From: Desulforhopalus sp.
GTDB lineage: Bacteria > Desulfobacterota > Desulfobulbia > Desulfobulbales > Desulfocapsaceae
Assembly (NCBI GenBank): GCA_024710585.1
Contig: JANJUM010000044.1
Span: 1 to 59,544 of the forward strand
Direction: 5' to 3'
Length of the DNA: 59,544 nt
The notes under the pieces are model-generated. The model did not search any database, had not been told where the DNA came from, and saw only the letters and a list, made by a program, of their open reading frames with translations. Position 1 is the stretch's first letter; each line of letters opens with the position of its first letter. Shown one piece after another: positions 1 to 59,544 of the stretch. A program made the position numbers and the translations under genes.

Positions 1-2
1 AG

Positions 3-590
3 CACAACTCGCTCTTTGGGATTATTGATTCCCTGGGCGCTGGGACGACGCTGGGCGAGCATTTCGGAGATCCCGACATACTCGTTTGCGACGATATGGG
101 CCGGGAGGCAGCCGACTTCTTCCTGTGCGACACCTCTGCCGCGACTCCCCGTGTGGTGTTGATCCACGCGAAGGCATCCACACAGAAACACAGCTGCTCC
201 GCTAGCGGACTTCACGATGTGTGCGCCCAAGCTATGAAAAACCTTGGCTATCTCGCGATGTTCAGCCAGGAGCGGCCAGCCCGCGTCGGATCGAACGGAT
301 GGAGCAAACCTTGGAGAGCTGATATCGGGGTCGTGAACGAGAGAATCCGCCGCGGGACCGGCACGAGCGCGGCAATATGGAAGAAGATACAGGAGACCGT
401 GAACAACCCTTTGGTGCAGAAGGAGGTCTGGTTGTTCCTTGGGCAGATCCTGTCAAAGCAGACGTTCGAGACGAAGCTGGCGAAGAGAACTCCTCCCGCA
501 GAAGCTCTTCAAGCGGCGTGCCTATTGCACGCAGCAATGACGGACGTTGCCGCTGTTGGCGGGAAGTTGAGGATCATCTGCGGACCCTAG
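3..590 (+). CDS. C-terminal part of a possible helicase/nuclease-type protein (5' end outside window)
   Basis: The reading frame is open from the window edge to a TAG at 588-590 (195 residues visible), so the gene begins upstream. An acidic segment (DPDILVCDD, then EAADF) is followed by a beta-strand-like VVLIHAKAS and a helix GLHDVCAQAMKNL. The order D...E...hxK resembles a PD-(D/E)XK-like nuclease fold with His-Ala-Lys at the last motif. From memory, similar segments occur at the C-termini of large DEAD/DEAH helicase-type proteins of defence loci; this is family recall, not proof. The rest is a helical tail without recognisable motifs. It sits at the edge of an AT-richer accessory patch beside other cargo genes. 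The product is uncertain because the N-terminal part is missing. Confidence 0.55.
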   Translation, partial: HNSLFGIIDSLGAGTTLGEHFGDPDILVCDDMGREAADFFLCDTSAATPRVVLIHAKASTQKHSCSASGLHDVCAQAMKNLGYLAMFSQERPARVGSNGWSKPWRADIGVVNERIRRGTGTSAAIWKKIQETVNNPLVQKEVWLFLGQILSKQTFETKLAKRTPPAEALQAACLLHAAMTDVAAVGGKLRIICGP

Positions 591-1081
591 AATATGTGCT
601 CAACAAACCGCTGCACCGGACGCGGACAAGCCGCGTTTCCATAGTCAACATATCTCCTATTGATCTGGACAAATTGATTGGAAACATGAGACTTGGAGGG
701 ACCTTGAGCAAGATCTCTGAAATGATGTCATCTTTCTGTATAACAGTATAATTCGGGAAAATATTCAGGTCTCACATGGATTCTGTCGAGCTTACCGAAC
801 CGGTGGATTTGGCAGAAATTGCCCCTGAAGATTCAATTTTATTGATGGCCACCACAGGATGGAAAAAGTGCGTAGGATGGGTGTGAAGAGAATCCTCGAG
901 TACAAACTGAATGTTGAGCAGCGCTTGAACTTCTTGATCGACAAGAAGGCTTATACAACATACGTTGAATAATGGAACACTAAGTTGAAAAGTGAACCCG
1001 CCTCTATGAGGTAGAAAAGTGCAGGTCTATGCCATTTAACCTCACTTGAGGTGCGATACATACCATTTAAAGAATGAGCCG
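591..1081. other. AT-rich intergenic stretch with small orphan reading frames
   Basis: No convincing gene. Two overlapping short frames occur on the plus strand: 776-886 (36 codons, ATG) and 859-972 (37 codons, ATG, lysine/arginine-rich, ending AYTTYVE). Neither has a clear ribosome-binding site, and both may be gene debris. Directly after the upstream stop codon lies GCTCAAC (598-604), followed by a GC-rich segment resembling the left half of an integron attC site. No matching right half is visible. Confidence 0.35.
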
Positions 1082-1348
1082 ATGACAGACAATTATGATT
1101 CCAAAGATAAAGACCCCTTGCACGGAGTAACGCTTAAAAATATGCTAGAAGACTTAGTGGAATACTACGGTTTTCCCTACCTCGCTGATAAAATAAAAAT
1201 TAAAGTGTTTGCTGTGAATCCAACATTTAATACTAGTTTAAAGTTCCTTCGTAAAACCCCTTGGGCAAGAGAGAAAGTCGAAAAACTCTATCTTTATCAC
1301 TTTGTGATCCGCAAAGAAAAAGAGCGGCCTCAAAACAATACTAAATAG
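1082..1348 (+). CDS. VF530 family (DUF2132) DNA-binding-like protein
   Basis: This is an 88-residue protein. It carries the hallmark DPLHGVTL near the N-terminus and SLKFLRKTPWAREKVE near the C-terminus, both typical of the VF530/DUF2132 family of small alpha-helical proteins that often occur on mobile or integron-borne cargo. The biochemical function of the family is not firmly established; a SAP-like nucleic-acid-binding fold has been proposed. I chose ATG 1082 because conserved similarity begins shortly after it; an upstream in-frame ATG at 1046 would add 12 unconserved residues. The Shine-Dalgarno is weak (GAATGAGCC). The basic tail KEKERPQNNTK fits nucleic-acid contact. Base composition is AT-rich, unlike the chromosomal backbone from 3.1 kb onward, consistent with acquisition. 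Confidence 0.8.
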   Translation: MTDNYDSKDKDPLHGVTLKNMLEDLVEYYGFPYLADKIKIKVFAVNPTFNTSLKFLRKTPWAREKVEKLYLYHFVIRKEKERPQNNTK

Positions 1349-1700
1349 CTATAAAATCTAACATTCAAAAAGACATAAACAGATAACCACTTGCTCCACC
1401 GGCCCTGCAAACCGCGTGGGTCCGGCGAGCAAAATATTAGCTCGACACTACGCGCGCGGCTGAGTATAACCAACACTCACATTATTAGTAATGTTTTTTA
1501 CTAATTTAAATAGCACAATTTTTCAGCATTCGAAGGATATCACTGAACTGCAATAGTTGTATTAATAATCAGCTTTCGTGTCAGTTCGGTGGTTTACATA
1601 ATTGCGTATGTTACAAATGAATAGATTCATATATACATAGTTGCCATGTTTCATAGTTTCTTTATTGATCGTAATATCTATTGTATAGGGAGGAAAATTT
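1349..1700. other. AT-rich intergenic region with imperfect GC-rich hairpin
   Basis: No gene seen. An imperfect hairpin spans 1391-1432: outer arms TTGCTC / GAGCAA and inner arms CCGG.CCC / GGG.CCGG. It may terminate the VF530 gene, although no U-tract follows on either strand. The rest is very AT-rich and must contain the promoter of the acetyltransferase gene; TTCATA, 16 nt, TAATAT just upstream is one possible pair. The ribosome-binding site GGGAGGA lies at 1688-1694. Confidence 0.4.
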
Positions 1701-2225
1701 TTGAGCTTTCAGTTGTTGCCACTTAGCGCTAAACACTTAAGTCAGTTTAAGAAAGATATGCAGGAAGCATTTCAACAAGGTGCTGTTGATGAGTTTAATG
1801 AAATAGACATAGAGATACTTCCTGAAAAGGATATTGACCGTTCTCTTTCCGTTAAAGGTTCTTGTGCTTATGAAGCTCTACTTGACGGAGAATTAGTTGG
1901 CGGAGCCGTCGTTCTGATCGATGACGAAACACAGCATAATCATCTTGATTTTCTTTATGTAAAGAAAGGAAAAAACAGCAAAGGTGTGGGTTTTTCAATT
2001 TGGAATGCGATCGAAACATTGCATCCAAAAACTAAAATATGGGAAACACATACTCCATACTTCGACAAACGAAATATACATTTCTATGTAAATAAATGCG
2101 GGTACCATATAGTAGAATATTTTAATAAGTATCATAAAGATCAAAATGAAATAGAAGAGGCAGAGCAGTTTCCTGATATCGATTATTTTGCAGATTTCTT
2201 TCGCCTTAAAAAAGAAATGGAATAG
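1701..2225 (+). CDS. GNAT family N-acetyltransferase
   Basis: A 174-residue protein starting at a TTG codon, chosen because a strong Shine-Dalgarno (GGGAGGA) lies seven bases upstream and no ATG precedes conserved sequence. The middle part, GGAVVLIDDETQHNHLDFLYVKKGKNSKGVGF, is written here only as its elements: beta-4 LDFLYVKK, then KNSKGVGFSIW in place of the acetyl-CoA pyrophosphate loop (Q/RxxGxG/A). A helix and beta-5 (HPKTKIWETHTPYF) follow, then the alpha-4 region FYVNKCGYHIVEY, typical of GNAT enzymes near residues 130-140. The acceptor is unknown. Stand-alone GNAT genes of this type are common cargo of integrons and genomic islands. Strong AT bias suggests horizontal origin. It is flanked on both sides by GC-rich hairpins with related loop sequence. 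Confidence 0.75.
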   Translation: MSFQLLPLSAKHLSQFKKDMQEAFQQGAVDEFNEIDIEILPEKDIDRSLSVKGSCAYEALLDGELVGGAVVLIDDETQHNHLDFLYVKKGKNSKGVGFSIWNAIETLHPKTKIWETHTPYFDKRNIHFYVNKCGYHIVEYFNKYHKDQNEIEEAEQFPDIDYFADFFRLKKEME

Positions 2226-2288
2226 ATGCTCTCGAAGTAAGCATAATATAATAAAAACAGCAAAATGGATTATGAAAACAAGATAATA

Positions 2289-2317
2289 AGGGGACCCGCA
2301 AACAACGCGGGTCCCCT
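2289..2317. terminator. Perfect 11-bp hairpin after acetyltransferase gene
   Basis: AGGGGACCCGC (2289-2299) and GCGGGTCCCCT (2307-2317) form a perfect stem with a seven-base loop (AAACAAC). It sits 64 bases past the acetyltransferase stop codon. No U-run follows, so it is either a factor-assisted terminator or a structural cassette-boundary element. Confidence 0.45.
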
Positions 2318-2346
2318 GAATTCTACGTTTGGCCCTCAAATTGTCC

Positions 2347-2871
2347 ATGTCACACACACCGAAGAAGAGGAAACCATCAGCCGCAAAGCGCTTCGCCGAG
2401 ATCGAGACAATTTCCATAGCCGGAATCACTGAGCGTATGGGGCCGCTTGGCTTGCACATGTACGCCGAGTCATACCTCTCTGCCGCCCAAGCGCTTCCGA
2501 AGCCGAAGGTGCCCTTCGAGCCCGTTCGACCGTATCTTGTTTGTCATGCAATTGAACTCGTTCTCAAGGCCTTTCTTTCGCTCCGTGGCGCCGCCATGGT
2601 CGAACTCGCAGACGGCCCTTACGCCCACAACCTCAATTCGCTTCTCACAAAATCCATTGAAGTCAAATTGTTCGAGTTTGCCTCGCTTTCAGAAGGGATG
2701 ATCAATGCCATTCACCATGCAACTTCTTACTACGGTGGCAAAGTGTTTGAATACCCTGCCATCGGAGAAGCGCTCAGCGCATACCCATAAATGCCACCTG
2801 TCGAAGTTTTGTTTGAAACAGCAACCTCTTTGGTCGAGGCACTGCGCCAACCATGCAGGCAGGCAAAGTGA
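2347..2871 (+). pseudogene. HEPN-like domain protein interrupted by an in-frame TAA
   Basis: The frame encodes a helical protein with the segment RPYLVCHAIELVLKAFL, typical of the first conserved helix of HEPN-superfamily proteins (RNase or nucleotidyltransferase-associated toxins), followed by the helix-rich AHNLNSLLTKS. After residue 147 a TAA (2788-2790) stops translation. The same frame continues immediately as MPPVEVLFETATSLVEALRQ and ends at a TGA (2869-2871), and this continuation reads like the natural C-terminal helix. A nonsense mutation in a 174-residue protein is therefore likely. The HEPN RxxxxH motif is not evident, so catalytic activity is doubtful. ATG 2347 is preferred over TTG 2329. 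The gene lies just upstream of toxin-antitoxin remnants. Confidence 0.55.
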
Positions 2872-2894
2872 CTCCTTGGCGAAAGGTGAGGCCT

Positions 2895-2984
2895 GACCGC
2901 AGGGATTATGGCGAGACGAGATACATTTCCGTCGGATTGCTTAATTTTCAGGTGGTGATTCTGGTCTGGACCAAGCACGGCCGA
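2895..2984 (+). pseudogene. BrnT-like toxin remnant
   Basis: The plus-strand frame reads DRRDYGETRYISVG followed by a hydrophobic strand VVILVWTKHG. In BrnT ribonuclease toxins this corresponds to the central stretch in which an acidic/RYGE motif precedes two beta-strands (RxIGxxxxxxVLVVxxTxRG). No start codon with upstream BrnT sequence is present, and the C-terminal catalytic strand is out of frame or lost. I read this as a decayed fragment, not a functional gene. Confidence 0.45.
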
Positions 2985-3001
2985 CCGCAAGGAACTGAGC
3001 A

Positions 3002-3079
3002 GAAGAAATCGTCAACCATCAGATCAGGTTCGACAACGACATTCTCGATTCCTTCAAAGGTGCAGGGACGCTCGCCTCG
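3002..3079 (+). pseudogene. BrnA-like antitoxin remnant
   Basis: Twenty bases after the BrnT-like fragment, another plus-strand frame encodes EEIVNHQIRFDNDILDSFK then GAG. This matches the ribbon-helix-helix signature of BrnA antitoxins (IxIRxDxDVLxxFKxxG). It then breaks off where GC-rich backbone sequence starts. The order toxin then antitoxin is that of brnTA operons, supporting a decayed module. Confidence 0.45.
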
Positions 3080-3100
3080 GCTTGTGGACGGGCGAAGGCG

Positions 3101-4120
3101 TCAGTTGCCAAGCGGCGGCAACGGGCGGAGGATAGCCGCCACATCGATTGCCTGCGGCAGCTGCTTCTGCTCGCGCATGATGCGCTCGGTCTGCTCCCAG
3201 CCGGCCACATCGATAGTGCCGATGGCCGGGGTCGCCGATGGGGCGATCAGGCCACGGGTGATGTGCAGCTGCTGCTGCAGGATCGGCCGCGGGGTATCGA
3301 GGTCGTTCTTCTCGAGGATGGCAAGGGACTCCTCCTCGTTTTGCGGGTCGAGGGCCTGCCGCCAGCCGGCGAGCAGGGCGGAGAGGAAGCGTTCCGCCAG
3401 CTTGGGCCTCTCGCGCAGGGTGCGCTCGCTGGTGATGACGCAGTTGGCGACGAAGCGCACCCCGAACTCCTCGGGACTGAAAAAGGCCACCTTCTCCCCC
3501 TCCCGCTCCAGCTGCGCGGCGAGTATCGGCCCCTGGGCGTTGCGGTAGACCGGCCACAGCTGCACTTGCCGCCGATAGAACGGCGTATAATCGTAGCGGA
3601 CGCTATGGAGCCGCACATCCCCGTCGCCGAGGCCGGCCTCGCTCAGCAGGGTGCGCATCACCGTCTCGTCGTTGCCGCCGAAGGTCACGCCGATGGACTT
3701 GCCCCTCAGGTCGGCCAGCCCTTTGATGGTAACGTCCTCCGGGCGGTACATCCACTGCAGGGGGTTGATCTGGAAGAGCTGGGCGATGACCACCACCGGC
3801 GCCCCCTTGGCGCGGGCCCGCAGCACCTGGTCGGCGGAGGCCTCGCCGAAGTCGGCATAGCCGAGTTCCAACTCGCGAATGGCATCCCGCTCCGGCCCGC
3901 CGGCCTTGATCTCCACCGCCAGCCCCTGCTGCTCGAACAGCCCGCGGCCCTCCGCATAGAGTGCGCCGACGACGCTGACATTGCGCAGCCACTTGAGGCG
4001 GTAGGCGATCTTGTCCGCCTTGTCCGCCTTGTCCGCCGCCTGGGCGACGGTTGCGGTCAGGGCCAGCAGCGCCAGCAGGCCCATCAAGGAAAAAGGAAAT
4101 TTCCTGGCGATTCGTTTCAT
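3101..4120 (-). CDS. ABC transporter substrate-binding protein (NMT1/SsuA-like)
   Basis: A 339-residue periplasmic protein. Residues 1-29 form a signal peptide (MKRIARKFPFSLMG, hydrophobic core, cleavage after VAQA). The mature part begins with IAYRLKWLRN, followed by GLFEQQGLAVEIK, GYADFGEASADQVL, LRGKSIGVTFGGND and RYDYTPFYRRQVQLWPVY, the usual order of the NMT1/THI5-like fold that binds sulfonates, nitrate-like anions or thiamine/riboflavin precursors. The ligand cannot be assigned. The start at 4120 places the signal peptide at the N-terminus, with GGAG upstream. Fifty-eight bases separate it from the permease gene, and a three-gene importer operon is clear. The downstream side borders the accessory patch, so anything once following it may have been lost. 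Confidence 0.88.
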   Translation of the reverse strand: MKRIARKFPFSLMGLLALLALTATVAQAADKADKADKIAYRLKWLRNVSVVGALYAEGRGLFEQQGLAVEIKAGGPERDAIRELELGYADFGEASADQVLRARAKGAPVVVIAQLFQINPLQWMYRPEDVTIKGLADLRGKSIGVTFGGNDETVMRTLLSEAGLGDGDVRLHSVRYDYTPFYRRQVQLWPVYRNAQGPILAAQLEREGEKVAFFSPEEFGVRFVANCVITSERTLRERPKLAERFLSALLAGWRQALDPQNEEESLAILEKNDLDTPRPILQQQLHITRGLIAPSATPAIGTIDVAGWEQTERIMREQKQLPQAIDVAAILRPLPPLGN

Positions 4121-4178
4121 GGCAGGGTCTCCGCTACAGAGGTTGTCCGCGGCAGATGCCACGGCCGCGCAAGGGGCC

Positions 4179-4928
4179 TCATCTACCCGTCCAGGCCCGC
4201 TTGACCACCAGGCCGAGCGACTCGAGCAGGGCCTGATAGATGGCGATGGTGATGCCGATGAGAAAGAGGGCGATGAGGATCTTACCGAGATCGCTCTGGT
4301 AAAGGGCGATGCGGATACTATAGCCGATGCCGGCATTTGCGGCGATGAATTCGCCGACGATGGTCCCGGCCATGGCCAGGGTGGCGCTGCCGGCAATGAC
4401 CGTGGTCAGCTGGCCGAGGTTCTCGAAGGTGCGGATCTTCACCTCGAGCTGCCAGCGCATGCGCCCGGTGGCGCGGTAGAAGTGCTCGATATCGTCGATG
4501 GGCTTGGACATGATGCCGAGCACCGAAAGCAGCACCGGGAAATAGCAGATCATCGCCGCGATGAGCAGCCGGGTGAGAAAGCCGTCGCCGAGGAGGATGA
4601 AGAGGATCGGCGCCAGCGCGACGATGGGATAGGCCTGGAAGTTGTAGGCGGCGACCTTGATGAACGAGCCCAGCCAGGTGGACTGCCGGCCGGCGATGCC
4701 GATGCCGAGCGCCATGAGCACCGCCAGGATCTGGCCGATGACCGCCACCGCCATGGTGTTCAGGGTGGCCAAGCTGTAGTTGCGGTATTCGGCGAGCAGC
4801 GTCTGGTAGATGCCCGACGGCGCGGGGATGACGTAGTCGGAGAGGGCCAGGCCGTACTTCAAGGCGAGCAGCAGGCCGAGAAAGAGGCAGTAGATGATGA
4901 GGAACTGGAGCACGCGTCTAGGCAGCAT
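4179..4928 (-). CDS. ABC transporter permease (SsuC/TauC-like)
   Basis: A 249-residue inner-membrane permease of the BPD_transp_1 class. It begins with a transmembrane helix (VLQFLIIYCLFLGLLLALKYG), here named only by that position (residues 6-26), then has five further hydrophobic segments. The cytoplasmic EAA-type loop contacting the ATPase is recognisable around residues 150-185 (FYRATGRMRWQLEVKIR) and is followed by GTIVGEFIAANAGIGYSIRIA, typical of SsuC/TauC relatives. Its start overlaps the end of the ATPase gene by 11 bases, indicating translational coupling. With the neighbouring binding protein it forms a complete importer. Confidence 0.9.
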   Translation of the reverse strand: MLPRRVLQFLIIYCLFLGLLLALKYGLALSDYVIPAPSGIYQTLLAEYRNYSLATLNTMAVAVIGQILAVLMALGIGIAGRQSTWLGSFIKVAAYNFQAYPIVALAPILFILLGDGFLTRLLIAAMICYFPVLLSVLGIMSKPIDDIEHFYRATGRMRWQLEVKIRTFENLGQLTTVIAGSATLAMAGTIVGEFIAANAGIGYSIRIALYQSDLGKILIALFLIGITIAIYQALLESLGLVVKRAWTGR

Positions 4929-5610
4929 TCATGATCTCCAGCAGGGTGGCGTCGAGGGCGGCGCGGGAAAAATCTCCCTCGCGGCGCATGTCGCAGCCCC
5001 TGACCAGCGCCGTCTGCGGCTGCTTGCCCCGCCCGCGGAAGACGAGGATGTCCTGGCAGAACTTGGCGACCTCGACGACATTATGGGAAATATAGATGAA
5101 ATAGCGCTGCGGGAACATCGCCTTGATGGCGAGGATGATCCTCTCCCGGGTGCGCTCGTCGACGTTGGCGAGGCTCTCGTCCATGATCAGCAGGTCGCAG
5201 TCCTGGAGGAGGTAGCGGATGAGGTTGACGCGGTTCTGCTGCCCCATGGACAGCTGGTCGAAGCGGGAGTCGATGCACTCGCCCAGGCCGAAGATGGCTA
5301 TGAGCTCCGCCATACGGCCGTGCAATGCCGGCGTGACGACCCGCTCCAGATGGCGCGCCACCCCCGACCAGCCGGGCAGCCGCTCCTTGTTGTGGGAGTA
5401 GAGGGAGCGGGCGAGATCGCCGGCATCGATTTCTCCGCTGAAGGCGGCGATATCGCCGGCGATGATCCTCGCCAGGGTGGTCTTGCCCACCCCCGAGGGG
5501 CCAAAGAAGGAGTGAAAGCCGGGCTCGGCGAGGCGAAAGGAGACCCCGGAGAACAGCGGCACATCCGCCCCCGGGTAGGCGAAGGCGAGGGTATCGACAG
5601 CGAGAGACAT
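4918..5610 (-). CDS. ABC transporter ATP-binding protein
   Basis: About 230 residues. The Walker A motif is GPSGVGKTT, the signature motif is the slightly unusual LSMGQQNR, Walker B is LLIMDESLANVDE, and the switch histidine lies in YISHNVVEVAKF. This is the nucleotide-binding subunit that powers the SsuC-like permease encoded by the overlapping next gene. I prefer the ATG at 5610 (AGGT seven to ten bases upstream) to the ATG at 5634, which lacks a ribosome-binding site; the difference is eight residues. The signature LSMGQ rather than LSGGQ is tolerated in some importers. The gene is first in the operon; the acyl-CoA synthetase gene lies 158 bases upstream on the same strand. Confidence 0.9.
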   Translation of the reverse strand: MSLAVDTLAFAYPGADVPLFSGVSFRLAEPGFHSFFGPSGVGKTTLARIIAGDIAAFSGEIDAGDLARSLYSHNKERLPGWSGVARHLERVVTPALHGRMAELIAIFGLGECIDSRFDQLSMGQQNRVNLIRYLLQDCDLLIMDESLANVDERTRERIILAIKAMFPQRYFIYISHNVVEVAKFCQDILVFRGRGKQPQTALVRGCDMRREGDFSRAALDATLLEIMNAA

Positions 5611-5768
5611 GCGGTGACCTGAAAATTGAGCCATTGGCGGCGTGGCGTCAGCGCCCGATCAACGCAGTTGTAGCCAAAGATTTCCGGGAATACCATGGAA
5701 AACCGACCCGCGGCGGGCGAAAGCAGGGAAAAAATCGCCCTAGCCCTGGCCACCGCGGGCCTCCTTCC

Positions 5769-8219
5769 TCACACTGGCAGAGCCATGACCTCCCCGCCGC
5801 CCCGGCGCAGCTGCTCGGCATAGAGCCGCCCCTCGATATAGAGGGCCAGGGTGCGGATGGCGCTGTCCGAGGAACGGAACACCGCCATGCCGCCGCGAGT
5901 GAGCTCGTCCACCAGCGGGTCGTAGAGGCGGCCGCCGTCGACCACCCCGACCACCGGGGTGTGCTGTTCCGCCACCAGCCGCGGCAACCGCCTGGCGATG
6001 CTCGCCGGGTCGCTCAGGGCGTAGCGCTCGGAAGAGCCGTCGCCCAGGGTGCGCATGGCCGGCGACAAGGGGTCGAGGCCGACCACCACCGCGTCGACGT
6101 TGGCATCGCCGCAGAGCGCCTCGACCACCCGCACATGGACCTCGTCGTCTGCGCCGGGGTTGATGTCGAGCGGGTTCTTGACCTCCACCAGGCTGTCCAG
6201 GCCCTTGTCGCGCAAGGCGCCGCGCACACGGTCCACCGTCGCCGCGCCGAAGGAGGCAAGGTTCATGCGGAAGTCGTCGGACTGGATGTTGTCGGCCATG
6301 CCCACCGCTTCGAAGCCGGCGCCGCTGACCGCCGCCAGCCGGTTGCCGAGGATCTGCTTGCCGTGCAGCCGCTGCGCCAGCAGCAGCAGGTTCTCGAACT
6401 CGGAGAAGGTCTCGGTGACCATGCCGCCGGCCTGGCGGACGCAGCTGGCGCAGACCATATAGTCGCCGGCCAGCGAGGCGGTATGGCCGGAGGTGGCGGT
6501 CTTGCCCTCCGGGGTGCGCCCGGCCTTGTAGAAGATCACCTCCTTGCCGGCGCGCACCGCCTGCCGCACTGCGGTGGCGAAGCTCAGGCCGTCGAGGTCC
6601 TGGAAACCCTCGGCATAGACGCCGATGACCTCGATCTCGCTGTCGTCCTTGAGATAGGAAAGCACGTCGCCCAAAGTGAGGTCGTTCTGGTTGCCCACCG
6701 AGATCATATAGGCCGGGTCGATCTCCGGCAGCTTGCTCAGCCGGGTGATCATGAAGGCCCCCGACTGGCTGACGAAAGCGGTGTTGCGGCGCCGCTGCCC
6801 GCGCGACTTGGGCAGCTTGTCCTCGGGGATGAAGAGGGTGTCGTAGCCGCCGGGGTGGGAGACCACGCCGAGGCAGTTGCCGCCGAGGAACACCGGTCCG
6901 CCATCGTCACGGCCGTGGGCGGCGCGGATCTTCTCCATCAACTCCGCGGCGCGGCCGACGCTGTCGCCGGTCTCGCCCATGCCGCCGGCGATGAGCATCA
7001 CCGACTCGGCGCAGTTGCGCAGCAACACCTCGTCGACGATCTCCCCCACCTGGGCCGAGGAGACGGCGACGACGAAGAGGTCGAGCCGGCAGTCCAGCGC
7101 GGCGAGGTCGGGGACGCAGGGGATGCCCTCGAAGCGCTCGAGGCCCGGCTTGATGAGGCGGAGATGGTCCCGGGAGAAGCCGGCGGCGAGGATGTTGTCG
7201 AGGATCACCCGCCCGAAGTTGGCCCTGGTCGTGGAGACGCCGACGATGCCGATGGTCTGCGGCTTGAGCAGCTTGCCGATCTTGATGAAGGGCCTGGCCG
7301 TGGGGGCCTGGCGGGGCGGGCCGAAGCGGCACATGCCGTCCAGCGGCACCATGAGGAAGTCGGTGAAGGCGAAGGGGTTGATCTCCAGCTCCTCGATGAC
7401 GAAGGGCGCCTCGGGGTTGATCGGCGAGTAGTGGTTGGCGAGCGCGATCATCGACGAGAAGCACTCGACGATCTGCTCGTCGGTGACGATGCGCCGCTGG
7501 CCCCGGGTCAGCCCGGCGAGCTTGCGGTAGGAGATGGTGCGGCGAAAGAGCTGGAAGAACTCCCAGCCGCCGATGAGGGCGGTGGCGGCGGCGACGATGG
7601 CCTGGCCCTTGCGGAAGCGCTCGGCGTAGAGCTCGGTATCGGTGCCGCCGAGGCCGGCGCTGATGATCATGCCGAACTCGCGGGTGTTGCGGATGCCGAC
7701 GATCATCTCGTTGCCGAAGGCCTCGGAGTCGGGGGGCATGTACTGCACCAGCAGCACCCCTTCGATATCGCGCGAGACCGCCTGCACCAGGGTCTCGCCG
7801 GAGAGGCCGCGATAGCGTTCCGGGCCGTGGCCCGGGTCCCGCTCGAGCAGGCGGACGTAGTTCTCCGGCACCTCGTAGAGCATGCGCCGCCAGGCGGAAC
7901 GGATCTTCTCCACCGACTTCTCCACCACCCTGACCCCGCCGACCTCGGTCTTGTGGACGATAGTCGGCGAGACGATCTTCAGCACCACCCTCGTCCCCGG
8001 CATGGCGAGCAGCTCCTCGTCGCCGAGGCGGCTGCCCTTGGCGAGGAAGCTGGTGCGCGGCGGGGTCTCGGCGCCGCTCTTATGGAGCAGCTGATAGGTC
8101 TCGTGCTCGAAGAGGGTGTCTCGGCCGACCTGCTGTGCCGCCCTGAACAGCCCGGTGATGGCCGGAAAATCGATGGAAAGCTGTACGGGCACGGCCTGGC
8201 CCTCTCCCTGTCTGCTCAT
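5769..8219 (-). CDS. ADP-forming acyl-CoA synthetase, ATP-grasp domain first
   Basis: An 816-residue protein of the NDP-forming acetyl/acyl-CoA synthetase superfamily, which makes ATP from an acyl-CoA and ADP or runs the reverse reaction. The N-terminal ATP-grasp_5 part has VVLKIVSPTIVHKTEVGGV and ELEINPFAF. The CoA-binding part starts near residue 335 with TIGIVGVSTTRANFG. The succinyl-CoA-ligase-like part has VSQSGAFMITRL and the phospho-histidine motif SGHTASLAG (His about 579). This order (ATP-grasp then CoA-binding) is reversed relative to Pat/PatZ enzymes. ATG 8219 is chosen because AGGAGGGGAGGA precedes it; 8240 would add seven residues. The LysR gene is divergent, so regulation by it is plausible. 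Confidence 0.88.
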   Translation of the reverse strand: MSRQGEGQAVPVQLSIDFPAITGLFRAAQQVGRDTLFEHETYQLLHKSGAETPPRTSFLAKGSRLGDEELLAMPGTRVVLKIVSPTIVHKTEVGGVRVVEKSVEKIRSAWRRMLYEVPENYVRLLERDPGHGPERYRGLSGETLVQAVSRDIEGVLLVQYMPPDSEAFGNEMIVGIRNTREFGMIISAGLGGTDTELYAERFRKGQAIVAAATALIGGWEFFQLFRRTISYRKLAGLTRGQRRIVTDEQIVECFSSMIALANHYSPINPEAPFVIEELEINPFAFTDFLMVPLDGMCRFGPPRQAPTARPFIKIGKLLKPQTIGIVGVSTTRANFGRVILDNILAAGFSRDHLRLIKPGLERFEGIPCVPDLAALDCRLDLFVVAVSSAQVGEIVDEVLLRNCAESVMLIAGGMGETGDSVGRAAELMEKIRAAHGRDDGGPVFLGGNCLGVVSHPGGYDTLFIPEDKLPKSRGQRRRNTAFVSQSGAFMITRLSKLPEIDPAYMISVGNQNDLTLGDVLSYLKDDSEIEVIGVYAEGFQDLDGLSFATAVRQAVRAGKEVIFYKAGRTPEGKTATSGHTASLAGDYMVCASCVRQAGGMVTETFSEFENLLLLAQRLHGKQILGNRLAAVSGAGFEAVGMADNIQSDDFRMNLASFGAATVDRVRGALRDKGLDSLVEVKNPLDINPGADDEVHVRVVEALCGDANVDAVVVGLDPLSPAMRTLGDGSSERYALSDPASIARRLPRLVAEQHTPVVGVVDGGRLYDPLVDELTRGGMAVFRSSDSAIRTLALYIEGRLYAEQLRRGGGEVMALPV

Positions 8220-8362
8220 GGCGTCCTCCCCTCCTGCCACGGCAACACGACGCCACCCCTGCCGGCGCGCCGCACCGTGACAATTCTTCGTTCGTTCGTA
8301 TATATCCCGACCTTTGCCTTTCGTAAATTTACATTATCTCCATTTCAGGTTAAGCTCCGCTA
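8220..8362. promoter_or_regulatory. Divergent promoter region between acyl-CoA synthetase and LysR genes
   Basis: The 143-bp region separates two divergently read genes. It contains a TTCGTTCGTTCG direct repeat followed by GTATATAT, and a locally AT-rich tract near 8310-8350. A LysR protein commonly binds such a shared region to control both itself and the neighbour. No perfect T-N11-A box was fixed by eye. Confidence 0.4.
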
Positions 8363-9322
8363 ATGCTACCCGACCTCAACCGTCTCCACCTCTTCTACCA
8401 GGTCTTCCAGCAGGCAAGCGTCACCGCCGCCGCCACCAGCCTCTGCCTGACGCCCTCCGCGGTCAGCCAGCAGCTCAAGCGGCTCGAAGCGGAGCTGAGG
8501 GCGCCGCTGTTCGTGCGCCTGCACCGCAAGCTGACGCCGACGCCCGCCGGACGCGAACTCTTTTCCGTGGTGCAGCCGCTGTTCACCGACCTGCGCCGCG
8601 GCCTCGACCGCTTCGAGGAGGGGCGCAGCGAGCCCGCCGGGCTGATCCGCTTCGGCGCCCCGGTGGAATTCGGCTCCACCTATCTGCCCCACGTCATCGC
8701 CACCTTCCGCGCCGACCACGCCCGGGTCACCTTCGACCTCGAGCTGGGCCGCCCGGCGGCACTGCTGGCCATGGTCGAGCGCGGCGAGCTCGACTTCGCC
8801 TTCATCGACACCTTCCCGACCCGCGAGCAGCAGGTCTCTTTTGCCGGCTGCAGCGCCCGCGCCGTCCTCGAGGAGGAGGTGGTGCTGGCCTGCTCGCGGC
8901 ACTACAAGGAGCAGCGCGCCCTCGATGATGGCGCCTACGCGACTCTCGCCGCGCAGCACTTCATCGCCCAGCAGCGTGACGCCCATGCCCTCAACAACTG
9001 GTTCCTGCACCACTTCCAGCGCCTGCCGCCCGGCCTCGACATCATCCTCACCGTCTCCAGCCACCAGGCGGTGGTCAGCGCGGTCAAGCACCACCTCGGC
9101 CTGGGCATCGTCGTCAGCCATCTCGTCTGGGAGGACATCGCCGCCGGACGCCTCGTCGTCATGCGGCCGCAGGCGGCGCAGGCCAAGAACCGCATCTCCA
9201 TGGTGCAGTTGGCCGGCAAGGTCCCCTCCCTGCGCGAACGCCTCTTCCTCGACCATCTCCTCCGCCAGGCAGCGAACAGCAAGACCCTGCGGCGCCTCAA
9301 CCTCGTCGTCGAAGGACGGTGA
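8363..9322 (+). CDS. LysR family transcriptional regulator
   Basis: A 319-residue regulator. The N-terminal winged helix-turn-helix covers about residues 1-62 (LNRLHLFYQVFQQASVTAAA, then SLCLTPSAVSQQLKRLEAEL, then PLFVRLHRKLTPTPAG), a textbook LysR DNA-binding domain. The LysR substrate-binding domain follows from about residue 92 (GLIRFGAPVEFGSTYLPHVI) to the end, with IDTFPTRE and VVSHLVWEDIAAGRL as recognisable late segments. It lies head-to-head with the acyl-CoA synthetase gene, so that gene and possibly the ABC importer behind it are the likely targets. The inducer is unknown. Confidence 0.92.
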   Translation: MLPDLNRLHLFYQVFQQASVTAAATSLCLTPSAVSQQLKRLEAELRAPLFVRLHRKLTPTPAGRELFSVVQPLFTDLRRGLDRFEEGRSEPAGLIRFGAPVEFGSTYLPHVIATFRADHARVTFDLELGRPAALLAMVERGELDFAFIDTFPTREQQVSFAGCSARAVLEEEVVLACSRHYKEQRALDDGAYATLAAQHFIAQQRDAHALNNWFLHHFQRLPPGLDIILTVSSHQAVVSAVKHHLGLGIVVSHLVWEDIAAGRLVVMRPQAAQAKNRISMVQLAGKVPSLRERLFLDHLLRQAANSKTLRRLNLVVEGR

Positions 9323-9479
9323 GCACGGGCCGTCCCCGACTGCGGCCAGCACGAGCCGCCCGGCTCGATCTCCCCGGAAAAGGGTTGCCAGGGCCATGGC
9401 GGTAACGGTAGGATGGGAAGACGGGTGGCGCCGCCCTCCTGGCTCCCGCCCCCGCCCCAACCTCGAACCGCGAACGCCG

Positions 9480-12098
9480 ATGACCGCAGCCGTGGAACGC
9501 ACAGAGGCCGCAGGAAGCACCCCCGGCGCCAGTCTGCTCGACGGCCTGGACAACGCCCTGGTATCCGCGATCCTCGACCGCGGCCAGCGGCTGAGCTTCG
9601 TCCAGGGCGACTACCTGCAGCGCCAGGGGCAGCATTCCGCCGGCTTCTTCCTCGTCGTTTCCGGGGAGATCGAGCGGACCCTGCCCCTGCGTGGCGGCGG
9701 CGAGCACCTCATCGGCCACCTCGGCCCGGGCGATCACTTAGGTGAAACCAGGCTGCTCACCGGCAAGGACAGCGGCGAGAACGCCCGGGCACTGACCGAA
9801 GTCGTCGTGCTCGCCTACGAGGACGAGCTCTTCCACAGACTCTTCCTCGACGAACCGACCATCGCCAGACGGCTGCTCCACGGCCTGGCACGGCGCCTGC
9901 GCCGCAGCCATGCCGGGCACTCCGCCGCCCTCGGCAAGGCCATGGGGCCGGCCAGCCTCTCGCCGCGCTATCTCGACCGCTCCTTTCTCGACACCGCCTT
10001 CGCCCCCCCGGGCATGGCCACCGGCGCCGACCGCGGCCTGCGCTTCGCCGAATCGACCATCGCCCGGCAGATCGCCAGGGCGGTGGAGCGCTTCAGCGTC
10101 GACCGCCACCCGCTGCTGCTCAGCGGCGAGAGGGGCACCGGGCGGCGCCTCATCGCCGCCGAGATCCACCACCACAGCCCCGGCCGCCACGGGCCCTGCG
10201 AGGAACTGGACGTCCGCGCGGTCGACCCGAGCCTTCTCGAGGAGGAACTCTTCGGTCGCGGCGGGGACGACCCGGCCCTGCCCTACGCCGGCGACGACAG
10301 CGGCCTCCTCGGCCGCCTCGCCACGGGCACCCTGATCCTCTATAATGCCGAATACCTCGAGCCGGACCGCCAGCGGCAGCTGGTGCAGTATCTGCAGCGC
10401 CCCGGCGAGAGGCCCCGCTGCCGGCTCATCCTCGTCTGCACCGACCGGCCCGGCGACGAGGACGGCCACCAGCGGCTGCTGCCCGCCCTCTACGCCCTCT
10501 TCGCCACTCATCATTTCCGCGCCGCCCCCCTGCGCGACCACCGCCGCGACATCCCCAGGCTGGTCCACTACTACCTGCGGCGCTATTGCCAGCAGTATGG
10601 CAAAGAGCTCGGCATGGTCGACGACCAGACCCTCGGCCGGCTGATCAACTATCACTGGCCCGGCAACCTCGCCGAGCTGAGCGGGGTGATGCAGCGCCTC
10701 GTGCTGCTCGCCCGCCCGCACCAGCCGCTCGACCCGCAGCTCATTCTCGGCCTGCCCAAGGTCGAGGGCAAGTGGGAGTTCAACCTGCTGCAGCTCCCCG
10801 CCCTGCGCCGCTTTCTCTCCAGCCGCCTCTTCCCCCTGGTGCCGCGCCTCGTGGTCGGCCTGTTCTTCTTTCTCGTCGTCGCCCTCCTGCTCCTCGGCCC
10901 GCAACGGCCGGAGGACAATATCGGCCTCACCCTCAGCTGGGTGGTCGGCTGGCCACTGCTGGTCTTCTCCTTCTTCTTCCTCGCCCGCACCTGGTGCAGC
11001 GTCTGCGGCCTGGCCGCCCCGGGCTGGCTGGCGCAGCTGGCGCTCAAGCCGCAGCGGCCGACGCCGCAGTTCATCCGCCGCCACTCGGGATGGATCATGG
11101 CGGCCTTCTGCATCCTCCTTTTCTGGATCGAGACCACCTGGAACGCCGCGCAGTCGCCGCAGCTGACCGCGGGCATCGTCCTCGCCATCACCCTCGGCTC
11201 GCTGTTCTTCAGCATGTTCTTCCAACGCCGCGTGTGGTGCCGCTACCTCTGCCCGCTGGGGGCGATCAACGCCCTCTTTTCCATGCCGGCGGTGATCGAG
11301 CTGCGCGCCAACAGCCAGATGTGCGCCAACCGCTGCACCACTCACCTCTGCTACCACGGCGACGAGGACCACAACGGCTGCCCGATGTTCCGCCACCCCT
11401 TCCTCGTCGACAACAACCGCGACTGCATCCTCTGCGGCCAGTGCATCAAGGCCTGCCGCTTCGACTCCATCCACCTCAACCTGCGCCTCGCCCCCCAGGA
11501 GCTGTGGAACCAGCAGTCACCGCGCCTGGCCGACAGCGTCCTCGTCGTCTGCCTGGCGGCGATCGTCTTCCCCTTCGTGCTGGCGCAGCAGGACGAGGGT
11601 TTTCTTCCCCGCCTGCAAAGCATGGCCAGGGCGGCCGGCCTGCCCGACAGCCTGCCGCTGGTCTCGGCGGCCCTCTTCCTGGCCCTGCTCGTCTTTTTTC
11701 TCGGCGGCTACCGGCTGGTATGCGGCCTGATCGGCAGAAGGGCCGGCGGATGGCGCAATGCGGCCTCGCTGCTCGGCTACGGCATGATCCCCCTGGTGCT
11801 CGGCGCCTACATGGCGGCGCATCTGGCCATCTTCGTGCATGGCATCTGGCTGCTGCCCGCCAACCTCCTCGCCCTGTTCGGCGGCACGGCGTGGCCCTCG
11901 TCGCCGACCCCGCTGCTCTCCGCCGACACCACCTACGCCCTGCAGTTCCTCACCGTCACCGGCGGCCTCCTCGCCTCGCTCTATGCCACCAGCCGCATCG
12001 CCCGCCGCCTGGTGGGCAGAGGACGGCAGCGGCTGGCCTTCGTGCTGCCCGCCCTGCTGCTGGTCCTGCTCGCCCTGGCCTACCTCAAGCTCCTCTAG
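9480..12098 (+). CDS. Fusion: cyclic-nucleotide-binding domain, degenerate sigma54-activator-like AAA domain, NapH/CcoG-like membrane ferredoxin
   Basis: An 872-residue protein in three parts. Residues about 40-140 form a cNMP/CAP_ED domain (FFLVVSGEIERTL, GHLGPGDHLGETRLL). Residues about 185-425 follow the sigma-54 activator AAA layout, but Walker A is GERGTGRR without the catalytic Lys, the GAFTGA loop is replaced by GRGGDDPAL, and Walker B is TGTLILYNAEYL without Asp-Glu. The later LRDHRRDIP and YHWPGNLAEL are kept. From about residue 450 come five or more membrane helices with WCSVCG, WCRYLCPLGA, a cysteine-rich CANRC..LCYHG segment and a ferredoxin CILCGQCIKACRF. No C-terminal HTH exists. 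A redox-linked membrane sensor or electron-transfer protein is inferred. An earlier in-frame ATG at 9396 adds a low-complexity arm and is less likely. Confidence 0.85.
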   Translation: MTAAVERTEAAGSTPGASLLDGLDNALVSAILDRGQRLSFVQGDYLQRQGQHSAGFFLVVSGEIERTLPLRGGGEHLIGHLGPGDHLGETRLLTGKDSGENARALTEVVVLAYEDELFHRLFLDEPTIARRLLHGLARRLRRSHAGHSAALGKAMGPASLSPRYLDRSFLDTAFAPPGMATGADRGLRFAESTIARQIARAVERFSVDRHPLLLSGERGTGRRLIAAEIHHHSPGRHGPCEELDVRAVDPSLLEEELFGRGGDDPALPYAGDDSGLLGRLATGTLILYNAEYLEPDRQRQLVQYLQRPGERPRCRLILVCTDRPGDEDGHQRLLPALYALFATHHFRAAPLRDHRRDIPRLVHYYLRRYCQQYGKELGMVDDQTLGRLINYHWPGNLAELSGVMQRLVLLARPHQPLDPQLILGLPKVEGKWEFNLLQLPALRRFLSSRLFPLVPRLVVGLFFFLVVALLLLGPQRPEDNIGLTLSWVVGWPLLVFSFFFLARTWCSVCGLAAPGWLAQLALKPQRPTPQFIRRHSGWIMAAFCILLFWIETTWNAAQSPQLTAGIVLAITLGSLFFSMFFQRRVWCRYLCPLGAINALFSMPAVIELRANSQMCANRCTTHLCYHGDEDHNGCPMFRHPFLVDNNRDCILCGQCIKACRFDSIHLNLRLAPQELWNQQSPRLADSVLVVCLAAIVFPFVLAQQDEGFLPRLQSMARAAGLPDSLPLVSAALFLALLVFFLGGYRLVCGLIGRRAGGWRNAASLLGYGMIPLVLGAYMAAHLAIFVHGIWLLPANLLALFGGTAWPSSPTPLLSADTTYALQFLTVTGGLLASLYATSRIARRLVGRGRQRLAFVLPALLLVLLALAYLKLL

Positions 12099-12244
12099 CG
12101 GCCGGCGCCGCAGGCAGGGGCGAGATATGGCCCCTCCCTTGCCGCGCCGGGCAATGGTCAATACAATGAGGGAAAGTAGTCCCGCCGGCGCGGACACCGC
12201 CTGCCGGTCCCTGGCTCCCCTCTTCTCAGCCCAGCGTGGAACCC

Positions 12245-13417
12245 ATGCAACGAACCCTCACCTCAGAGAAGCTGCCCATCAGGCTATGGCTTGCCAACAT
12301 CGACGCCGACACCCTGCAACAGGCGAAGAACCTCGCCAACCTGCCCTGCATCTTCCACCATGTGGCGATCATGCCCGATGCCCATGTCGGCTACGGCATG
12401 CCCATCGGCGGGGTGGCGGCGGCGGTGGAGGCGGTCATTCCCAACGCCGTCGGCGTCGATATCGGCTGCGGCGTCGCTGCCTGCCGGACCAGCCTCAACG
12501 CCCTCGACAACGCCAGTCTGAAGCGGCTTCTCGGCGAGGTGCGGCGCCATATCCCCCTGGGCTTCCAGCACCACAAGAAACCGCAGCCGCACAACCTCAT
12601 GCCGGACATCGACCAGGGCGACGGCGCCGGGGAACTCACGGTGGTCGAGGCCGAGTACGAAAGCGGCCGTCTGCAGCTCGGCACCCTCGGCGGCGGCAAC
12701 CACTTCATCGAGGTGCAGCGCGGCGACGACGGCTTCCTGTGGCTGATGATCCACTCCGGCAGCAGAAACCTCGGCTATCGGGTGGCCAACCACTACAATC
12801 GCGTCGCCGCCCAGGTCACCGCCAGGCACAAGCTCTTCCCGCTCTCCTGGCAGCTCGATTACCTGAGGGTGGACAGCGGCGAGGGACGCAGCTATCTGCG
12901 CGAGATGGGTTACTGCGTGCGTTTTGCCGCCGCCAACCGGCGGGCAATGATGGACAGGGTGCAGGAACTGCTTGCCGACCTTCAGCCGGGAGTGGAGTTC
13001 CCCCTCTTCTACGATGTGGCCCATAACTACGCGGCCGTCGAGGAGCATTTCGGCCGCCCGGTGGTGGTGCACCGCAAGGGGGCGACACGGGCGGCGGCTG
13101 GGGAGATCGGTCTCATCCCCGGCTCCCAAGGCAGCCACAGTTACGTGGTGCGCGGCCTCGGCAACGCCGAGAGCTTTTCTTCCTGTTCCCACGGGGCGGG
13201 GCGGCGGCTGGGCAGGAAGCAGGCCCAGCGACAGCTCGACCTGCGCGCGGAGATCGCCCGTCTCGAGGAGCGGGGCATCCTCCACGCCATCCGCCACCGC
13301 AAGGATCTCGAGGAGGCGGCCGGGGCCTATAAGGATATCGACGAGGTCATGGCCAACCAGAAGGACCTGGTGACCATCGTCACCGCCCTCCACCCCCTGG
13401 CGGTGGTCAAGGGGTGA
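12245..13417 (+). CDS. rtcB: RtcB family RNA-splicing ligase
   Basis: A 390-residue RtcB-type protein that joins RNA 2',3'-cyclic-phosphate (or 3'-phosphate) and 5'-hydroxyl ends using GTP and manganese. Visible motifs: IMPDAHVGYGMPIGGV; the metal-binding cysteine in GVDIGCGVAA; LGTLGGGNHFIEV; MIHSGSRNLG; and the guanylation histidine in SSCSHGAGR. It is at the short end of the family and lacks the extra insertions of longer archaeal or E. coli forms, resembling the stand-alone RtcB2-like group. I use ATG 12245; a GTG at 12236 is an alternative. No RtcA or RtcR gene is nearby, so its substrate may be damaged tRNA or mRNA. Confidence 0.9.
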   Translation: MQRTLTSEKLPIRLWLANIDADTLQQAKNLANLPCIFHHVAIMPDAHVGYGMPIGGVAAAVEAVIPNAVGVDIGCGVAACRTSLNALDNASLKRLLGEVRRHIPLGFQHHKKPQPHNLMPDIDQGDGAGELTVVEAEYESGRLQLGTLGGGNHFIEVQRGDDGFLWLMIHSGSRNLGYRVANHYNRVAAQVTARHKLFPLSWQLDYLRVDSGEGRSYLREMGYCVRFAAANRRAMMDRVQELLADLQPGVEFPLFYDVAHNYAAVEEHFGRPVVVHRKGATRAAAGEIGLIPGSQGSHSYVVRGLGNAESFSSCSHGAGRRLGRKQAQRQLDLRAEIARLEERGILHAIRHRKDLEEAAGAYKDIDEVMANQKDLVTIVTALHPLAVVKG

Positions 13418-13502
13418 GGGGCCGGTAGCGGGGGGCCGGCTGGGGCCGGCTGAGCGCCCCGATGCCGGGAGCTGATCAGGCGGCAAGCCTCAGAGGGGCG
13501 GA

Positions 13503-14141
13503 TCAGGGCGCGAGGCGGGCGATGTTCCAGCCATCCCCTTCGCGCCGATAGAGAAAGCGGTCGTGGAGACGGTCCGCCCCGCCCTGCCAGAACTCGATCT
13601 CTTCGGGCACGACGCGATAGCCGCCCCAGAAGGAGGGCAGGGGCACCTTGCCCTCGCCGATCTTGCTCTTCATCTCGAAAAATTTCTGCAGCAAGACTTT
13701 CTTCGACGACAAGGGGTGGCTCTGGCTCGACACCCAGGCCGCCATCTGGCTGTCCTTGGGCCGCGACATGAAGTACTTGGCCGACTCGGCCATGGAGATC
13801 CGCGCCGCGCGGCCGCCGATTATCACCTGCCGCTCGAGCTGCAGCCAGACGAAGAGCAGGCTCACCTGCGGGTTGCCGGCGATCTCCAAGGCCTTGCGGC
13901 TCTCGAAATTGGTGAAGAAGACGAAACCGCTGCTGTCGTAGTACTTGAGCAGCACGGTGCGCTGGCTGGGGCGGCCATCGCTGCCGACGGTGGCGAGGAC
14001 CATCGCCGTCGGGTCGGCCTGCTCCGCTGTCCGCGCCTGCTCGAACCAGGTGGTAAACTGATGCAAAGGGTCGGCATGCAGGTCGGCCCGGGACAGACCG
14101 CCCCGCAGATACTCGCGGCGTAATTGACTGACATCGACCAT
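13503..14141 (-). CDS. pdxH: Pyridoxamine 5'-phosphate oxidase
   Basis: A 212-residue flavoenzyme oxidising pyridoxine/pyridoxamine 5'-phosphate to pyridoxal 5'-phosphate with FMN and oxygen. Family signatures seen: LREYL-like N-terminus (RREYLRGGL); [58 protein letters not shown], a close match to the ASxQS motif; and the C-terminal [18 protein letters not shown] with the substrate-binding Arg-x-His region, ending WNIARLAP. Length is standard. The Tim44-like gene lies upstream on the same strand, but a strong intrinsic terminator separates them, so pdxH probably has its own promoter. The oxygen requirement suggests at least transient aerobic exposure for this organism. Confidence 0.95.
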
Positions 14142-14161
14142 GGGTGTTCACGGGGGAAAAT

Positions 14162-14202
14162 AAAAAACCCCGCCGGCAGCCCTGAGGCGGGCCGCCGGGG
14201 GG
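14162..14202 (-). terminator. Rho-independent terminator after Tim44-like gene
   Basis: On the minus strand a GC-rich stem (CCCCCCGGC pairing with GCCGGCGGGG, with one bulged base) is followed by a run of six U (14162-14167). It lies 20-60 bases beyond the stop of the Tim44-like gene and just upstream of pdxH. Confidence 0.75.
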
Positions 14203-14221
14203 ATGGTGTCGGGCGGGGGGC

Positions 14222-15142
14222 TCAGCTCTCCTTGATCCCTTCCAGTCTCCAGTTCTGAGTGCCCACCGGGCGAGCCCAGGTCCACTCCTCATGGAACTTG
14301 ACCGGCACGGTCATGCTGCCGGAGACGAGCTCGCCGCTCTTGTCGTCAACGGTGTAATCGAGGAGGTTGGCGGAGAAGAGCACGGTGACGAAATCTTCGC
14401 GGCCGTCGCTGCCGGCCTGGACGATTTTCGCCTCGCGCACGGCGATCGACTCGAGCTTGTTGATATGGCCTTTGGCGCGCAGCTCGGCGAGATGGCCCTC
14501 GTATTCGCTGGCCAGCTGGTCGCCGAGCAGGTGGCGATAGGAGCCGAGGTCGCGCCGCATCCACCCGGCCTGAACCTGGAAGAAGACGTCGGAGGCCACT
14601 TCGGTGAAGTGGGTCGGGTCGAAATCCCGGTCATAGCGTCTGATCTCGGCGATGCCATCCTCGACCAGGTTGCCGCCGATCACCGGCGGCACCGGCGGCG
14701 GCATGGTTGTTCCGCCGAAAGCGCCGGGGGGAGGAGGGGCGGGGGCCGAGTACTGGCTGGGGGCGCTGTAGCCACCTCCTTGCCTGGCCTTGGCAAACCT
14801 CTTGTAGAGGAAAAAGGCGATGCCGCCGAGGAGCAGCAGCGGCAGGATGCCCATACCCGAACCGCCGGCCCCGAACATCGAGCCGAAGAGCAGGCCGCCG
14901 ATGGCGCCACCGAGCAGGCCGCCCATCAGGCCACGGCTGAAGCTGCTGCCGGTGTTGGGCTTGGCTTGATTCATCGGCGCCGCCGGGCTGCTCGCCGGGG
15001 CCTTGCTCGGGCTGGAGGAAAATGATTTGCCACCCGCCTTGGAGCGGGCATCGGCGTCATCGGTGAACAGGGCGCCATCGACTGCGGCCAGGGCGAAGAG
15101 CACCAGCAGTACCGGCGCCAGTCTTTTCCATAAGGTCTTCAT
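14222..15142 (-). CDS. Tim44-like domain membrane protein
   Basis: A 306-residue protein with an N-terminal signal or anchor (RLAPVLLVLFALAAVDG). It continues with a Ser/Ala/Pro-rich linker, a glycine-rich segment (GLMGGLLGGAIGGLLFGSMF) and a second hydrophobic helix (GILPLLLLGGIAFFLYKRF), then a proline-rich spacer. The C-terminal Tim44/TIM14-like domain runs from about residue 155 to the end: FTEVASDVFFQVQAGWMRRD, LGDQLASEYEGHL, GSMTVPVKFHEEWTWARP. In bacteria this family is an inner-membrane protein of unclear role, related to the mitochondrial import motor component and MRPL45. The glycine-rich double-helix layout is typical of the bacterial family. A terminator follows. Confidence 0.88.
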   Translation of the reverse strand: MKTLWKRLAPVLLVLFALAAVDGALFTDDADARSKAGGKSFSSSPSKAPASSPAAPMNQAKPNTGSSFSRGLMGGLLGGAIGGLLFGSMFGAGGSGMGILPLLLLGGIAFFLYKRFAKARQGGGYSAPSQYSAPAPPPPGAFGGTTMPPPVPPVIGGNLVEDGIAEIRRYDRDFDPTHFTEVASDVFFQVQAGWMRRDLGSYRHLLGDQLASEYEGHLAELRAKGHINKLESIAVREAKIVQAGSDGREDFVTVLFSANLLDYTVDDKSGELVSGSMTVPVKFHEEWTWARPVGTQNWRLEGIKES

Positions 15143-15274
15143 ACTTGTCGTTGTCTCCTTTGCTGTTTTTTTTACGAAAGTCTTGTATTACATCGCTTGC
15201 CATTTCTGCCCGTTATTATAGTACACCTCGGGCCACTTACCAGAGATAAACGCACCCGCCGTGGCGAAAATCCG

Positions 15275-16801
15275 ATGCTGCTGCTCTATCCGCCGCTCAC
15301 CAAAGCCTGCGAGCCTCCGGCCGCCCTGACCCTTATCGCCGGCGCGCTGCGCGCTCACGGGGCGACCTGCACCCCCTGCGATCTCAACCTCGAGGGGCTT
15401 CACTTCCTCCTGGGCCAACCGTCGCAGGCCGACGACACCTGGACGCGGCGCGCCGTCAAGGGGCGGGACGACAACCTCGCGCTACTGACCAGCCCCACCG
15501 GCTACACCAGCTTTGCCCGCTACGGCCGCGCGGTGGCCGACCTCAACCGCCTCGTCGCCGTGGCCGGGCGAAACGCCGGAGTGCAGCTGTCACTGGCCGA
15601 TTACCATCACCCGCAGCTGTCGCCGCTGCTTGTCGCCGACCTCGAGCGGGCGGCAGCGAACTACCGCGACAACCCCTTCTTCCCCCTCTTCAGCCGCCGT
15701 CTCGACGAACTCTGCCAAAAGGACGACGACCCGCTGGTCGGCATCTCACTGTGCTATCTCAGCCAGGCCCTCTGTGCCTTCGCCCTTATCGGCTACCTGC
15801 GGGCCCACCACCCGTGGCGCCGCATCGTCCTCGGCGGCGGCCTGGTGACCACCTGGCTGGGCCGCCCGGGACGGGAGCGGCTCTTTTCCGGGCTGGTCGA
15901 CCACCTCGTCGCCGGGCCGGGGGAAGAACCACTGCTGCGACTGCTCGGCGTCGCCCCGCGGGGCGAGGTCCATTCCCCCGATTTCAGCGACCTGCAGCCC
16001 CGGCCCTATCTCGCCCCCGGCTTCATCCTCCCCTACGCCGCCTCCTCGGGCTGCTACTGGAAGAAATGCCTCTTCTGCCCGGAGACCAGCGAGGACAACC
16101 GCTACCGCCCCCTGCCGGCGCAACGGGCCGCCGCCGACCTCGCGCGCCTCAGCGCCAGATATCGACCATCCCTCATCCACCTCCTCGACAACAGCCTCAG
16201 CCCGGCCATGATGCGCGCCCTGATCGAGCGCCCGCCCGGCGCCCCCTGGTACGGCTTCGTCCGCCTCGAGCGGCAGCTGGAAGACCGGGACTTCTGCCAG
16301 GCCCTGCGCCGCTCCGGCTGCATCATGCTCAAGGTCGGCCTCGAGTCCGGCAGCCAGACGGTGCTGGACGCCATGCACAAGGGCACCGAGCTGCAGCGGG
16401 CCGCCAACATCCTGGACCAGATGGCCCTGGCGGGCATCGCCAGCTATGTCTACCTGCTCTTCGGCACCCCCGCCGAAGACCGCGACCGCGCCGAAGAGAC
16501 GCGACGCTTCGTCGAGACCCACCACGAGGCGATCGGCTTTCTCAACCTGGCCATCTTCAACCTGCCGCTGGGCAGCGACCTGGGCGGCGACCTGCCGCTG
16601 ACCTCCTTCTACCCCGGCGACCTCTCCCTCTACCACGACTTCCGCCACCCCCTCGGCTGGGAGCGGGGCGAGGTGCGGCGCTACCTCGACACGGTCTTCA
16701 AACGCTCGCCACCGATCGCCGCCATCCTCCGCCGCGACCCCGCCCTGTTCACCTCCAACCACGCCCCCTTCTTCGCCGCCTGTGCTGGCGGGAAGCACTA
16801 A
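15275..16801 (+). CDS. B12-binding-type radical SAM protein
   Basis: A 508-residue radical SAM enzyme. The N-terminal half has a Rossmann-like B12-binding-type region (MLLLYPPLTKACEPPAAL, LIAGALRAHGATC, RRIVLGGGLVTTW, FSGLVDHLVAGPGEEPLLRL), but no clear DxHxxG cobalamin motif. The [4Fe-4S] motif is SSGCYWKKCLFCPE (CxxxxCxxC, one residue longer in the first gap than canonical CxxxCxxC). Later come MLKVGLESGSQTVLDAMHKG and SYVYLLFGTPAED, typical of Elp3/MiaB-like cores. ATG 15275 begins with the conserved LLLYPP strand. The gene heads a plus-strand run with a transporter and glycosyltransferases, so a role in modifying a secreted small molecule or glycan is a guess. Confidence 0.85.
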   Translation: MLLLYPPLTKACEPPAALTLIAGALRAHGATCTPCDLNLEGLHFLLGQPSQADDTWTRRAVKGRDDNLALLTSPTGYTSFARYGRAVADLNRLVAVAGRNAGVQLSLADYHHPQLSPLLVADLERAAANYRDNPFFPLFSRRLDELCQKDDDPLVGISLCYLSQALCAFALIGYLRAHHPWRRIVLGGGLVTTWLGRPGRERLFSGLVDHLVAGPGEEPLLRLLGVAPRGEVHSPDFSDLQPRPYLAPGFILPYAASSGCYWKKCLFCPETSEDNRYRPLPAQRAAADLARLSARYRPSLIHLLDNSLSPAMMRALIERPPGAPWYGFVRLERQLEDRDFCQALRRSGCIMLKVGLESGSQTVLDAMHKGTELQRAANILDQMALAGIASYVYLLFGTPAEDRDRAEETRRFVETHHEAIGFLNLAIFNLPLGSDLGGDLPLTSFYPGDLSLYHDFRHPLGWERGEVRRYLDTVFKRSPPIAAILRRDPALFTSNHAPFFAACAGGKH

Positions 16802-16903
16802 AAAAGGGATGCAAAGTGGTGGCGGCGGCGGTACTCTAGCCCTTTTCCAACCCCGGCCGCGACACCTCCGCCAACCCGGCCCCCTTCAACCCCCCGCGCA
16901 GCG

Positions 16904-17776
16904 ATGAACGTGGCAGGCATCCTCTCCGCCGTACTGGCGGCCCTCTTCATGGGGACCATCGGCGTCTTCTCCCGCAAAACCGGGCTGCCGCCGGAGGTCA
17001 TCACCTTCTTCCGCCTGTTCTTCGGGGCCGGCTTCCTATCCCTCTTCCTCCTCGCCAGCGGCCGCCTCCACCTTCTGCGGCGGCGCCCCACCTGGCCGAT
17101 CCTCCTCAACGGCCTGATGCTCGCCGGCTTCATCGTCTTCTATATCGAGGCGATGAACCTGACCACCATGGCCAACGCCATCATGCTGCTCTACCTGGCG
17201 CCGCTGGCGGCGGCTGTGGTGGCCCACTTCTTCCTCGGGGAGCGCCTGACCCTCTCCGGGGCGCTCCTCATCGGCACCGCCCTGCTCGGCTTCGCCATGA
17301 TGATGGAGTTCCGTGTCGATTTCTCGGGCGGCGCTGAACACGGCAAGGGCCTCATGTTCGCCGTGGCCGGTCTGGCCTGCTATGCCGCCTTCATCCTCAT
17401 CAACCGCACCATCGACAGCGCCATCGATTGCTATAACCGCACTTTCTATCAGCTGACCGCCGGGGCCCTGTGCATGGTGCCGCTGCTGGCCAGCGACGTT
17501 GTGCCGATCAGCGCCAGCAACTGGCTGTGGCTGGCCGGAGCCGGCTTCTTCCCCGGTTTCCTCGCCATCTACCTGGCGGTGGTGGCCCTCGACAAACTGC
17601 CGGCGGCGACCTTCGGCACCCTCGCCTACCTCGAGCCGATCTTCGTCGTCTTCCTCGGCTGGGTGCTCTTCGCCGAGAAGCTCAACACCCTGCAGCTCTG
17701 CGGCTGTGCCCTGATCCTCGCCAGCGGCGTGGTCAAGGGCTATCTCGCCGGGCGGCCAGCCAAGGCTTTGCGCTGA
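16904..17776 (+). CDS. EamA family (DMT superfamily) transporter
   Basis: A 290-residue inner-membrane protein with ten predicted hydrophobic helices in two EamA repeats: residues about 5-130 (GILSAVLAALFMGTIGVFSR, AIMLLYLAPLAAAVVAHFFL with the typical GERLT following) and about 150-285 (GLMFAVAGLACYAAFILINR, FGTLAYLEPIFVVFLGWVLF, then AEKLNTLQ). These are hallmark positions of drug/metabolite exporters. The substrate is unknown. It sits 11 bases before the next glycosyltransferase gene and is probably co-transcribed with it. Confidence 0.92.
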   Translation: MNVAGILSAVLAALFMGTIGVFSRKTGLPPEVITFFRLFFGAGFLSLFLLASGRLHLLRRRPTWPILLNGLMLAGFIVFYIEAMNLTTMANAIMLLYLAPLAAAVVAHFFLGERLTLSGALLIGTALLGFAMMMEFRVDFSGGAEHGKGLMFAVAGLACYAAFILINRTIDSAIDCYNRTFYQLTAGALCMVPLLASDVVPISASNWLWLAGAGFFPGFLAIYLAVVALDKLPAATFGTLAYLEPIFVVFLGWVLFAEKLNTLQLCGCALILASGVVKGYLAGRPAKALR

Positions 17777-17787
17777 GGGGGCAAGGG

Positions 17788-18819
17788 ATGCGCATCCTCC
17801 ACGTCGCCAACTTCAACCTGCGCAAATACGGGGCCGACCTCTACGCCACCGACCGCAAGCTCAGCAACGGCCTCATCCGCTGCGGCCACCTGGTCTATGA
17901 TTTCAGCTACCGCGACGTCTGCCGCAACGAGTCGCCCCTGCGCACCACCCGCTTCGGCAGGGGGGGCCTGGCCAAAAAGCTCAAGCTCGCCTGTCGCCGC
18001 TTCAGGCCGCAGCTGCTGCTGCTCGGCCACAGCGAGCTCATCGAGGCGGAGACGCTGGCCGAGGTGCGCCGCGAGCATCCGGGGATGAAGATCGCCCTAT
18101 GGTATGTCGACGCCCTCTTCCACCGCCACAAGACGAGCCACCTCTTCGCGCGCCGACCCCACCTCGACGTCATCTTCGCCACCACCGGCGGCGAGCTCCT
18201 CGCCGAGCTGGCCGGGGATGGCTGCCGCGCCGCCTACTTCCCCAACCCGGTGGACCCCTCGGTGGAATGCCTGCGGGCCGACGAGAGCGGCGACTACGAC
18301 CACGACTTCATCTTCTGTGGCCGCGACGCCAACGACCCCGAACGCCAGCGCTTCATGGAGACCCTGGCCAGACGGGCCGGGGCGATGATGCGCTGCAGCT
18401 TCCGTGGCTGCCTCGGCAACGCGCCGCTCACCGGAGCCGACTACCTCGAGGCTCTCGGCCGCTCGCGCATGGCCCTCAACATCAGCCGCCGCAACGACGT
18501 CTTCCTTTACTCCTCCGACCGCCTGGCGCAGCTCCTCGGCAACGGGCTGCTCACCTTCTCGCCGCGGGTGCCGGGCCTCGACAGACTCTTTGGCGAGGAG
18601 CACCTGGTACACTTCGACGGCCTTGACGACCTCCTCGACAAACTCGCCCACTTCCACCGCCACGAGGACCAGCGCCGGGCCATCGCCCGGGCCGGTCGCC
18701 TGCAGGCCCACCGGGTGTGCGGCGTGGAGCGGGTCTGCCGCTTTATGCTGGAGACGGTCTTCGCGCTTCCCGCCAGCGACAGCTACCAGTGGGCGGACGA
18801 GGTCTACCCTTCGCCATGA
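17788..18819 (+). CDS. CgeB-like glycosyltransferase
   Basis: A 343-residue protein starting MRILHVANFNLRKYGADLY, with no membrane segment. The DUF3880-like N-terminal part (QLLLLGHSELIEAETLAEV, KIALWYVDALF, DVIFATTGGELL) and the Glyco_trans_1_2-like C-terminal part (MALNISRRNDVFLYSSDRLA, LLGNGLLTFSPRVPGLDRLF) have the layout of spore-maturation CgeB-type glycosyltransferases. These are GT-B enzymes found in flagellin, O-antigen and spore-coat decoration clusters. The start at 17788 follows a GAGGGGGCAAGG ribosome-binding region. The neighbours on both sides run in the same direction with short gaps. Confidence 0.8.
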   Translation: MRILHVANFNLRKYGADLYATDRKLSNGLIRCGHLVYDFSYRDVCRNESPLRTTRFGRGGLAKKLKLACRRFRPQLLLLGHSELIEAETLAEVRREHPGMKIALWYVDALFHRHKTSHLFARRPHLDVIFATTGGELLAELAGDGCRAAYFPNPVDPSVECLRADESGDYDHDFIFCGRDANDPERQRFMETLARRAGAMMRCSFRGCLGNAPLTGADYLEALGRSRMALNISRRNDVFLYSSDRLAQLLGNGLLTFSPRVPGLDRLFGEEHLVHFDGLDDLLDKLAHFHRHEDQRRAIARAGRLQAHRVCGVERVCRFMLETVFALPASDSYQWADEVYPSP

Positions 18820-18856
18820 GCGAAGCGACAAACAACTCAACCGACAGGACATCCCC

Positions 18857-19465
18857 GTGAAAATCCCCTTCCGCTGGCATGACTGGAGCAAGGTGAAGAA
18901 GACCGGACGCGGCTACACGCGGCGCGAGCTGACCGTCGTCGAACTGCTCCGCGAAGTCGCCCGGCGGCGGCAGCCACAGAGCTTTCTCAACATCGGCTTC
19001 CATGACTATCAGGACGTGCGGAACCGCTGGTGGATCGACATCTGCCGCGCCAACGACATCGACTGGCACATCCTCGAGGTCTACCGCCCCAATGTCGACA
19101 ACTTCCTCGCCCACGCCCCGGCCGCCGACCACCACCGTATCACCTGCGGCAACCTCCTCGACCTGGGACGCCTCTATCAACGCACCTTCGACGTCATCCT
19201 CCACTGGCACGGCCCGGAGCACCTGCGGCGCGAAGACTTCCTCGCCTGCCTGCCGCAGCTGCTCGCACACAGCCGCCTCATCACCATCCTCGGCTGCCCA
19301 GACGGCGAGGAAGAGCAGGGCCAGGCCTACGGCAACCCCTACGAGGAGCACCTCTCCTTCTGGCGCCGGGAGGAATTCGAGTCCCTCGGCTTCACCGTGC
19401 GGGCGGTGCGCGACAAGGCCCCCGGCCACCTCACCGCCTTTCGCCTCCACCCGGACAACGCATGA
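18857..19465 (+). CDS. Class I methyltransferase-like protein
   Basis: About 202 residues, starting at a GTG (18857) because no ATG in this frame precedes the conserved part. The fold elements are SFLNIGFHDYQDVRNRW (in the place of motif I, but without the GxGxG loop), IDWHILEVYRPNVDNF (acidic end of beta-2), RITCGNLLDL, then FDVILHWHGPEHL (motif-IV position, with the DVIxxxHxLEH pattern), and HSRLITILGCPDG. The pattern resembles small SAM-dependent methyltransferases in glycan clusters, but SAM binding is not certain because of the altered glycine loop. Its stop codon overlaps the start of the GT4 gene (ATGA), indicating translational coupling. Confidence 0.65.
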   Translation: MKIPFRWHDWSKVKKTGRGYTRRELTVVELLREVARRRQPQSFLNIGFHDYQDVRNRWWIDICRANDIDWHILEVYRPNVDNFLAHAPAADHHRITCGNLLDLGRLYQRTFDVILHWHGPEHLRREDFLACLPQLLAHSRLITILGCPDGEEEQGQAYGNPYEEHLSFWRREEFESLGFTVRAVRDKAPGHLTAFRLHPDNA

Positions 19466-20565
19466 ACATCCTCCTCCTCACCTTCGACTACCCGCCCACC
19501 CCGGGGGGCATCTCGGCCCATGTCCGCGAGCTGGCCAAGGCCTTCAGCGGGGCCGGCCACAAGGTCACCGTGGTCGCCCGGAGACGAAGGGGCGAGGACG
19601 CCCTGCTGCGCGAGCCGGGCTGGGAGGTGCACCGCGTGGCCCTGCGCTTCGCCGCGCCCCTCTACGGGCTGCAGCTGCGTGCCGCGGTGAAAAAGCTCCT
19701 GCCGCGGGTGGCCCCCGACCTCGTCCACATCCACGGCATGGGCCCGCTGGAGTGGTACGATATCACGCACCTGCCCCTGGTCTACACCAACCATACCTCG
19801 GGCTATCTCAAGCGCATCGCCAAGGGCGGCTGGCGGCGCATGTGGATGCTGAAGCGCCACTTCGCCAAGGTCGACCTCTTCCTCGCCCCAAGCCGCGAGC
19901 TGCTCGAGGTGCCCTTTGCCATCCGCGCCCGGCGCGAGTTCATCCCCAACGGCGTCGATGCCGACGCCTTCGTGCGCGACGAAGGACAGCGCCAGGCACT
20001 GCGGAGCAGGCTGGGCTATGGAGAAGAGGACAAGGTGGCCATCGTCACGCGACGGCTGGTGGACAAGAACGGGGTCATCTATCTGGCGCGGGCCTGCCGT
20101 TTCCTGGAAGACCGGCGGCTGCGCCTGCTGGTGATCGGCGACGGTCCGGAGCGGGCGGCGGTGGAAGCGGAGTTCCGCCGCCATATCGGCGACCGTGCCC
20201 TCTTCCTCGGCAACAAGCGGCATGAGGAAATCATCGCCTATTACGGCGCCGCCGACTTCTCCATCCTCCCCTCGCTGATGGAGGCCACCAGCATCAGCGG
20301 CCTCGAGGCCATGGCCGCCGGCCTGCCGCTGGTCGGCACCAGCGTCGGCGGCATCCCCGAGCTCATCCAGGACGGCGACAATGGCCTGCTCTGCCGCCCC
20401 GCCGACCCCGAGGATCTGGCGGAGAAGATCGCCCTGCTCCTCGGTTGCGACCTCCAGGCCATGGGGGCGAGATCGCGGCGCATGGTGGAGGAGCGCTTCG
20501 ACTGGCGCCAGATCGCCGCCGCCACCGTGCAGGCCTATGGCCATGTCTTCCGCGGCGGGCGCTGA
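19462..20565 (+). CDS. Family 4 glycosyltransferase
   Basis: A 367-residue GT-B enzyme. The N-terminal Glyco_transf_4 domain starts MNILLLTFDYPPTPGGIS with the acceptor-side PGGIS-AHVREL motif. DLVHIHGMGP and LVYTNHTSGYL follow, with the linker EFIPNGVDADAF. The C-terminal nucleotide-sugar domain has LVIGDGPERAAVE, FLGNKRHEEIIAYYGAADF, and the EX7E signature within LMEATSISGLEAMAAGLPLV then GTSVGGIPELI. Family knowledge says the enzyme transfers a hexose from an NDP-sugar, retaining configuration. The start overlaps the upstream methyltransferase-like gene by four bases. It is the last gene of the cluster and converges on the FKBP gene. Confidence 0.92.
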   Translation: MNILLLTFDYPPTPGGISAHVRELAKAFSGAGHKVTVVARRRRGEDALLREPGWEVHRVALRFAAPLYGLQLRAAVKKLLPRVAPDLVHIHGMGPLEWYDITHLPLVYTNHTSGYLKRIAKGGWRRMWMLKRHFAKVDLFLAPSRELLEVPFAIRARREFIPNGVDADAFVRDEGQRQALRSRLGYGEEDKVAIVTRRLVDKNGVIYLARACRFLEDRRLRLLVIGDGPERAAVEAEFRRHIGDRALFLGNKRHEEIIAYYGAADFSILPSLMEATSISGLEAMAAGLPLVGTSVGGIPELIQDGDNGLLCRPADPEDLAEKIALLLGCDLQAMGARSRRMVEERFDWRQIAAATVQAYGHVFRGGR

Positions 20566-20596
20566 TAAAGACGCCCGCGGGACGAGAGAGGGACGC

Positions 20597-21031
20597 TCAG
20601 GGCGTGGTGCAGTCGAGCACTTCGATGGTGAAGGTGAGATCCTTGCCGGCCAGCGGCGGATTGGCGTCGAGGGTGATGTGGGTCTTGCTGATGGCGGAGA
20701 CGACGACGCGAATCAGCTCGCCGTTCATCCCCCCCAACTCGAGGCGGGTGCCGACCTCGGCGTCGAGGTCGGGGGGCACCTGCTCGATGGGCACCTCCAT
20801 GACCATCTCCTCGTTTCGTGCGCCGTAGGCCTTGTCGACGGGGATCAGCACCGTCTTCTTCTCGCCGACCGTCATGCCCAGCAGGGCCTCGTCGAAGCCG
20901 GCGATGACCTGGCCGCTGCCAACGGTCACCGCCAGCGGCTCGCGCCCCACGGAGCTGTCGAAGACCGTGCCATCGGCCAGGGTTCCGGTATAATGCACCT
21001 TGACGCTGTCGCCTTTTCGTACCTGTGTCAT
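20597..21031 (-). CDS. FKBP-type peptidyl-prolyl cis-trans isomerase (SlyD-like)
   Basis: A 144-residue cytoplasmic isomerase. The start [20 protein letters not shown], then GTVFDSSVG, and [20 protein letters not shown], are FKBP signatures. The insert-in-flap domain is present around residues 68-120 ([27 protein letters not shown]), and [16 protein letters not shown] closes the FKBP domain, as in SlyD. The histidine-rich metal-binding tail of E. coli SlyD is absent. AGGAG lies just upstream of ATG 21031, which supports that start over 21163. It works as a folding helper for proline-limited proteins. Confidence 0.92.
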
Positions 21032-21192
21032 ATCACTCCTGTTTCCGGCGATTCCGGATGGTTGCGTTGCGCCCGCGGCCGGCGGGCATACAGGCCCGCA
21101 CGCCACAGGGCGGACGCGGGCGGTTGGCGGCATGGCCGCCGGATTTTGCCTACAGGTAAACACTCTCGCCGCGATTGCAACCGGAGCGAACC

Positions 21193-22434
21193 ATGATCAA
21201 GAGACGAATCATAGTCGTCGGCGGCGGCGCCGCCGGATTGATGGCGGCCGGTCGCGCCGCCTCCCTGGGTGGCGAAGTGCTGCTGCTGGAGAAGATGGAG
21301 CGCACCGGCCGCAAGATCGGCATCAGCGGCAAGGGCCGCTGCAACCTCGGCAACACCGCGCCGCTAACGGAATTCCTTTCCCGCTTCGGGAAAAACGGCC
21401 GCTTCCTGCGCCAGTGCTTCCAGCGGTTTTTCACCCCGCAGCTGACCGCCTTTCTCGAGGAGCGCGGCCTGCCCCTGGTGGTGGAACGCGGCGGCCGCAT
21501 CTTCCCCCTCTCGGGTCGCGCGCTCGACGTGGTGCGGGTCCTCGCCGACTGGGTCAGGGAGTGCGGGGTGCAGGTGCGCCTCGACTGCCCGGTGGAGGAC
21601 ATCCTCGCCGCAGAAGGCCGCGTCGTCGGCGTGCGACTCTCTGGCAAGCGTATTGACGGCGACAGGGTCATCCTCGCCACCGGCGGCAAGTCCTATCCCC
21701 GCACCGGCTCGACTGGCGACGGCTATCGCATGGCGGCGGCCCTCGGCCACGGCATGGTGCCCACCCGGCCGGCCCTGGTGCCGCTGACCTGCCCGGACCC
21801 CGCGGTCGGCCTCATGGCCGGGCTGACGCTGCGCAACGTCGAGGTGCGGCTGCTGATTGACGGCAAGCGGGTGGACAAGCAGTTCGGAGAACTGGCCTTC
21901 ACCCCCTTCGGCGTCGGCGGGCCAACAGTGCTCACCCTGAGCGGCAAGGCGGTGGACGCCCTCGATCGCCGGCAACAGGTGGCGCTGTCCCTCGACCTCA
22001 AGCCAGCCCTCGACCATGCCCGGCTCGACCTCCGCCTGCAGCGCGATCTCGAAAGCCGCGGCGGCGAGGACATCGCCTCCATCCTGCGCGGTCTTCTCCC
22101 CAAAGAGATGGTCGGGCTGTGCCTTGCGGCCTGCGGCCTGCCTGCCGACATCGACACCCGCCGTTTTCCCGCCAACGGTCGCCGCCGCCTGACACAGTGG
22201 TTCAAGGACGTGCGCCTCGACATCGACGGCTATCGTTCCTTTGCCGAGGCCATCGTCACCGCCGGTGGCGTGCCGCTCAAGGAGATCGAGCCGCGCACCA
22301 TGGAATCACGCCTCGTCGCCGGGCTGTATATCGTCGGCGAGCTCCTCGACCTGCACGCCGACACCGGCGGCTACAACCTGCAGGCGGCCTTCTCGACCGG
22401 CTGGGTTGCCGGGGAGGCCGCCGCCACGGGCTGA
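21193..22434 (+). CDS. HI0933-like (YhiN family) FAD-dependent oxidoreductase
   Basis: A 413-residue flavoprotein. The dinucleotide-binding start [18 protein letters not shown] is followed by [20 protein letters not shown] and CNLGNTAPL, the characteristic HI0933 segment. [20 protein letters not shown] and the C-terminal FAD loop [20 protein letters not shown] are also present. The family is universally conserved in bacteria but of unproven physiological function; roles in tRNA or cofactor redox chemistry have been suggested. ATG 21193 with GGAG upstream is chosen over the TTG at 21175. It is transcribed divergently from the FKBP gene and converges with the protease gene. Confidence 0.93.
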
Positions 22435-22481
22435 GTCAAGGCAGCGACATCAGCCGCCCACTCGTTTCAGGCCCGCTTGTC

Positions 22482-23645
22482 TCAGAAGAGGGAGGAACGG
22501 AACTCCTCGAAGACCTTCTCGATGGGAATGGCGAAACCGATGCCTTCGGTATTGGTGAGCACCAGGGTCGTCACGCCGCGCGCGTAGCCCTGGTCGTCAA
22601 CAATCGGGCCGCCGCTGTTGCCGGGGTTGATGGCGGCATCGGTCTGCAGGAAGACCTGCCCGCCCTCCTCCTTGCGCACACGGTACCCGGAAAAGATGCC
22701 GGCGGTGACCGTGTGGCGCAGACCGACCGGGCTGCCGATGGCATAAACCTTGTCGCCCTGGTTGAGGCCATGGCCTGGGGGTGGCTTTTCGAGAGGGGTC
22801 GCCTGCACCGAGTAGAGCGACAGGAGGGCGAGGTCGTAGGTGGGGCTGACCAGCAGGTGATTGCCGGCATGGCTGGTGCCGTCGGCAAGGATGATCTTGA
22901 AGTCGGAGGGCTGCACCCTGCGGTCGACCTTCTCGAGGCGGCGCTCTTCGGCCTGCAAAAGCGGCAGGGCCTTGCTCAGCTCCTCCTCGTGGCGCTCGAT
23001 GATCATCGCCAGCTGGCTGCGCTGCGGCCCCTTGGGCATCTTGCGGTAGGTTTCTTTCCATTCGTCGATCTTCTGCCGCTCGAGATCGAAGAATCGGCGC
23101 CCTTTTTCGACCTTCTCGCGCAGTTCGGAGAGCTTTTTCTCGTCGAACTGCACGACGTGCTTGTTGGTGACGATATAGTTTTTGCTGACAAAGAACCCCG
23201 AGCCGGTGCCCCAGGGGGTTTCGATGGACACGGTGGCATTCTTGGCCCTGGCAACCGCGTTGCCCGAGGCCACCTCCACCCCCACGCCTGACGGGGCTGG
23301 AGCCGGTGCCTGTGGCAGGGGCTGGGCTGGCGGCACCTCCCGCGGCGGCGACGTGGCGGCCGGCGGCGCGGTGGGAGAGGCCTGCTGCGCCACCTGCGGG
23401 CCCATGGTCGTCACCGTGAAGTAATAGGTGCCCCCGGCCACCGCCACCACGAGAAGCAACGCGGCGAGGAGCAGCAGTCCCTTGCGCCCCCCCTGCGACG
23501 CAGACTGTTCGCCCTCCCGCTGCTGCCGTTGCCGCTCCTCTTCGCGCTGCCGTTCGAGGATTTTCTCGTAGCGGGCGAAAATAACCCCGCAGCGATCGCA
23601 CTCCACCGTATTGTTCTGTTCCTGATGGCATTTAGGGCAACGCAT
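22482..23645 (-). CDS. Zinc-ribbon, membrane-anchored trypsin-like serine protease
   Basis: A 387-residue protein. Residues 3-19 form a zinc ribbon (CPKC ... CDRCG), then a Glu/Gln/Arg-rich coil, one transmembrane helix (about 57-77, LLLLAALLLVVAVAGG) and a proline-rich linker. The chymotrypsin-fold domain starts near residue 125 with TVSIETPWGTGSGFFVSKN. The triad is His in TNKHVV, Asp in TYDLALL and Ser in NPGNSGGPI. A charged, coiled-coil-like insertion of about 90 residues (EKKLSELREKVEKG and onward) separates His from Asp. No PDZ domain follows, unlike DegP. The protease domain should face the periplasm and the zinc ribbon the cytoplasm. The target is unknown. Confidence 0.9.
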   Translation of the reverse strand: MRCPKCHQEQNNTVECDRCGVIFARYEKILERQREEERQRQQREGEQSASQGGRKGLLLLAALLLVVAVAGGTYYFTVTTMGPQVAQQASPTAPPAATSPPREVPPAQPLPQAPAPAPSGVGVEVASGNAVARAKNATVSIETPWGTGSGFFVSKNYIVTNKHVVQFDEKKLSELREKVEKGRRFFDLERQKIDEWKETYRKMPKGPQRSQLAMIIERHEEELSKALPLLQAEERRLEKVDRRVQPSDFKIILADGTSHAGNHLLVSPTYDLALLSLYSVQATPLEKPPPGHGLNQGDKVYAIGSPVGLRHTVTAGIFSGYRVRKEEGGQVFLQTDAAINPGNSGGPIVDDQGYARGVTTLVLTNTEGIGFAIPIEKVFEEFRSSLF

Positions 23646-23785
23646 CGCTTCTCCCGCCGGGAAATGGTTGTGGCTGATGTCTCGACAGCGCCGGGGTTTT
23701 GGGATATACTACTCACCAATGCCAATGTAATCAAGCAGGTACAGTCCCGTCTCAGTATTTTTACAGCCTCTCGGAGATCCGCCCC

Positions 23786-24205
23786 ATGCCCCTCGTCATC
23801 AGTCCGCGACTGTCCCTGCCCGACCATGAAGTAACCCTCGTCGCCATTCGCGCCCAGGGGGCGGGGGGACAGAACGTCAACAAGGTGGCCAGCGCCATCC
23901 ACCTGCGCTTCGACATCCTTGCCTCCTCGCTGCCCGAGGAGCTCAAGATGCGCCTTTTGGCCAGTCGCGACAGCCGCATCAGCGACGACGGCGTCCTGGT
24001 CATCAAGGCGCAGCAGTTCCGCACCCAGGACAAAAACCGCCTCGACGCCGTGGAGCGGCTCATCCGCGTCATCCGCCACGCCGCCATGACGCCGAAGAAG
24101 CGCACCCCGACCCGGCCCACGACCGCCTCGCGCCAGCGGCGCCTGACCGGCAAGACGCACCGCGGCCAGATCAAGAGCCAGCGCCGCCGCGTCGACGACG
24201 AGTGA
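23786..24205 (+). CDS. arfB: Peptidyl-tRNA hydrolase ArfB (alternative ribosome rescue)
   Basis: A 139-residue YaeJ/ArfB protein. It starts MPLVISPRLSLPDHEV, and the catalytic GGQ lies in AQGAGGQNVNKVASAIHLRF, characteristic of class-I release-factor-like domains. A basic tail (KRTPTRPTTASRQRRL, GKTHRGQIKSQRRR) inserts into the empty mRNA channel of stalled ribosomes in this family. Length matches the family (about 140). Function: hydrolyses peptidyl-tRNA on ribosomes stalled without a stop codon. ATG 23786 is the conserved start; longer upstream frames contain no family sequence. Confidence 0.95.
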   Translation: MPLVISPRLSLPDHEVTLVAIRAQGAGGQNVNKVASAIHLRFDILASSLPEELKMRLLASRDSRISDDGVLVIKAQQFRTQDKNRLDAVERLIRVIRHAAMTPKKRTPTRPTTASRQRRLTGKTHRGQIKSQRRRVDDE

Positions 24206-24517
24206 CGCCCTCCCTTTTATCAAGCAACGGAAAATCGAGGCCATAAAAAGATTGCATCTTTACCTGCGGCCTGGTATGAAGTCCGCTCTCATGCTTGTTG
24301 TGCGTGTCGGACCAGTCGCAGTGATACGACGGGCCGTCGAACCTCGCCCCAGGGCGACAGCGGCGGCGCGCTCCCCCCTCGTCAGTACAGGGTTATTGGG
24401 CAAATCTGGACGGACACCTCGTACGGCCCCATCAGGTGGCCGCCCCCTTTCCGGGCAGACTTTGCACCATACCGAGAAGTCCTTCTCTGGAATCAACCCT
24501 TTGCTACAGGTATTCGT
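24206..24517 (+). promoter_or_regulatory. Long upstream region of the DEAD-box helicase gene
   Basis: The 312 bases between arfB and the helicase gene have no convincing frame. They contain a short palindrome AAAGAT-TGC-ATCTTT (24247-24261) and GC-rich segments able to fold. Long, structured leaders are known for cold-shock RNA helicase genes such as deaD/csdA in other bacteria, so a regulated 5' leader is plausible here. No Shine-Dalgarno of normal strength precedes ATG 24518. Confidence 0.35.
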
Positions 24518-26296
24518 ATGTCTTTTTCCGATGACACCACCCCGTCTTTCGACGCCATGGGTCTGCCCCAGGCCCTCCTCCAGGCGGTAGCCGACGCCGG
24601 CTACGAGATTCCCACCCCCATTCAGGAACGGATGATTCCGCCGATGCTCGCCGGCCGCGACGTTATCGGCCAGGCGCAGACCGGCACCGGCAAGACCGCC
24701 GCCTTCGCCCTGCCGCTGCTCGCCCGGCTGGAACTCGGCCAACGGCCCGAGCCGCAGCTGCTGGTGCTTACCCCGACGAGGGAGCTGGCCCTGCAGGTGG
24801 CCGAGTCCTTCACCGCCTATGGGCGCCATCAGAAAGGGCTGGAGGTGCTGGCCATCTTCGGTGGCCAGGACTACGCCAGCCAGCTGCGCCGCCTGCAGCG
24901 CGGCGTGCAGGTGGTCATCGGCACCCCCGGCCGGGTCATGGACCATATGCGCCGCGGCACCCTGAAGACCGAGACGATCCATTCCCTGGTGCTCGACGAG
25001 GCCGACGAGATGCTCAAGATGGGCTTTCTCGACGATGTCTCGTGGATTCTCGAACAGCTCCCCAACCGCCGCCAGACGGCGCTGTTCTCGGCCACCATGC
25101 CCGACTCCATCCGCGCCATCGCCTCCACCTACCTCAAGGAGGCGGTGTCGGTGACCATCGGCAGCAAGACCGTCTCGGCGCAGACGGTCAACCAGCGCTG
25201 CCTGATCACCAACGGCCTCGCCGCCAAGCAGAGCGCGCTCGAAAAACTCCTCGAGGCCGAGCCCTGCGACGGCGTACTGGTCTTCGTGCGCACCAAACTG
25301 CAGACGGTGGAGCTGGCCGAGCACCTCGTCGCCCTCGGCCACGCCGCCGCCGCCCTCAACGGCGATATCCAGCAGAGCCAGCGCCTGCGCACCGTCGAGC
25401 AGCTCAAGGCGAAAAAGATCGACATCCTCGTCGCCACTGACGTCGCCGCCCGCGGCCTCGACGTCGAGCGCATCAGCCACGTCATCAACTACGACATCCC
25501 CTTCGACACCGAGTCCTATATCCACCGCATCGGCAGGACCGGGCGCGCCGGGCGCAGCGGCGAGGCCATCCTCTTCGTCAGCGGCCGCGAACGCCATCTG
25601 CTCAGGGCCATCGAGCAGGCTACCCGGCAGAAGATCACCATGGCCGAGCTGCCGACAGTGGCGACCATCAACGAGAGACGCATCGCCCTCTTCAAGGAAC
25701 GCATCACCCGAGCCCTGACCGCCGACACCAGCGTCTTCGAGAAACTGGTCGGCGAGTACCTGCGCGAGAACGAGGTGAGCGGCGAAAAGCTGGCGGCTGC
25801 CCTGGCGGCTATGGCCCAGGGCGAGCGGCCTCTGCTCCTCGCCGAGCCCGATCCGCTACCGGCCTCCGCGCGGTTGCGTCCGGTCGCTTCGCACAGCAGC
25901 CGTCCCTCCCGGACGCGGCATGCTGAAACTCAGTTGCCGCCGGAGCAGGGCATGGAGCGCTTCCGCATCGAGCTGGGCAGCGAACATGGCATCAAGCCGG
26001 GCAATATCGTCGGCGCCATCGCCAACGAGGCCGACATCAACAGCCGCCACATCGGCCGCATCGCCATCTACGACACCTACAGCACCGTCGACCTGCCCTA
26101 CGGCATGCCCGAACACATTCTCCGCCTGCTGCACAAGAGCCGGGTCGGCAGCAGGACCCTGCGCCTGCAGCGCTGCGGGGAAGAGGCCAGCCAGCAGCAG
26201 CCGCACCGCGCCGCGCCGCGGCCGCCGGCAGCGGCCAGGAAGGGCGGCGCGACCGCGGGGCGCAGGAAGGCGGCCGGCGGCCAGCGCCTGCAGTAA
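24518..26296 (+). CDS. deaD: DEAD-box ATP-dependent RNA helicase (DeaD/CsdA type)
   Basis: A 592-residue helicase. Motifs in order: Q motif (PTPIQERMIPPML), I AQTGTGKT, Ia PTRELALQ, GG, Ib TPGRVMDH, II DEAD in LVLDEADEML, III SAT, IV VLVFVRTK, V ATDVAARGLDVE, VI YIHRIGRTGRAGR. The C-terminal DbpA/CsdA RNA-binding domain is present around residues 480-555 (FRIELGSEHGIKPGNIVGAI, RHIGRIAIYDTYSTVDLP), followed by a basic Ala/Arg/Gly-rich tail, the usual DeaD layout. It acts in ribosome assembly and mRNA unwinding, particularly at low temperature. A long leader precedes the gene. The exonuclease gene follows after 11 bases, suggesting an RNA-processing operon. Confidence 0.95.
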   Translation: MSFSDDTTPSFDAMGLPQALLQAVADAGYEIPTPIQERMIPPMLAGRDVIGQAQTGTGKTAAFALPLLARLELGQRPEPQLLVLTPTRELALQVAESFTAYGRHQKGLEVLAIFGGQDYASQLRRLQRGVQVVIGTPGRVMDHMRRGTLKTETIHSLVLDEADEMLKMGFLDDVSWILEQLPNRRQTALFSATMPDSIRAIASTYLKEAVSVTIGSKTVSAQTVNQRCLITNGLAAKQSALEKLLEAEPCDGVLVFVRTKLQTVELAEHLVALGHAAAALNGDIQQSQRLRTVEQLKAKKIDILVATDVAARGLDVERISHVINYDIPFDTESYIHRIGRTGRAGRSGEAILFVSGRERHLLRAIEQATRQKITMAELPTVATINERRIALFKERITRALTADTSVFEKLVGEYLRENEVSGEKLAAALAAMAQGERPLLLAEPDPLPASARLRPVASHSSRPSRTRHAETQLPPEQGMERFRIELGSEHGIKPGNIVGAIANEADINSRHIGRIAIYDTYSTVDLPYGMPEHILRLLHKSRVGSRTLRLQRCGEEASQQQPHRAAPRPPAAARKGGATAGRRKAAGGQRLQ

Positions 26297-26307
26297 CACC
26301 TGCCACC

Positions 26308-27147
26308 GTGCTCTGCCGCACCTTCTGCCATATCCCGGGAATCGGCCACAAGCTCGAAAGGGAGTTGTGGCGGGCTGGGGTGACCTCCTGGGAGAGGTGG
26401 CGCAACCCGCCGCCTCTGCCGCTCTCGGCGGTCACCCGCCTCGAGGCGGAGCGGCTGCTGGCGCGCTCGGCCGAGGCGCTGACCGACGACCCCTCGTTCT
26501 TCACCAGCCGCCTGGAAAACGCCCAGAGCTGGCGCATCTTCCCCCAGTTCCGCGCGCGCACCGCCTACCTCGATATCGAGACCACCGGCCTCGGCGCGGA
26601 CAGCGCCATCACCACCATCGCCCTCTATGACGGCCGCGAGGTACAGACCTTCGTCAACGGCGACAACCTCGAAGACTTCATCGACGCCGTCGCCCCCTTC
26701 CAGGTGCTCGTCACCTATAACGGCAAGGGCTTCGACATCCCCTTCATCGAGCGCTACTTCCGCATTACCCTGACCCAGGCGCAGATCGACCTGCGTTTCG
26801 TCCTCGCCCGGCTGGGATTCAAGGGTGGTTTGAAAGGATGCGAGCGTATGCTCGGCCTGCACCGCGGCGCCCTCGACGGCGTCGACGGCCTCTTCGCCGT
26901 ACGACTCTGGCATGCCTACCGGCACAGTGGCGACGAGCGCTATCTGCACACCCTGCTCGCCTATAACGTCGAGGATACCGTCAATCTCGAGAGGCTGATG
27001 GTCGAGGCCTACAACCGCAACCTCGCCGCCACCCCCTTCACCGACGAGCTGCTGCCCTGCCCGCAGCCACCGCCCCTGCCCTTTTTCGCTGAGAGCGACT
27101 GCATAGCCGCCCTCGGCGGAGGCGTTGTTTCCCCAAGTAGGTATTGA
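26308..27147 (+). CDS. YprB-like RNase H-fold exonuclease
   Basis: A 279-residue protein with a GTG start 11 bases after the helicase stop. The catalytic acidic residues of the DnaQ/RNase_H_2 fold are seen in TAYLDIETTGLG (DxE), VTYNGKGFDIPFIERYF (Asp in the second motif) and LAYNVEDTVNLERL (third Asp). An N-terminal helical region (FCHIPGIGHKLERELWRAGV) resembles the helix-hairpin-like segment of YprB family members. It probably trims RNA or DNA 3' ends. Linkage to a DEAD-box helicase suggests joint RNA work. Confidence 0.85.
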   Translation: MLCRTFCHIPGIGHKLERELWRAGVTSWERWRNPPPLPLSAVTRLEAERLLARSAEALTDDPSFFTSRLENAQSWRIFPQFRARTAYLDIETTGLGADSAITTIALYDGREVQTFVNGDNLEDFIDAVAPFQVLVTYNGKGFDIPFIERYFRITLTQAQIDLRFVLARLGFKGGLKGCERMLGLHRGALDGVDGLFAVRLWHAYRHSGDERYLHTLLAYNVEDTVNLERLMVEAYNRNLAATPFTDELLPCPQPPPLPFFAESDCIAALGGGVVSPSRY

Positions 27148-27168
27148 CCCTTAGGAAGGCATTGATCC

Positions 27169-28089
27169 TTAGAGGTCGATCTCCATCCCCTCGGCAGCAA
27201 AAAACACCTCGGGCCCCTCAGGGCTGGCGGGACGGCAGAGGCTCACCGCCAGCTCGTCGAGCTGCTGGTCGGTACGGTCGGGGTCGTGGTGGAAGAGGGC
27301 CAGGCGCTTGACACCGGCGCGGGTGGCGGCGGCGATGGCATGTTCCATCGCGGTGTGCCCCCAGTTGACGCGCCCCTTGGCGTACTCGGCGGCGGTATAC
27401 TGGGCGTCGTGGATGAGCAGGTCGGCCCCGGCGAAGAACTGCTCGACGGCCAGGTTCTGCTCCACCGCCACCTCCTCCCCTTCCAGGGCCATGGCCTCGT
27501 CGTAGTCGGGGTGGCTGGGGTCGGTGATGAAGAGGTTGCGGAAAGGCTCGGTGTCATAGCAGGTGCACACCGAGACATTGTTATAGGTGAAGCGATAACC
27601 GAGGGCGGTGATGGGGTGGTTGATCAGCTTGGTGGTCAACATCAGGCCATCGCCCATATCGATGAGAGGCGTCTCCTTCAAGCGGATATACTCGATCTCC
27701 GAGGCGAGCTCGCCGAGATTGACCGGGAAATAGCGATACTTCATCTGCCCGCCGACCACGTCCTCGAGAGGGTCATCCTCGAAGGAGACCGGGCCGTGGA
27801 CCTTGAGCCGGGTGCCGGGGATATAGATGGGGGTGAAGAAGGGATACCCCATGATATGGTCCCAGTGGGTGTGCGAGAGGAAGATATCGGCGCGGATCGG
27901 CCCTTTAGGCAGATCGTGACCCATCATAAAGTTGCCGAGAGGGCGGATGCCGGAGCCTGCGTCGACGATCACCAGACGGCCCGCCTCCCCCACGCGCAGC
28001 TCGATACAAGCGGTATTGCCGCCATACTTCTGGGTCTTGGCCCCCGGACTGGGAATCGACCCCCGCACCCCCCAGAAACGCACCTTCAT
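27169..28089 (-). CDS. MBL-fold metal-dependent hydrolase (phosphodiesterase-like)
   Basis: A 306-residue metallo-beta-lactamase-fold protein starting MKVRFWGVRGSIPSPG, typical of the RNase Z / PhnP / cyclic-nucleotide-phosphodiesterase-like branch. Metal ligands are visible in LSHTHWDHIMG (HxHxDH), TALGYRFTYNNVSVCTCYDT (the position of the Asp/His ligand), LIHDAQYTAAEY, WGHTAMEHA and LALFHHDPDRTD. ATG 28089 has AAGGGTGG just upstream. Function is not assignable beyond hydrolase. The next gene on the same strand is an HDOD protein, 101 bases upstream. Confidence 0.85.
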   Translation of the reverse strand: MKVRFWGVRGSIPSPGAKTQKYGGNTACIELRVGEAGRLVIVDAGSGIRPLGNFMMGHDLPKGPIRADIFLSHTHWDHIMGYPFFTPIYIPGTRLKVHGPVSFEDDPLEDVVGGQMKYRYFPVNLGELASEIEYIRLKETPLIDMGDGLMLTTKLINHPITALGYRFTYNNVSVCTCYDTEPFRNLFITDPSHPDYDEAMALEGEEVAVEQNLAVEQFFAGADLLIHDAQYTAAEYAKGRVNWGHTAMEHAIAAATRAGVKRLALFHHDPDRTDQQLDELAVSLCRPASPEGPEVFFAAEGMEIDL

Positions 28090-28189
28090 CGCCACCCTTC
28101 TCCCTCCCCTCACGACAGCACCAACCGCTCAACGCCAGAGCCTCGCGAGCCCTGCGCTCACCGTGAAACGGGTCAGACCCGGTTCCTTC

Positions 28190-29050
28190 CTAAAGATTGA
28201 GAAACACCTCCGCCTTGCGGATCTCCTCCACCACCCGGGAGCCGATGCCGCAGAACTCCTCAGGGCTGAGACCGACCTGCCGGCGCAGCTTTTCCAGCTC
28301 GCTTTCCCGTGGAAAGGGGTCGCCGGCATAGCCGTGGTCGAAGACATTGGTGTAGATGTTGCCCAGCGCCACCAGGGAGATCTTTTCGGCCAGGTCGCCC
28401 TGGAGCCGCTCGCAGCGGTGATGGTTGCCGATGCAGATGGTGATCATCTCGTTGAGCTTCCACTTCTCGGCGATCATCAGGCCCACCTCCTGGTGGTCGA
28501 TGCCCATGACGTCGAGCTCGACCTCGTGCAGGGGCAGCTGCTCGAACTTGGCGATGTTGAGGGCCTCGATGTAGTCGTCGCCGAAGGGGACCTTGCCGAG
28601 GTCGTGCAGCAACCCGGCGAGGAAGAGCTCCTCGCGCTCCATCACCGGCACCCCCTTGACTTCGCCGAGGAGCTTGGCGCTGACTCCGGCACCGATGGAG
28701 TGCGCCCAGAACTTGGTGGTCGGCAGCGCCCGCGACTTCTTCACTCCGGCGACGGTGCGGATGATGGCCGTGCTCAGCGCCATGTTCTTGACGGTGTTCA
28801 TGCCGAGCATGGTGATCGCCCTGGTCAGCGAGGTGACCTTGTTGACCAGGGAATAGTAGGCCGAATTGATCAGCTTGAGGACCTGGCCGGCGAGCACCGG
28901 GTCCAGCGAGATGACGCGGTTGAGCTCGTTCGGCGAGGCATCGGTGCGGCTGCAGATCTCCATCACCTTGCCGACGGTGGTCGACAGGCTGGGCATCTTG
29001 TCGATGAACTTCTCGATCTCCTGCCGCTGTTTGTCGCGCTGGGACGCCAT
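28190..29050 (-). CDS. HDOD domain signalling protein
   Basis: A 286-residue stand-alone HDOD protein. The domain covers about residues 13-215: PSLSTTVGKVMEICSR, SPNELNRVISLDPVLAGQVL, KLINSAYYSLVNKVTSLTRA, ITMLGMNTVKNMALSTAIIR, FLAGLLHDLGK, DHQEVGLMIAEKW. The HD-type LLHDLGK is present, but HDOD proteins generally lack phosphohydrolase activity and act as scaffolds in motility, c-di-GMP and DNA-damage signalling. No partner domain is fused. A good sigma-70-type promoter lies just upstream (29104-29132). Confidence 0.92.
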   Translation of the reverse strand: MASQRDKQRQEIEKFIDKMPSLSTTVGKVMEICSRTDASPNELNRVISLDPVLAGQVLKLINSAYYSLVNKVTSLTRAITMLGMNTVKNMALSTAIIRTVAGVKKSRALPTTKFWAHSIGAGVSAKLLGEVKGVPVMEREELFLAGLLHDLGKVPFGDDYIEALNIAKFEQLPLHEVELDVMGIDHQEVGLMIAEKWKLNEMITICIGNHHRCERLQGDLAEKISLVALGNIYTNVFDHGYAGDPFPRESELEKLRRQVGLSPEEFCGIGSRVVEEIRKAEVFLNL

Positions 29051-29103
29051 CTTCGTTCAACCTGCCCAAGGCATTGATGAAAAAAATCGCCAAATATCCG
29101 ACT

Positions 29104-29132
29104 ATTGTAGCCAAAGACCGGGCGAAGGTCAA
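29104..29132 (-). promoter_or_regulatory. Sigma-70-type promoter of the HDOD gene
   Basis: Read on the minus strand, TTGACC (29132-29127) and TACAAT (29109-29104) are separated by exactly 17 bases, some 54 bases upstream of the HDOD start codon. The TCTTTGGCTACAA around the -10 box recurs upstream of the ABC importer genes (about 5668-5680), but there the -35 box is poor. Confidence 0.65.
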
Positions 29133-29149
29133 GGACGGAACCTCCGTGC

Positions 29150-29935
29150 TTAAACTCCCCTGCCCGGCCCCTCGGTCCCTCTGCAGAAACGCACCGCCTC
29201 GGCATAGGCGAGGCCGCTGCCGCCAAATATGTCGAGGGCGCTGCCGACGGTGACATGCAGCCGGCCCCCGCCGGCCTGCTGGAGGGTGCGCAGGTCGCCG
29301 AGATCACGAACGCCGCCGGCGTAGGTGGTGGGCAGCGGCGTCCAGAGGGCAAGGCGTTCCACCAGGTCGATCTCGATGCCCTGGCAGCGGCCCTCGACAT
29401 CGGCGGCGTGAATGAGGAACTCGCAGCAGTATTCGGCCAGGTGCTCAAGCACCTCGGGTGAAACGGCCACCTCGGTGAACTTCTGCCAGCGGTCGGTGAC
29501 GATGAAATACTGGTCGCCCCGGCGCCGGCAGCTCAGATCGAGCACCAGGCGTTCCCGCCCGACCAGATCGCGCACCTGGCAGAGGCGCTCCATGTCGATG
29601 CGGCCATTGCGAAAGACATAGGAGGTGACGATCACCGCCGCCGCGCCGCGCTCGAGCCAGGACACGCAGTTGTCGGCGGTGATGCCGCCGCCCACCTGCA
29701 TGCCCCCCGGCCAGGCGGCCAGCGCCTCGCCGGCGGCCTGCTCGTTACCCGGACCGAGCATGATGATATGCCCGCCAGTCAGCTTGTCGGAGCGATACAG
29801 CTCGGCATACCATGACGGCGGCTTGTCAGCGACGAAATTGGTGCGGACCGCCTCGGGCGCCTCGTCGGAGAGGGTCGAGCCGACGATCTGCTTGACCAGG
29901 CCCTGGTGCAGGTCGATGCAGGGTCGAAATTCCAT
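29150..29935 (-). CDS. hisA: HisA, eukaryotic (HIS6)-type ProFAR isomerase
   Basis: A 261-residue TIM-barrel isomerase of histidine synthesis, converting ProFAR to PRFAR. Its sequence follows the fungal/plant HIS6 pattern rather than usual bacterial HisA: FRPCIDLHQGLVKQIVGSTL, HIIMLGPGNEQAAGEALAAW, QVGGGITADNCVSWLERGA, VLDLSCRRRGDQYFIVTDRW, FLIHAADVEGRCQGIEIDLV, TYAGGVRDLGDL, and GSALDIFGG. The catalytic Asp in PCIDLH and the Asp in HAADVEG match the HisA pair. No other his gene is adjacent, so it stands apart from a his operon. The flanking genes on the same strand are the RecA/KaiC-like gene and the HDOD gene. Confidence 0.9.
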   Translation of the reverse strand: MEFRPCIDLHQGLVKQIVGSTLSDEAPEAVRTNFVADKPPSWYAELYRSDKLTGGHIIMLGPGNEQAAGEALAAWPGGMQVGGGITADNCVSWLERGAAAVIVTSYVFRNGRIDMERLCQVRDLVGRERLVLDLSCRRRGDQYFIVTDRWQKFTEVAVSPEVLEHLAEYCCEFLIHAADVEGRCQGIEIDLVERLALWTPLPTTYAGGVRDLGDLRTLQQAGGGRLHVTVGSALDIFGGSGLAYAEAVRFCRGTEGPGRGV

Positions 29936-29950
29936 GAATCGTTCCCCAAT

Positions 29951-29987
29951 AAAAAAAGCGGGCTGCCGTCTCCGGGCATCCCGCTTT
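29951..29987 (-). terminator. Rho-independent terminator after the RecA/KaiC-like gene
   Basis: On the minus strand AAAGCGGG (29987-29980) pairs with CCCGCTTT (29962-29955), enclosing an 17-base GC-rich loop, and is followed by a U-run (29954-29951 and beyond). It lies between the RecA/KaiC-like gene and hisA, so hisA probably has its own promoter. Confidence 0.8.
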
Positions 29988-30028
29988 CTCGAGTCTTGCG
30001 ACGATACCGCCCCGCTGGCGGTGGTCGC

Positions 30029-30724
30029 TCAGGCCTTCTTGATGAGCATCGTCGACGGGTCGAGCATCAGCGTGGTGCCCGGGTCGAGCTTGCAGGAATC
30101 GCACTTGACGATGTCGAGCTTCATGGCGTCACCCACCGGTTTGATGAGCAGCACCGTCTCAAAGAGGCTGTCGACCTCGTGGCAGGGGGCGGGCACCCCG
30201 TTGGCGCTGACTCGCTGGTCTTCGCGATGGCTGACCGCCGAGAACCAGATCATCTTCAGGCCGCGGTCGTTCATGAACTTGCGCAGGCCCTCGAGGGACT
30301 CCCGGCTGTTCTCGGCGAAGTTATAGCCGTCGATGATCAGGCATTCCGGCTTGTAGATGTTCTGCTTGACGAGGTCGTCGAGCCGCTCCTCGAGCAGGGC
30401 CTTGCTGAAAGAGCTCTCCTTGAAGGTCATGATCATGCGGTTCTTCATGATCTCGGGGATGGACTCGAGCTTCTCGCCGTCGGTGAGCAGCGAGAGAATA
30501 TCGTCGTACCAGGCGCGGGTCTTGTCGATACCCTCGCCGATGGAGACATGGAGGACCTTGTTGCCGAGGAGCATGCAGTCGAGGGCGAACTGCACCAGGA
30601 TGGCGGTTTTGCCAAGGCCGGCCCTGGCCATGACCAGGCCCATCATCGCCTGAACGCCGCTGGTTTTTTCTTCGAGCCCGAGGGCGCGAAGGGGATTATT
30701 GACGACAAACTCGCTATTTTCCAT
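30029..30724 (-). CDS. RecA/KaiC-like P-loop ATPase, function unknown
   Basis: A 231-residue single-domain ATPase. Walker A is MARAGLGKTAILVQFALDC (about residues 32-50), then GNKVLHVSIGEGIDKTRAWY, as in RecA/DnaB/KaiC relatives where an acidic residue follows beta-2. Walker B is ECLIIDGYNF, with MIWFSAVSHRED as the next strand. The C-terminus is short, with no second KaiC domain and no autophosphorylation segment, so a clock function is not implied. ATG 30724 has GAGAGG upstream. It follows the EF-G gene by 106 bases on the same strand, and a terminator ends the unit. Confidence 0.75.
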   Translation of the reverse strand: MENSEFVVNNPLRALGLEEKTSGVQAMMGLVMARAGLGKTAILVQFALDCMLLGNKVLHVSIGEGIDKTRAWYDDILSLLTDGEKLESIPEIMKNRMIMTFKESSFSKALLEERLDDLVKQNIYKPECLIIDGYNFAENSRESLEGLRKFMNDRGLKMIWFSAVSHREDQRVSANGVPAPCHEVDSLFETVLLIKPVGDAMKLDIVKCDSCKLDPGTTLMLDPSTMLIKKA

Positions 30725-30830
30725 GAGTGTACACCTCTCTTGATTTCCTGTCACGCGGCGCCGCCGCAGCCGGCCGGGCGGGAGCGCCGTCCCGGCTGTA
30801 TTGTTGTTGTAGTCAATTGCCCTGGCGATT

Positions 30831-32915
30831 TCAAGCGTTCTTTCGCTCTGCCTGATAGGCCTTGACGAGCTGCTCGCCGACACCCTTGGGGACCGGCTTA
30901 AAGGTTGCGAATTCCATGGTAAATTCGGCTTTTCCCTGGGTAAGCGAGCGCAGCACCGTCGAGTACCCGAACATCTCCGACAGCGGCACCTCGGCCTCGA
31001 CCACCGAATAACTGCCTTCCTCGGTGGTGCCAATGATCATGCCGCGGCGCTGGTTGATCGAGCCCATGACCGCGCCCTGGAACTCTGTGGGCCCCTCCAC
31101 CGCCACTTTCATGATCGGCTCGAGGATGATCGGCTTGGCCTTGAGGTAGCCCTCCTTGAAGGCACCGATGGCCGCCAGCTGAAAGGCAATGTCGGAGGAG
31201 TCCACCGTGTGGTAGGCGCCGTCGTTGATGACGCAGCGCACCCCGGTGATGGTGGCGCCGCACAGGGAGCCTTTCTCGAGGCTCTTGCGGAAACCTTTCT
31301 CGCAGGAGCTGATGAACTCGCGGGGGATGACGCCGCCGACGATGCTGTCGACAAACTCGAATTCGCCGTCCTCCATGGGCTCCATATAGCCGGCGACACG
31401 ACCATACTGGCCGGAACCGCCGGTCTGCTTCTTATGGGTGTAGTTGAACTCGGCACGCTGCGAGATGGTCTCTCGATAGGCCACCTGAGGCGCCCCGACT
31501 TCGACCAGGGCATTATACTCCCGCTTCATGCGCTCGACATAGACCTCGAGATGCAGTTCGCCCATACCGGAGATGATGGTCTCGCCGGTCTCGTGGTCGA
31601 CGTAGGACTTGAAGGTGGGGTCCTCCTTGGTGAAGCGGTTCAAGGCTTTCGACATATTGATCTGCGCCTTGTTGTCCTTGGGGATGATGGCCAGGGAGAT
31701 GACCGGCTCGGGGATGTGCATCGAGGTCATCGAGCAACTGATTTCCTCGGAAGTGAAAGTGTCACCCGAGGCGCAATCGACACCGAAGAGGGCGACGATG
31801 TCGCCGGAGCCGCAGGACTCGATCTCCTCCATTTCGTTGGCGTGCATACGGCAGAGGCGGCCGATCTTGGTCTTCTTGCCGGTGCGGTTGTTATAAACCG
31901 TGTCCCCCTTGGCCAGCTTGCCCTGGTAGGTGCGGATATAGGTGAGCTGGCCGTAGCGCCCGTCCTCGAGCTTGAAGGCGAGCATGATCAGCGGGTCGTC
32001 GGGGTTGTTGCTGACGGCGAATTCCTTCTCGTTGTCCTTAAGGTCGAGCGCCATGTTGGTGACGTCGGTGGGGCAGGGCAGGTAGCGCTCGACGGCATCG
32101 AGCAGCAACTGCACGCCCTTGTTCTTATAGGCCGAGCCCATCAACACCGGGGTGAACTGCAGGCTGAGGGTGCCTTTGCGGATGGCGTCGTAGATGACCT
32201 GCTCATCGATATCACCGCCTTCGAGGACCGCCTCCATCAGCTCCTCGGAGAACATCGACACCTCTTCGAGCAGCGCCTCGCGCTTCTCCTCGGCCACCGC
32301 CTGCATGTCGGCGGGGATCTCCTTGGCGATGATCTCTTCGCCATTGGGGCCCTCGAAGTAAATGGCCTTCATGGATATCAGGTCGACCATGCCCTTGAGA
32401 TCGCTCTCCAGGCCGATGGGCATCTGCAGCATATGGGCGTTGAGGTCGAGCTTTTCACGCAACTGCCGGGTGACCTTCTCCGGGTTGGCGCCGGTGCGGT
32501 CGCACTTGTTGACAAAGGCGATTCGCGGCACGTTGTAGCGGGTCATCTGACGGTTGACGGTGATCGACTGCGACTGCACCCCCCCGACCGAACAGAGGAC
32601 GAGGATCGCCCCGTCAAGGACGCGCAGGGCGCGCTCCACCTCGACGGTGAAGTCGACATGGCCGGGGGTGTCGATGATGTTGATGCTGATGTTCTTCCAC
32701 GAACAATAGGTGGCCGCCGACTGGATGGTGATGCCGCGCTCCTTTTCCAGTTCCATGGAGTCCATCTTCGCCCCAACCCCGTCCTTGCCGCGCACCTCGT
32801 GAATGGCATGGATTCGCTTGGTGTAGAAAAGGATGCGCTCGGTCAGAGTGGTCTTGCCGGAGTCGATATGAGCGCTGATGCCTATGTTTCGTACTTTCGA
32901 TAAATCTTTGTTCAT
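30831..32915 (-). CDS. fusA: Elongation factor G (AHIDSGKTT type)
   Basis: A 694-residue translation GTPase. G motifs: AHIDSGKTT (G1), ERGITI (G2), DTPGHVDF (G3), NKCDRTGA (G4). Domains II-V follow in order, with domain IV signatures [13 protein letters not shown] and [14 protein letters not shown], and domain [21 protein letters not shown]. The Ser in AHIDSGKTT in place of the usual Ala is typical of the spdEFG1/mitochondrial EFG1 branch found in spirochaetes, planctomycetes and deltaproteobacteria. It catalyses ribosomal translocation. ATG 32915 is selected (GAGG ten bases upstream); the upstream extension is unconserved. It stands outside a str operon and has a structured leader with a terminator hairpin. 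Confidence 0.95.
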
Positions 32916-32981
32916 TTCTGCTGTCCTCTGCGTCGACAGAGGCCGGAAAACCCGACCCCGCATCCTGTAGGCTGTGAAAAC

Positions 32982-33109
32982 AAAAAAACAGGGAGTCGCA
33001 GTCGGTTGCAACTCCTGCATCAACTGAACCGATTCAAACGAATCGATGAACCGATACCTCACCCGCCCCGGCGAAAGTTGAGGCGAAGAGAATTTTTCCT
33101 TACGGAAAA
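32982..33109 (-). ncRNA. Structured leader / attenuator candidate upstream of EF-G
   Basis: Read on the minus strand, three stems follow one another. First is TTTTCC-GTAA-GGAAAA with a GNRA loop (33109-33094). Second is CGATTC-GTTT-GAATCG (33045-33030), flanked by two copies of ATCGGTTCA. Third is a ten-pair stem (CAGG-AGTTGC with GCGACT-C-CCTG, 33017-32989) followed by seven U (32988-32982), a good intrinsic terminator. It ends 66 bases before the EF-G start codon and no gene lies upstream on this strand, so it may be an attenuator or a small RNA. Confidence 0.5.
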
Positions 33110-33803
33110 CTCAAGGCTTGCGGCGCGGCAGCTGCCCGGGACCGAGGAATGGCGATCATTGGGATGACCTTCCCCGTCAGAACGACGCCGACACCCTGCG
33201 AGATAGGCGACGAGATGAAAACACACTCGAGACTGGCCCGAAGATCTCGTCCATAGAACCAAGAACCACATATATTACACAAGACTGTCGTTTTCTGCCA
33301 GCACAAAATAACGGAAATGCGCTTTTTTCTCGCCACCGCTAGCGCCCGGCCCCGGTGGCAGGTGGCCGAATTCGACCATACCCGCAACGAACATGAATCC
33401 CCCGCGTCGGACAGGAAGAAAGATGGGCGATGCGCCCGTTCCGTTTGCTCCCCCTTGAGAGTTTGCAGTGGCGAACGTTCGGAGAAAAATAGGTTTTGAT
33501 GAGGAAAACGTTTTTCGTTGAGGAAGGGGCAAGACAATGACCACTTGGCGCCGATGACTGCGGGCCATGGCCGTAGAGTGGAGAATGCAGCTCGCCCACC
33601 GTGTGCTTCGAGGGACAAGGAAATGTCAGATATAAATCTGACTGTTGATAGATAATGCAACTCACCTCACAGTGCAATCCTGCAGTAGACCACGACGACG
33701 AAAGGGGCAAAGTTGCTATGCCAATACATTAAAGCCCCACCACAATCTATTAATCGTAAATATGCGGAATAGTACTTATCTGCTTGTTATTTATACTGAT
33801 ATG

Positions 33804-33832
33804 TTGACACGACACACAGTATTTGATAGTTA
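33804..33832 (+). promoter_or_regulatory. Candidate sigma-70 promoter for the minor pilin operon
   Basis: A perfect TTGACA (33804-33809) is followed after 17 bases by TAGTTA (33827-33832) in an AT-rich stretch, about 290 bases before the first pilin gene. The -10 box is weak, and a long leader would result. Confidence 0.4.
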
Positions 33833-34122
33833 TACATTTGTATTTTTGTCATCAACATCAACGCCGTAACACATCTAAAGAAACAACAAGAGCACAAAGT
33901 TTATCAAGACAGCTGGAATACTGTATCAACGTGTTATTTTATAAACTCGAATAACACAGCACCTCAACCGAAACCGCACCTGCAAATGTAGCACGAACGC
34001 CGAATAAGTATCGTGTTCCGGGCATGGCCACTCCTGCCTCGCCAACCACTGACGGAACGTCATATTTCGTAAAAAAAATTCTCGCGGCCCTCAAAAGGGT
34101 GTTGAGCAGCCTCCACTCTCCC

Positions 34123-34695
34123 ATGAAAAGCCGAATGTCAACTTTCCGTGCCCCCTGGGCAACCAAAGTATTCCATGCCATTTCAAAGCCTTACGGATTC
34201 ACACTAGTTGAACTCCTCACCATCGTTGCCCTGATCGGAATTCTTGCCGCGATAGGAACACCGGCATTCAAAGCCATGATCGACAACAGTCGCCTGAGGG
34301 GGGCATCTCAGGAACTGCTGTCCAACATGCAATTCATCCGCACCGAAGCCATGAAGCGTAACCGCAACGTCGTCGTCTCCTTTGCCCCGGTCAACTGTGT
34401 TCCAACCGTGCCAAGCGGTGGGGGAAGCTACACGATGTTTATCGATGATGGCAGCGGCGCATCGCCGGCTGATGCCAAGAACAACGTTCGCGATGGCGCG
34501 GAACTGATCTTACGAACTGGCTCTATGCCCTCAGGCACGAGCCTCTGCGGAGAGACGTTCATCGGCACCACGACAGGTTTTCTGCCTTCCGGATTCCCCA
34601 TCGGCCTGAACGGCGGGCAGGTGACGCTTCGCAACATACAGGCCAGATCCCATACTCTGACTCTGACCGCGGCAGGAGCCATGTCACTCGATTAA
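34123..34695 (+). CDS. fimT: GspH/FimT-type minor pilin
   Basis: About 190 residues. A type IV prepilin leader ends at G|FTLVELLTIVALIGILAAIG, with Glu at +5. Behind the hydrophobic helix comes TPAFKAMIDNSRLRGASQEL, typical of FimT/GspH, and a beta-rich C-terminal domain with two cysteines. From ATG 34123 the leader is 25 residues, a normal length. ATG 34138 would give 20; the frame is open further upstream to 34024. It is processed by PilD-type peptidase and incorporated as a minor pseudopilin priming fibre assembly. It is the first gene of a five-gene operon. Confidence 0.85.
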   Translation: MKSRMSTFRAPWATKVFHAISKPYGFTLVELLTIVALIGILAAIGTPAFKAMIDNSRLRGASQELLSNMQFIRTEAMKRNRNVVVSFAPVNCVPTVPSGGGSYTMFIDDGSGASPADAKNNVRDGAELILRTGSMPSGTSLCGETFIGTTTGFLPSGFPIGLNGGQVTLRNIQARSHTLTLTAAGAMSLD

Positions 34696-34716
34696 ACCAG
34701 CGAGACGGACGAGATC

Positions 34717-35430
34717 ATGACAACCATCAGAAGGAATACTGCACAGCAAGGGTTCACCCTTGTGGAACTCATGGTGACTATCGTCATTTCAGCGATAATC
34801 TGCGGGGTGATCTACTCAGCATACTCGACATATGTACAGCACTATGTGGCGCAGAGAGCAATAGTCGAAATGCAGGAAAACGTCAGAGCCGCCCTTAGCC
34901 TCATGGCGGACGAGATCCGCATGGCCGGCTACAACCCAAAAGGCTCGAGCGCCGCGGCTGTCGTTTCAGCCACCCGAACATCCCTCTCGTTCACCAAAGA
35001 CACCACCGACGCCACCGGAACTGCCACGGACGGGGACGGGAATCTCGATGGCCCCTTCGAGAATCTTTCCTTGGGCTTTGTACCGGGCACCGATGTCTCC
35101 CCCGCGACACCAGACTGCATCGCCGATAGTGGTGCCGCCCCGCTGACTGTAACCACAGGAGGCGCCCAGATCACCATAGCCAATGATATATCAGCGATCG
35201 AGTTCAACTACCATCTCGAGGATGGAACGAGGAGCACTGAGCCCGCCAAACCAGGAGACATCAGGGCAGTCACCATTTCCATTTTGGCAAGAACTGAAAG
35301 GGAAGATCGAGGGTATAGCGATCAAAAAACCTACATAGCGGATTCCGGAAGAGTCTGGGGGCCATTCTCAGACAACTATCGCCGCCGCCTTCTTGTCGCA
35401 ACCGTATTCTGTAGAAATATGGGGCTTTGA
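34717..35430 (+). CDS. pilW: PilW-like type IV pilus minor pilin
   Basis: A 237-residue prepilin. A short leader (MTTIRRNTAQQG) is cleaved before FTLVELMVTIVISAIICGVI, and a helical stretch with EMQENVRAALSLMADEIRMA then GYNP follows, a PilW signature. The rest is a beta-rich domain with IEFNYHLEDG and VTISILARTE. The gene starts 22 bases after fimT and ends three bases before pilV, giving a tightly packed operon. PilW-type pilins help link PilY1 to the pilus tip and promote assembly. Confidence 0.9.
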   Translation: MTTIRRNTAQQGFTLVELMVTIVISAIICGVIYSAYSTYVQHYVAQRAIVEMQENVRAALSLMADEIRMAGYNPKGSSAAAVVSATRTSLSFTKDTTDATGTATDGDGNLDGPFENLSLGFVPGTDVSPATPDCIADSGAAPLTVTTGGAQITIANDISAIEFNYHLEDGTRSTEPAKPGDIRAVTISILARTEREDRGYSDQKTYIADSGRVWGPFSDNYRRRLLVATVFCRNMGL

Positions 35431-35433
35431 ATC

Positions 35434-35961
35434 ATGCCAAAGAACACTCGCAGCTTGTTGGTGGCTCACGGGGATGAGGGATTCACGCTCATAGAAACGC
35501 TGGTGGCTATAGTTGTTCTCACTATCGGCATTTTCGCCCTTTATGCCATGCAGACGACATCCATTCGATACAATGCCTCGGCCTACGCCATGACCACAGC
35601 GGCGACCTGGGCCGGTGACAACATCGAACGCCTCATGTCCTGTGATTATGACGATCCTTTGCTTCAGGACGACAATAACCCGGTGACCGCCGCGGTCCTC
35701 TGCAGCGGACCCTTGTTTTCGCCACCTGCACCCGCCGATGGTATCGCAGGGCTCAGTGCCACCGGGGCTACAGCCGATGGCCTCATCGTGTCTCCCGATC
35801 AGCGATACACCATTATCTGGAACGTCGCCGATATCATCAAGCCAAACCCCTCCGACGCCAACGCCTCAACGGTCAAGGCTCTCAGGGTTATTGTCCGGCA
35901 CTCCGACCATAGTATCAACAAAGAGGTGACGATGAACTATTTCAAAAAAAAGACCTTCTGA
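35434..35961 (+). CDS. pilV: PilV-like type IV pilus minor pilin
   Basis: A 175-residue prepilin with leader MPKNTRSLLVAHGDEG and mature start FTLIETLVAIVVLTIGIFAL. YAMQTTSIRYNASAYAMTTA and then TWAGDNIERLMS follow, matching PilV family layout (helix followed by an A-x(3)-DxxERLR-like motif). The C-terminal part has VRHSDHSINKEVTMNYF, typical of the last beta-strands. It starts three bases after the pilW stop and is co-translated in the operon. Confidence 0.9.
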   Translation: MPKNTRSLLVAHGDEGFTLIETLVAIVVLTIGIFALYAMQTTSIRYNASAYAMTTAATWAGDNIERLMSCDYDDPLLQDDNNPVTAAVLCSGPLFSPPAPADGIAGLSATGATADGLIVSPDQRYTIIWNVADIIKPNPSDANASTVKALRVIVRHSDHSINKEVTMNYFKKKTF

Positions 35962-36017
35962 TTTTGTTCTGAAGACAACGACAAGCCATTCCTTGGATGT
36001 GCGCGAGAGGGGCAAAC

Positions 36018-36668
36018 ATGCACCGACAGAAAGACAGATATAGGGGCGATGAGGGTTTTGTGCTGGTCACGGCACTGATGATCCTCCTCGTGCTCACTCT
36101 GATTGGAATCTATATGAGCAATCAGACAAACACCGAAATCCAGATCGCAGGCAGCGATAAAGTGCAAAAGCAGACTTTCTACGAAGCTGACGGCGGCACG
36201 GAGTTTGCCGCCGAGATTCTCGAACAGAACATCGCCTGCATTGCCTTCAAGGAGAACGGCGCTGGCGCCACCTTTATTGGCCAAGGGCCGGATATCGCGC
36301 TCGACAACAGTATCGGTGTGGCCGAAGCCAGCCGGCAGCTCTGGCAGAACGCCCTTGGCAAATACAGCGGAGGAACGACGCCCTATCCTTCCGATTCAAC
36401 GAGAGATCTGTGGATTCCTCCTGCCTATGCGGCAGGCGCACCCCACACCAATATCACCATCGAGGGGATCGCCGACCTCTCTCCGGGCTCCTCGATAATC
36501 TTTGCTGCCGGATATCTTGGCCTCGGGAGATCGATAGCCGCCGCCGGAGTGGTCATGGATTATGAGATAGACTCGCAACACATCGGCCCCGCAAATAGCG
36601 AGAGCCTGATTCAAATCGAATATCGTCACGTTGTTGGCAGAGAGGACCCCTTTTGCCGATACGACTGA
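36018..36668 (+). CDS. pilX: PilX-like type IV pilus minor pilin
   Basis: About 216 residues. The leader ends GDEG before FVLVTALMILLVLTLIGIYM; the mature +5 residue is Thr, not Glu, as is normal for PilX. SNQTNTEIQIAGSDKVQKQT and FYEADGGTEFAAEIL follow, matching the PilX_N pattern (QxxFYAAEAGI-like). ATG 36018 is preferred because GAGAGGGG precedes it, giving a short leader; an upstream ATG at 35997 lacks this. PilX with PilV, PilW and FimT forms the tip-priming minor pilin complex carrying PilY1. Confidence 0.88.
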   Translation: MHRQKDRYRGDEGFVLVTALMILLVLTLIGIYMSNQTNTEIQIAGSDKVQKQTFYEADGGTEFAAEILEQNIACIAFKENGAGATFIGQGPDIALDNSIGVAEASRQLWQNALGKYSGGTTPYPSDSTRDLWIPPAYAAGAPHTNITIEGIADLSPGSSIIFAAGYLGLGRSIAAAGVVMDYEIDSQHIGPANSESLIQIEYRHVVGREDPFCRYD

Positions 36669-36721
36669 GCCCAATGCCAGTTTTGGGCAGCTGCTCTGAT
36701 TCACATCTGAGGAGACCAACA

Positions 36722-39700
36722 ATGCGTCGCTCGAACTCCATCAAATCAATAGCCATCACGCTCGCCAGTGCAAGCGTCCTCGTCCTCCCTCTCCTCGCAC
36801 ACGGGGACGTTTGCCAACAAGGCATGGGCATCCCGCCTTTTCTCTCCTCAGGCGCCAAACCGAACCTGCTCATGGCCCTGGACAACTCGGGGAGCATGCT
36901 CGATACCGCGTATGTGGCAACGACCACAACCATGGTCTCGGGCCAGCCGAAAACGACCGTCGACTCGACCAAGGCCTGTGTCGACAATTCATTTGATCCG
37001 TCCAAGACGTACGTCGGACTTTTCGAAGAGGACAAGTGGTATCGATGGGTGGATAGCATCCCGCAATGGATTAGCGGACGTGCGACCCCATACGTCAATG
37101 GAGATCAGGTCGTATCGGAAGGGATAGTCTACAGGGCAACCGAGGCTACGGGCAACATTTCCACCGGGTGGAGCGTCGAGGACGACACCGCGGTACACTG
37201 GGTTGCGGATTACTACATCCCCCCCTGGAGCAACGGCACCGTCTACGCCAAGGACAGTTTCGTCACATATGACAATCAGGTCTTCAGGGCAAGCGCCGCA
37301 GGCACCGCCAACGATCCCAACACCGCCGATGGTATCAGTGTTTATGGGGACACTGGGATCGTGTGGAGCCCGGTCGATTCCACCTGGGTTGCCGGCAAGG
37401 TATATACGAAAAATCAGCTGGCAAGCGATAGAGGTATGCTCTTTCGCAATACCACAGGTGTTTCCACGATTCGTCCTTCACTGGACAAGACCAACTGGGA
37501 AAAAGCCGAGGGGCATTTTGTCAAAGCGACCTTCGGGGACAGTGCTGGAGCCCTGACGGCCTCAGCCGGCCATTCGGGAGATGCTTATTCACAGCCCCAT
37601 TTAGTGGTGAAAATCACCTCCGTAGACGTCAGCGGCTCAACGGTCCAATCGGGAGTCTCGTTCTTTGCGGCCAGTGGAAAGCTCCTCAACTGGGCATCAG
37701 CATCAAAGTTCGATATTGAAAAGAAAATCCTCACTGGGGGGAAGTTCGAAGAACCTCTTGAGGTCTTGATCGGCCAGGGACGTGGTTGTTCATCCCGCAA
37801 TTTTATCAAAGAAGTCCCCGTCACCAAAAGCGGCGGAGGCAATCGTGTCCTGACCCTCGCTCATCGAGGTGCATCAGACGATGATTGGGTCGATACCCTG
37901 GATCAAACCAGCCGCCTCGCCATTCTCGGTGTCAGTGCCAGCGGTTTTATCGGCAGCGAACGACAGCAGGCCTGCCAGGCGGCCATCGACGAAGTCGGCA
38001 AAGGGGATCAGGCAAGTCTTGGAGTCATTAAAACAAATACCAAAACGTGCCTTGATTACAGCACGACGCTGAACAATGTCGCCGCCGCTTCCAATGCCGC
38101 CTTCAACCACTCGGTGCAATCCTGCTGGTTCTACGGCAAGAAACACTACACCTCTCCGGACCCGCATGAAAACATAAGTTCCATAGAACAGGCCTGTCAG
38201 CATATATACGACGGAGGCTACCCTCCCTCGGTGATTGATCCCTGGGACAGTGGCTATATGTGCTACGGCATCTACAACCAAACCCTGCCGGATGCATATG
38301 GCACCTGCCCAGCTGGACTGGGCAGCCCTCGCAGCGGGTATATCGGGCGCTGCTGGGAACCATCCGCCTTGCCCGTCGGCTGCCAGGGTGTCGCGTGCAC
38401 AGGCCCAACCGGAACAGGAAACGACCCTCGATGTTTTAGCGGCTTGCTCTATGACTGCACCGGAAAGCTCGACAAAGACGGCGAGTGCCCAACCAACAAA
38501 AGCTGGCGGCTTGTGTTGGAGAACGACGGAGATCCTCTGACGCCCTCCTGTGATACCACTGCCATCGTGGGATCCGGAGGGTGGACGGATGACAACAACC
38601 CCAATAGCGCGGAAAACTGCATCCGCGAAGCCTTATGGGATTACTGTGGTTCACTGAAAATACCCGAAGTCATCGACCCGTCCGACCTTCTCTCCAATAC
38701 CAACGAGACATGGGGGATGGTTGGCGCCATGATCGACTCCGGTGTGGCCGCCATGTTCGGTTCGGGCCACCAGTTGCTGGTAATGAAGAGTTATATCCGT
38801 GAAACCAGCACTCCACAAGGCATCCTCCATACGGTCGCCAAGGACATTCGTATGGGCGTCATGGCCTTCAACAACAACGGTTCCGAATACGAATGCGAGA
38901 ATTTCGCGGCGACATCTCCAACCATCACCAAGTACTGCCCAAAGCCACCGGCCGTGAACAGGGATGGCGCCAAAGTCATAGCCGCCATTAAAGAAGGGGA
39001 CGCCATCAACCCCAGCACGCAGAAACAGCACATCGAGGAGTTGGCAAAAGCGATCAACGACACGCGTGCAGCCACCTGGACGCCTCTCGCCGAGGCCTTC
39101 TTCAACGCGCTTGGGTACTACGGCCAAAATGCCAGCTATCGTCTCAACGAGACTGATTTCACTATTTCGGCCACGGCAGACCCGGTTCAGTACTGGTGCC
39201 AGCAAAACTACGTGCTGATGATCACCGAAGGGGCCTCCACCGCGGATCTCAACCAACGGATTCTCGAACGAATCAATCATTCAGGCCTGCAGGATCCGAC
39301 TACTGAGAACACTGCCGAGAAAGAGTGTGTCAATACCGCGGGGCAGAGCGATCTTTTCGGGTCCACTTACCTCGATGACCTCACCTATATGGGGTATAAC
39401 GCGAGTCATACCGATATTTACACCACCAGGACGATACAAAGCGATGACGGCATCTCCTACGACAAACGACCAATTACCACCTATATGGTGGTCACTGGTG
39501 CACCACGCGACGACGGCACTGCCGATGAATGCAACCCCGCGCTGCTGATGGCCAATGCCTCCAGCAACGGCGGCACCTCACTGCTTAGCGGAGAGGACCC
39601 GGCAGCACTGGAACAAAACCTGCTCAAGGTTTTTTCCGACATCCTCAACAGAGCCTCCGCAGGTTCTGCCGCCTCCGTCATCTCCAACTCGCGAAGCGGC

Positions 39701-42691
39701 GAGGGGGGTGTCTATCAAGCCATATTCTGGCCGGAAATCGACCGTGGCGTGGGCAAGGAACCGCTGCGCTGGGTTGGCGATGTCCATGCATTCTTCCTCG
39801 ACGAACATGGGATGCTCTGGGATGATTACAGTGGCAACGCCACTTCCACCATAGGTGAACTGTGGAGCGAGGACACCAACGGCAACGGCCTTCTCGACCC
39901 GAACGAAGATCGAAACAACAATGGCGTCCTCGACGGCGATAGAAGAATTCGTATTTTTTACAACAACGACGACAATGTCGAGGCGACACAGATCTGCTTT
40001 AACCCAGAGGAAGCCTACGATGCGCAGGGAAACCGCATTTGCAAGAACTCGGACTATTACAACACCCCAGCGGCCGCTTTGGACCTCCGAGATTTCGACC
40101 GCTATCTCTGGTCTGCGAAAGTGCAGCTCGACAATATCACCGATATCAACACCAACAGGGCCGTGCTCGGTGATGGCACCTGGAATTTCTCGAGCAACAG
40201 ACGCTATATCTTCACATGGAACGATCTCGATAACGATGGCGTTGTCGATACCGACCTCAACCGGGACGGTGCGGTAGACAACGATGGCGATGGCTTAGGT
40301 GATCAGGAAGAAGTTCTCGATGTTGTCCCGGGACTGAATACTCCGCCCCGTAGCGTCGCCAACGCTGTGAGCCCTCGCAACTTGCTGCACAGGGATTTCA
40401 ATGCGCCCAGCACGACGTATCTTGATTATCTGGTTCGCTGGATACGCGGCGAGGATATTTATGAAGATGACAGCAATGGTAACAACGTCCTCGAGCCAGT
40501 AGAAGACCTCAATGGCAATGGCCTTCGCGACTATCTCTTTCGCTGCCGCAAGTATCCGAACTGTGACCCTGCAGCGGTGAACAACCCGCCTTGGCGCCTT
40601 GGAGATGTCATCCATTCAACCCCAACCCTGGTCTCCAGACCTTCCGAAGGCTATCACCTGATCTATGGCGATCAAACCTACGCGAATTTCTACAAGAAGT
40701 ACGTCGGCAGGAGAAATGTCATCTACTTCGGCAGCAACGACGGCATGCTCCATGCGGTCAATGGTGGCTTCTATCAGGCAGGAGTCAACAAATTCCACGC
40801 TTGCCGGGAAGATCAGCGAGATCCTGCGACTCAAGCCTGCCTCGCCTCGGCGCCCTATGACATCAATCCCGCTCGAGCCTATCCTGCCCTGGGCGATGAG
40901 CTATGGGCATATATTCCCTATAACCTGCAACCACATCTCGCCTGTCTGACCGATCCCAACTATAGCCATAAATATTTCGTCGATGCCCCCCCGCGAGTCT
41001 TCGACGCACGGATCTTCCCGGATGACACGGTGCACCCGGATGGATGGGGCACAATCCTGGTCGGCTACATGCGGTTCGGCGGAGCACCGATCCTCGCCGA
41101 TTCAGCACCCTCGCCTGTTGACAAACGAAAGTTCATTTCCGCCTATTTCATTCTCGATATCACTGACCCGGAACGCCCCCCCACACTCCTCGCGGAGATG
41201 ACTTCCACCACAGAGACCCTGACGCCCCCCCAGAAAGATACATCCAAATTCACCGAGATGGGCTTTACTACCGGGATGCCCACCCTCGTTGCCATGCGTG
41301 ATAAAGCCACAGGTAATTCAGAGTGGTTCCTCGTCCTTGGCAATGGCCCGACAACCGTCAAGGGCGAAAACGACCTGCAAGGGAAGATAGCGGTGATTCC
41401 ATTGAATGCGATCACCGGGGTTAACTGGAAACAGAATGGTGACGGAACCTACTTCCCCACCGCAAGAAAAGCTTTCCGCATTCCCAATGCTCTCCCAGGG
41501 GAGACCCCATCTCTGCCACACTTTGGCAGATATTTGATCGAACCCGACTCACAGGACAACAGCGTAAGCTTCGTTGGCGACATGGTTTCCGCCGACTTCA
41601 ACATTCGCGAGCCACAGGCCCCGGGAAAAGGCGTTCCTTACAAAAGCGACGCCGTTTACTTTGGAACCACTGATGGCGAGGGATTCGACGTTCGGCCTAC
41701 CACAGGGCATTCTTTCTGGAATGGCGGGGGCAGACTCTTCAGACTCGTCACCAGGGCAATTGAGCCCAGCGGAGAACAAGTCTATCTCTATCCAGAACAT
41801 TGGCATCTGGAAAAGATGCTTGATGCCCAGGCCCCGATAACGGCAGCTCCCAACATCGGCTACGATGGCAGCAACATATGGATTTACGCCGGAACAGGCC
41901 GTTTCTTGGCCCCGGAAGACAAAACAGACGACAAAAAGCAGTATTTTTTTGGCGTCAAAGAACCTCGCGACACTGAGTGCCGCTACTCCTGGAACACTGT
42001 CGCCTGGTGGTCACCTGCAACTTCTGCTCCCATCGCCCCCAATCCTTCGGCCACACCTGGCAGTCAGGGGCTTTTCCGAACTGACCAGGCCAGAGTCATC
42101 GAAAGCGACCCGACCAACCCGATGCTCTTCAAGGGGAACTACCTCTATTGCGATGGATGCAGCTATCCTCAACTTTCCCCGGTTATAGGGGACGATGTGG
42201 ACGATCATGGCCCATACTATGCGTTCGAGAGCCTGCGTGATTATATCGTCGGAGAAAATTGCGATGCGACGCAGGACAGTGCCATCGGGGTGGACGGGTG
42301 GTACAGGGAATTCACCTCTCTTCGCGAACGATCGCTGGGAATGCCTGCACTGCTTGGGGGAATTGTTACTTATACAAGTTACCAGCCCTCGACCGACGTC
42401 TGCCTGGCGGAGGGCCTCGGCTATTTATATGGGGTATACTATCTCACCGGTACGGCATGGCACGAAAACCTCTTTGGCACAGACTCCGATCTTTTCAACA
42501 GAGAAATCGTTCGTGATCGATTGGGGTTAGGGCAGGGGCTGGTAACCACACCCAGCCTGCAGAGTGGTGGCGGACCAAATGACGTCAATGCCTTCATACA
42601 AACAAGCACCGGAGCGATAGTCCCTATTGGTCAAAACAACTTGCCACTGTCTAATTACAAAAATGGCACAACGAGTTGGAAGAGGAAATAA
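36722..42691 (+). CDS. pilY1: PilY1-like pilus tip adhesin with CBM-like repeats
   Basis: A 1989-residue secreted protein with signal peptide (IAITLASASVLVLPLLAHG). A von Willebrand MIDAS motif LLMALDNSGSM (Asp about 54) opens the vWA fold. Residues about 105-265 then hold three repeats of the pattern W..G..Y..G..V...G..YRA, resembling chitin/cellulose-binding CBM5/12 modules. The remaining vWA strands return near residues 665-990 (IRMGVMAFNNNGSEYE, TWTPLAEAFFNALGYYG, NYVLMITEG). Three calcium-loop clusters follow (DTNGNGLLDPNEDRNNNGVL; DLDNDGVVDTDLNRDGAVDN; DSNGNNVLEPVEDLNGNGLR). From about residue 1290 comes the PilY1 beta-propeller (NVIYFGSNDGMLHAVNGG). GAGGAGACCAAC precedes the ATG. It is far longer than the roughly 1160-residue Pseudomonas PilY1. 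Confidence 0.93.
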   Translation: MRRSNSIKSIAITLASASVLVLPLLAHGDVCQQGMGIPPFLSSGAKPNLLMALDNSGSMLDTAYVATTTTMVSGQPKTTVDSTKACVDNSFDPSKTYVGLFEEDKWYRWVDSIPQWISGRATPYVNGDQVVSEGIVYRATEATGNISTGWSVEDDTAVHWVADYYIPPWSNGTVYAKDSFVTYDNQVFRASAAGTANDPNTADGISVYGDTGIVWSPVDSTWVAGKVYTKNQLASDRGMLFRNTTGVSTIRPSLDKTNWEKAEGHFVKATFGDSAGALTASAGHSGDAYSQPHLVVKITSVDVSGSTVQSGVSFFAASGKLLNWASASKFDIEKKILTGGKFEEPLEVLIGQGRGCSSRNFIKEVPVTKSGGGNRVLTLAHRGASDDDWVDTLDQTSRLAILGVSASGFIGSERQQACQAAIDEVGKGDQASLGVIKTNTKTCLDYSTTLNNVAAASNAAFNHSVQSCWFYGKKHYTSPDPHENISSIEQACQHIYDGGYPPSVIDPWDSGYMCYGIYNQTLPDAYGTCPAGLGSPRSGYIGRCWEPSALPVGCQGVACTGPTGTGNDPRCFSGLLYDCTGKLDKDGECPTNKSWRLVLENDGDPLTPSCDTTAIVGSGGWTDDNNPNSAENCIREALWDYCGSLKIPEVIDPSDLLSNTNETWGMVGAMIDSGVAAMFGSGHQLLVMKSYIRETSTPQGILHTVAKDIRMGVMAFNNNGSEYECENFAATSPTITKYCPKPPAVNRDGAKVIAAIKEGDAINPSTQKQHIEELAKAINDTRAATWTPLAEAFFNALGYYGQNASYRLNETDFTISATADPVQYWCQQNYVLMITEGASTADLNQRILERINHSGLQDPTTENTAEKECVNTAGQSDLFGSTYLDDLTYMGYNASHTDIYTTRTIQSDDGISYDKRPITTYMVVTGAPRDDGTADECNPALLMANASSNGGTSLLSGEDPAALEQNLLKVFSDILNRASAGSAASVISNSRSGEGGVYQAIFWPEIDRGVGKEPLRWVGDVHAFFLDEHGMLWDDYSGNATSTIGELWSEDTNGNGLLDPNEDRNNNGVLDGDRRIRIFYNNDDNVEATQICFNPEEAYDAQGNRICKNSDYYNTPAAALDLRDFDRYLWSAKVQLDNITDINTNRAVLGDGTWNFSSNRRYIFTWNDLDNDGVVDTDLNRDGAVDNDGDGLGDQEEVLDVVPGLNTPPRSVANAVSPRNLLHRDFNAPSTTYLDYLVRWIRGEDIYEDDSNGNNVLEPVEDLNGNGLRDYLFRCRKYPNCDPAAVNNPPWRLGDVIHSTPTLVSRPSEGYHLIYGDQTYANFYKKYVGRRNVIYFGSNDGMLHAVNGGFYQAGVNKFHACREDQRDPATQACLASAPYDINPARAYPALGDELWAYIPYNLQPHLACLTDPNYSHKYFVDAPPRVFDARIFPDDTVHPDGWGTILVGYMRFGGAPILADSAPSPVDKRKFISAYFILDITDPERPPTLLAEMTSTTETLTPPQKDTSKFTEMGFTTGMPTLVAMRDKATGNSEWFLVLGNGPTTVKGENDLQGKIAVIPLNAITGVNWKQNGDGTYFPTARKAFRIPNALPGETPSLPHFGRYLIEPDSQDNSVSFVGDMVSADFNIREPQAPGKGVPYKSDAVYFGTTDGEGFDVRPTTGHSFWNGGGRLFRLVTRAIEPSGEQVYLYPEHWHLEKMLDAQAPITAAPNIGYDGSNIWIYAGTGRFLAPEDKTDDKKQYFFGVKEPRDTECRYSWNTVAWWSPATSAPIAPNPSATPGSQGLFRTDQARVIESDPTNPMLFKGNYLYCDGCSYPQLSPVIGDDVDDHGPYYAFESLRDYIVGENCDATQDSAIGVDGWYREFTSLRERSLGMPALLGGIVTYTSYQPSTDVCLAEGLGYLYGVYYLTGTAWHENLFGTDSDLFNREIVRDRLGLGQGLVTTPSLQSGGGPNDVNAFIQTSTGAIVPIGQNNLPLSNYKNGTTSWKRK

Positions 42692-43001
42692 GAGGCATCT
42701 GCCACAGATGTTGTGAAAGGTCGATGCGGCCGTCACCGTCGAAGACCACCCCCTCCTCCTCGAGCAGCAGGCGCTGCCAGTGTGCCTCTTCACCATGACG
42801 AAGCGACACCCGGCCTTGGCGGTTGACGACGCGGTGCCACGGCAGCCCTTCGGCTGTGGCCGTGGAGTGAAGAATCCAGCCCACCTGCCTCGCCGCCCGC
42901 GGGCTGCCGGCGAGGATCGCCACCATGCCATAGGTGGCGACTTTCCCGAATGGTATCTGCCGGACCACAACTTTGACCCGGCTAGTAAACTCACTGACCA
43001 T
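42651..43001 (-). CDS. Alkyltransferase-like protein (Cys replaced by Trp)
   Basis: A 116-residue MGMT-fold DNA-binding protein: VRQIPFGKVATYGMVA, GSPRAARQVGWILHST, then LPWHRVVNRQGRVS. The alkyl-acceptor Cys of the canonical PCHRV motif is Trp (PWHRV), the mark of alkyltransferase-like (ATL) proteins. These bind O6-alkylguanine and hand it to nucleotide excision repair instead of accepting the alkyl group. The helix-turn-helix arginine finger region is intact. A strong GGAGG lies upstream of ATG 43001. The 3' end overlaps the end of pilY1 by 41 bases tail-to-tail. Confidence 0.93.
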   Translation of the reverse strand: MVSEFTSRVKVVVRQIPFGKVATYGMVAILAGSPRAARQVGWILHSTATAEGLPWHRVVNRQGRVSLRHGEEAHWQRLLLEEEGVVFDGDGRIDLSQHLWQMPLISSSNSLCHFCN

Positions 43002-43236
43002 GTCCGCCTCCTCCGCCTCCAGTCAGCCGCCATGCCTGACTCTGGCCTGTGCCAGTAGGTCCACGCCCGCCGGCCGCCATCACGTCGCCTTAGCCACAGG
43101 CAATCGCGTCACCTTGCCCAAGCACCTAAAAATTCCCTGCCCTGTCGCCAGCAGGTTGCAGCCAGCTGCGTTCGACACCCCACTTCAGCGTCTGACCGTC
43201 ATCGCCACGCCAGGCAAACTCTGCGCTTTCACTTTT

Positions 43237-43250
43237 GTCACATACATGAC
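43237..43250. promoter_or_regulatory. Palindromic operator-like site 1
   Basis: GTCACATACATGAC, flanked by TTTT on the left and ATTTT on the right. It has one mismatch to the GTCAC-N4-GTGAC form of sites 2 and 3. The site lies 236 bases upstream of the ATL start and 349 bases before the ABC ATPase start. Confidence 0.5.
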
Positions 43251-43414
43251 ATTTTGCCATCCCTCCTGAAACTCCCGTACCTCTTTCTTCCTCTTGCAGC
43301 GGCCGCGGCAGCTGCATGGAGCAACATTTTTTGCTATAGATACTTGCCATTACGATAAGGCTCCTTCTCTTCCCGCCCCATTGACAACGGACCGCTTGAG
43401 CACCGTAAAATTTC

Positions 43415-43428
43415 GTCACAAACGTGAC
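43415..43428. promoter_or_regulatory. Palindromic operator-like site 2
   Basis: GTCACAAACGTGAC, with TTTC on the left and AAAA on the right. The core arms GTCAC/GTGAC are perfect. A 20-bp symmetric site with T-rich and A-rich flanks suits a dimeric regulator such as a Crp/Fnr- or TetR-type protein; the family cannot be fixed from the sequence. Confidence 0.5.
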
Positions 43429-43477
43429 AAAAAACACGCCCCGGACACCAAAGTCTTTCTATCGAGCCCCATTTTTT

Positions 43478-43491
43478 GTCACATACGTGAC
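43478..43491. promoter_or_regulatory. Palindromic operator-like site 3
   Basis: GTCACATACGTGAC, flanked by TTTTTT and TAAAT, lies 107 bases upstream of the ABC ATPase start codon and 63 bases from site 2. It is the closest of the three to that operon and is positioned to affect its promoter. Confidence 0.5.
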
Positions 43492-43598
43492 TAAATCCTG
43501 TCGACACGCTGGCAACCACGGAATTCTCTTGCCGCAAGGGGCAGCCATTGGTAAGGTCGCGGCAGATAAAATCCGCCACCCTCCACACAAGCGACATC

Positions 43599-44483
43599 AT
43601 GCCACCAATTCTCGAGGTGCGTCACCTCAAAAAACGCTATTCCTCTGTCGAGGCGGTTCGCGATGTCTCCTTCAGCGTCTCCCCCGGCATCTGCTTCGGC
43701 CTGCTCGGTCCGAACGGCGCCGGCAAGACCACCACCCTGGAAATCATCGAGGACATCACCCCCGCCAGCGGTGGCGAAGTCCTCTATCGAGGCCGAGCAC
43801 GCGGCCGCAATTTTCGCGAAGAAATTGGCATTCAGTTCCAGCATACCTCGCTGCTCAACTTCCTCTCGGTGCGCGAGACACTGGAGACCTTCGCCAGCCT
43901 GTTCAGCAAGCCCGCCGACATCGACGACATCAGCCGCCGCTGCGACCTCGTCACCATCGCCAACCAGCGCAACGACAGGCTCTCCGGCGGCCAGGGGCAG
44001 CGACTGACGCTGGCCCTGGCGCTGATCAACCAACCCAGCCTGGTGTTCCTCGACGAGCCATCCACCGGCCTCGACCCGCAGTCGCGACGCAACTTGTGGT
44101 CAATCCTCCGCGAGTTGAAGGAGGAGGGGCGCACCCTCATCCTCACCACCCACTCCATGGAAGAAGCCGAGTACCTCTGCGACGATATCGCCATTATGGA
44201 CCGCGGCACCATCATCGCTTCCGGCAGCCCGCGGGAACTCATCGAACGCCATGGTGGCGGCAGCGCCATCATCCTCCCCGGCCACACCCCCCAGGGACCT
44301 CTGCAGGGTCTGAACTACAGCGTGCGAAAAAACGGTGCCGACATCGTCATCCACACCGACCACGTGCACCAGGGTCTCAAAGAACTCATCGACCGCCATA
44401 TCGCCCTGCCGGGGATGTCCATCCACACCGCCAACCTCGAGGATGTCTTCCTTCACCTCACCGGGCGGGAGCTCCGGGAATAG
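43599..44483 (+). CDS. ABC-2 type exporter ATP-binding protein
   Basis: A 294-residue ATPase: Walker A GPNGAGKTT, Q-loop IQFQHTS, signature LSGGQGQRL, Walker B LVFLDEPSTGLD, switch His LTTHSMEEAEYL. The C-terminal extension from about residue 225 (IIASGSPRELIERHGGGSAI and on to NLEDVFLHLTGREL) is the usual end of CcmA/DrrA-type exporters. It starts at ATG 43599 and precedes its permease by 37 bases. Three palindromes upstream suggest regulated expression. Confidence 0.92.
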   Translation: MPPILEVRHLKKRYSSVEAVRDVSFSVSPGICFGLLGPNGAGKTTTLEIIEDITPASGGEVLYRGRARGRNFREEIGIQFQHTSLLNFLSVRETLETFASLFSKPADIDDISRRCDLVTIANQRNDRLSGGQGQRLTLALALINQPSLVFLDEPSTGLDPQSRRNLWSILRELKEEGRTLILTTHSMEEAEYLCDDIAIMDRGTIIASGSPRELIERHGGGSAIILPGHTPQGPLQGLNYSVRKNGADIVIHTDHVHQGLKELIDRHIALPGMSIHTANLEDVFLHLTGRELRE

Positions 44484-44520
44484 GCATGCTGGCTTCATTC
44501 TTCCCCCAGAATTCCCTGCC

Positions 44521-45561
44521 ATGAACCTGAAACGCATCTGGGTCGTCTTCAAGGCCCGCAACGCCGAGTTCTTCCGCGACCGTGCCGCCTTCGGCTGGAA
44601 TTTCGCCTTCCCCCTGTTGATCATCATCGGCTTCGGCCTGATGTTCGACGGCCGCGAGTTCAAGCGTTTCCGCGTCGGCATTTTTCCACCCGCAGCCATC
44701 GAACACGGCGCCTCGGAAGCCCTGCCGCCGACGTTTCTCAAAGATCGCCATGTCATCGTCGTGCCGGTGGTGGATCGTGAGGATGGGGAAAACAGGCTCT
44801 CCCGCCATCGCATAGACCTGCTCGTCGATGGCACTTCAGTCAGCGGCGCTTACTGGATGAACAGTTCTTCGCCCAACAGCTCGCTGGCCGAAAAAGTATA
44901 TCTCTCATCCTATATGGTCGGCAAGACGCCTCCACAGCGCGGGGTAACCAGCGGGCCGCAAATCCGCTATATCGACTGGCTGATGCCGGGGATCCTGGCC
45001 ATGAACATGATGTTCTCGGCCCTGTGGGGCATCGGCTACGTCATCGTCCGCTACCGCAAGAACGGCACACTGAAGCGGCTCAAGGCCACACCTCTGACCG
45101 CCTTCGAGTACCTGACCGCGCAGATGCTGTCGCGCATCTTTCTCATCATCTTCACCCTCGTTGTCATCTGGGCGGGCAGCGACCTGATCTTCGACTTCCA
45201 CATCACCGGATCGCCGCTGCTGCTGCTGGTAGTGTTCATTCTCGGCGGCCTCAATCTCTGCTCCATCGGCCTGATCTTCGCCGCCCGCGGCACCAGCGAG
45301 GAGTTCACCAGCGGCATCCTCAACTTCATCTCCTGGCCGATGATGTTTGTCTCCGAGGTATGGTTTTCCCTCGAGGGCTCCTCGAAGCTGGTCCAGGACT
45401 TCGCCCTCCTCTTTCCCATGACCTACCTGCTGCGGGCGGCGCGCAAAGTGATGAACGAGGCCGCCACCCTCGCCGACATCCAGGGGGAATGCCTCATTCT
45501 CGCCGTCACGACCCTGGTCTTCCTGGTCATCGGCGCCCTGCTCTTCTCGTGGAACGAATAG
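44521..45561 (+). CDS. ABC-2 type transport permease
   Basis: A 346-residue membrane protein. The first helix (about residues 26-42, FAFPLLIIIGFGLMF) is followed by a soluble, probably periplasmic, loop of about 110 residues. The core of five helices begins at IDWLMPGILAMNMMFSALWG and continues with YVIVRYRKNGTLKRLKATPL, the conserved cytoplasmic loop contacting the ATPase. TSGILNFISWPMMFVSEVWF and then PMTYLLRAARKVMNE are typical ABC2_membrane features. It pairs with the preceding ATPase as an exporter. The substrate is unknown. The MBL-fold gene follows after 23 bases. Confidence 0.9.
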   Translation: MNLKRIWVVFKARNAEFFRDRAAFGWNFAFPLLIIIGFGLMFDGREFKRFRVGIFPPAAIEHGASEALPPTFLKDRHVIVVPVVDREDGENRLSRHRIDLLVDGTSVSGAYWMNSSSPNSSLAEKVYLSSYMVGKTPPQRGVTSGPQIRYIDWLMPGILAMNMMFSALWGIGYVIVRYRKNGTLKRLKATPLTAFEYLTAQMLSRIFLIIFTLVVIWAGSDLIFDFHITGSPLLLLVVFILGGLNLCSIGLIFAARGTSEEFTSGILNFISWPMMFVSEVWFSLEGSSKLVQDFALLFPMTYLLRAARKVMNEAATLADIQGECLILAVTTLVFLVIGALLFSWNE

Positions 45562-45584
45562 ACACAGCCAAAGGAAGCCTGCCC

Positions 45585-46415
45585 ATGAAACTCACCGTGC
45601 TCGTCGATAACAACGCCCTGGTCGGCCGCTATTTCCTCGCCGAAGCCGGCCTCTGCTTCCTCATCGAGAGCGAGGGGCGGCGCCTGCTCTTTGATACCGG
45701 CCGCTCCGGCATCTTCCTCGACAACGCCCGCGACATGGGCATCTCCCTGGCAGAGCTCGACCTGGTGGTGCTCTCCCACGGCCACCACGACCACACCTGG
45801 GGCCTTTCAACCCTGGCTCGCCATTTCTCCAGCCTGCAGGCGCAGGGGCTGCCCCACCGCCGCCCGCGGGTCTTGACCCACCCCAAGACGATGACCAGCA
45901 TCGCCAACGACACCCAGGTCGAGCTCGGCCCGCTCTTCTCGACCGAAAAGCTCGTCCGGCACTTTGCTGTGGATTTCGTCAGCGGGGTCAAAGAGCTGAC
46001 GCCCAGACTGTCATACCTTGGTGAAATCCCGCGTATCTTCGACTTCGAGGGGCGGCAGCCTCTCGGCCGAAAGGAGGGGGAAACGGAAGGAGACACCATT
46101 CCCGAGGACTCGGCCCTGGTGTATCGCAGCGACCACGGCCTGGTGGTCATCACCGGCTGCTCGCACTCCGGTATCTGCAATATCGTTGAATACGCCAGAA
46201 AGGTCACCGGAGACGCCCGCGTCGTCGACATCATCGGCGGACTGCACCTCCAGAACCCATCGCCTCAGCAGTTACAGGGCACCCTCGCCTACCTGTCCGA
46301 GGTTCGGCCGCAGCGTTTGCACGCCTGCCACTGCACTGACCTCAGGTCGAAAATCGCCCTGGCCGGCGTGGCCGATCTGGGCGAGGTTGGGGTCGGTGTG
46401 AAACTGGAGTATTGA
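45585..46415 (+). CDS. MBL-fold metallo-hydrolase
   Basis: A 276-residue metallo-beta-lactamase-fold protein. It begins MKLTVLVDNNALVGRYFLAE and has LLFDTGRSGIFLDNA, the metal motif LSHGHHDHTWGL, then VVITGCSHSGICNIVEYA and the late histidines in HACHCTDL. This matches the archaeal/bacterial family annotated as 7,8-dihydropterin-6-methyl phosphate synthase-like MBL hydrolases; the substrate in bacteria is unproven. Co-transcription with the ABC-2 exporter (23-base gap) is likely. Confidence 0.88.
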   Translation: MKLTVLVDNNALVGRYFLAEAGLCFLIESEGRRLLFDTGRSGIFLDNARDMGISLAELDLVVLSHGHHDHTWGLSTLARHFSSLQAQGLPHRRPRVLTHPKTMTSIANDTQVELGPLFSTEKLVRHFAVDFVSGVKELTPRLSYLGEIPRIFDFEGRQPLGRKEGETEGDTIPEDSALVYRSDHGLVVITGCSHSGICNIVEYARKVTGDARVVDIIGGLHLQNPSPQQLQGTLAYLSEVRPQRLHACHCTDLRSKIALAGVADLGEVGVGVKLEY

Positions 46416-46545
46416 GATGAAGGGGCACAGTCCCAGGGAAGGAGGATGCTCCCCCTGCGGCACAGGCCGCGGGAGGCTGCACTCCTCCCAAAAACCGCAG
46501 GTTCCCCCCTTTTCCCGGCGGGAACCGACGATAACGAGGTGACAC

Positions 46546-47088
46546 ATGTCAATGGAGATGGGCGGAACAGTCCTGGTCAACTGCACCCTGGCACGGCATG
46601 GCGGGGCCATCCTCGAGGTGTTCAATGACGCCATCCTCACCTCGACGGCACTCTACGATTACCAGCCGCGCACCATGGAGAGCATGACCGCCTGGTTTGC
46701 TGCCAAGGAAGCTGGCGGCTTTCCGGTGCTCGGCGTGGAGGACAGCGTCGGCACCTTGCTGGGCTTTGCCAGCTACGGCACCTTTCGCGCCTGGCCTGCC
46801 TATAAATATACCGTGGAACACTCGGTCTATGTGCACCGCGACTGCCGCGGCCGTGGACTTGGCCGGTGGTTGCTGCAGGAATTGATCGCCGCCGCCCGGA
46901 AAAACGGTCTCCACGCGTTGATCGGGGGCATCGACGCGGCTAACCCGGGAAGCATCGCTCTCCATGAGCGTCTCGGCTTCCGACACGTCGGCACGCTGCC
47001 CGAGGTGGGCTTCAAGTTTGGCCGCTGGCTCGATCTCGCCTTCTATGAATTGATCCTCGACACCCCCACCCATCCCATCGACGGGTAA
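46546..47088 (+). CDS. GNAT acetyltransferase, phosphinothricin acetyltransferase-like
   Basis: A 180-residue GNAT enzyme of the Pat/Bar/YwnH branch. Signatures: IFNDAILTSTALYDYQPRT-type N-terminus (here EVFNDAILTSTALYDY), LGFASYGTFRAWPAYKYTVE, HSVYVHRDCRGRGLGRWLL (acetyl-CoA loop RGRGLG), IGGIDAANPGSIALHERLGF and VGFKFGRWLDLAFYE. Many relatives acetylate methionine sulfone/sulfoximine or related amino acids rather than herbicide. GAGGTGAC precedes the ATG. It converges with the potassium channel gene. Confidence 0.9.
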   Translation: MSMEMGGTVLVNCTLARHGGAILEVFNDAILTSTALYDYQPRTMESMTAWFAAKEAGGFPVLGVEDSVGTLLGFASYGTFRAWPAYKYTVEHSVYVHRDCRGRGLGRWLLQELIAAARKNGLHALIGGIDAANPGSIALHERLGFRHVGTLPEVGFKFGRWLDLAFYELILDTPTHPIDG

Positions 47089-47176
47089 AATGCCCCCCAG
47101 CCTACCGAGCTGCTGGAGAAAAATGACAGCCAGGGGCGCAAGGACGCCGCACGCTGTGGTCCCCTTCACACCCTGG

Positions 47177-48169
47177 TCAGGAGAGCACCTCCCGCATACG
47201 GCGCATATCGTGCTGCTTGCCGATGGCGATAATGACGTCGTTGGCATCGATGATCGCATCTGGCCCGGGATTGAACACCATCTCCGCGCTGGCCTTCTTG
47301 ATGGCGACGATGATCACGCCGAAATCGCGCCGAAGATTGCTGGTCACCAAGGTCTTGCCCACCATGCTCGAGGTCGCGGAGACGACCGCCTCTTCGAGCT
47401 TCAGCCCCAGATCGCCGCTCATCATCGTCGTATCGAGAAAATCCACCACGGTCGGCTTGCGCAGGATCTGCGCCATGCGTGCCCCACCCATGTTATACGG
47501 GCACACCACCCGGGAGGCTCCTGCCCGTAGCATTTTCGCCTCGTTCTTGAGATCGGCGGCCCGTGACAGCACGAAGATATCCGGCTTCAGCCCCTTGGCG
47601 GTGAGGGTGATGAAGACATTGTCGGCGTCACTCGAGACCGCGGTGGCCAGGCCCTTGGCGCGCATCAGGCCCGCTTCGCGCAGCACGTCGTCGACCGTCG
47701 CGTCCCCAGCCAGGTAGAGGTAGCGCAGCTTCTCGAGCTGTTCCGTTTTCTCTCCTTCCTTTTCGATGACCAGGAATGGAATCTTTTCCGCAGCGAGCTC
47801 ACCGCAGATCACTTCACCAATCCTGCCAAATCCGCAGACGATGAAATGACCGGAAATCTCCGCAATCTGTTTTTCCAACTTTCTCCTCCCTAGCAGCTTG
47901 CGCAGTTCCCCTTCGACAAAGATCTTGGCGACCTGCCCCAGGGTATATGTCAACAGACTGATACCGGAAATGATGATGCCGACCGTAAGCACACGGCCGG
48001 CCCGTGACAGCGGAGAGATCTCCCCGAAGCCGACGGTGCTGATGGTGATCAGCGTCATGTAGAACGAATCGAAAACGCTCATCCGCTCGAGAATGACGTA
48101 GCCAGCCGTTCCGACGACGATGATGAGCAGCAGCAGTATCGCCGAGACGCGCAGCTTAAAGAATTCCAT
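47177..48169 (-). CDS. Two-TM potassium channel with RCK (TrkA-N/TrkA-C) domains
   Basis: A 330-residue MthK-like channel. Helix 1 is VSAILLLLIIVVGTAGYVIL, then the pore helix and selectivity filter ITISTVGFGEIS, and helix 2 GRVLTVGIIISGISLLTYTL. The RCK domain begins FIVCGFGRIGEVICGEL (Rossmann NAD-type loop) and includes YLYLAGDATVDDVLREAGL and VVCPYNMGGARMAQIL; the TrkA-C domain covers about 240-330 (SSMVGKTLVTSNL, DANDVIIAIGK). It forms tetramers gated by cytoplasmic ligands such as calcium or nucleotides. Confidence 0.93.
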   Translation of the reverse strand: MEFFKLRVSAILLLLIIVVGTAGYVILERMSVFDSFYMTLITISTVGFGEISPLSRAGRVLTVGIIISGISLLTYTLGQVAKIFVEGELRKLLGRRKLEKQIAEISGHFIVCGFGRIGEVICGELAAEKIPFLVIEKEGEKTEQLEKLRYLYLAGDATVDDVLREAGLMRAKGLATAVSSDADNVFITLTAKGLKPDIFVLSRAADLKNEAKMLRAGASRVVCPYNMGGARMAQILRKPTVVDFLDTTMMSGDLGLKLEEAVVSATSSMVGKTLVTSNLRRDFGVIIVAIKKASAEMVFNPGPDAIIDANDVIIAIGKQHDMRRMREVLS

Positions 48170-48256
48170 GGGAAGTGCCGGTCACGGACGCTCTCGAAAT
48201 CGACTCGAAGGAAGGATGCCCCCCTGGGAGGGCAGCGAACCAAAAAATACCGCCCA

Positions 48257-48751
48257 TCAGGGTTGCCGCCCGGCTTGCTCGTGCAGCACCTGGCCTCGCG
48301 AAGTGAAGGAGATGCCCAGTTGCGATTGCGAGCCGATCATGACACTTTCGAAAATCGGCGGGTTGGTGGGGGCGTCTGCCTGCCAGGTGACGAGAAAATT
48401 GGCGCCTGATCCGCCCGCCTCGTCATCCTGGGCGATGACGTAGCGGTGCGAGCCGAGGGGGGGCAGCGTCAGCGGTCGGTCAAGGAAGCGCTTCAGCAGC
48501 TTTCCCTCGGTATTGAAATAGTCGATGGTGGTGATGGTGATGGAATGGCGCGTGTCCACATTGCGCAGGCTCAGGGTGACCGAGAGCAGGAGCCGTGCCT
48601 CGCGGTTGCCGTGGTAGATATGCGAATACGCCGGGACGTAGACATTCTGGCCCATGGACAGAGCGGGGCAGTCTTCGGCGCCCGCCGCACCCCTCCACAA
48701 AAGGCAGCTCAAGAGAACCAGTGACAACCGAAAAAGGGGGCGAACAGGCAT
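48257..48751 (-). CDS. DUF3124 family exported protein
   Basis: A 164-residue protein with a signal peptide (PLFRLSLVLLSCLLWRGAAG, cleavage near AGA). The DUF3124 signature is GQNVYVPAYSHIYHGNREA, then LLLSVTLSLRNVDTRHSITI, IDYFNTEGKLLKRFLDRPLT and FLVTWQADAPTNPPIFESVM. The family is predicted periplasmic and of unknown function. ATG 48751 gives the signal peptide directly; the longer frame to 48841 is unlikely. The nearest minus-strand neighbours are the TRAP genes upstream. Confidence 0.85.
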   Translation of the reverse strand: MPVRPLFRLSLVLLSCLLWRGAAGAEDCPALSMGQNVYVPAYSHIYHGNREARLLLSVTLSLRNVDTRHSITITTIDYFNTEGKLLKRFLDRPLTLPPLGSHRYVIAQDDEAGGSGANFLVTWQADAPTNPPIFESVMIGSQSQLGISFTSRGQVLHEQAGRQP

Positions 48752-48877
48752 AGCGACTCGACCAAAAGGTGGATATGAAGGCAACCGCAAAAATCGCCTC
48801 TTTCCGATGCCAAAGCTACCGTCTCGCTTTTCTTTGCGCAATTCCTTTTTCCATGCCGAAGGCCAAAAGCCACCGGC

Positions 48878-50155
48878 CTACATCACTGAGGGCAGCCAGG
48901 TGCTCATACCGGGAAAGACGATGGTCAGTATGAGGAAAAACACCAGCAACCCGATAAACGGCGCAATGCCCCTGATGGTATCGACCATGCGGATATCCTT
49001 GTCGAGCCCACTGATGACGTAGAGGTTCATGCCCACCGGGGGGGTCACCAGGGCAATCTCCATATTGACGGTGAGCACGATGGCGTACCAGATGGGGTCG
49101 ATGCCCAGGGCGTGCATGATCGGCGCCACCAGGGGCATGGTCAGGAGGATGATGGAGACCGTCTCGAGGATGCAGCCGAGCAGCAGCATGAGGATGTTCA
49201 TGGCGATGATGAACATCAGCGGCGAGAGCTTCCAGGCGATGATCGTCTCGGTGAGCAGTTGAGGTATCTCGAGGAGTGTCATCACCCTGCCAAAGAGCAT
49301 GGCCCCGGTGATGATGAGGGCGATCATGCAGGAGGTCGCGGCCGATTTGATGCCGATCTCCGGTAGATCGCGCAGGGTCAGGGTCCGGTAAATGCACATG
49401 GTGATGAACAGGCTGTAGACCAGCCCGGCGGCCGCCGCCTCGGTTGGCGTGAACACCCCGCTGTAGATGCCGCCGAGGATGATCACCGGCAGCATGATGC
49501 CCCAGATGTTTTTCTTCGTCATCTGCAACCGCTCATGCCAGGAGGCTGGCTCAAGGCGCTGATAGCCGCCGCGGACGCTGCGGTAAGCCGCATAGACCAC
49601 CAGCAGGCCGGTGAGCACCAGGCCGGGGATAACGCCGGCCATAAACAGCTTGCCCACCGATTCTTCCACCACTTCGCCATAGATGATCAGCGGGATGCTC
49701 GGCGGGATGAGGATACCGAGCGTCCCCCCGGTCCCGAGCAAACCCAGGGTGAACCTCTTATCATATCCTCTGGCCAGCATGGCCGGGTAAGCGACCATGC
49801 CGATGGTGGCGGCGGCCGCCGCCCCCGAACCGGTGATGGCGGCAAAGAAGGCGCAGGCGAGGACGGTGGCGATGGCCAGCCCGCCGGGCAGATGGCGCAC
49901 CCAGACGTTGACGCTGTCGAAGAGATCGTCGCCGATCCTGCCATCGAGAAGGACCTGGCTCATCATCACGAACAGCGGGATGGCCAGCAGGACGAAACTG
50001 TCCAGCGAGCCGAACACCGTGGTGCCGATGATCTTCAACGGCAGGTCATAGAGATAGAGCAGCAGCACCGAGGCCGTGCCGAGGGAAAAGGCCACCGGCA
50101 CACCGATAAACAGCAGCAGCAGGATAATGGCAAGAACGATGACGAAGGTGGTCAT
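48878..50155 (-). CDS. dctM: TRAP transporter large permease subunit
   Basis: A 425-residue DctM-type membrane subunit with about twelve hydrophobic helices. Typical features: the start FVIVLAIILLLLFIGVPVAF, then AAITGSGAAAAATIGMVAYP, RGYDKRFTLGLLGTGGTLGI followed by LIPPSIPLIIYGEV, and PVGMNLYVISGLDKD near the end. It forms the sodium-driven channel that takes substrate from DctP. The start overlaps the small-subunit stop by four bases. Confidence 0.94.
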   Translation of the reverse strand: MTTFVIVLAIILLLLFIGVPVAFSLGTASVLLLYLYDLPLKIIGTTVFGSLDSFVLLAIPLFVMMSQVLLDGRIGDDLFDSVNVWVRHLPGGLAIATVLACAFFAAITGSGAAAAATIGMVAYPAMLARGYDKRFTLGLLGTGGTLGILIPPSIPLIIYGEVVEESVGKLFMAGVIPGLVLTGLLVVYAAYRSVRGGYQRLEPASWHERLQMTKKNIWGIMLPVIILGGIYSGVFTPTEAAAAGLVYSLFITMCIYRTLTLRDLPEIGIKSAATSCMIALIITGAMLFGRVMTLLEIPQLLTETIIAWKLSPLMFIIAMNILMLLLGCILETVSIILLTMPLVAPIMHALGIDPIWYAIVLTVNMEIALVTPPVGMNLYVISGLDKDIRMVDTIRGIAPFIGLLVFFLILTIVFPGMSTWLPSVM

Positions 50156-50670
50156 GGGGCAGGATCCATCCGGTGTTGAGAATCACGAAGGTCGACAGCG
50201 CTCTTGACGGCAATGAAGAAGAACTGGAAGGTCAGCAGGAAAAAGCCGATGAGCAGGGCCGTCTGAGGTATCCATAAGGGCACGCGCAGGGGCGTGGCCG
50301 AGAGCTTGCCGAATTTGATCGACAGCATCAGCATCTGGTAAGCCTGCGCGGTGACGATGGCGCAGTAGACCATGCCGATGACCCCGGTAACACCGTCCAG
50401 GACCTTGCGTGTCCTTGGCCGCATGAGGTCGAGGACCAGATCGACGCGGACATGCTTGTTGGTCTGCAGGGTATACGACGACGCAGCGAGCATCGTCCAC
50501 ATGAAGAGGTAGATGGAGATCTCCTGGGTCCAGATGGTCGGCGAATCGAAGACATAGCGACAGACCACCTCGTAGGAAAGGATCAGGCCCATCACCAGGA
50601 TCCCCATCCCCGAGACGATGCCCAGGGCGCGGTTGCTCTTCTCAATGATTGTCCTGAGTTGCGACATCAT
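50152..50670 (-). CDS. dctQ: TRAP transporter small permease subunit
   Basis: About 172 residues with four hydrophobic helices. The DctQ motif SYEVVCRYVFDSPTIWTQEI (RYxF...WxxE) is present in full, followed by YLFMWTMLAASSYTLQTNKH and VRVDLVLDLMRPRTRKVLD. The start is placed at ATG 50670 with GAGGAG upstream; the longer frame is arginine-rich and unconserved. It overlaps dctM by four bases and lies 144 bases after dctP. Confidence 0.92.
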   Translation of the reverse strand: MMSQLRTIIEKSNRALGIVSGMGILVMGLILSYEVVCRYVFDSPTIWTQEISIYLFMWTMLAASSYTLQTNKHVRVDLVLDLMRPRTRKVLDGVTGVIGMVYCAIVTAQAYQMLMLSIKFGKLSATPLRVPLWIPQTALLIGFFLLTFQFFFIAVKSAVDLRDSQHRMDPAP

Positions 50671-50814
50671 GGGACGTCTCTCCTCTTGCGCTCCCCGCCG
50701 GGAGCGTGGGAAGCTCGGAAAGCATGGCAGGTTAGGTCGGCGGCTGGACGGAGCCTGCCGCCGATGACAGTGCCAGCGAGGGTGCGGCAGCTCTGCCACC
50801 GCACCCGGCGCTGC

Positions 50815-51822
50815 CTATTTGAGACCGAGGGCGATATCGATCAGCTTCTTGGCCAGCTCTCCGCCCTTGGTGGCAAAGGTGGTGCGTACCGGCTCAGTGG
50901 CCTGGATGAACAGCTTGCGGTTCTCCGGGGTCAGCTGGCTGATCTGCACACCAGCCTTCTCGATGACCGTCTTGGCCTGGGCCTCGGAATCAGCAATCGC
51001 GGCGCGAATCCATGCCTCGGCATCCTTGCCGGCCAGCAGTACCGCATCCTGCTGCTCTTTGGGCAGCTTCTTCCACACGGCGAGATTGGCTTGAACGGCG
51101 AACTGGGCGGTGGAGTAGTTGGCTTCGGTCATATACTTCTGCACTTCCATGATCTTGCGCGAGACGGCTGCCGGCATCCCGGTGGTGGCGCCGTCGACGG
51201 TGCCGCGCTGCAGCGCCATGTACATCTCGGAAGAGCTCATCACCGTCGGCGCGGCGCCGAGCGCCTGCAAGGTCTCCGCATCGCCGCTGCTGAAGGACCT
51301 CATTTTCAGCCCCTTGAAATCGGCGGGTGTCGCCAGGGGCCGGGTGTTGTTGAAGAACTGGATATAGCCATAGTCAACCCAGAAAAGGGTCTTGACGCCC
51401 TTCTTCTGGAACTCCCCTTCGAGGAGGTCGCCGGCGCCGGCGTCGATGAACTTCTTGATCGAGGTGAGATCCTGGAAGATGAACGGCATCTCGAAGGCAT
51501 CGGCGGCGGGAATCATGCCCGACCATTTGTTGGTCGGCACCAGGCCGGTGTCGACATTGCCTTCCTGGAGCGCCTCGACGATCTCCGTATCCTTGAACAG
51601 CTGGGCGGAATCGAAGATCTTCACCTCCACCGCCCCCTTGGAGTACTCTTTGACCTTGTCGGCAAAGACCACCAGCCCCTTAGAGACATGGTGGGAGGGG
51701 GGAAACTGATTCGACAGCTTCAGTTCGGTGGCCGCCTGCGAAGACGACACGCCGGCAACCAGCGGTGCCACGGCGGCGAAGGTGACGGACAGCAAGAAGT
51801 TCTTCCAGCGATGACTAACCAT
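50815..51822 (-). CDS. dctP: TRAP transporter substrate-binding protein (DctP type)
   Basis: A 335-residue periplasmic protein with signal peptide cleaved after SSSQAA. The mature protein runs ATELKLSNQFPPSHHVSKGL, VEVKIFDSAQLFKDTEIVEA, LQEGNVDTGLVPTNKWSGM, then PLATPADFKGLKMRSFSSGD, and GTVDGATTGMPAAVSRKI. The Arg of KMRSF is the conserved carboxylate-binding residue of DctP proteins, so an organic acid is the likely ligand. AGGAGG lies just before the ATG. Gene order dctP-dctQ-dctM is standard. Confidence 0.94.
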   Translation of the reverse strand: MVSHRWKNFLLSVTFAAVAPLVAGVSSSQAATELKLSNQFPPSHHVSKGLVVFADKVKEYSKGAVEVKIFDSAQLFKDTEIVEALQEGNVDTGLVPTNKWSGMIPAADAFEMPFIFQDLTSIKKFIDAGAGDLLEGEFQKKGVKTLFWVDYGYIQFFNNTRPLATPADFKGLKMRSFSSGDAETLQALGAAPTVMSSSEMYMALQRGTVDGATTGMPAAVSRKIMEVQKYMTEANYSTAQFAVQANLAVWKKLPKEQQDAVLLAGKDAEAWIRAAIADSEAQAKTVIEKAGVQISQLTPENRKLFIQATEPVRTTFATKGGELAKKLIDIALGLK

Positions 51823-51937
51823 GTGTACTCCTCCTTTTCAGTTCCTCTAGGTTGATTGACGTTCACGTCGCCTGCGCCGAAAGAGGCGGCAAACGATTCC
51901 TCTGGCGACATGCGCCACGTGCGGCCGGGCAAGGTGC

Positions 51938-52795
51938 TCAACCGAATGCGGCATCGGCCCCGGACGTGTCGCAGCGACGCGACTGCCCCCGGTTGAGTTT
52001 CACCGCCGCCACCTCCAGACGCGCCATCGCCACATGGACGCTGCCGTCGGCCTCGGGCGGATGGCTGCGCAGGTACTGGGCGACAATCTCGTCGAGGAAG
52101 GCCTGCCGGCGCGACTCCGCGACCCGCTGCAGATAGGGCAGCCAGGTGGTGCGGATCCAGGCGGCGAACTCGGCAGGGGAAGGGTGCCGCATATCCCTCT
52201 GCTTCAACTCCACCCTCTGCGGCGTCAGGCCAGCCGCAGCCAGCCAGCGGCCATACTCCTCCGGGCCATGGAAGCCATACGGAAAGGTGAAGTCGAAGAA
52301 ATACTCCTGCCAGCCACGGGCGATGACGCTATTTAACACGGCGACGACTGCGGCGGCGTTGCCGTGGCCACCCATCTGCACAAGCACTCTCCCCCCAGGC
52401 TTGAGCGCGCCTGCCAGCCGTACCAGCACCGGACGATGGTCCCTCACCCAGTGCAGGGCGGCATTGGAGAACACCACATCGAAACGCTCGTTTTCCTCGA
52501 GCATGCGCACGTCGCGGTGGACAAAGCGCAGACGCCCGTCCCCAGCTCCGCCAAAGCGCTCGTTGGCCAGGGCGATCATCTCCGCCGAGCTGTCAAGGCC
52601 GACGACGGTGCCGCGCGGTACGCGGTCGGCGAGAGCGGCCGTCACCCTGCCGTCACCGCAGCCGACGTCGAGAATATCTTCATCCCCGCGCAGGGCCAAC
52701 CTGGCGACGAGTTCCAGCCCCCAGGCGCATTGGGAGCCGGAGTGGCTGGCATACAGCCGGGCATCCCAGCTGTAGGCCTGGTCAGTGCCGCCCAT
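51938..52795 (-). CDS. Class I SAM-dependent methyltransferase
   Basis: A 285-residue methyltransferase. Motif I is ILDVGCGDGRVTAALADRV, motif II VVGLDSSAEMIALANERF, motif IV FDVVFSNAALHWVRDHRPVL, and post-motif LKPGGRVLVQMGG. The helical C-terminal part (FDFTFPYGFHGPEEYGRWLA, AAWIRTTWLPYLQRV) resembles trans-aconitate 2-methyltransferase and tocopherol-type relatives. It starts within the last 14 bases of the PEP-mutase-superfamily gene, so the two are translationally coupled, and a joint metabolic role with an organic acid is possible. Confidence 0.9.
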   Translation of the reverse strand: MGGTDQAYSWDARLYASHSGSQCAWGLELVARLALRGDEDILDVGCGDGRVTAALADRVPRGTVVGLDSSAEMIALANERFGGAGDGRLRFVHRDVRMLEENERFDVVFSNAALHWVRDHRPVLVRLAGALKPGGRVLVQMGGHGNAAAVVAVLNSVIARGWQEYFFDFTFPYGFHGPEEYGRWLAAAGLTPQRVELKQRDMRHPSPAEFAAWIRTTWLPYLQRVAESRRQAFLDEIVAQYLRSHPPEADGSVHVAMARLEVAAVKLNRGQSRRCDTSGADAAFG

Positions 52796-53663
52796 CGTAG
52801 CGGGCCACCTCGGCATCGTAGGCATCGAACCCGAGGATTCGCTGCAGCTCACGAAACTCGGTGAGACCGTCGACCGGCCGTCCTTCCCTGATCGCGGCGA
52901 GGGCTTTGATCTGCGCCGTAACGGCGACATTGAGCAGGGAGAGGGCATAGACGGCGATCTTGAAACCCATCTCCTCGAGTTCGGCCAGCGGCAACAGCGG
53001 CGTCCTGCCGTTCTCGATGAGGTTGGCCATCTTCGGCGCTGAGACGCTGCGGCAGTACTCCTCCATCTCGGAGCGGCTGAGGGGCGCTTCGAGAAAGGTG
53101 ATGTCCGCGCCGATATCGACGAAGGCCCGGCAACGCTCGATGGCTTCCTGCAGCCCGAGGGTGGCGCGGGCATCGGTCCTCGCCAGGATGAGGATATCGG
53201 CGCCCTCGCGGCGGGCGTCGACGGCTGCCTGGATGCGCTGGATGGCCATGCGGCGGTCGACCACTTCCTTGCCGGCGGTGTGGCCGCAGCGCTTGGGCAT
53301 CACCTGATCCTCAATCATCACTGCGGCGAAACCGGCTCGGCAGTATCCGTCTATGGTGCGTTTGATATTGGCGACATTGCCGAAGCCGGTATCGCCATCA
53401 CCGATGACCGGGATGGAAACCGCACCGCAGATGGAGCGTCCCTGGTCGAGCAACTCCCCGTAGGAGATCAGCCCGGTGTCGGGCAAGCCCAAACGGCTGG
53501 CGGCGACACCGAAGCCACTCATGAAAGTCACCGGGAAACCTGCCGACTCGGCCAAACGGGCCGACAAGGCGTCGTAGCAGGCGGGCATGAGGACGATGCC
53601 GGGTTTTTCGAGCAGCTGCCGCAGTTTCGCTGCGGCGCTGGGCATTGCATTGACCTGACTCAT
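52782..53663 (-). CDS. Isocitrate lyase / PEP mutase superfamily enzyme
   Basis: A 293-residue TIM-barrel enzyme. Seen: VLMPACYDALSARLAESAGF, TFMSGFGVAASRLGLPDTGL, PVIGDGDTGFGNVANIKRTI, AVMIEDQVMPKRCGHTAGKE (the KRCGH active-site loop with catalytic Cys, as in KKCGH of methylisocitrate/isocitrate lyases), LILARTDARATLGLQEAIER and ITFLEAPLSRSEMEEYC. It most resembles oxaloacetate decarboxylase / 2,3-dimethylmalate lyase / carboxyphosphonoenolpyruvate mutase-type enzymes. ATG 53663 is the preferred start. The substrate is undetermined; the neighbouring TRAP organic-acid importer fits a carboxylate. Confidence 0.9.
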   Translation of the reverse strand: MSQVNAMPSAAAKLRQLLEKPGIVLMPACYDALSARLAESAGFPVTFMSGFGVAASRLGLPDTGLISYGELLDQGRSICGAVSIPVIGDGDTGFGNVANIKRTIDGYCRAGFAAVMIEDQVMPKRCGHTAGKEVVDRRMAIQRIQAAVDARREGADILILARTDARATLGLQEAIERCRAFVDIGADITFLEAPLSRSEMEEYCRSVSAPKMANLIENGRTPLLPLAELEEMGFKIAVYALSLLNVAVTAQIKALAAIREGRPVDGLTEFRELQRILGFDAYDAEVARYDGRH

Positions 53664-54624
53664 ACGGGTGGTGCTCCTTCTCCTCCCTCTGGGATGACAC
53701 GTTTCCACTCAGCCTTCTCAGCCTGTCAGGAGCCCTTCTGGAACGTGTACGCGAGGAAGGCCCGGTCAGGCGGCTTGCGGTGGGTTAGCGACGTCAGACC
53801 TGAGAACTCTGTCTCGTCTGCCGGGATTGCCTCCAGCCAAATGAACGGCCCGGCCCCTCATCTTGCCAGGGTCCGTTCTCATCGCCACCAAGACTTGAGA
53901 AACACTGGTTTTCGTCTGATACAACCCACCCGGCGAACAGTCAATATCTTTCCGTTCATGACGGCAAAACCTTTACCGCGCGAGAGAGCACTTAAGGAGG
54001 ACCGGCGCAGGCACATGTCGACGCCCCACCCCGCCCGAAGCACCAGCCGGTCGGTGAAAATTGGCACCGAAGCAAGTGTTTGCAGGCCCCAGCCTGCTGA
54101 ACAGGTAGCCGGCGCGACTGCCGACGCGCCATCATGCGCAGGGTGACTTCCTGGCAAGAGGCCGGCGAATGGACAAGGGGGAGTGATTGCGGTGAGAAAC
54201 GAACTCTTGTGTCGCCTTGTTCGTGGCAGAAAGAGTCGAGGCGGAGGAAAGATCCCTTGCAGTTCTGCTGTTCAGGGGCGGAAAGTTAGCCATAACACCC
54301 CTGACTGGTGTAAGTTCCCGCTTCCTCTGAGAGCGAACGTCGTCAGCGCGGCATTTCCCTTTAAGCCTGCGCTCTTGATGATTTTACGAGCCAGGTCAAT
54401 TGCAGGCGCGTAAGGACTCATCGCCACTGCATCCAGGACGATAAAGTCCAGCACCGCCTGCCTGTGCTGCAGAAGGGTGCGCCTTGTCAATGGACCAAGG
54501 CCGGCCGGATTGCCTTTTCGACACTGATTGGTTTGAGAGGATCGAGGCATGTGGACCTTAACCGGTGCGTTCATGCACCAGGAGGTGAATGTCACTTGAC
54601 ATTACACGTCCCGATTCATCTCGC
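53664..54624. other. 0.96-kb stretch without a supported gene
   Basis: Frames exist on both strands but none shows family motifs or a good ribosome-binding site. The longest plausible one (minus, 54272-54595, containing FIVLDAVAMSPYAPAIDLAR) looks like debris. A small hairpin GGTGC-GTTCAT-GCACC lies at about 54562-54577. Composition shifts toward AT from about 54.2 kb, marking the start of the right-hand accessory patch. Confidence 0.45.
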
Positions 54625-54828
54625 TCATTCTTCTCTGTGCAATTCCTGGCGGTTATACTTCTCCTTGAGAAATTCAACCAGAAGTTCCTTATTGAAATGA
54701 TCCTCAGGCAACTTGCGACGAAACTCTTCGAGAATTATCTCCTTTTGAGATTCTGAATAAAGTTCCCATCTTTTCCAAACAGTCGTTTGTAAAAGTATTG
54801 ACGGCGGAATGCCATTTCTTTTGTTCAC
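54625..54828 (-). CDS. Small hypothetical protein
   Basis: About 67 residues from a GTG (54828) with GGGGGGT a few bases upstream; a TTG at 54840 is the only longer start. The sequence is rich in charged helix-formers (VWKRWELYSESQKEIILEEF, then NKELLVEFLKEKYNRQEL), without cysteines or membrane segments. I do not recognise the family. Composition is AT-rich, unlike the backbone. It lies 47 bases beyond a small membrane-protein gene on the same strand and may be co-transcribed with it. Confidence 0.5.
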   Translation of the reverse strand: MNKRNGIPPSILLQTTVWKRWELYSESQKEIILEEFRRKLPEDHFNKELLVEFLKEKYNRQELHREE

Positions 54829-54875
54829 ATTACCCCCCAATCTGGTACAGTTGCTGATTTAAGACAGCGCCCCAT

Positions 54876-55061
54876 TTATCGAACATTCTGCTGAGCTATC
54901 GACGAGAGACTTCGTGGCTCAATGCGAGGTTTGTAATTCAATGCAAATATTTGCCGAACAATCTTCAAGACCGCAAATGCCAGCAATAGAGCCAAGGGAA
55001 GAAGGATTTGCATCGCGACAGGGATAAATAGCGAGAGAGCAACTGCGTGCGCCAGTTCCAT
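54876..55061 (-). CDS. Small single-helix membrane protein
   Basis: A 61-residue protein dominated by one or two hydrophobic stretches (AHAVALSLFIPVAMQILLPL, then ALLLAFAVLKIVRQIF), followed by a basic cytoplasmic-type tail (NYKPRIEPRSLSS). A clear GGAGG lies seven bases upstream of the ATG, which is the main support. The family is unknown. It is divergent from the FIST-domain gene, with 243 bases between them. Confidence 0.55.
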   Translation of the reverse strand: MELAHAVALSLFIPVAMQILLPLALLLAFAVLKIVRQIFALNYKPRIEPRSLSSIAQQNVR

Positions 55062-55304
55062 AATGAATCCTCCGGAATCGTTGATGTTGACACTCAGACA
55101 GATAACCTGGACGAGATATCAGCGGATATGTGCATCGTAAAGATTCTGCAGAGTAGTCTTACAGGAATTGCGGCCTCTAATTTCAAAGATAGGGGGAAAA
55201 TATTCCCGGTACAGGAGAAAACTGTAACCCACTGATCAATTTGAGTATGATCTGAGTATTCAACCCGCAATGCGAAAAATCGCCCCGTGGCGATGGAGGA
55301 ATGC

Positions 55305-56858
55305 ATGCTAAAAGCCATAACTGCGACCAGCACCAAAAACGCCAGCGATGACATCGTTGCAGACCTCATCATCCAGGCCAATGCAAAACTTGGGATTTAC
55401 CGACCGTCGGTTGGCATCTTCTATGCCTCCTGCCAACACGACTGCAAAAAGCTGCGTGATATTCTCCAAGCTATTGTCATGGCCTTTCCTGGCGTGAAAA
55501 TACTGGGGAGTTCGGTGACGGGCGGTTATAGCGAAGAGAGCGGGTATATCAAGGACGGCTATTTCCTCTGCTTGCTGTTGAGCGATACAATTCAAATGAT
55601 CGCGGGATGCATGGAGAACATCTCCACGCTCACGGCCAACGGAACTTTTCGACAACAGTTTCGCACAAACAGCCTACAAAGCATGGGAGAGGGAAAGGAC
55701 ATCACCGCCTGCCTTTTCTTTTCCCCATACAACAACGTAGACGGAAACGAGCTCATCGATACCCTCCAGGGGGAACTGTCCGAACAATGCATTATCTTTG
55801 GTGGAATGGCGACTGATCATTGGACGGAGCAAGACCTGGCCACGTTCTCGAAGAAAACACCACCCGCGCAACAAACACTGAGTTTCTTCGCACAAGCCGA
55901 TCAAGTCCATATTGGCAAAGATAGCTTGGTCTTTCTCTTGTTCAAAGGCGAACTCGTCGTACAATCCCTTATTTCTTACGGCTGGTCCGACATAGGCATG
56001 CTTTATCCCGGAAGAGCCGAAAACTTCTTTCTTACAGAACTCGATGGGAAGGACCCTTACCTTTTTCTCAAAGAAATGAAACATCCTCTCGCTGCGGATG
56101 AATATGGACACGCCGAATATTCATTATGGTTTCATGTTCCCGGCAAAGATCCATACATCAGAGACATCTTTTTTGATAAAGAACAGGGCAAGTATTTTAC
56201 AAAAGGATCAACCCTGCCATGCCATTTCGACTTCAGCTTTTCTTATCCCAAGAAGGAAACCATTTTCAGGGAATTCCAAAACTGCCTCAACAAATTTTCC
56301 GGTAACCATGCGCTTGTCTTGGCGATAACCTGCTGCACGCATCAAGTCGTAATGAAAGATGAAATTGCTAAAGAGCATAAAGCAATAGTCGACAAATTTC
56401 CGGGAACGCCAGTATTGGCTGGCTACGTATTCGGCGAATACGGGCCTTCGCTCACCGACCAGAAGAGTTCTTTCCACAGTTGCTCAAGCGTTGTCACGAC
56501 ACTGAGCGAAAAACAGGCCGGTCTTGAAGAGGAGAGTGAGGAAGTCAACACCTTCCTTCACAAAACACTCAATGAACAGAGCAAGGAAATATCCTCTCTC
56601 AAGAAGCAGGTCGCCTTTTTGGAAAGTTGCAAAAGCAATAAGATGAAACTTTTCGCCGAAGATTGTCTCGGCATTATGCTTTGTCGTTCCCATAGTTCGT
56701 TATCGAACATCGGCGAAAAACTCAGCCAGACATTTCGTGAATACTACGCGGCCAACAACATTGCTCCACCCTATGCAATCAGCAGGAACAGAATCATTGA
56801 ACACCTCACGCAATTCAAGAAACGAGGCGAAGTGCTGCTGCAAAAATCGAGCGACTAA
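55305..56858 (+). CDS. FIST N- and C-domain sensory protein
   Basis: A 517-residue cytoplasmic protein. FIST_N covers about residues 20-205: GIFYASCQHDCKKLRDILQA, ILGSSVTGGYSEESGYIKDG, GGMATDHW. FIST_C covers about 215-400: SYGWSDIGMLYPGRAEN (matching the VSQGWxPxG-like element), LDGKDPYLFLKEM, ALVLAITCCTHQVVMKDE, TPVLAGYVFGEYGP. A coiled coil with EEESEEVNTFLHKTLNEQSK follows. The last 70 residues form a separate helical tail, not a known output domain. FIST domains are thought to bind small ligands such as amino acids. ATG 55305 with GGAGG six bases upstream is chosen over 55293. Confidence 0.85.
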   Translation: MLKAITATSTKNASDDIVADLIIQANAKLGIYRPSVGIFYASCQHDCKKLRDILQAIVMAFPGVKILGSSVTGGYSEESGYIKDGYFLCLLLSDTIQMIAGCMENISTLTANGTFRQQFRTNSLQSMGEGKDITACLFFSPYNNVDGNELIDTLQGELSEQCIIFGGMATDHWTEQDLATFSKKTPPAQQTLSFFAQADQVHIGKDSLVFLLFKGELVVQSLISYGWSDIGMLYPGRAENFFLTELDGKDPYLFLKEMKHPLAADEYGHAEYSLWFHVPGKDPYIRDIFFDKEQGKYFTKGSTLPCHFDFSFSYPKKETIFREFQNCLNKFSGNHALVLAITCCTHQVVMKDEIAKEHKAIVDKFPGTPVLAGYVFGEYGPSLTDQKSSFHSCSSVVTTLSEKQAGLEEESEEVNTFLHKTLNEQSKEISSLKKQVAFLESCKSNKMKLFAEDCLGIMLCRSHSSLSNIGEKLSQTFREYYAANNIAPPYAISRNRIIEHLTQFKKRGEVLLQKSSD

Positions 56859-57118
56859 ATGCTTTAGGTCCTCAAGTTGAAAAAGGTTTGATTCCCCAGC
56901 GACTGGATTTCTTTCCCGAAGATCGCACAACGATTGGCCGAACTATTCGAACCTTGGCGGCGATCAACATCACTGCCACCTCAAGAAGGGGAAAGCCATG
57001 CTATGTGTGTCAATCAGCTTTGAAAAATGCCCCCCTTTCAGCGTCCAAAATTAACCCCCCAAAAAGCCAAAAAATGCTGTGTTCGTTTTCTGCTCCGTTC
57101 ATCGGGGCACTGAGGTGA

Positions 57119-57190
57119 GCTCAAGGTCCTTTCTGGAGCGAGAATGGGCCAAAGTGTTGCTCGTCGGAGCGGGAAGAAAGGACCTTGAGC
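57119..57190. repeat. Perfect 16-bp inverted repeat downstream of istB
   Basis: GCTCAAGGTCCTTTCT (57119-57134) and AGAAAGGACCTTGAGC (57175-57190) are exact reverse complements separated by 40 bases. The element begins five bases past the istB stop codon inside the IS. It could be a stem-loop that ends istAB transcription or blocks read-in from outside, although no U-run follows. Confidence 0.65.
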
Positions 57191-57195
57191 GGGGA

Positions 57196-57938
57196 TTATG
57201 TTCGCTTCCGTTGCTCCCGATTTTTAAATCGGTAGCTCTCGTTGCCGGTTTCGATGATATCGCAATGATGGGTCAGACGATCCAGTAAGGCGGTGGTCAT
57301 TTTGGCATCCACAATCACCTGCGCCCATTCGCTGAAGCTCAAATTGGTGGTCACAATCAGCGAGGTTCGTTCATAGAGTGCGCTGATCAGATGGAACAAG
57401 AGAGCGCCACCGTTTTTGGAAAAAGGCAGGTAGCCCAGTTCATCGAGCACGACACATTCCACTCTGGCGAGGCATGCCGCAAAAGCGCCGGCTTTGCCTT
57501 GTTCTTTTTCCCGCTCCAGTTGATTTACCAGATCGACAACGGTAAAAAACGGGCCCGGTAACCAAGTTTGACGCAGTGGGAAGCGAGCGCGATGGCCAGA
57601 TGCGTCTTGCCGGTTCCGGTGCCGCCGATGAAGATCAGATTCCTGGTATGCCTGAGGAAATCGCCATCATACAGCTCGCCGATCAAGGGCTCATTGACCG
57701 GGGAGCCGGCAAAATGGAAGCTGTCAAGATCCTTGGCCACGGGAAAGCGGGCAACACCCATCTGGTAGCGGATGGAACGGGCTTTTCTCTCGACTATTTC
57801 TGCTTGGCAGAGTTGACCGAGGATCTCCTGGACCGTCAATTGCCGACGGATACCCTGAGTGACCGCCTCGTCAAAGGCACCGGCCATGCCATAAAGCTTG
57901 TGCCCCTTGAACCGGTCGATCAGTTCATGCCGCTGCAT
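57196..57938 (-). pseudogene. istB: IstB transposition ATPase, frame split at a TTTTTTA heptamer
   Basis: IstB of IS21 (helper AAA+ ATPase). The zero frame from ATG 57938 (GGAGGTG upstream) gives YGMAGAFDEAVTQGIRRQLT, Walker [21 protein letters not shown] and ends prematurely at 57525. The rest of the protein, with Walker [20 protein letters not shown] and [20 protein letters not shown], is in the -1 frame. The break is at 57549-57543, where the coding strand reads T TTT TTA. A -1 shift there gives [16 protein letters not shown], the expected IstB sequence, and a total of 247 residues, normal for the family. A single-base loss from a T7 run and programmed frameshifting are both possible. Confidence 0.8.
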
Positions 57939-59436
57939 GATCCACCTCCAGACGGAGGGCATCGTAGCGGGCACAGTCGGCCACTGGTTCATGGTTGAGG
58001 CAAAGCCTATCCGGTGCCGAGATCGGACCCACGGCCGGTGGATCCAGTTCCCGGGCGATCAGGTTGAGGATGATTTCCCCACGCACGGTCCCACTCTGCA
58101 AGGCTTTGCCGCATACGGTCTCCACCAGGTCAATCCCATGCGTGCGGGCGGCACAGAGAATGGCGACAAACCCACGATCGCCGCCGACAGACGCCAACAG
58201 TCTGCGTTGTACCTGGGCAAGACCGGGAGGCAACTCCCAGTCCTTGAACGGCGCGCCGTCACGCAAGGCTCCGGGCTTTTGTTCGAGAAGGCCCAGGTAG
58301 TGCCAGGGATCATAGATCGTCCTGTCCCGGCCAAATTGGCGGGTATGTTCTCCGACCACTTTCCCGTCCTTGATCACCCGGATCAGGTCAGCCCCGGCCC
58401 TGATCGTCGCCGTCTTTCCAGCCACCTTGCTCTCCACGCTGTACTGGTTGCGGTCATAGGTGATCAGCGAGGTCCGTGTCACCCGGCATTCCCTCTCGAT
58501 AGAGCCGTCAAAATGGGTACTGAACGGCAGCAGGCTTGATCGCTCCTCCTCATATACCTCCCGGACCGTCCGCTCCTTGTTCTCGGGATGGCGGCGGTTA
58601 CGACTCATGTCCTGGCACCGGCCGGCAAGCCAGTTGTTTAACTCCCCAAAATCCTTGAACCGCGGGCGAGGGGTAAACAGCCATTCCCGCATACTCTTCA
58701 CCTGCCGCTCAACCTGTCCCTTTTCCCAGCCTGAACCAGGAGTACAGGCCACCGGCTCCACGAGGTAATGGCTGCACATCTGCGCTAATCGCCGATTGAA
58801 CAACCGCTCTTTCCCCGACAATACCTGATCAACCGCCGTCGCCATGTTGTCGTAAATGCCACGACGACAGCTGCCACCGAAGAAGGCGAACGCTTGGGCA
58901 TGGGCACCAAGCACCATTTCCAGACTCTCGCGGGGATAGGCCACCACAAAACTATAACGGCTGTAGCACAAACGGAAATGCGCCACCTTGGCTTTCTGTA
59001 CCACGCCACCGAGGATCCACTCATGGCTCCAATCGAACTGATACACGTCGCCAGGGGAAAAGCGCAGTGGGATAAAACCCGGTCCGGGATTACGCCCCTT
59101 TTCTTCCCTCCATTTCTTCACGAAACGCTGAATGCTGTCGTATCCACCGCTATACCCTTCACTTTGGAGCAACTCCAGCAGTCGTCGGCTCGTCAAACGC
59201 CGCTTCTTCGGCCGCTGCCAATCTTCTTCGAGCAAGGCGATCAGGCGAACACGGTACTCATCAAGACGGGGCATCGGCTGAATATCACGTTGGTAATGAT
59301 GTTCCGTCGCACCACTTCGGATCACTTTCCGCACCGTATTGCGCGACAACCGCAGTAACCGGCTAATTTCTTTGATACTTTTGCCGTCAACAAAATGATG
59401 ACGCCGAATCTTCGCTATTGTCTCCACTATCAACAT
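57925..59436 (-). CDS. istA: IS21 family transposase IstA
   Basis: A 503-residue DDE transposase. The N-terminal helix-turn-helix is KSIKEISRLLRLSRNTVRKV. The catalytic rve domain shows YQFDWSHEWI (first Asp), SCRRGIYDNMATAVDQVL (second Asp) and GSGWEKGQVERQVKSMREWL (Glu). The C-terminal part includes LITYDRNQYSVESKVAGKTA, typical of IS21 Mu-type C-terminal domains. The start is ATG 59436 with GGAGGG eight bases upstream. Its end overlaps the istB start by 14 bases, the standard IS21 arrangement. The frame is intact, so the transposase is probably functional if IstB is supplied. Confidence 0.95.
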   Translation of the reverse strand: MLIVETIAKIRRHHFVDGKSIKEISRLLRLSRNTVRKVIRSGATEHHYQRDIQPMPRLDEYRVRLIALLEEDWQRPKKRRLTSRRLLELLQSEGYSGGYDSIQRFVKKWREEKGRNPGPGFIPLRFSPGDVYQFDWSHEWILGGVVQKAKVAHFRLCYSRYSFVVAYPRESLEMVLGAHAQAFAFFGGSCRRGIYDNMATAVDQVLSGKERLFNRRLAQMCSHYLVEPVACTPGSGWEKGQVERQVKSMREWLFTPRPRFKDFGELNNWLAGRCQDMSRNRRHPENKERTVREVYEEERSSLLPFSTHFDGSIERECRVTRTSLITYDRNQYSVESKVAGKTATIRAGADLIRVIKDGKVVGEHTRQFGRDRTIYDPWHYLGLLEQKPGALRDGAPFKDWELPPGLAQVQRRLLASVGGDRGFVAILCAARTHGIDLVETVCGKALQSGTVRGEIILNLIARELDPPAVGPISAPDRLCLNHEPVADCARYDALRLEVDHAAA

Positions 59437-59544
59437 CCTCCTTTCCCTCCGTGAGTAAGTAACCACGGAGTGGGTAACATAGTGGGGCCAATTTTCGACG
59501 CTGTTTTCTACATAACAGGGGTCACTATTCCACGCTGATCAACA

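Follow-up and report, generated by a model that had tools for sequence, protein, structure and literature searches.

The window analysed here, a 59,544-nt stretch of Desulforhopalus sp., a bacterium of sulfate-reducer type (GenBank assembly GCA_024710585.1, contig JANJUM010000044.1), contains a gene for an 872-aa protein that joins a CNB domain, a sigma-54-activator-type AAA+ domain and a membrane Fe-S module. The open reading frame extends over 8841–12098; the ATG at 9480 is a sensible start that agrees with the start region of the homologues. Pfam matches occur in the order CNB, sigma-54-activator AAA, lid and Fe-S domains, comprising cNMP_binding (aa 39–122, 1.4e-14), Sigma54_activat (aa 191–307, 9.9e-13), AAA_lid_14 (aa 352–413, 7.9e-15) and Fer4_5 (aa 564–601, 1.6e-6), each above its curated cut-off, and a Fer4 match at aa 645–664 slightly below the Pfam cut-off. 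This single intact ORF bears out the sequence-only reading that a CNB domain, an inactive AAA domain and a membrane polyferredoxin are combined in one protein. The features are as follows.

8363–9322, + strand, neighbouring gene for a LysR-type regulator (PF00126/PF03466)
9480–12098, + strand, whole gene, 872 aa: CNB, pseudo-AAA (EBP-type) and membrane Fe-S module (full-length homologues)
9594–9845, + strand, CNB-type domain, aa 39–122, without the canonical cNMP Arg (PF00027, 1.4e-14; pocket comparison)
10047–10532, + strand, sigma-54-activator-type AAA+ domain, aa 190–351, catalytically degenerate (PF00158/PF14532, PDB profile matches, Foldseek)
10125–10148, + strand, Walker A remnant GERGTGRR, K222R (alignment against GETGTGKE)
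10266–10301, + strand, site of the absent GAFTGA loop, aa 263–274, DDPALPYAGDDS (alignment)
10326–10346, + strand, Walker B remnant GTLILYN, Asp-Glu replaced by Tyr-Asn (alignment, TLFLDE to TLILYN)
10533–10718, + strand, AAA lid, aa 352–413 (LRDHRRDIP ... YHWPGNLAEL), sensor II Arg replaced by A398 (PF25601, 7.9e-15; alignment)
10767–12095, + strand, membrane Fe-S module, aa 430–872, about 9 spans, Cys loops predicted cytoplasmic (Fer4_5, hydropathy and charge, phylum search)
10995–11006, + strand, first Cys pair, C506-x2-C509 (conserved in 75/75)
11130–11132, + strand, invariant Glu551 in the predicted third span (conserved in 75/75)
11238–11252, + strand, second Cys pair, C587-x3-C591-P, CX3CP (Cys in 75/75; motif type from literature comparison)
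11322–11381, + strand, four-Cys set C615-x3-C619-x4-C624-x9-C634-P (Cys in 75/75)
11424–11456, + strand, four-Cys set C649-x2-C652-x2-C655-x3-C659 (Cys in 75/75; Fer4 match)
12236–13417, + strand, neighbouring gene for an RtcB ligase (PF01139, 2e-111)

Elsewhere in the window, a cluster of minor-pilin genes for a type IV pilus (GspH, PilW, N_methyl, PilX_N domains) followed by a 2012-aa ORF without a Pfam match occupies 34024–42691 on the + strand, and an IS21-like transposase (rve, Mu-transpos_C_2 domains) lies at 57925–59466 on the − strand, near the contig end.

By profile, the AAA domain is a sigma-54 activation domain, with both PF00158 and PF14532 above cut-off, and a PDB profile search with the family profile matched DmpR, NtrC1 and PspF with E-values down to 1e-56. 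To read its motifs, we aligned the protein with six ordinary sigma-54 activators from the same genome. The P-loop glycines, the LFG motif, the LRxH(R/K)xDI(P) helix (LRxHRRDIP in the window protein) and WPGNLxEL were kept, in agreement with the activator layout previously recognised from LRDHRRDIP and YHWPGNLAEL. The catalytic residues were replaced: the Walker A Lys by Arg, GAFTGA by DPALPYAG, the Walker B Asp-Glu pair by Tyr-Asn, both Arg fingers by L334 and L340, and the sensor II Arg by A398. The DNA-binding HTH had likewise been described as lost, and the Pfam search detected none, the membrane module beginning right after the lid.

The motif losses were then counted in 75 non-redundant relatives, consisting of 22 members of the window protein's subgroup A, 26 of a sister-type group B and 27 distant members. 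An intact GAFTGA was found in none of the relatives readable at this site, and an intact Walker B Asp-Glu pair in none of the 75, which upholds both losses as previously claimed; the second Arg finger was never seen among them and the sensor II Arg was lost in nearly all. Sensor I and the first Arg finger were left out of this count, and the loss of the first Arg finger is read from the window protein's alignment with the six activators. The Walker A Lys behaved differently: its reported loss holds for the window protein (K222R) and for the whole of subgroup A (22/22) but not for the family, as Lys was kept in 20/26 group B members and 23/26 readable distant members. Intact AAA motifs in homologues, which would have spoken against the sequence-only reading, were thus found for the P-loop Lys only and never for Walker B or GAFTGA. 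In a tree of AAA domains, the whole family formed one clade against the six same-genome activators (support 0.89), with subgroup A a clade (1.0) and group B, which was set by identity, not strictly one.

A genome survey recovered the same architecture in dozens of relatives, across the phylum and in cyanobacteria: in 49/93 genomes of the family, 68/258 of the class sample and 20/395 of the phylum sample. Named relatives of the window genome include Desulfosediminicola, Desulfopila and Desulfoprunum, and the window genome itself encodes one more full-length version of the protein, at 45% identity, on a different contig. An obligate heteromer of A-type and B-type proteins was considered and is not required, as several genomes carry just one of the two. 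Full-text literature searches, with subscription papers mostly outside their scope, gave no description of a CNB, AAA and Fe-S architecture. A decaying pseudogene or an assembly chimera, with the AAA changes reflecting neutral decay, would be consistent with the small deletions and long branch of the window AAA domain relative to its own subgroup, and with the in-frame TAG or TAA stops in a few relatives (G153:C177:4323-6872, G158:C48:5-2188, G138:C8:19862-21925), which may represent decay, frameshift or stop-codon recoding. However, ORFs were intact in nearly all relatives found, with invariant motifs, and several carriers are single-contig genomes, including NZ_CP050698.1; an architecture shared by dozens of relatives, some of them single-contig, is not an assembly join, and we regard this explanation as highly improbable.

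The CNB, AAA and Fer4_5 fusion is also encoded on two cyanobacterial plasmids, from Aulosira laxa (904 aa) and Pseudanabaena galeata (897 aa), where the annotations read 'nitrogen assimilation regulatory protein' and 'cyclic nucleotide-binding domain-containing protein'. Their AAA parts lack GAFTGA and the Walker B pair and keep the Walker A Lys; a cysteine synthase gene (cysK) follows each fusion gene, and DsrE, rhodanese, glutaredoxin or DSBA-type genes are nearby. A previous survey of 29 cyanobacteria found sigma-54 and its activators in none of them (PMC3162934), and given that the fusion occurs in cyanobacteria without sigma-54, sigma-54 activation cannot be its shared function. The window genome does carry sigma-54, together with about 40 other AAA matches that are mostly ordinary activators by length and profile, and a scan of the window for sigma-54 promoter patterns returned sites at chance number only. 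That the protein is a functional, if unusual, sigma-54 activator anchored in the membrane might be argued from the Pfam and NCBIfam activator models that match the domain, but GAFTGA, the Walker B pair, the Arg fingers, sensor II and the HTH are all missing and the protein is present in a phylum devoid of sigma-54, leaving this reading scarcely credible. By contrast, the proposal that an enhancer-binding protein has been remodelled is well supported by the single degenerate AAA clade, the invariant redox Cys of the adjoining module and the presence in sigma-54-less cyanobacteria, as is the derivation of the N-terminal half from a sigma-54 activator, now a pseudo-ATPase without a DNA-binding domain.

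In the membrane half, all 12 module Cys were present in 75/75 relatives, and E551 and E607 were likewise invariant. Hydropathy and charge suggested about nine spans, placing the Cys loops on the side that carries positive charge and is presumably cytoplasmic. NapH and NosR share a four-span module with two CX3CP Cys-pair motifs linked to quinol oxidation, followed by a C-terminal part with two 4Fe-4S sites (PMC5928378). The window module has the spans, two Cys pairs and two four-Cys sites of this type in the same order, but its first pair is CX2C rather than CX3CP. Similarity to NapH/MauN (TIGR02163) extends over aa 573–666 (4e-12) and includes the order of Cys pair then 4Fe-4S motifs, whereas the CX2C pair, the unusual spacing of the first four-Cys set, the fusion to CNB and AAA and the spans after the clusters are absent from NapH. 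The description of the domain as NapH-like therefore stands as a resemblance, not as membership, given the about five extra C-terminal spans and a full-length NapH model score of 46.2 bits against the curated 213.05. The membrane half had no homologue in a sequence search of the PDB.

A module-only profile run over the phylum sample, with ORF classes tallied by eye from the table, yielded about 29 fused ORFs, about 33 stand-alone ORFs (about 450–530 aa) and a few other fusions. One of two such fusions carries a cytochrome c domain, and the other a YHS domain and adjoins genes for a molybdopterin enzyme, a NapG-like ferredoxin and a NapH-like protein; these fusions and redox neighbours favour electron transfer as the module's basic job. 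The membrane module also occurs alone in Deinococcus ficus. Stand-alone 12-Cys modules were seen beside trp biosynthesis genes (L228, L229, L231, L233) and, in another genome set, near rluD/carD-like genes (L230, L232, L234), all named by eye.

The membrane Fe-S flavoproteins NosR/NirI and RdhC (PceC) were initially taken for transcription regulators and are now placed in electron transfer (PMC5928378). They resemble the window protein in having a membrane module with Cys pairs, followed in NosR also by two C-terminal 4Fe-4S sites; however, they bear an exocytoplasmic FMN domain where the window protein has CNB and pseudo-AAA domains, and about five additional spans follow its Fe-S loops.

The CNB domain shares its fold and GE motif with CRP/FNR-type proteins but, unlike them, is accompanied by no HTH, and in subgroup A it lacks the canonical phosphate-binding Arg. 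By pattern count, this Arg (PR[ST]) was present in 0/21 subgroup A, 13/26 group B and 4/25 distant members, where L093, one of the distant matches, appears spurious on inspection by eye, and some B members in which RS follows a different residue are uncounted. As both the CNB Arg and the Walker A Lys are absent there, subgroup A appears to have lost nucleotide contacts that the others kept, a residue pattern that weakens the case for ligand gating in the window member.

Structure prediction, with four sequences as input, gave a mean pLDDT of 49. Of the three domains, only the CNB and AAA folds were usable within this low-confidence model, with Foldseek supporting an AAA+ type and matching CRP structures and VpsR, but the membrane half mostly scored under 50–60. 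VpsR, TyrR, DhaR and HupR are soluble DNA-binding regulators. Their AAA domain, too, is of the sigma-54-activator type and has no functional GAFTGA loop (PMC3162934), and VpsR is among the PDB matches; the window protein differs in sitting in the membrane and in the additional loss of the catalytic residues.

RtcB adjoins the gene in the window and three close relatives only, and subgroup A has no conserved operon. Subgroup B genes end a conserved hisD-rsmG-leuB-PRPP-synthetase-like run at 18 loci (named by eye); as this run is housekeeping, guilt by association was rejected, and the run suggests no electron acceptor. UspA and receiver genes lie near several members (by eye unless annotated), and STAS/RsbW-like genes, histidine kinase and NtrC-type pairs, and Rex near distant members (named by eye). 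In one genus, a paralogue faces, in convergent orientation, genes for a PAS kinase and a [NiFe]-hydrogenase large subunit that resemble H2-sensing systems (L174:2841-9489, L172, L182; by eye). These neighbours hint at signalling or redox physiology and single out no partner. In one distant subgroup, a gene for a small membrane protein (about 150–165 aa) lies directly upstream in the same direction (L171, L173, L177, L180, L147).

Such surroundings bear on the possibility that this is a signalling protein, in which the Fe-S module senses the state of quinone, sulfide or oxidant, with the pseudo-AAA/CNB half passing this signal on to a regulator, for example as an anti-activator that sequesters or co-assembles with active sigma-54 activators. 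Signalling neighbours in several lineages, the conserved activator-like surfaces (LFG, WPGN, LRxHR) and the many ordinary activators in a sigma-54-bearing genome are consistent with this. However, mixed rings would be poor given the lost Arg fingers and sensor II, the cyanobacterial members have no sigma-54 partners and the neighbours vary between lineages, and on balance we consider this reading rather unlikely.

Taking these observations together, we favour, at a probability of about 55%, a membrane redox protein whose pseudo-activator half is a regulatory scaffold. Such a protein would reside in the cytoplasmic membrane, with its C-terminal half a NapH/NosR-type helix bundle, perhaps turned towards the quinone pool, and with two Cys pairs and probably two [4Fe-4S] clusters presumably facing the cytoplasm. 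The pseudo-AAA half would most likely serve as an oligomerising, partner-binding scaffold that, together with the CNB domain, may link the binding of a ligand or nucleotide to the module's redox state or electron flow, possibly through a cytoplasmic partner. While the architecture previously read from the sequence is confirmed, its interpretation is thus supported in part only; judged from sequence features, a redox sensor or electron conduit is plausible.

The 'nitrogen assimilation regulatory protein' label in public records is very probably a misnomer, and proteins of this kind may have entered tallies of sigma-54 activators in these bacteria. More broadly, and with somewhat less than even confidence, we speculate that these proteins form a widespread and hitherto undescribed class of membrane redox switches built in one piece, where a captured sigma-54 activator, stripped of its ATPase and promoter functions, was kept as a ligand- or nucleotide-sensing scaffold gating or reading an Fe-S electron conduit. 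One bacterial family would then have two specialised paralogues, of which one has mostly kept the nucleotide-binding residues and the other has not. If the redox reading is true, a motor domain would have found new use as the regulatory scaffold of a respiratory-type module, a case open to testing in named relatives, for instance Desulfosediminicola flagellatus or Desulfopila aestuarii, and one shared by sulfur-cycle bacteria and cyanobacteria.
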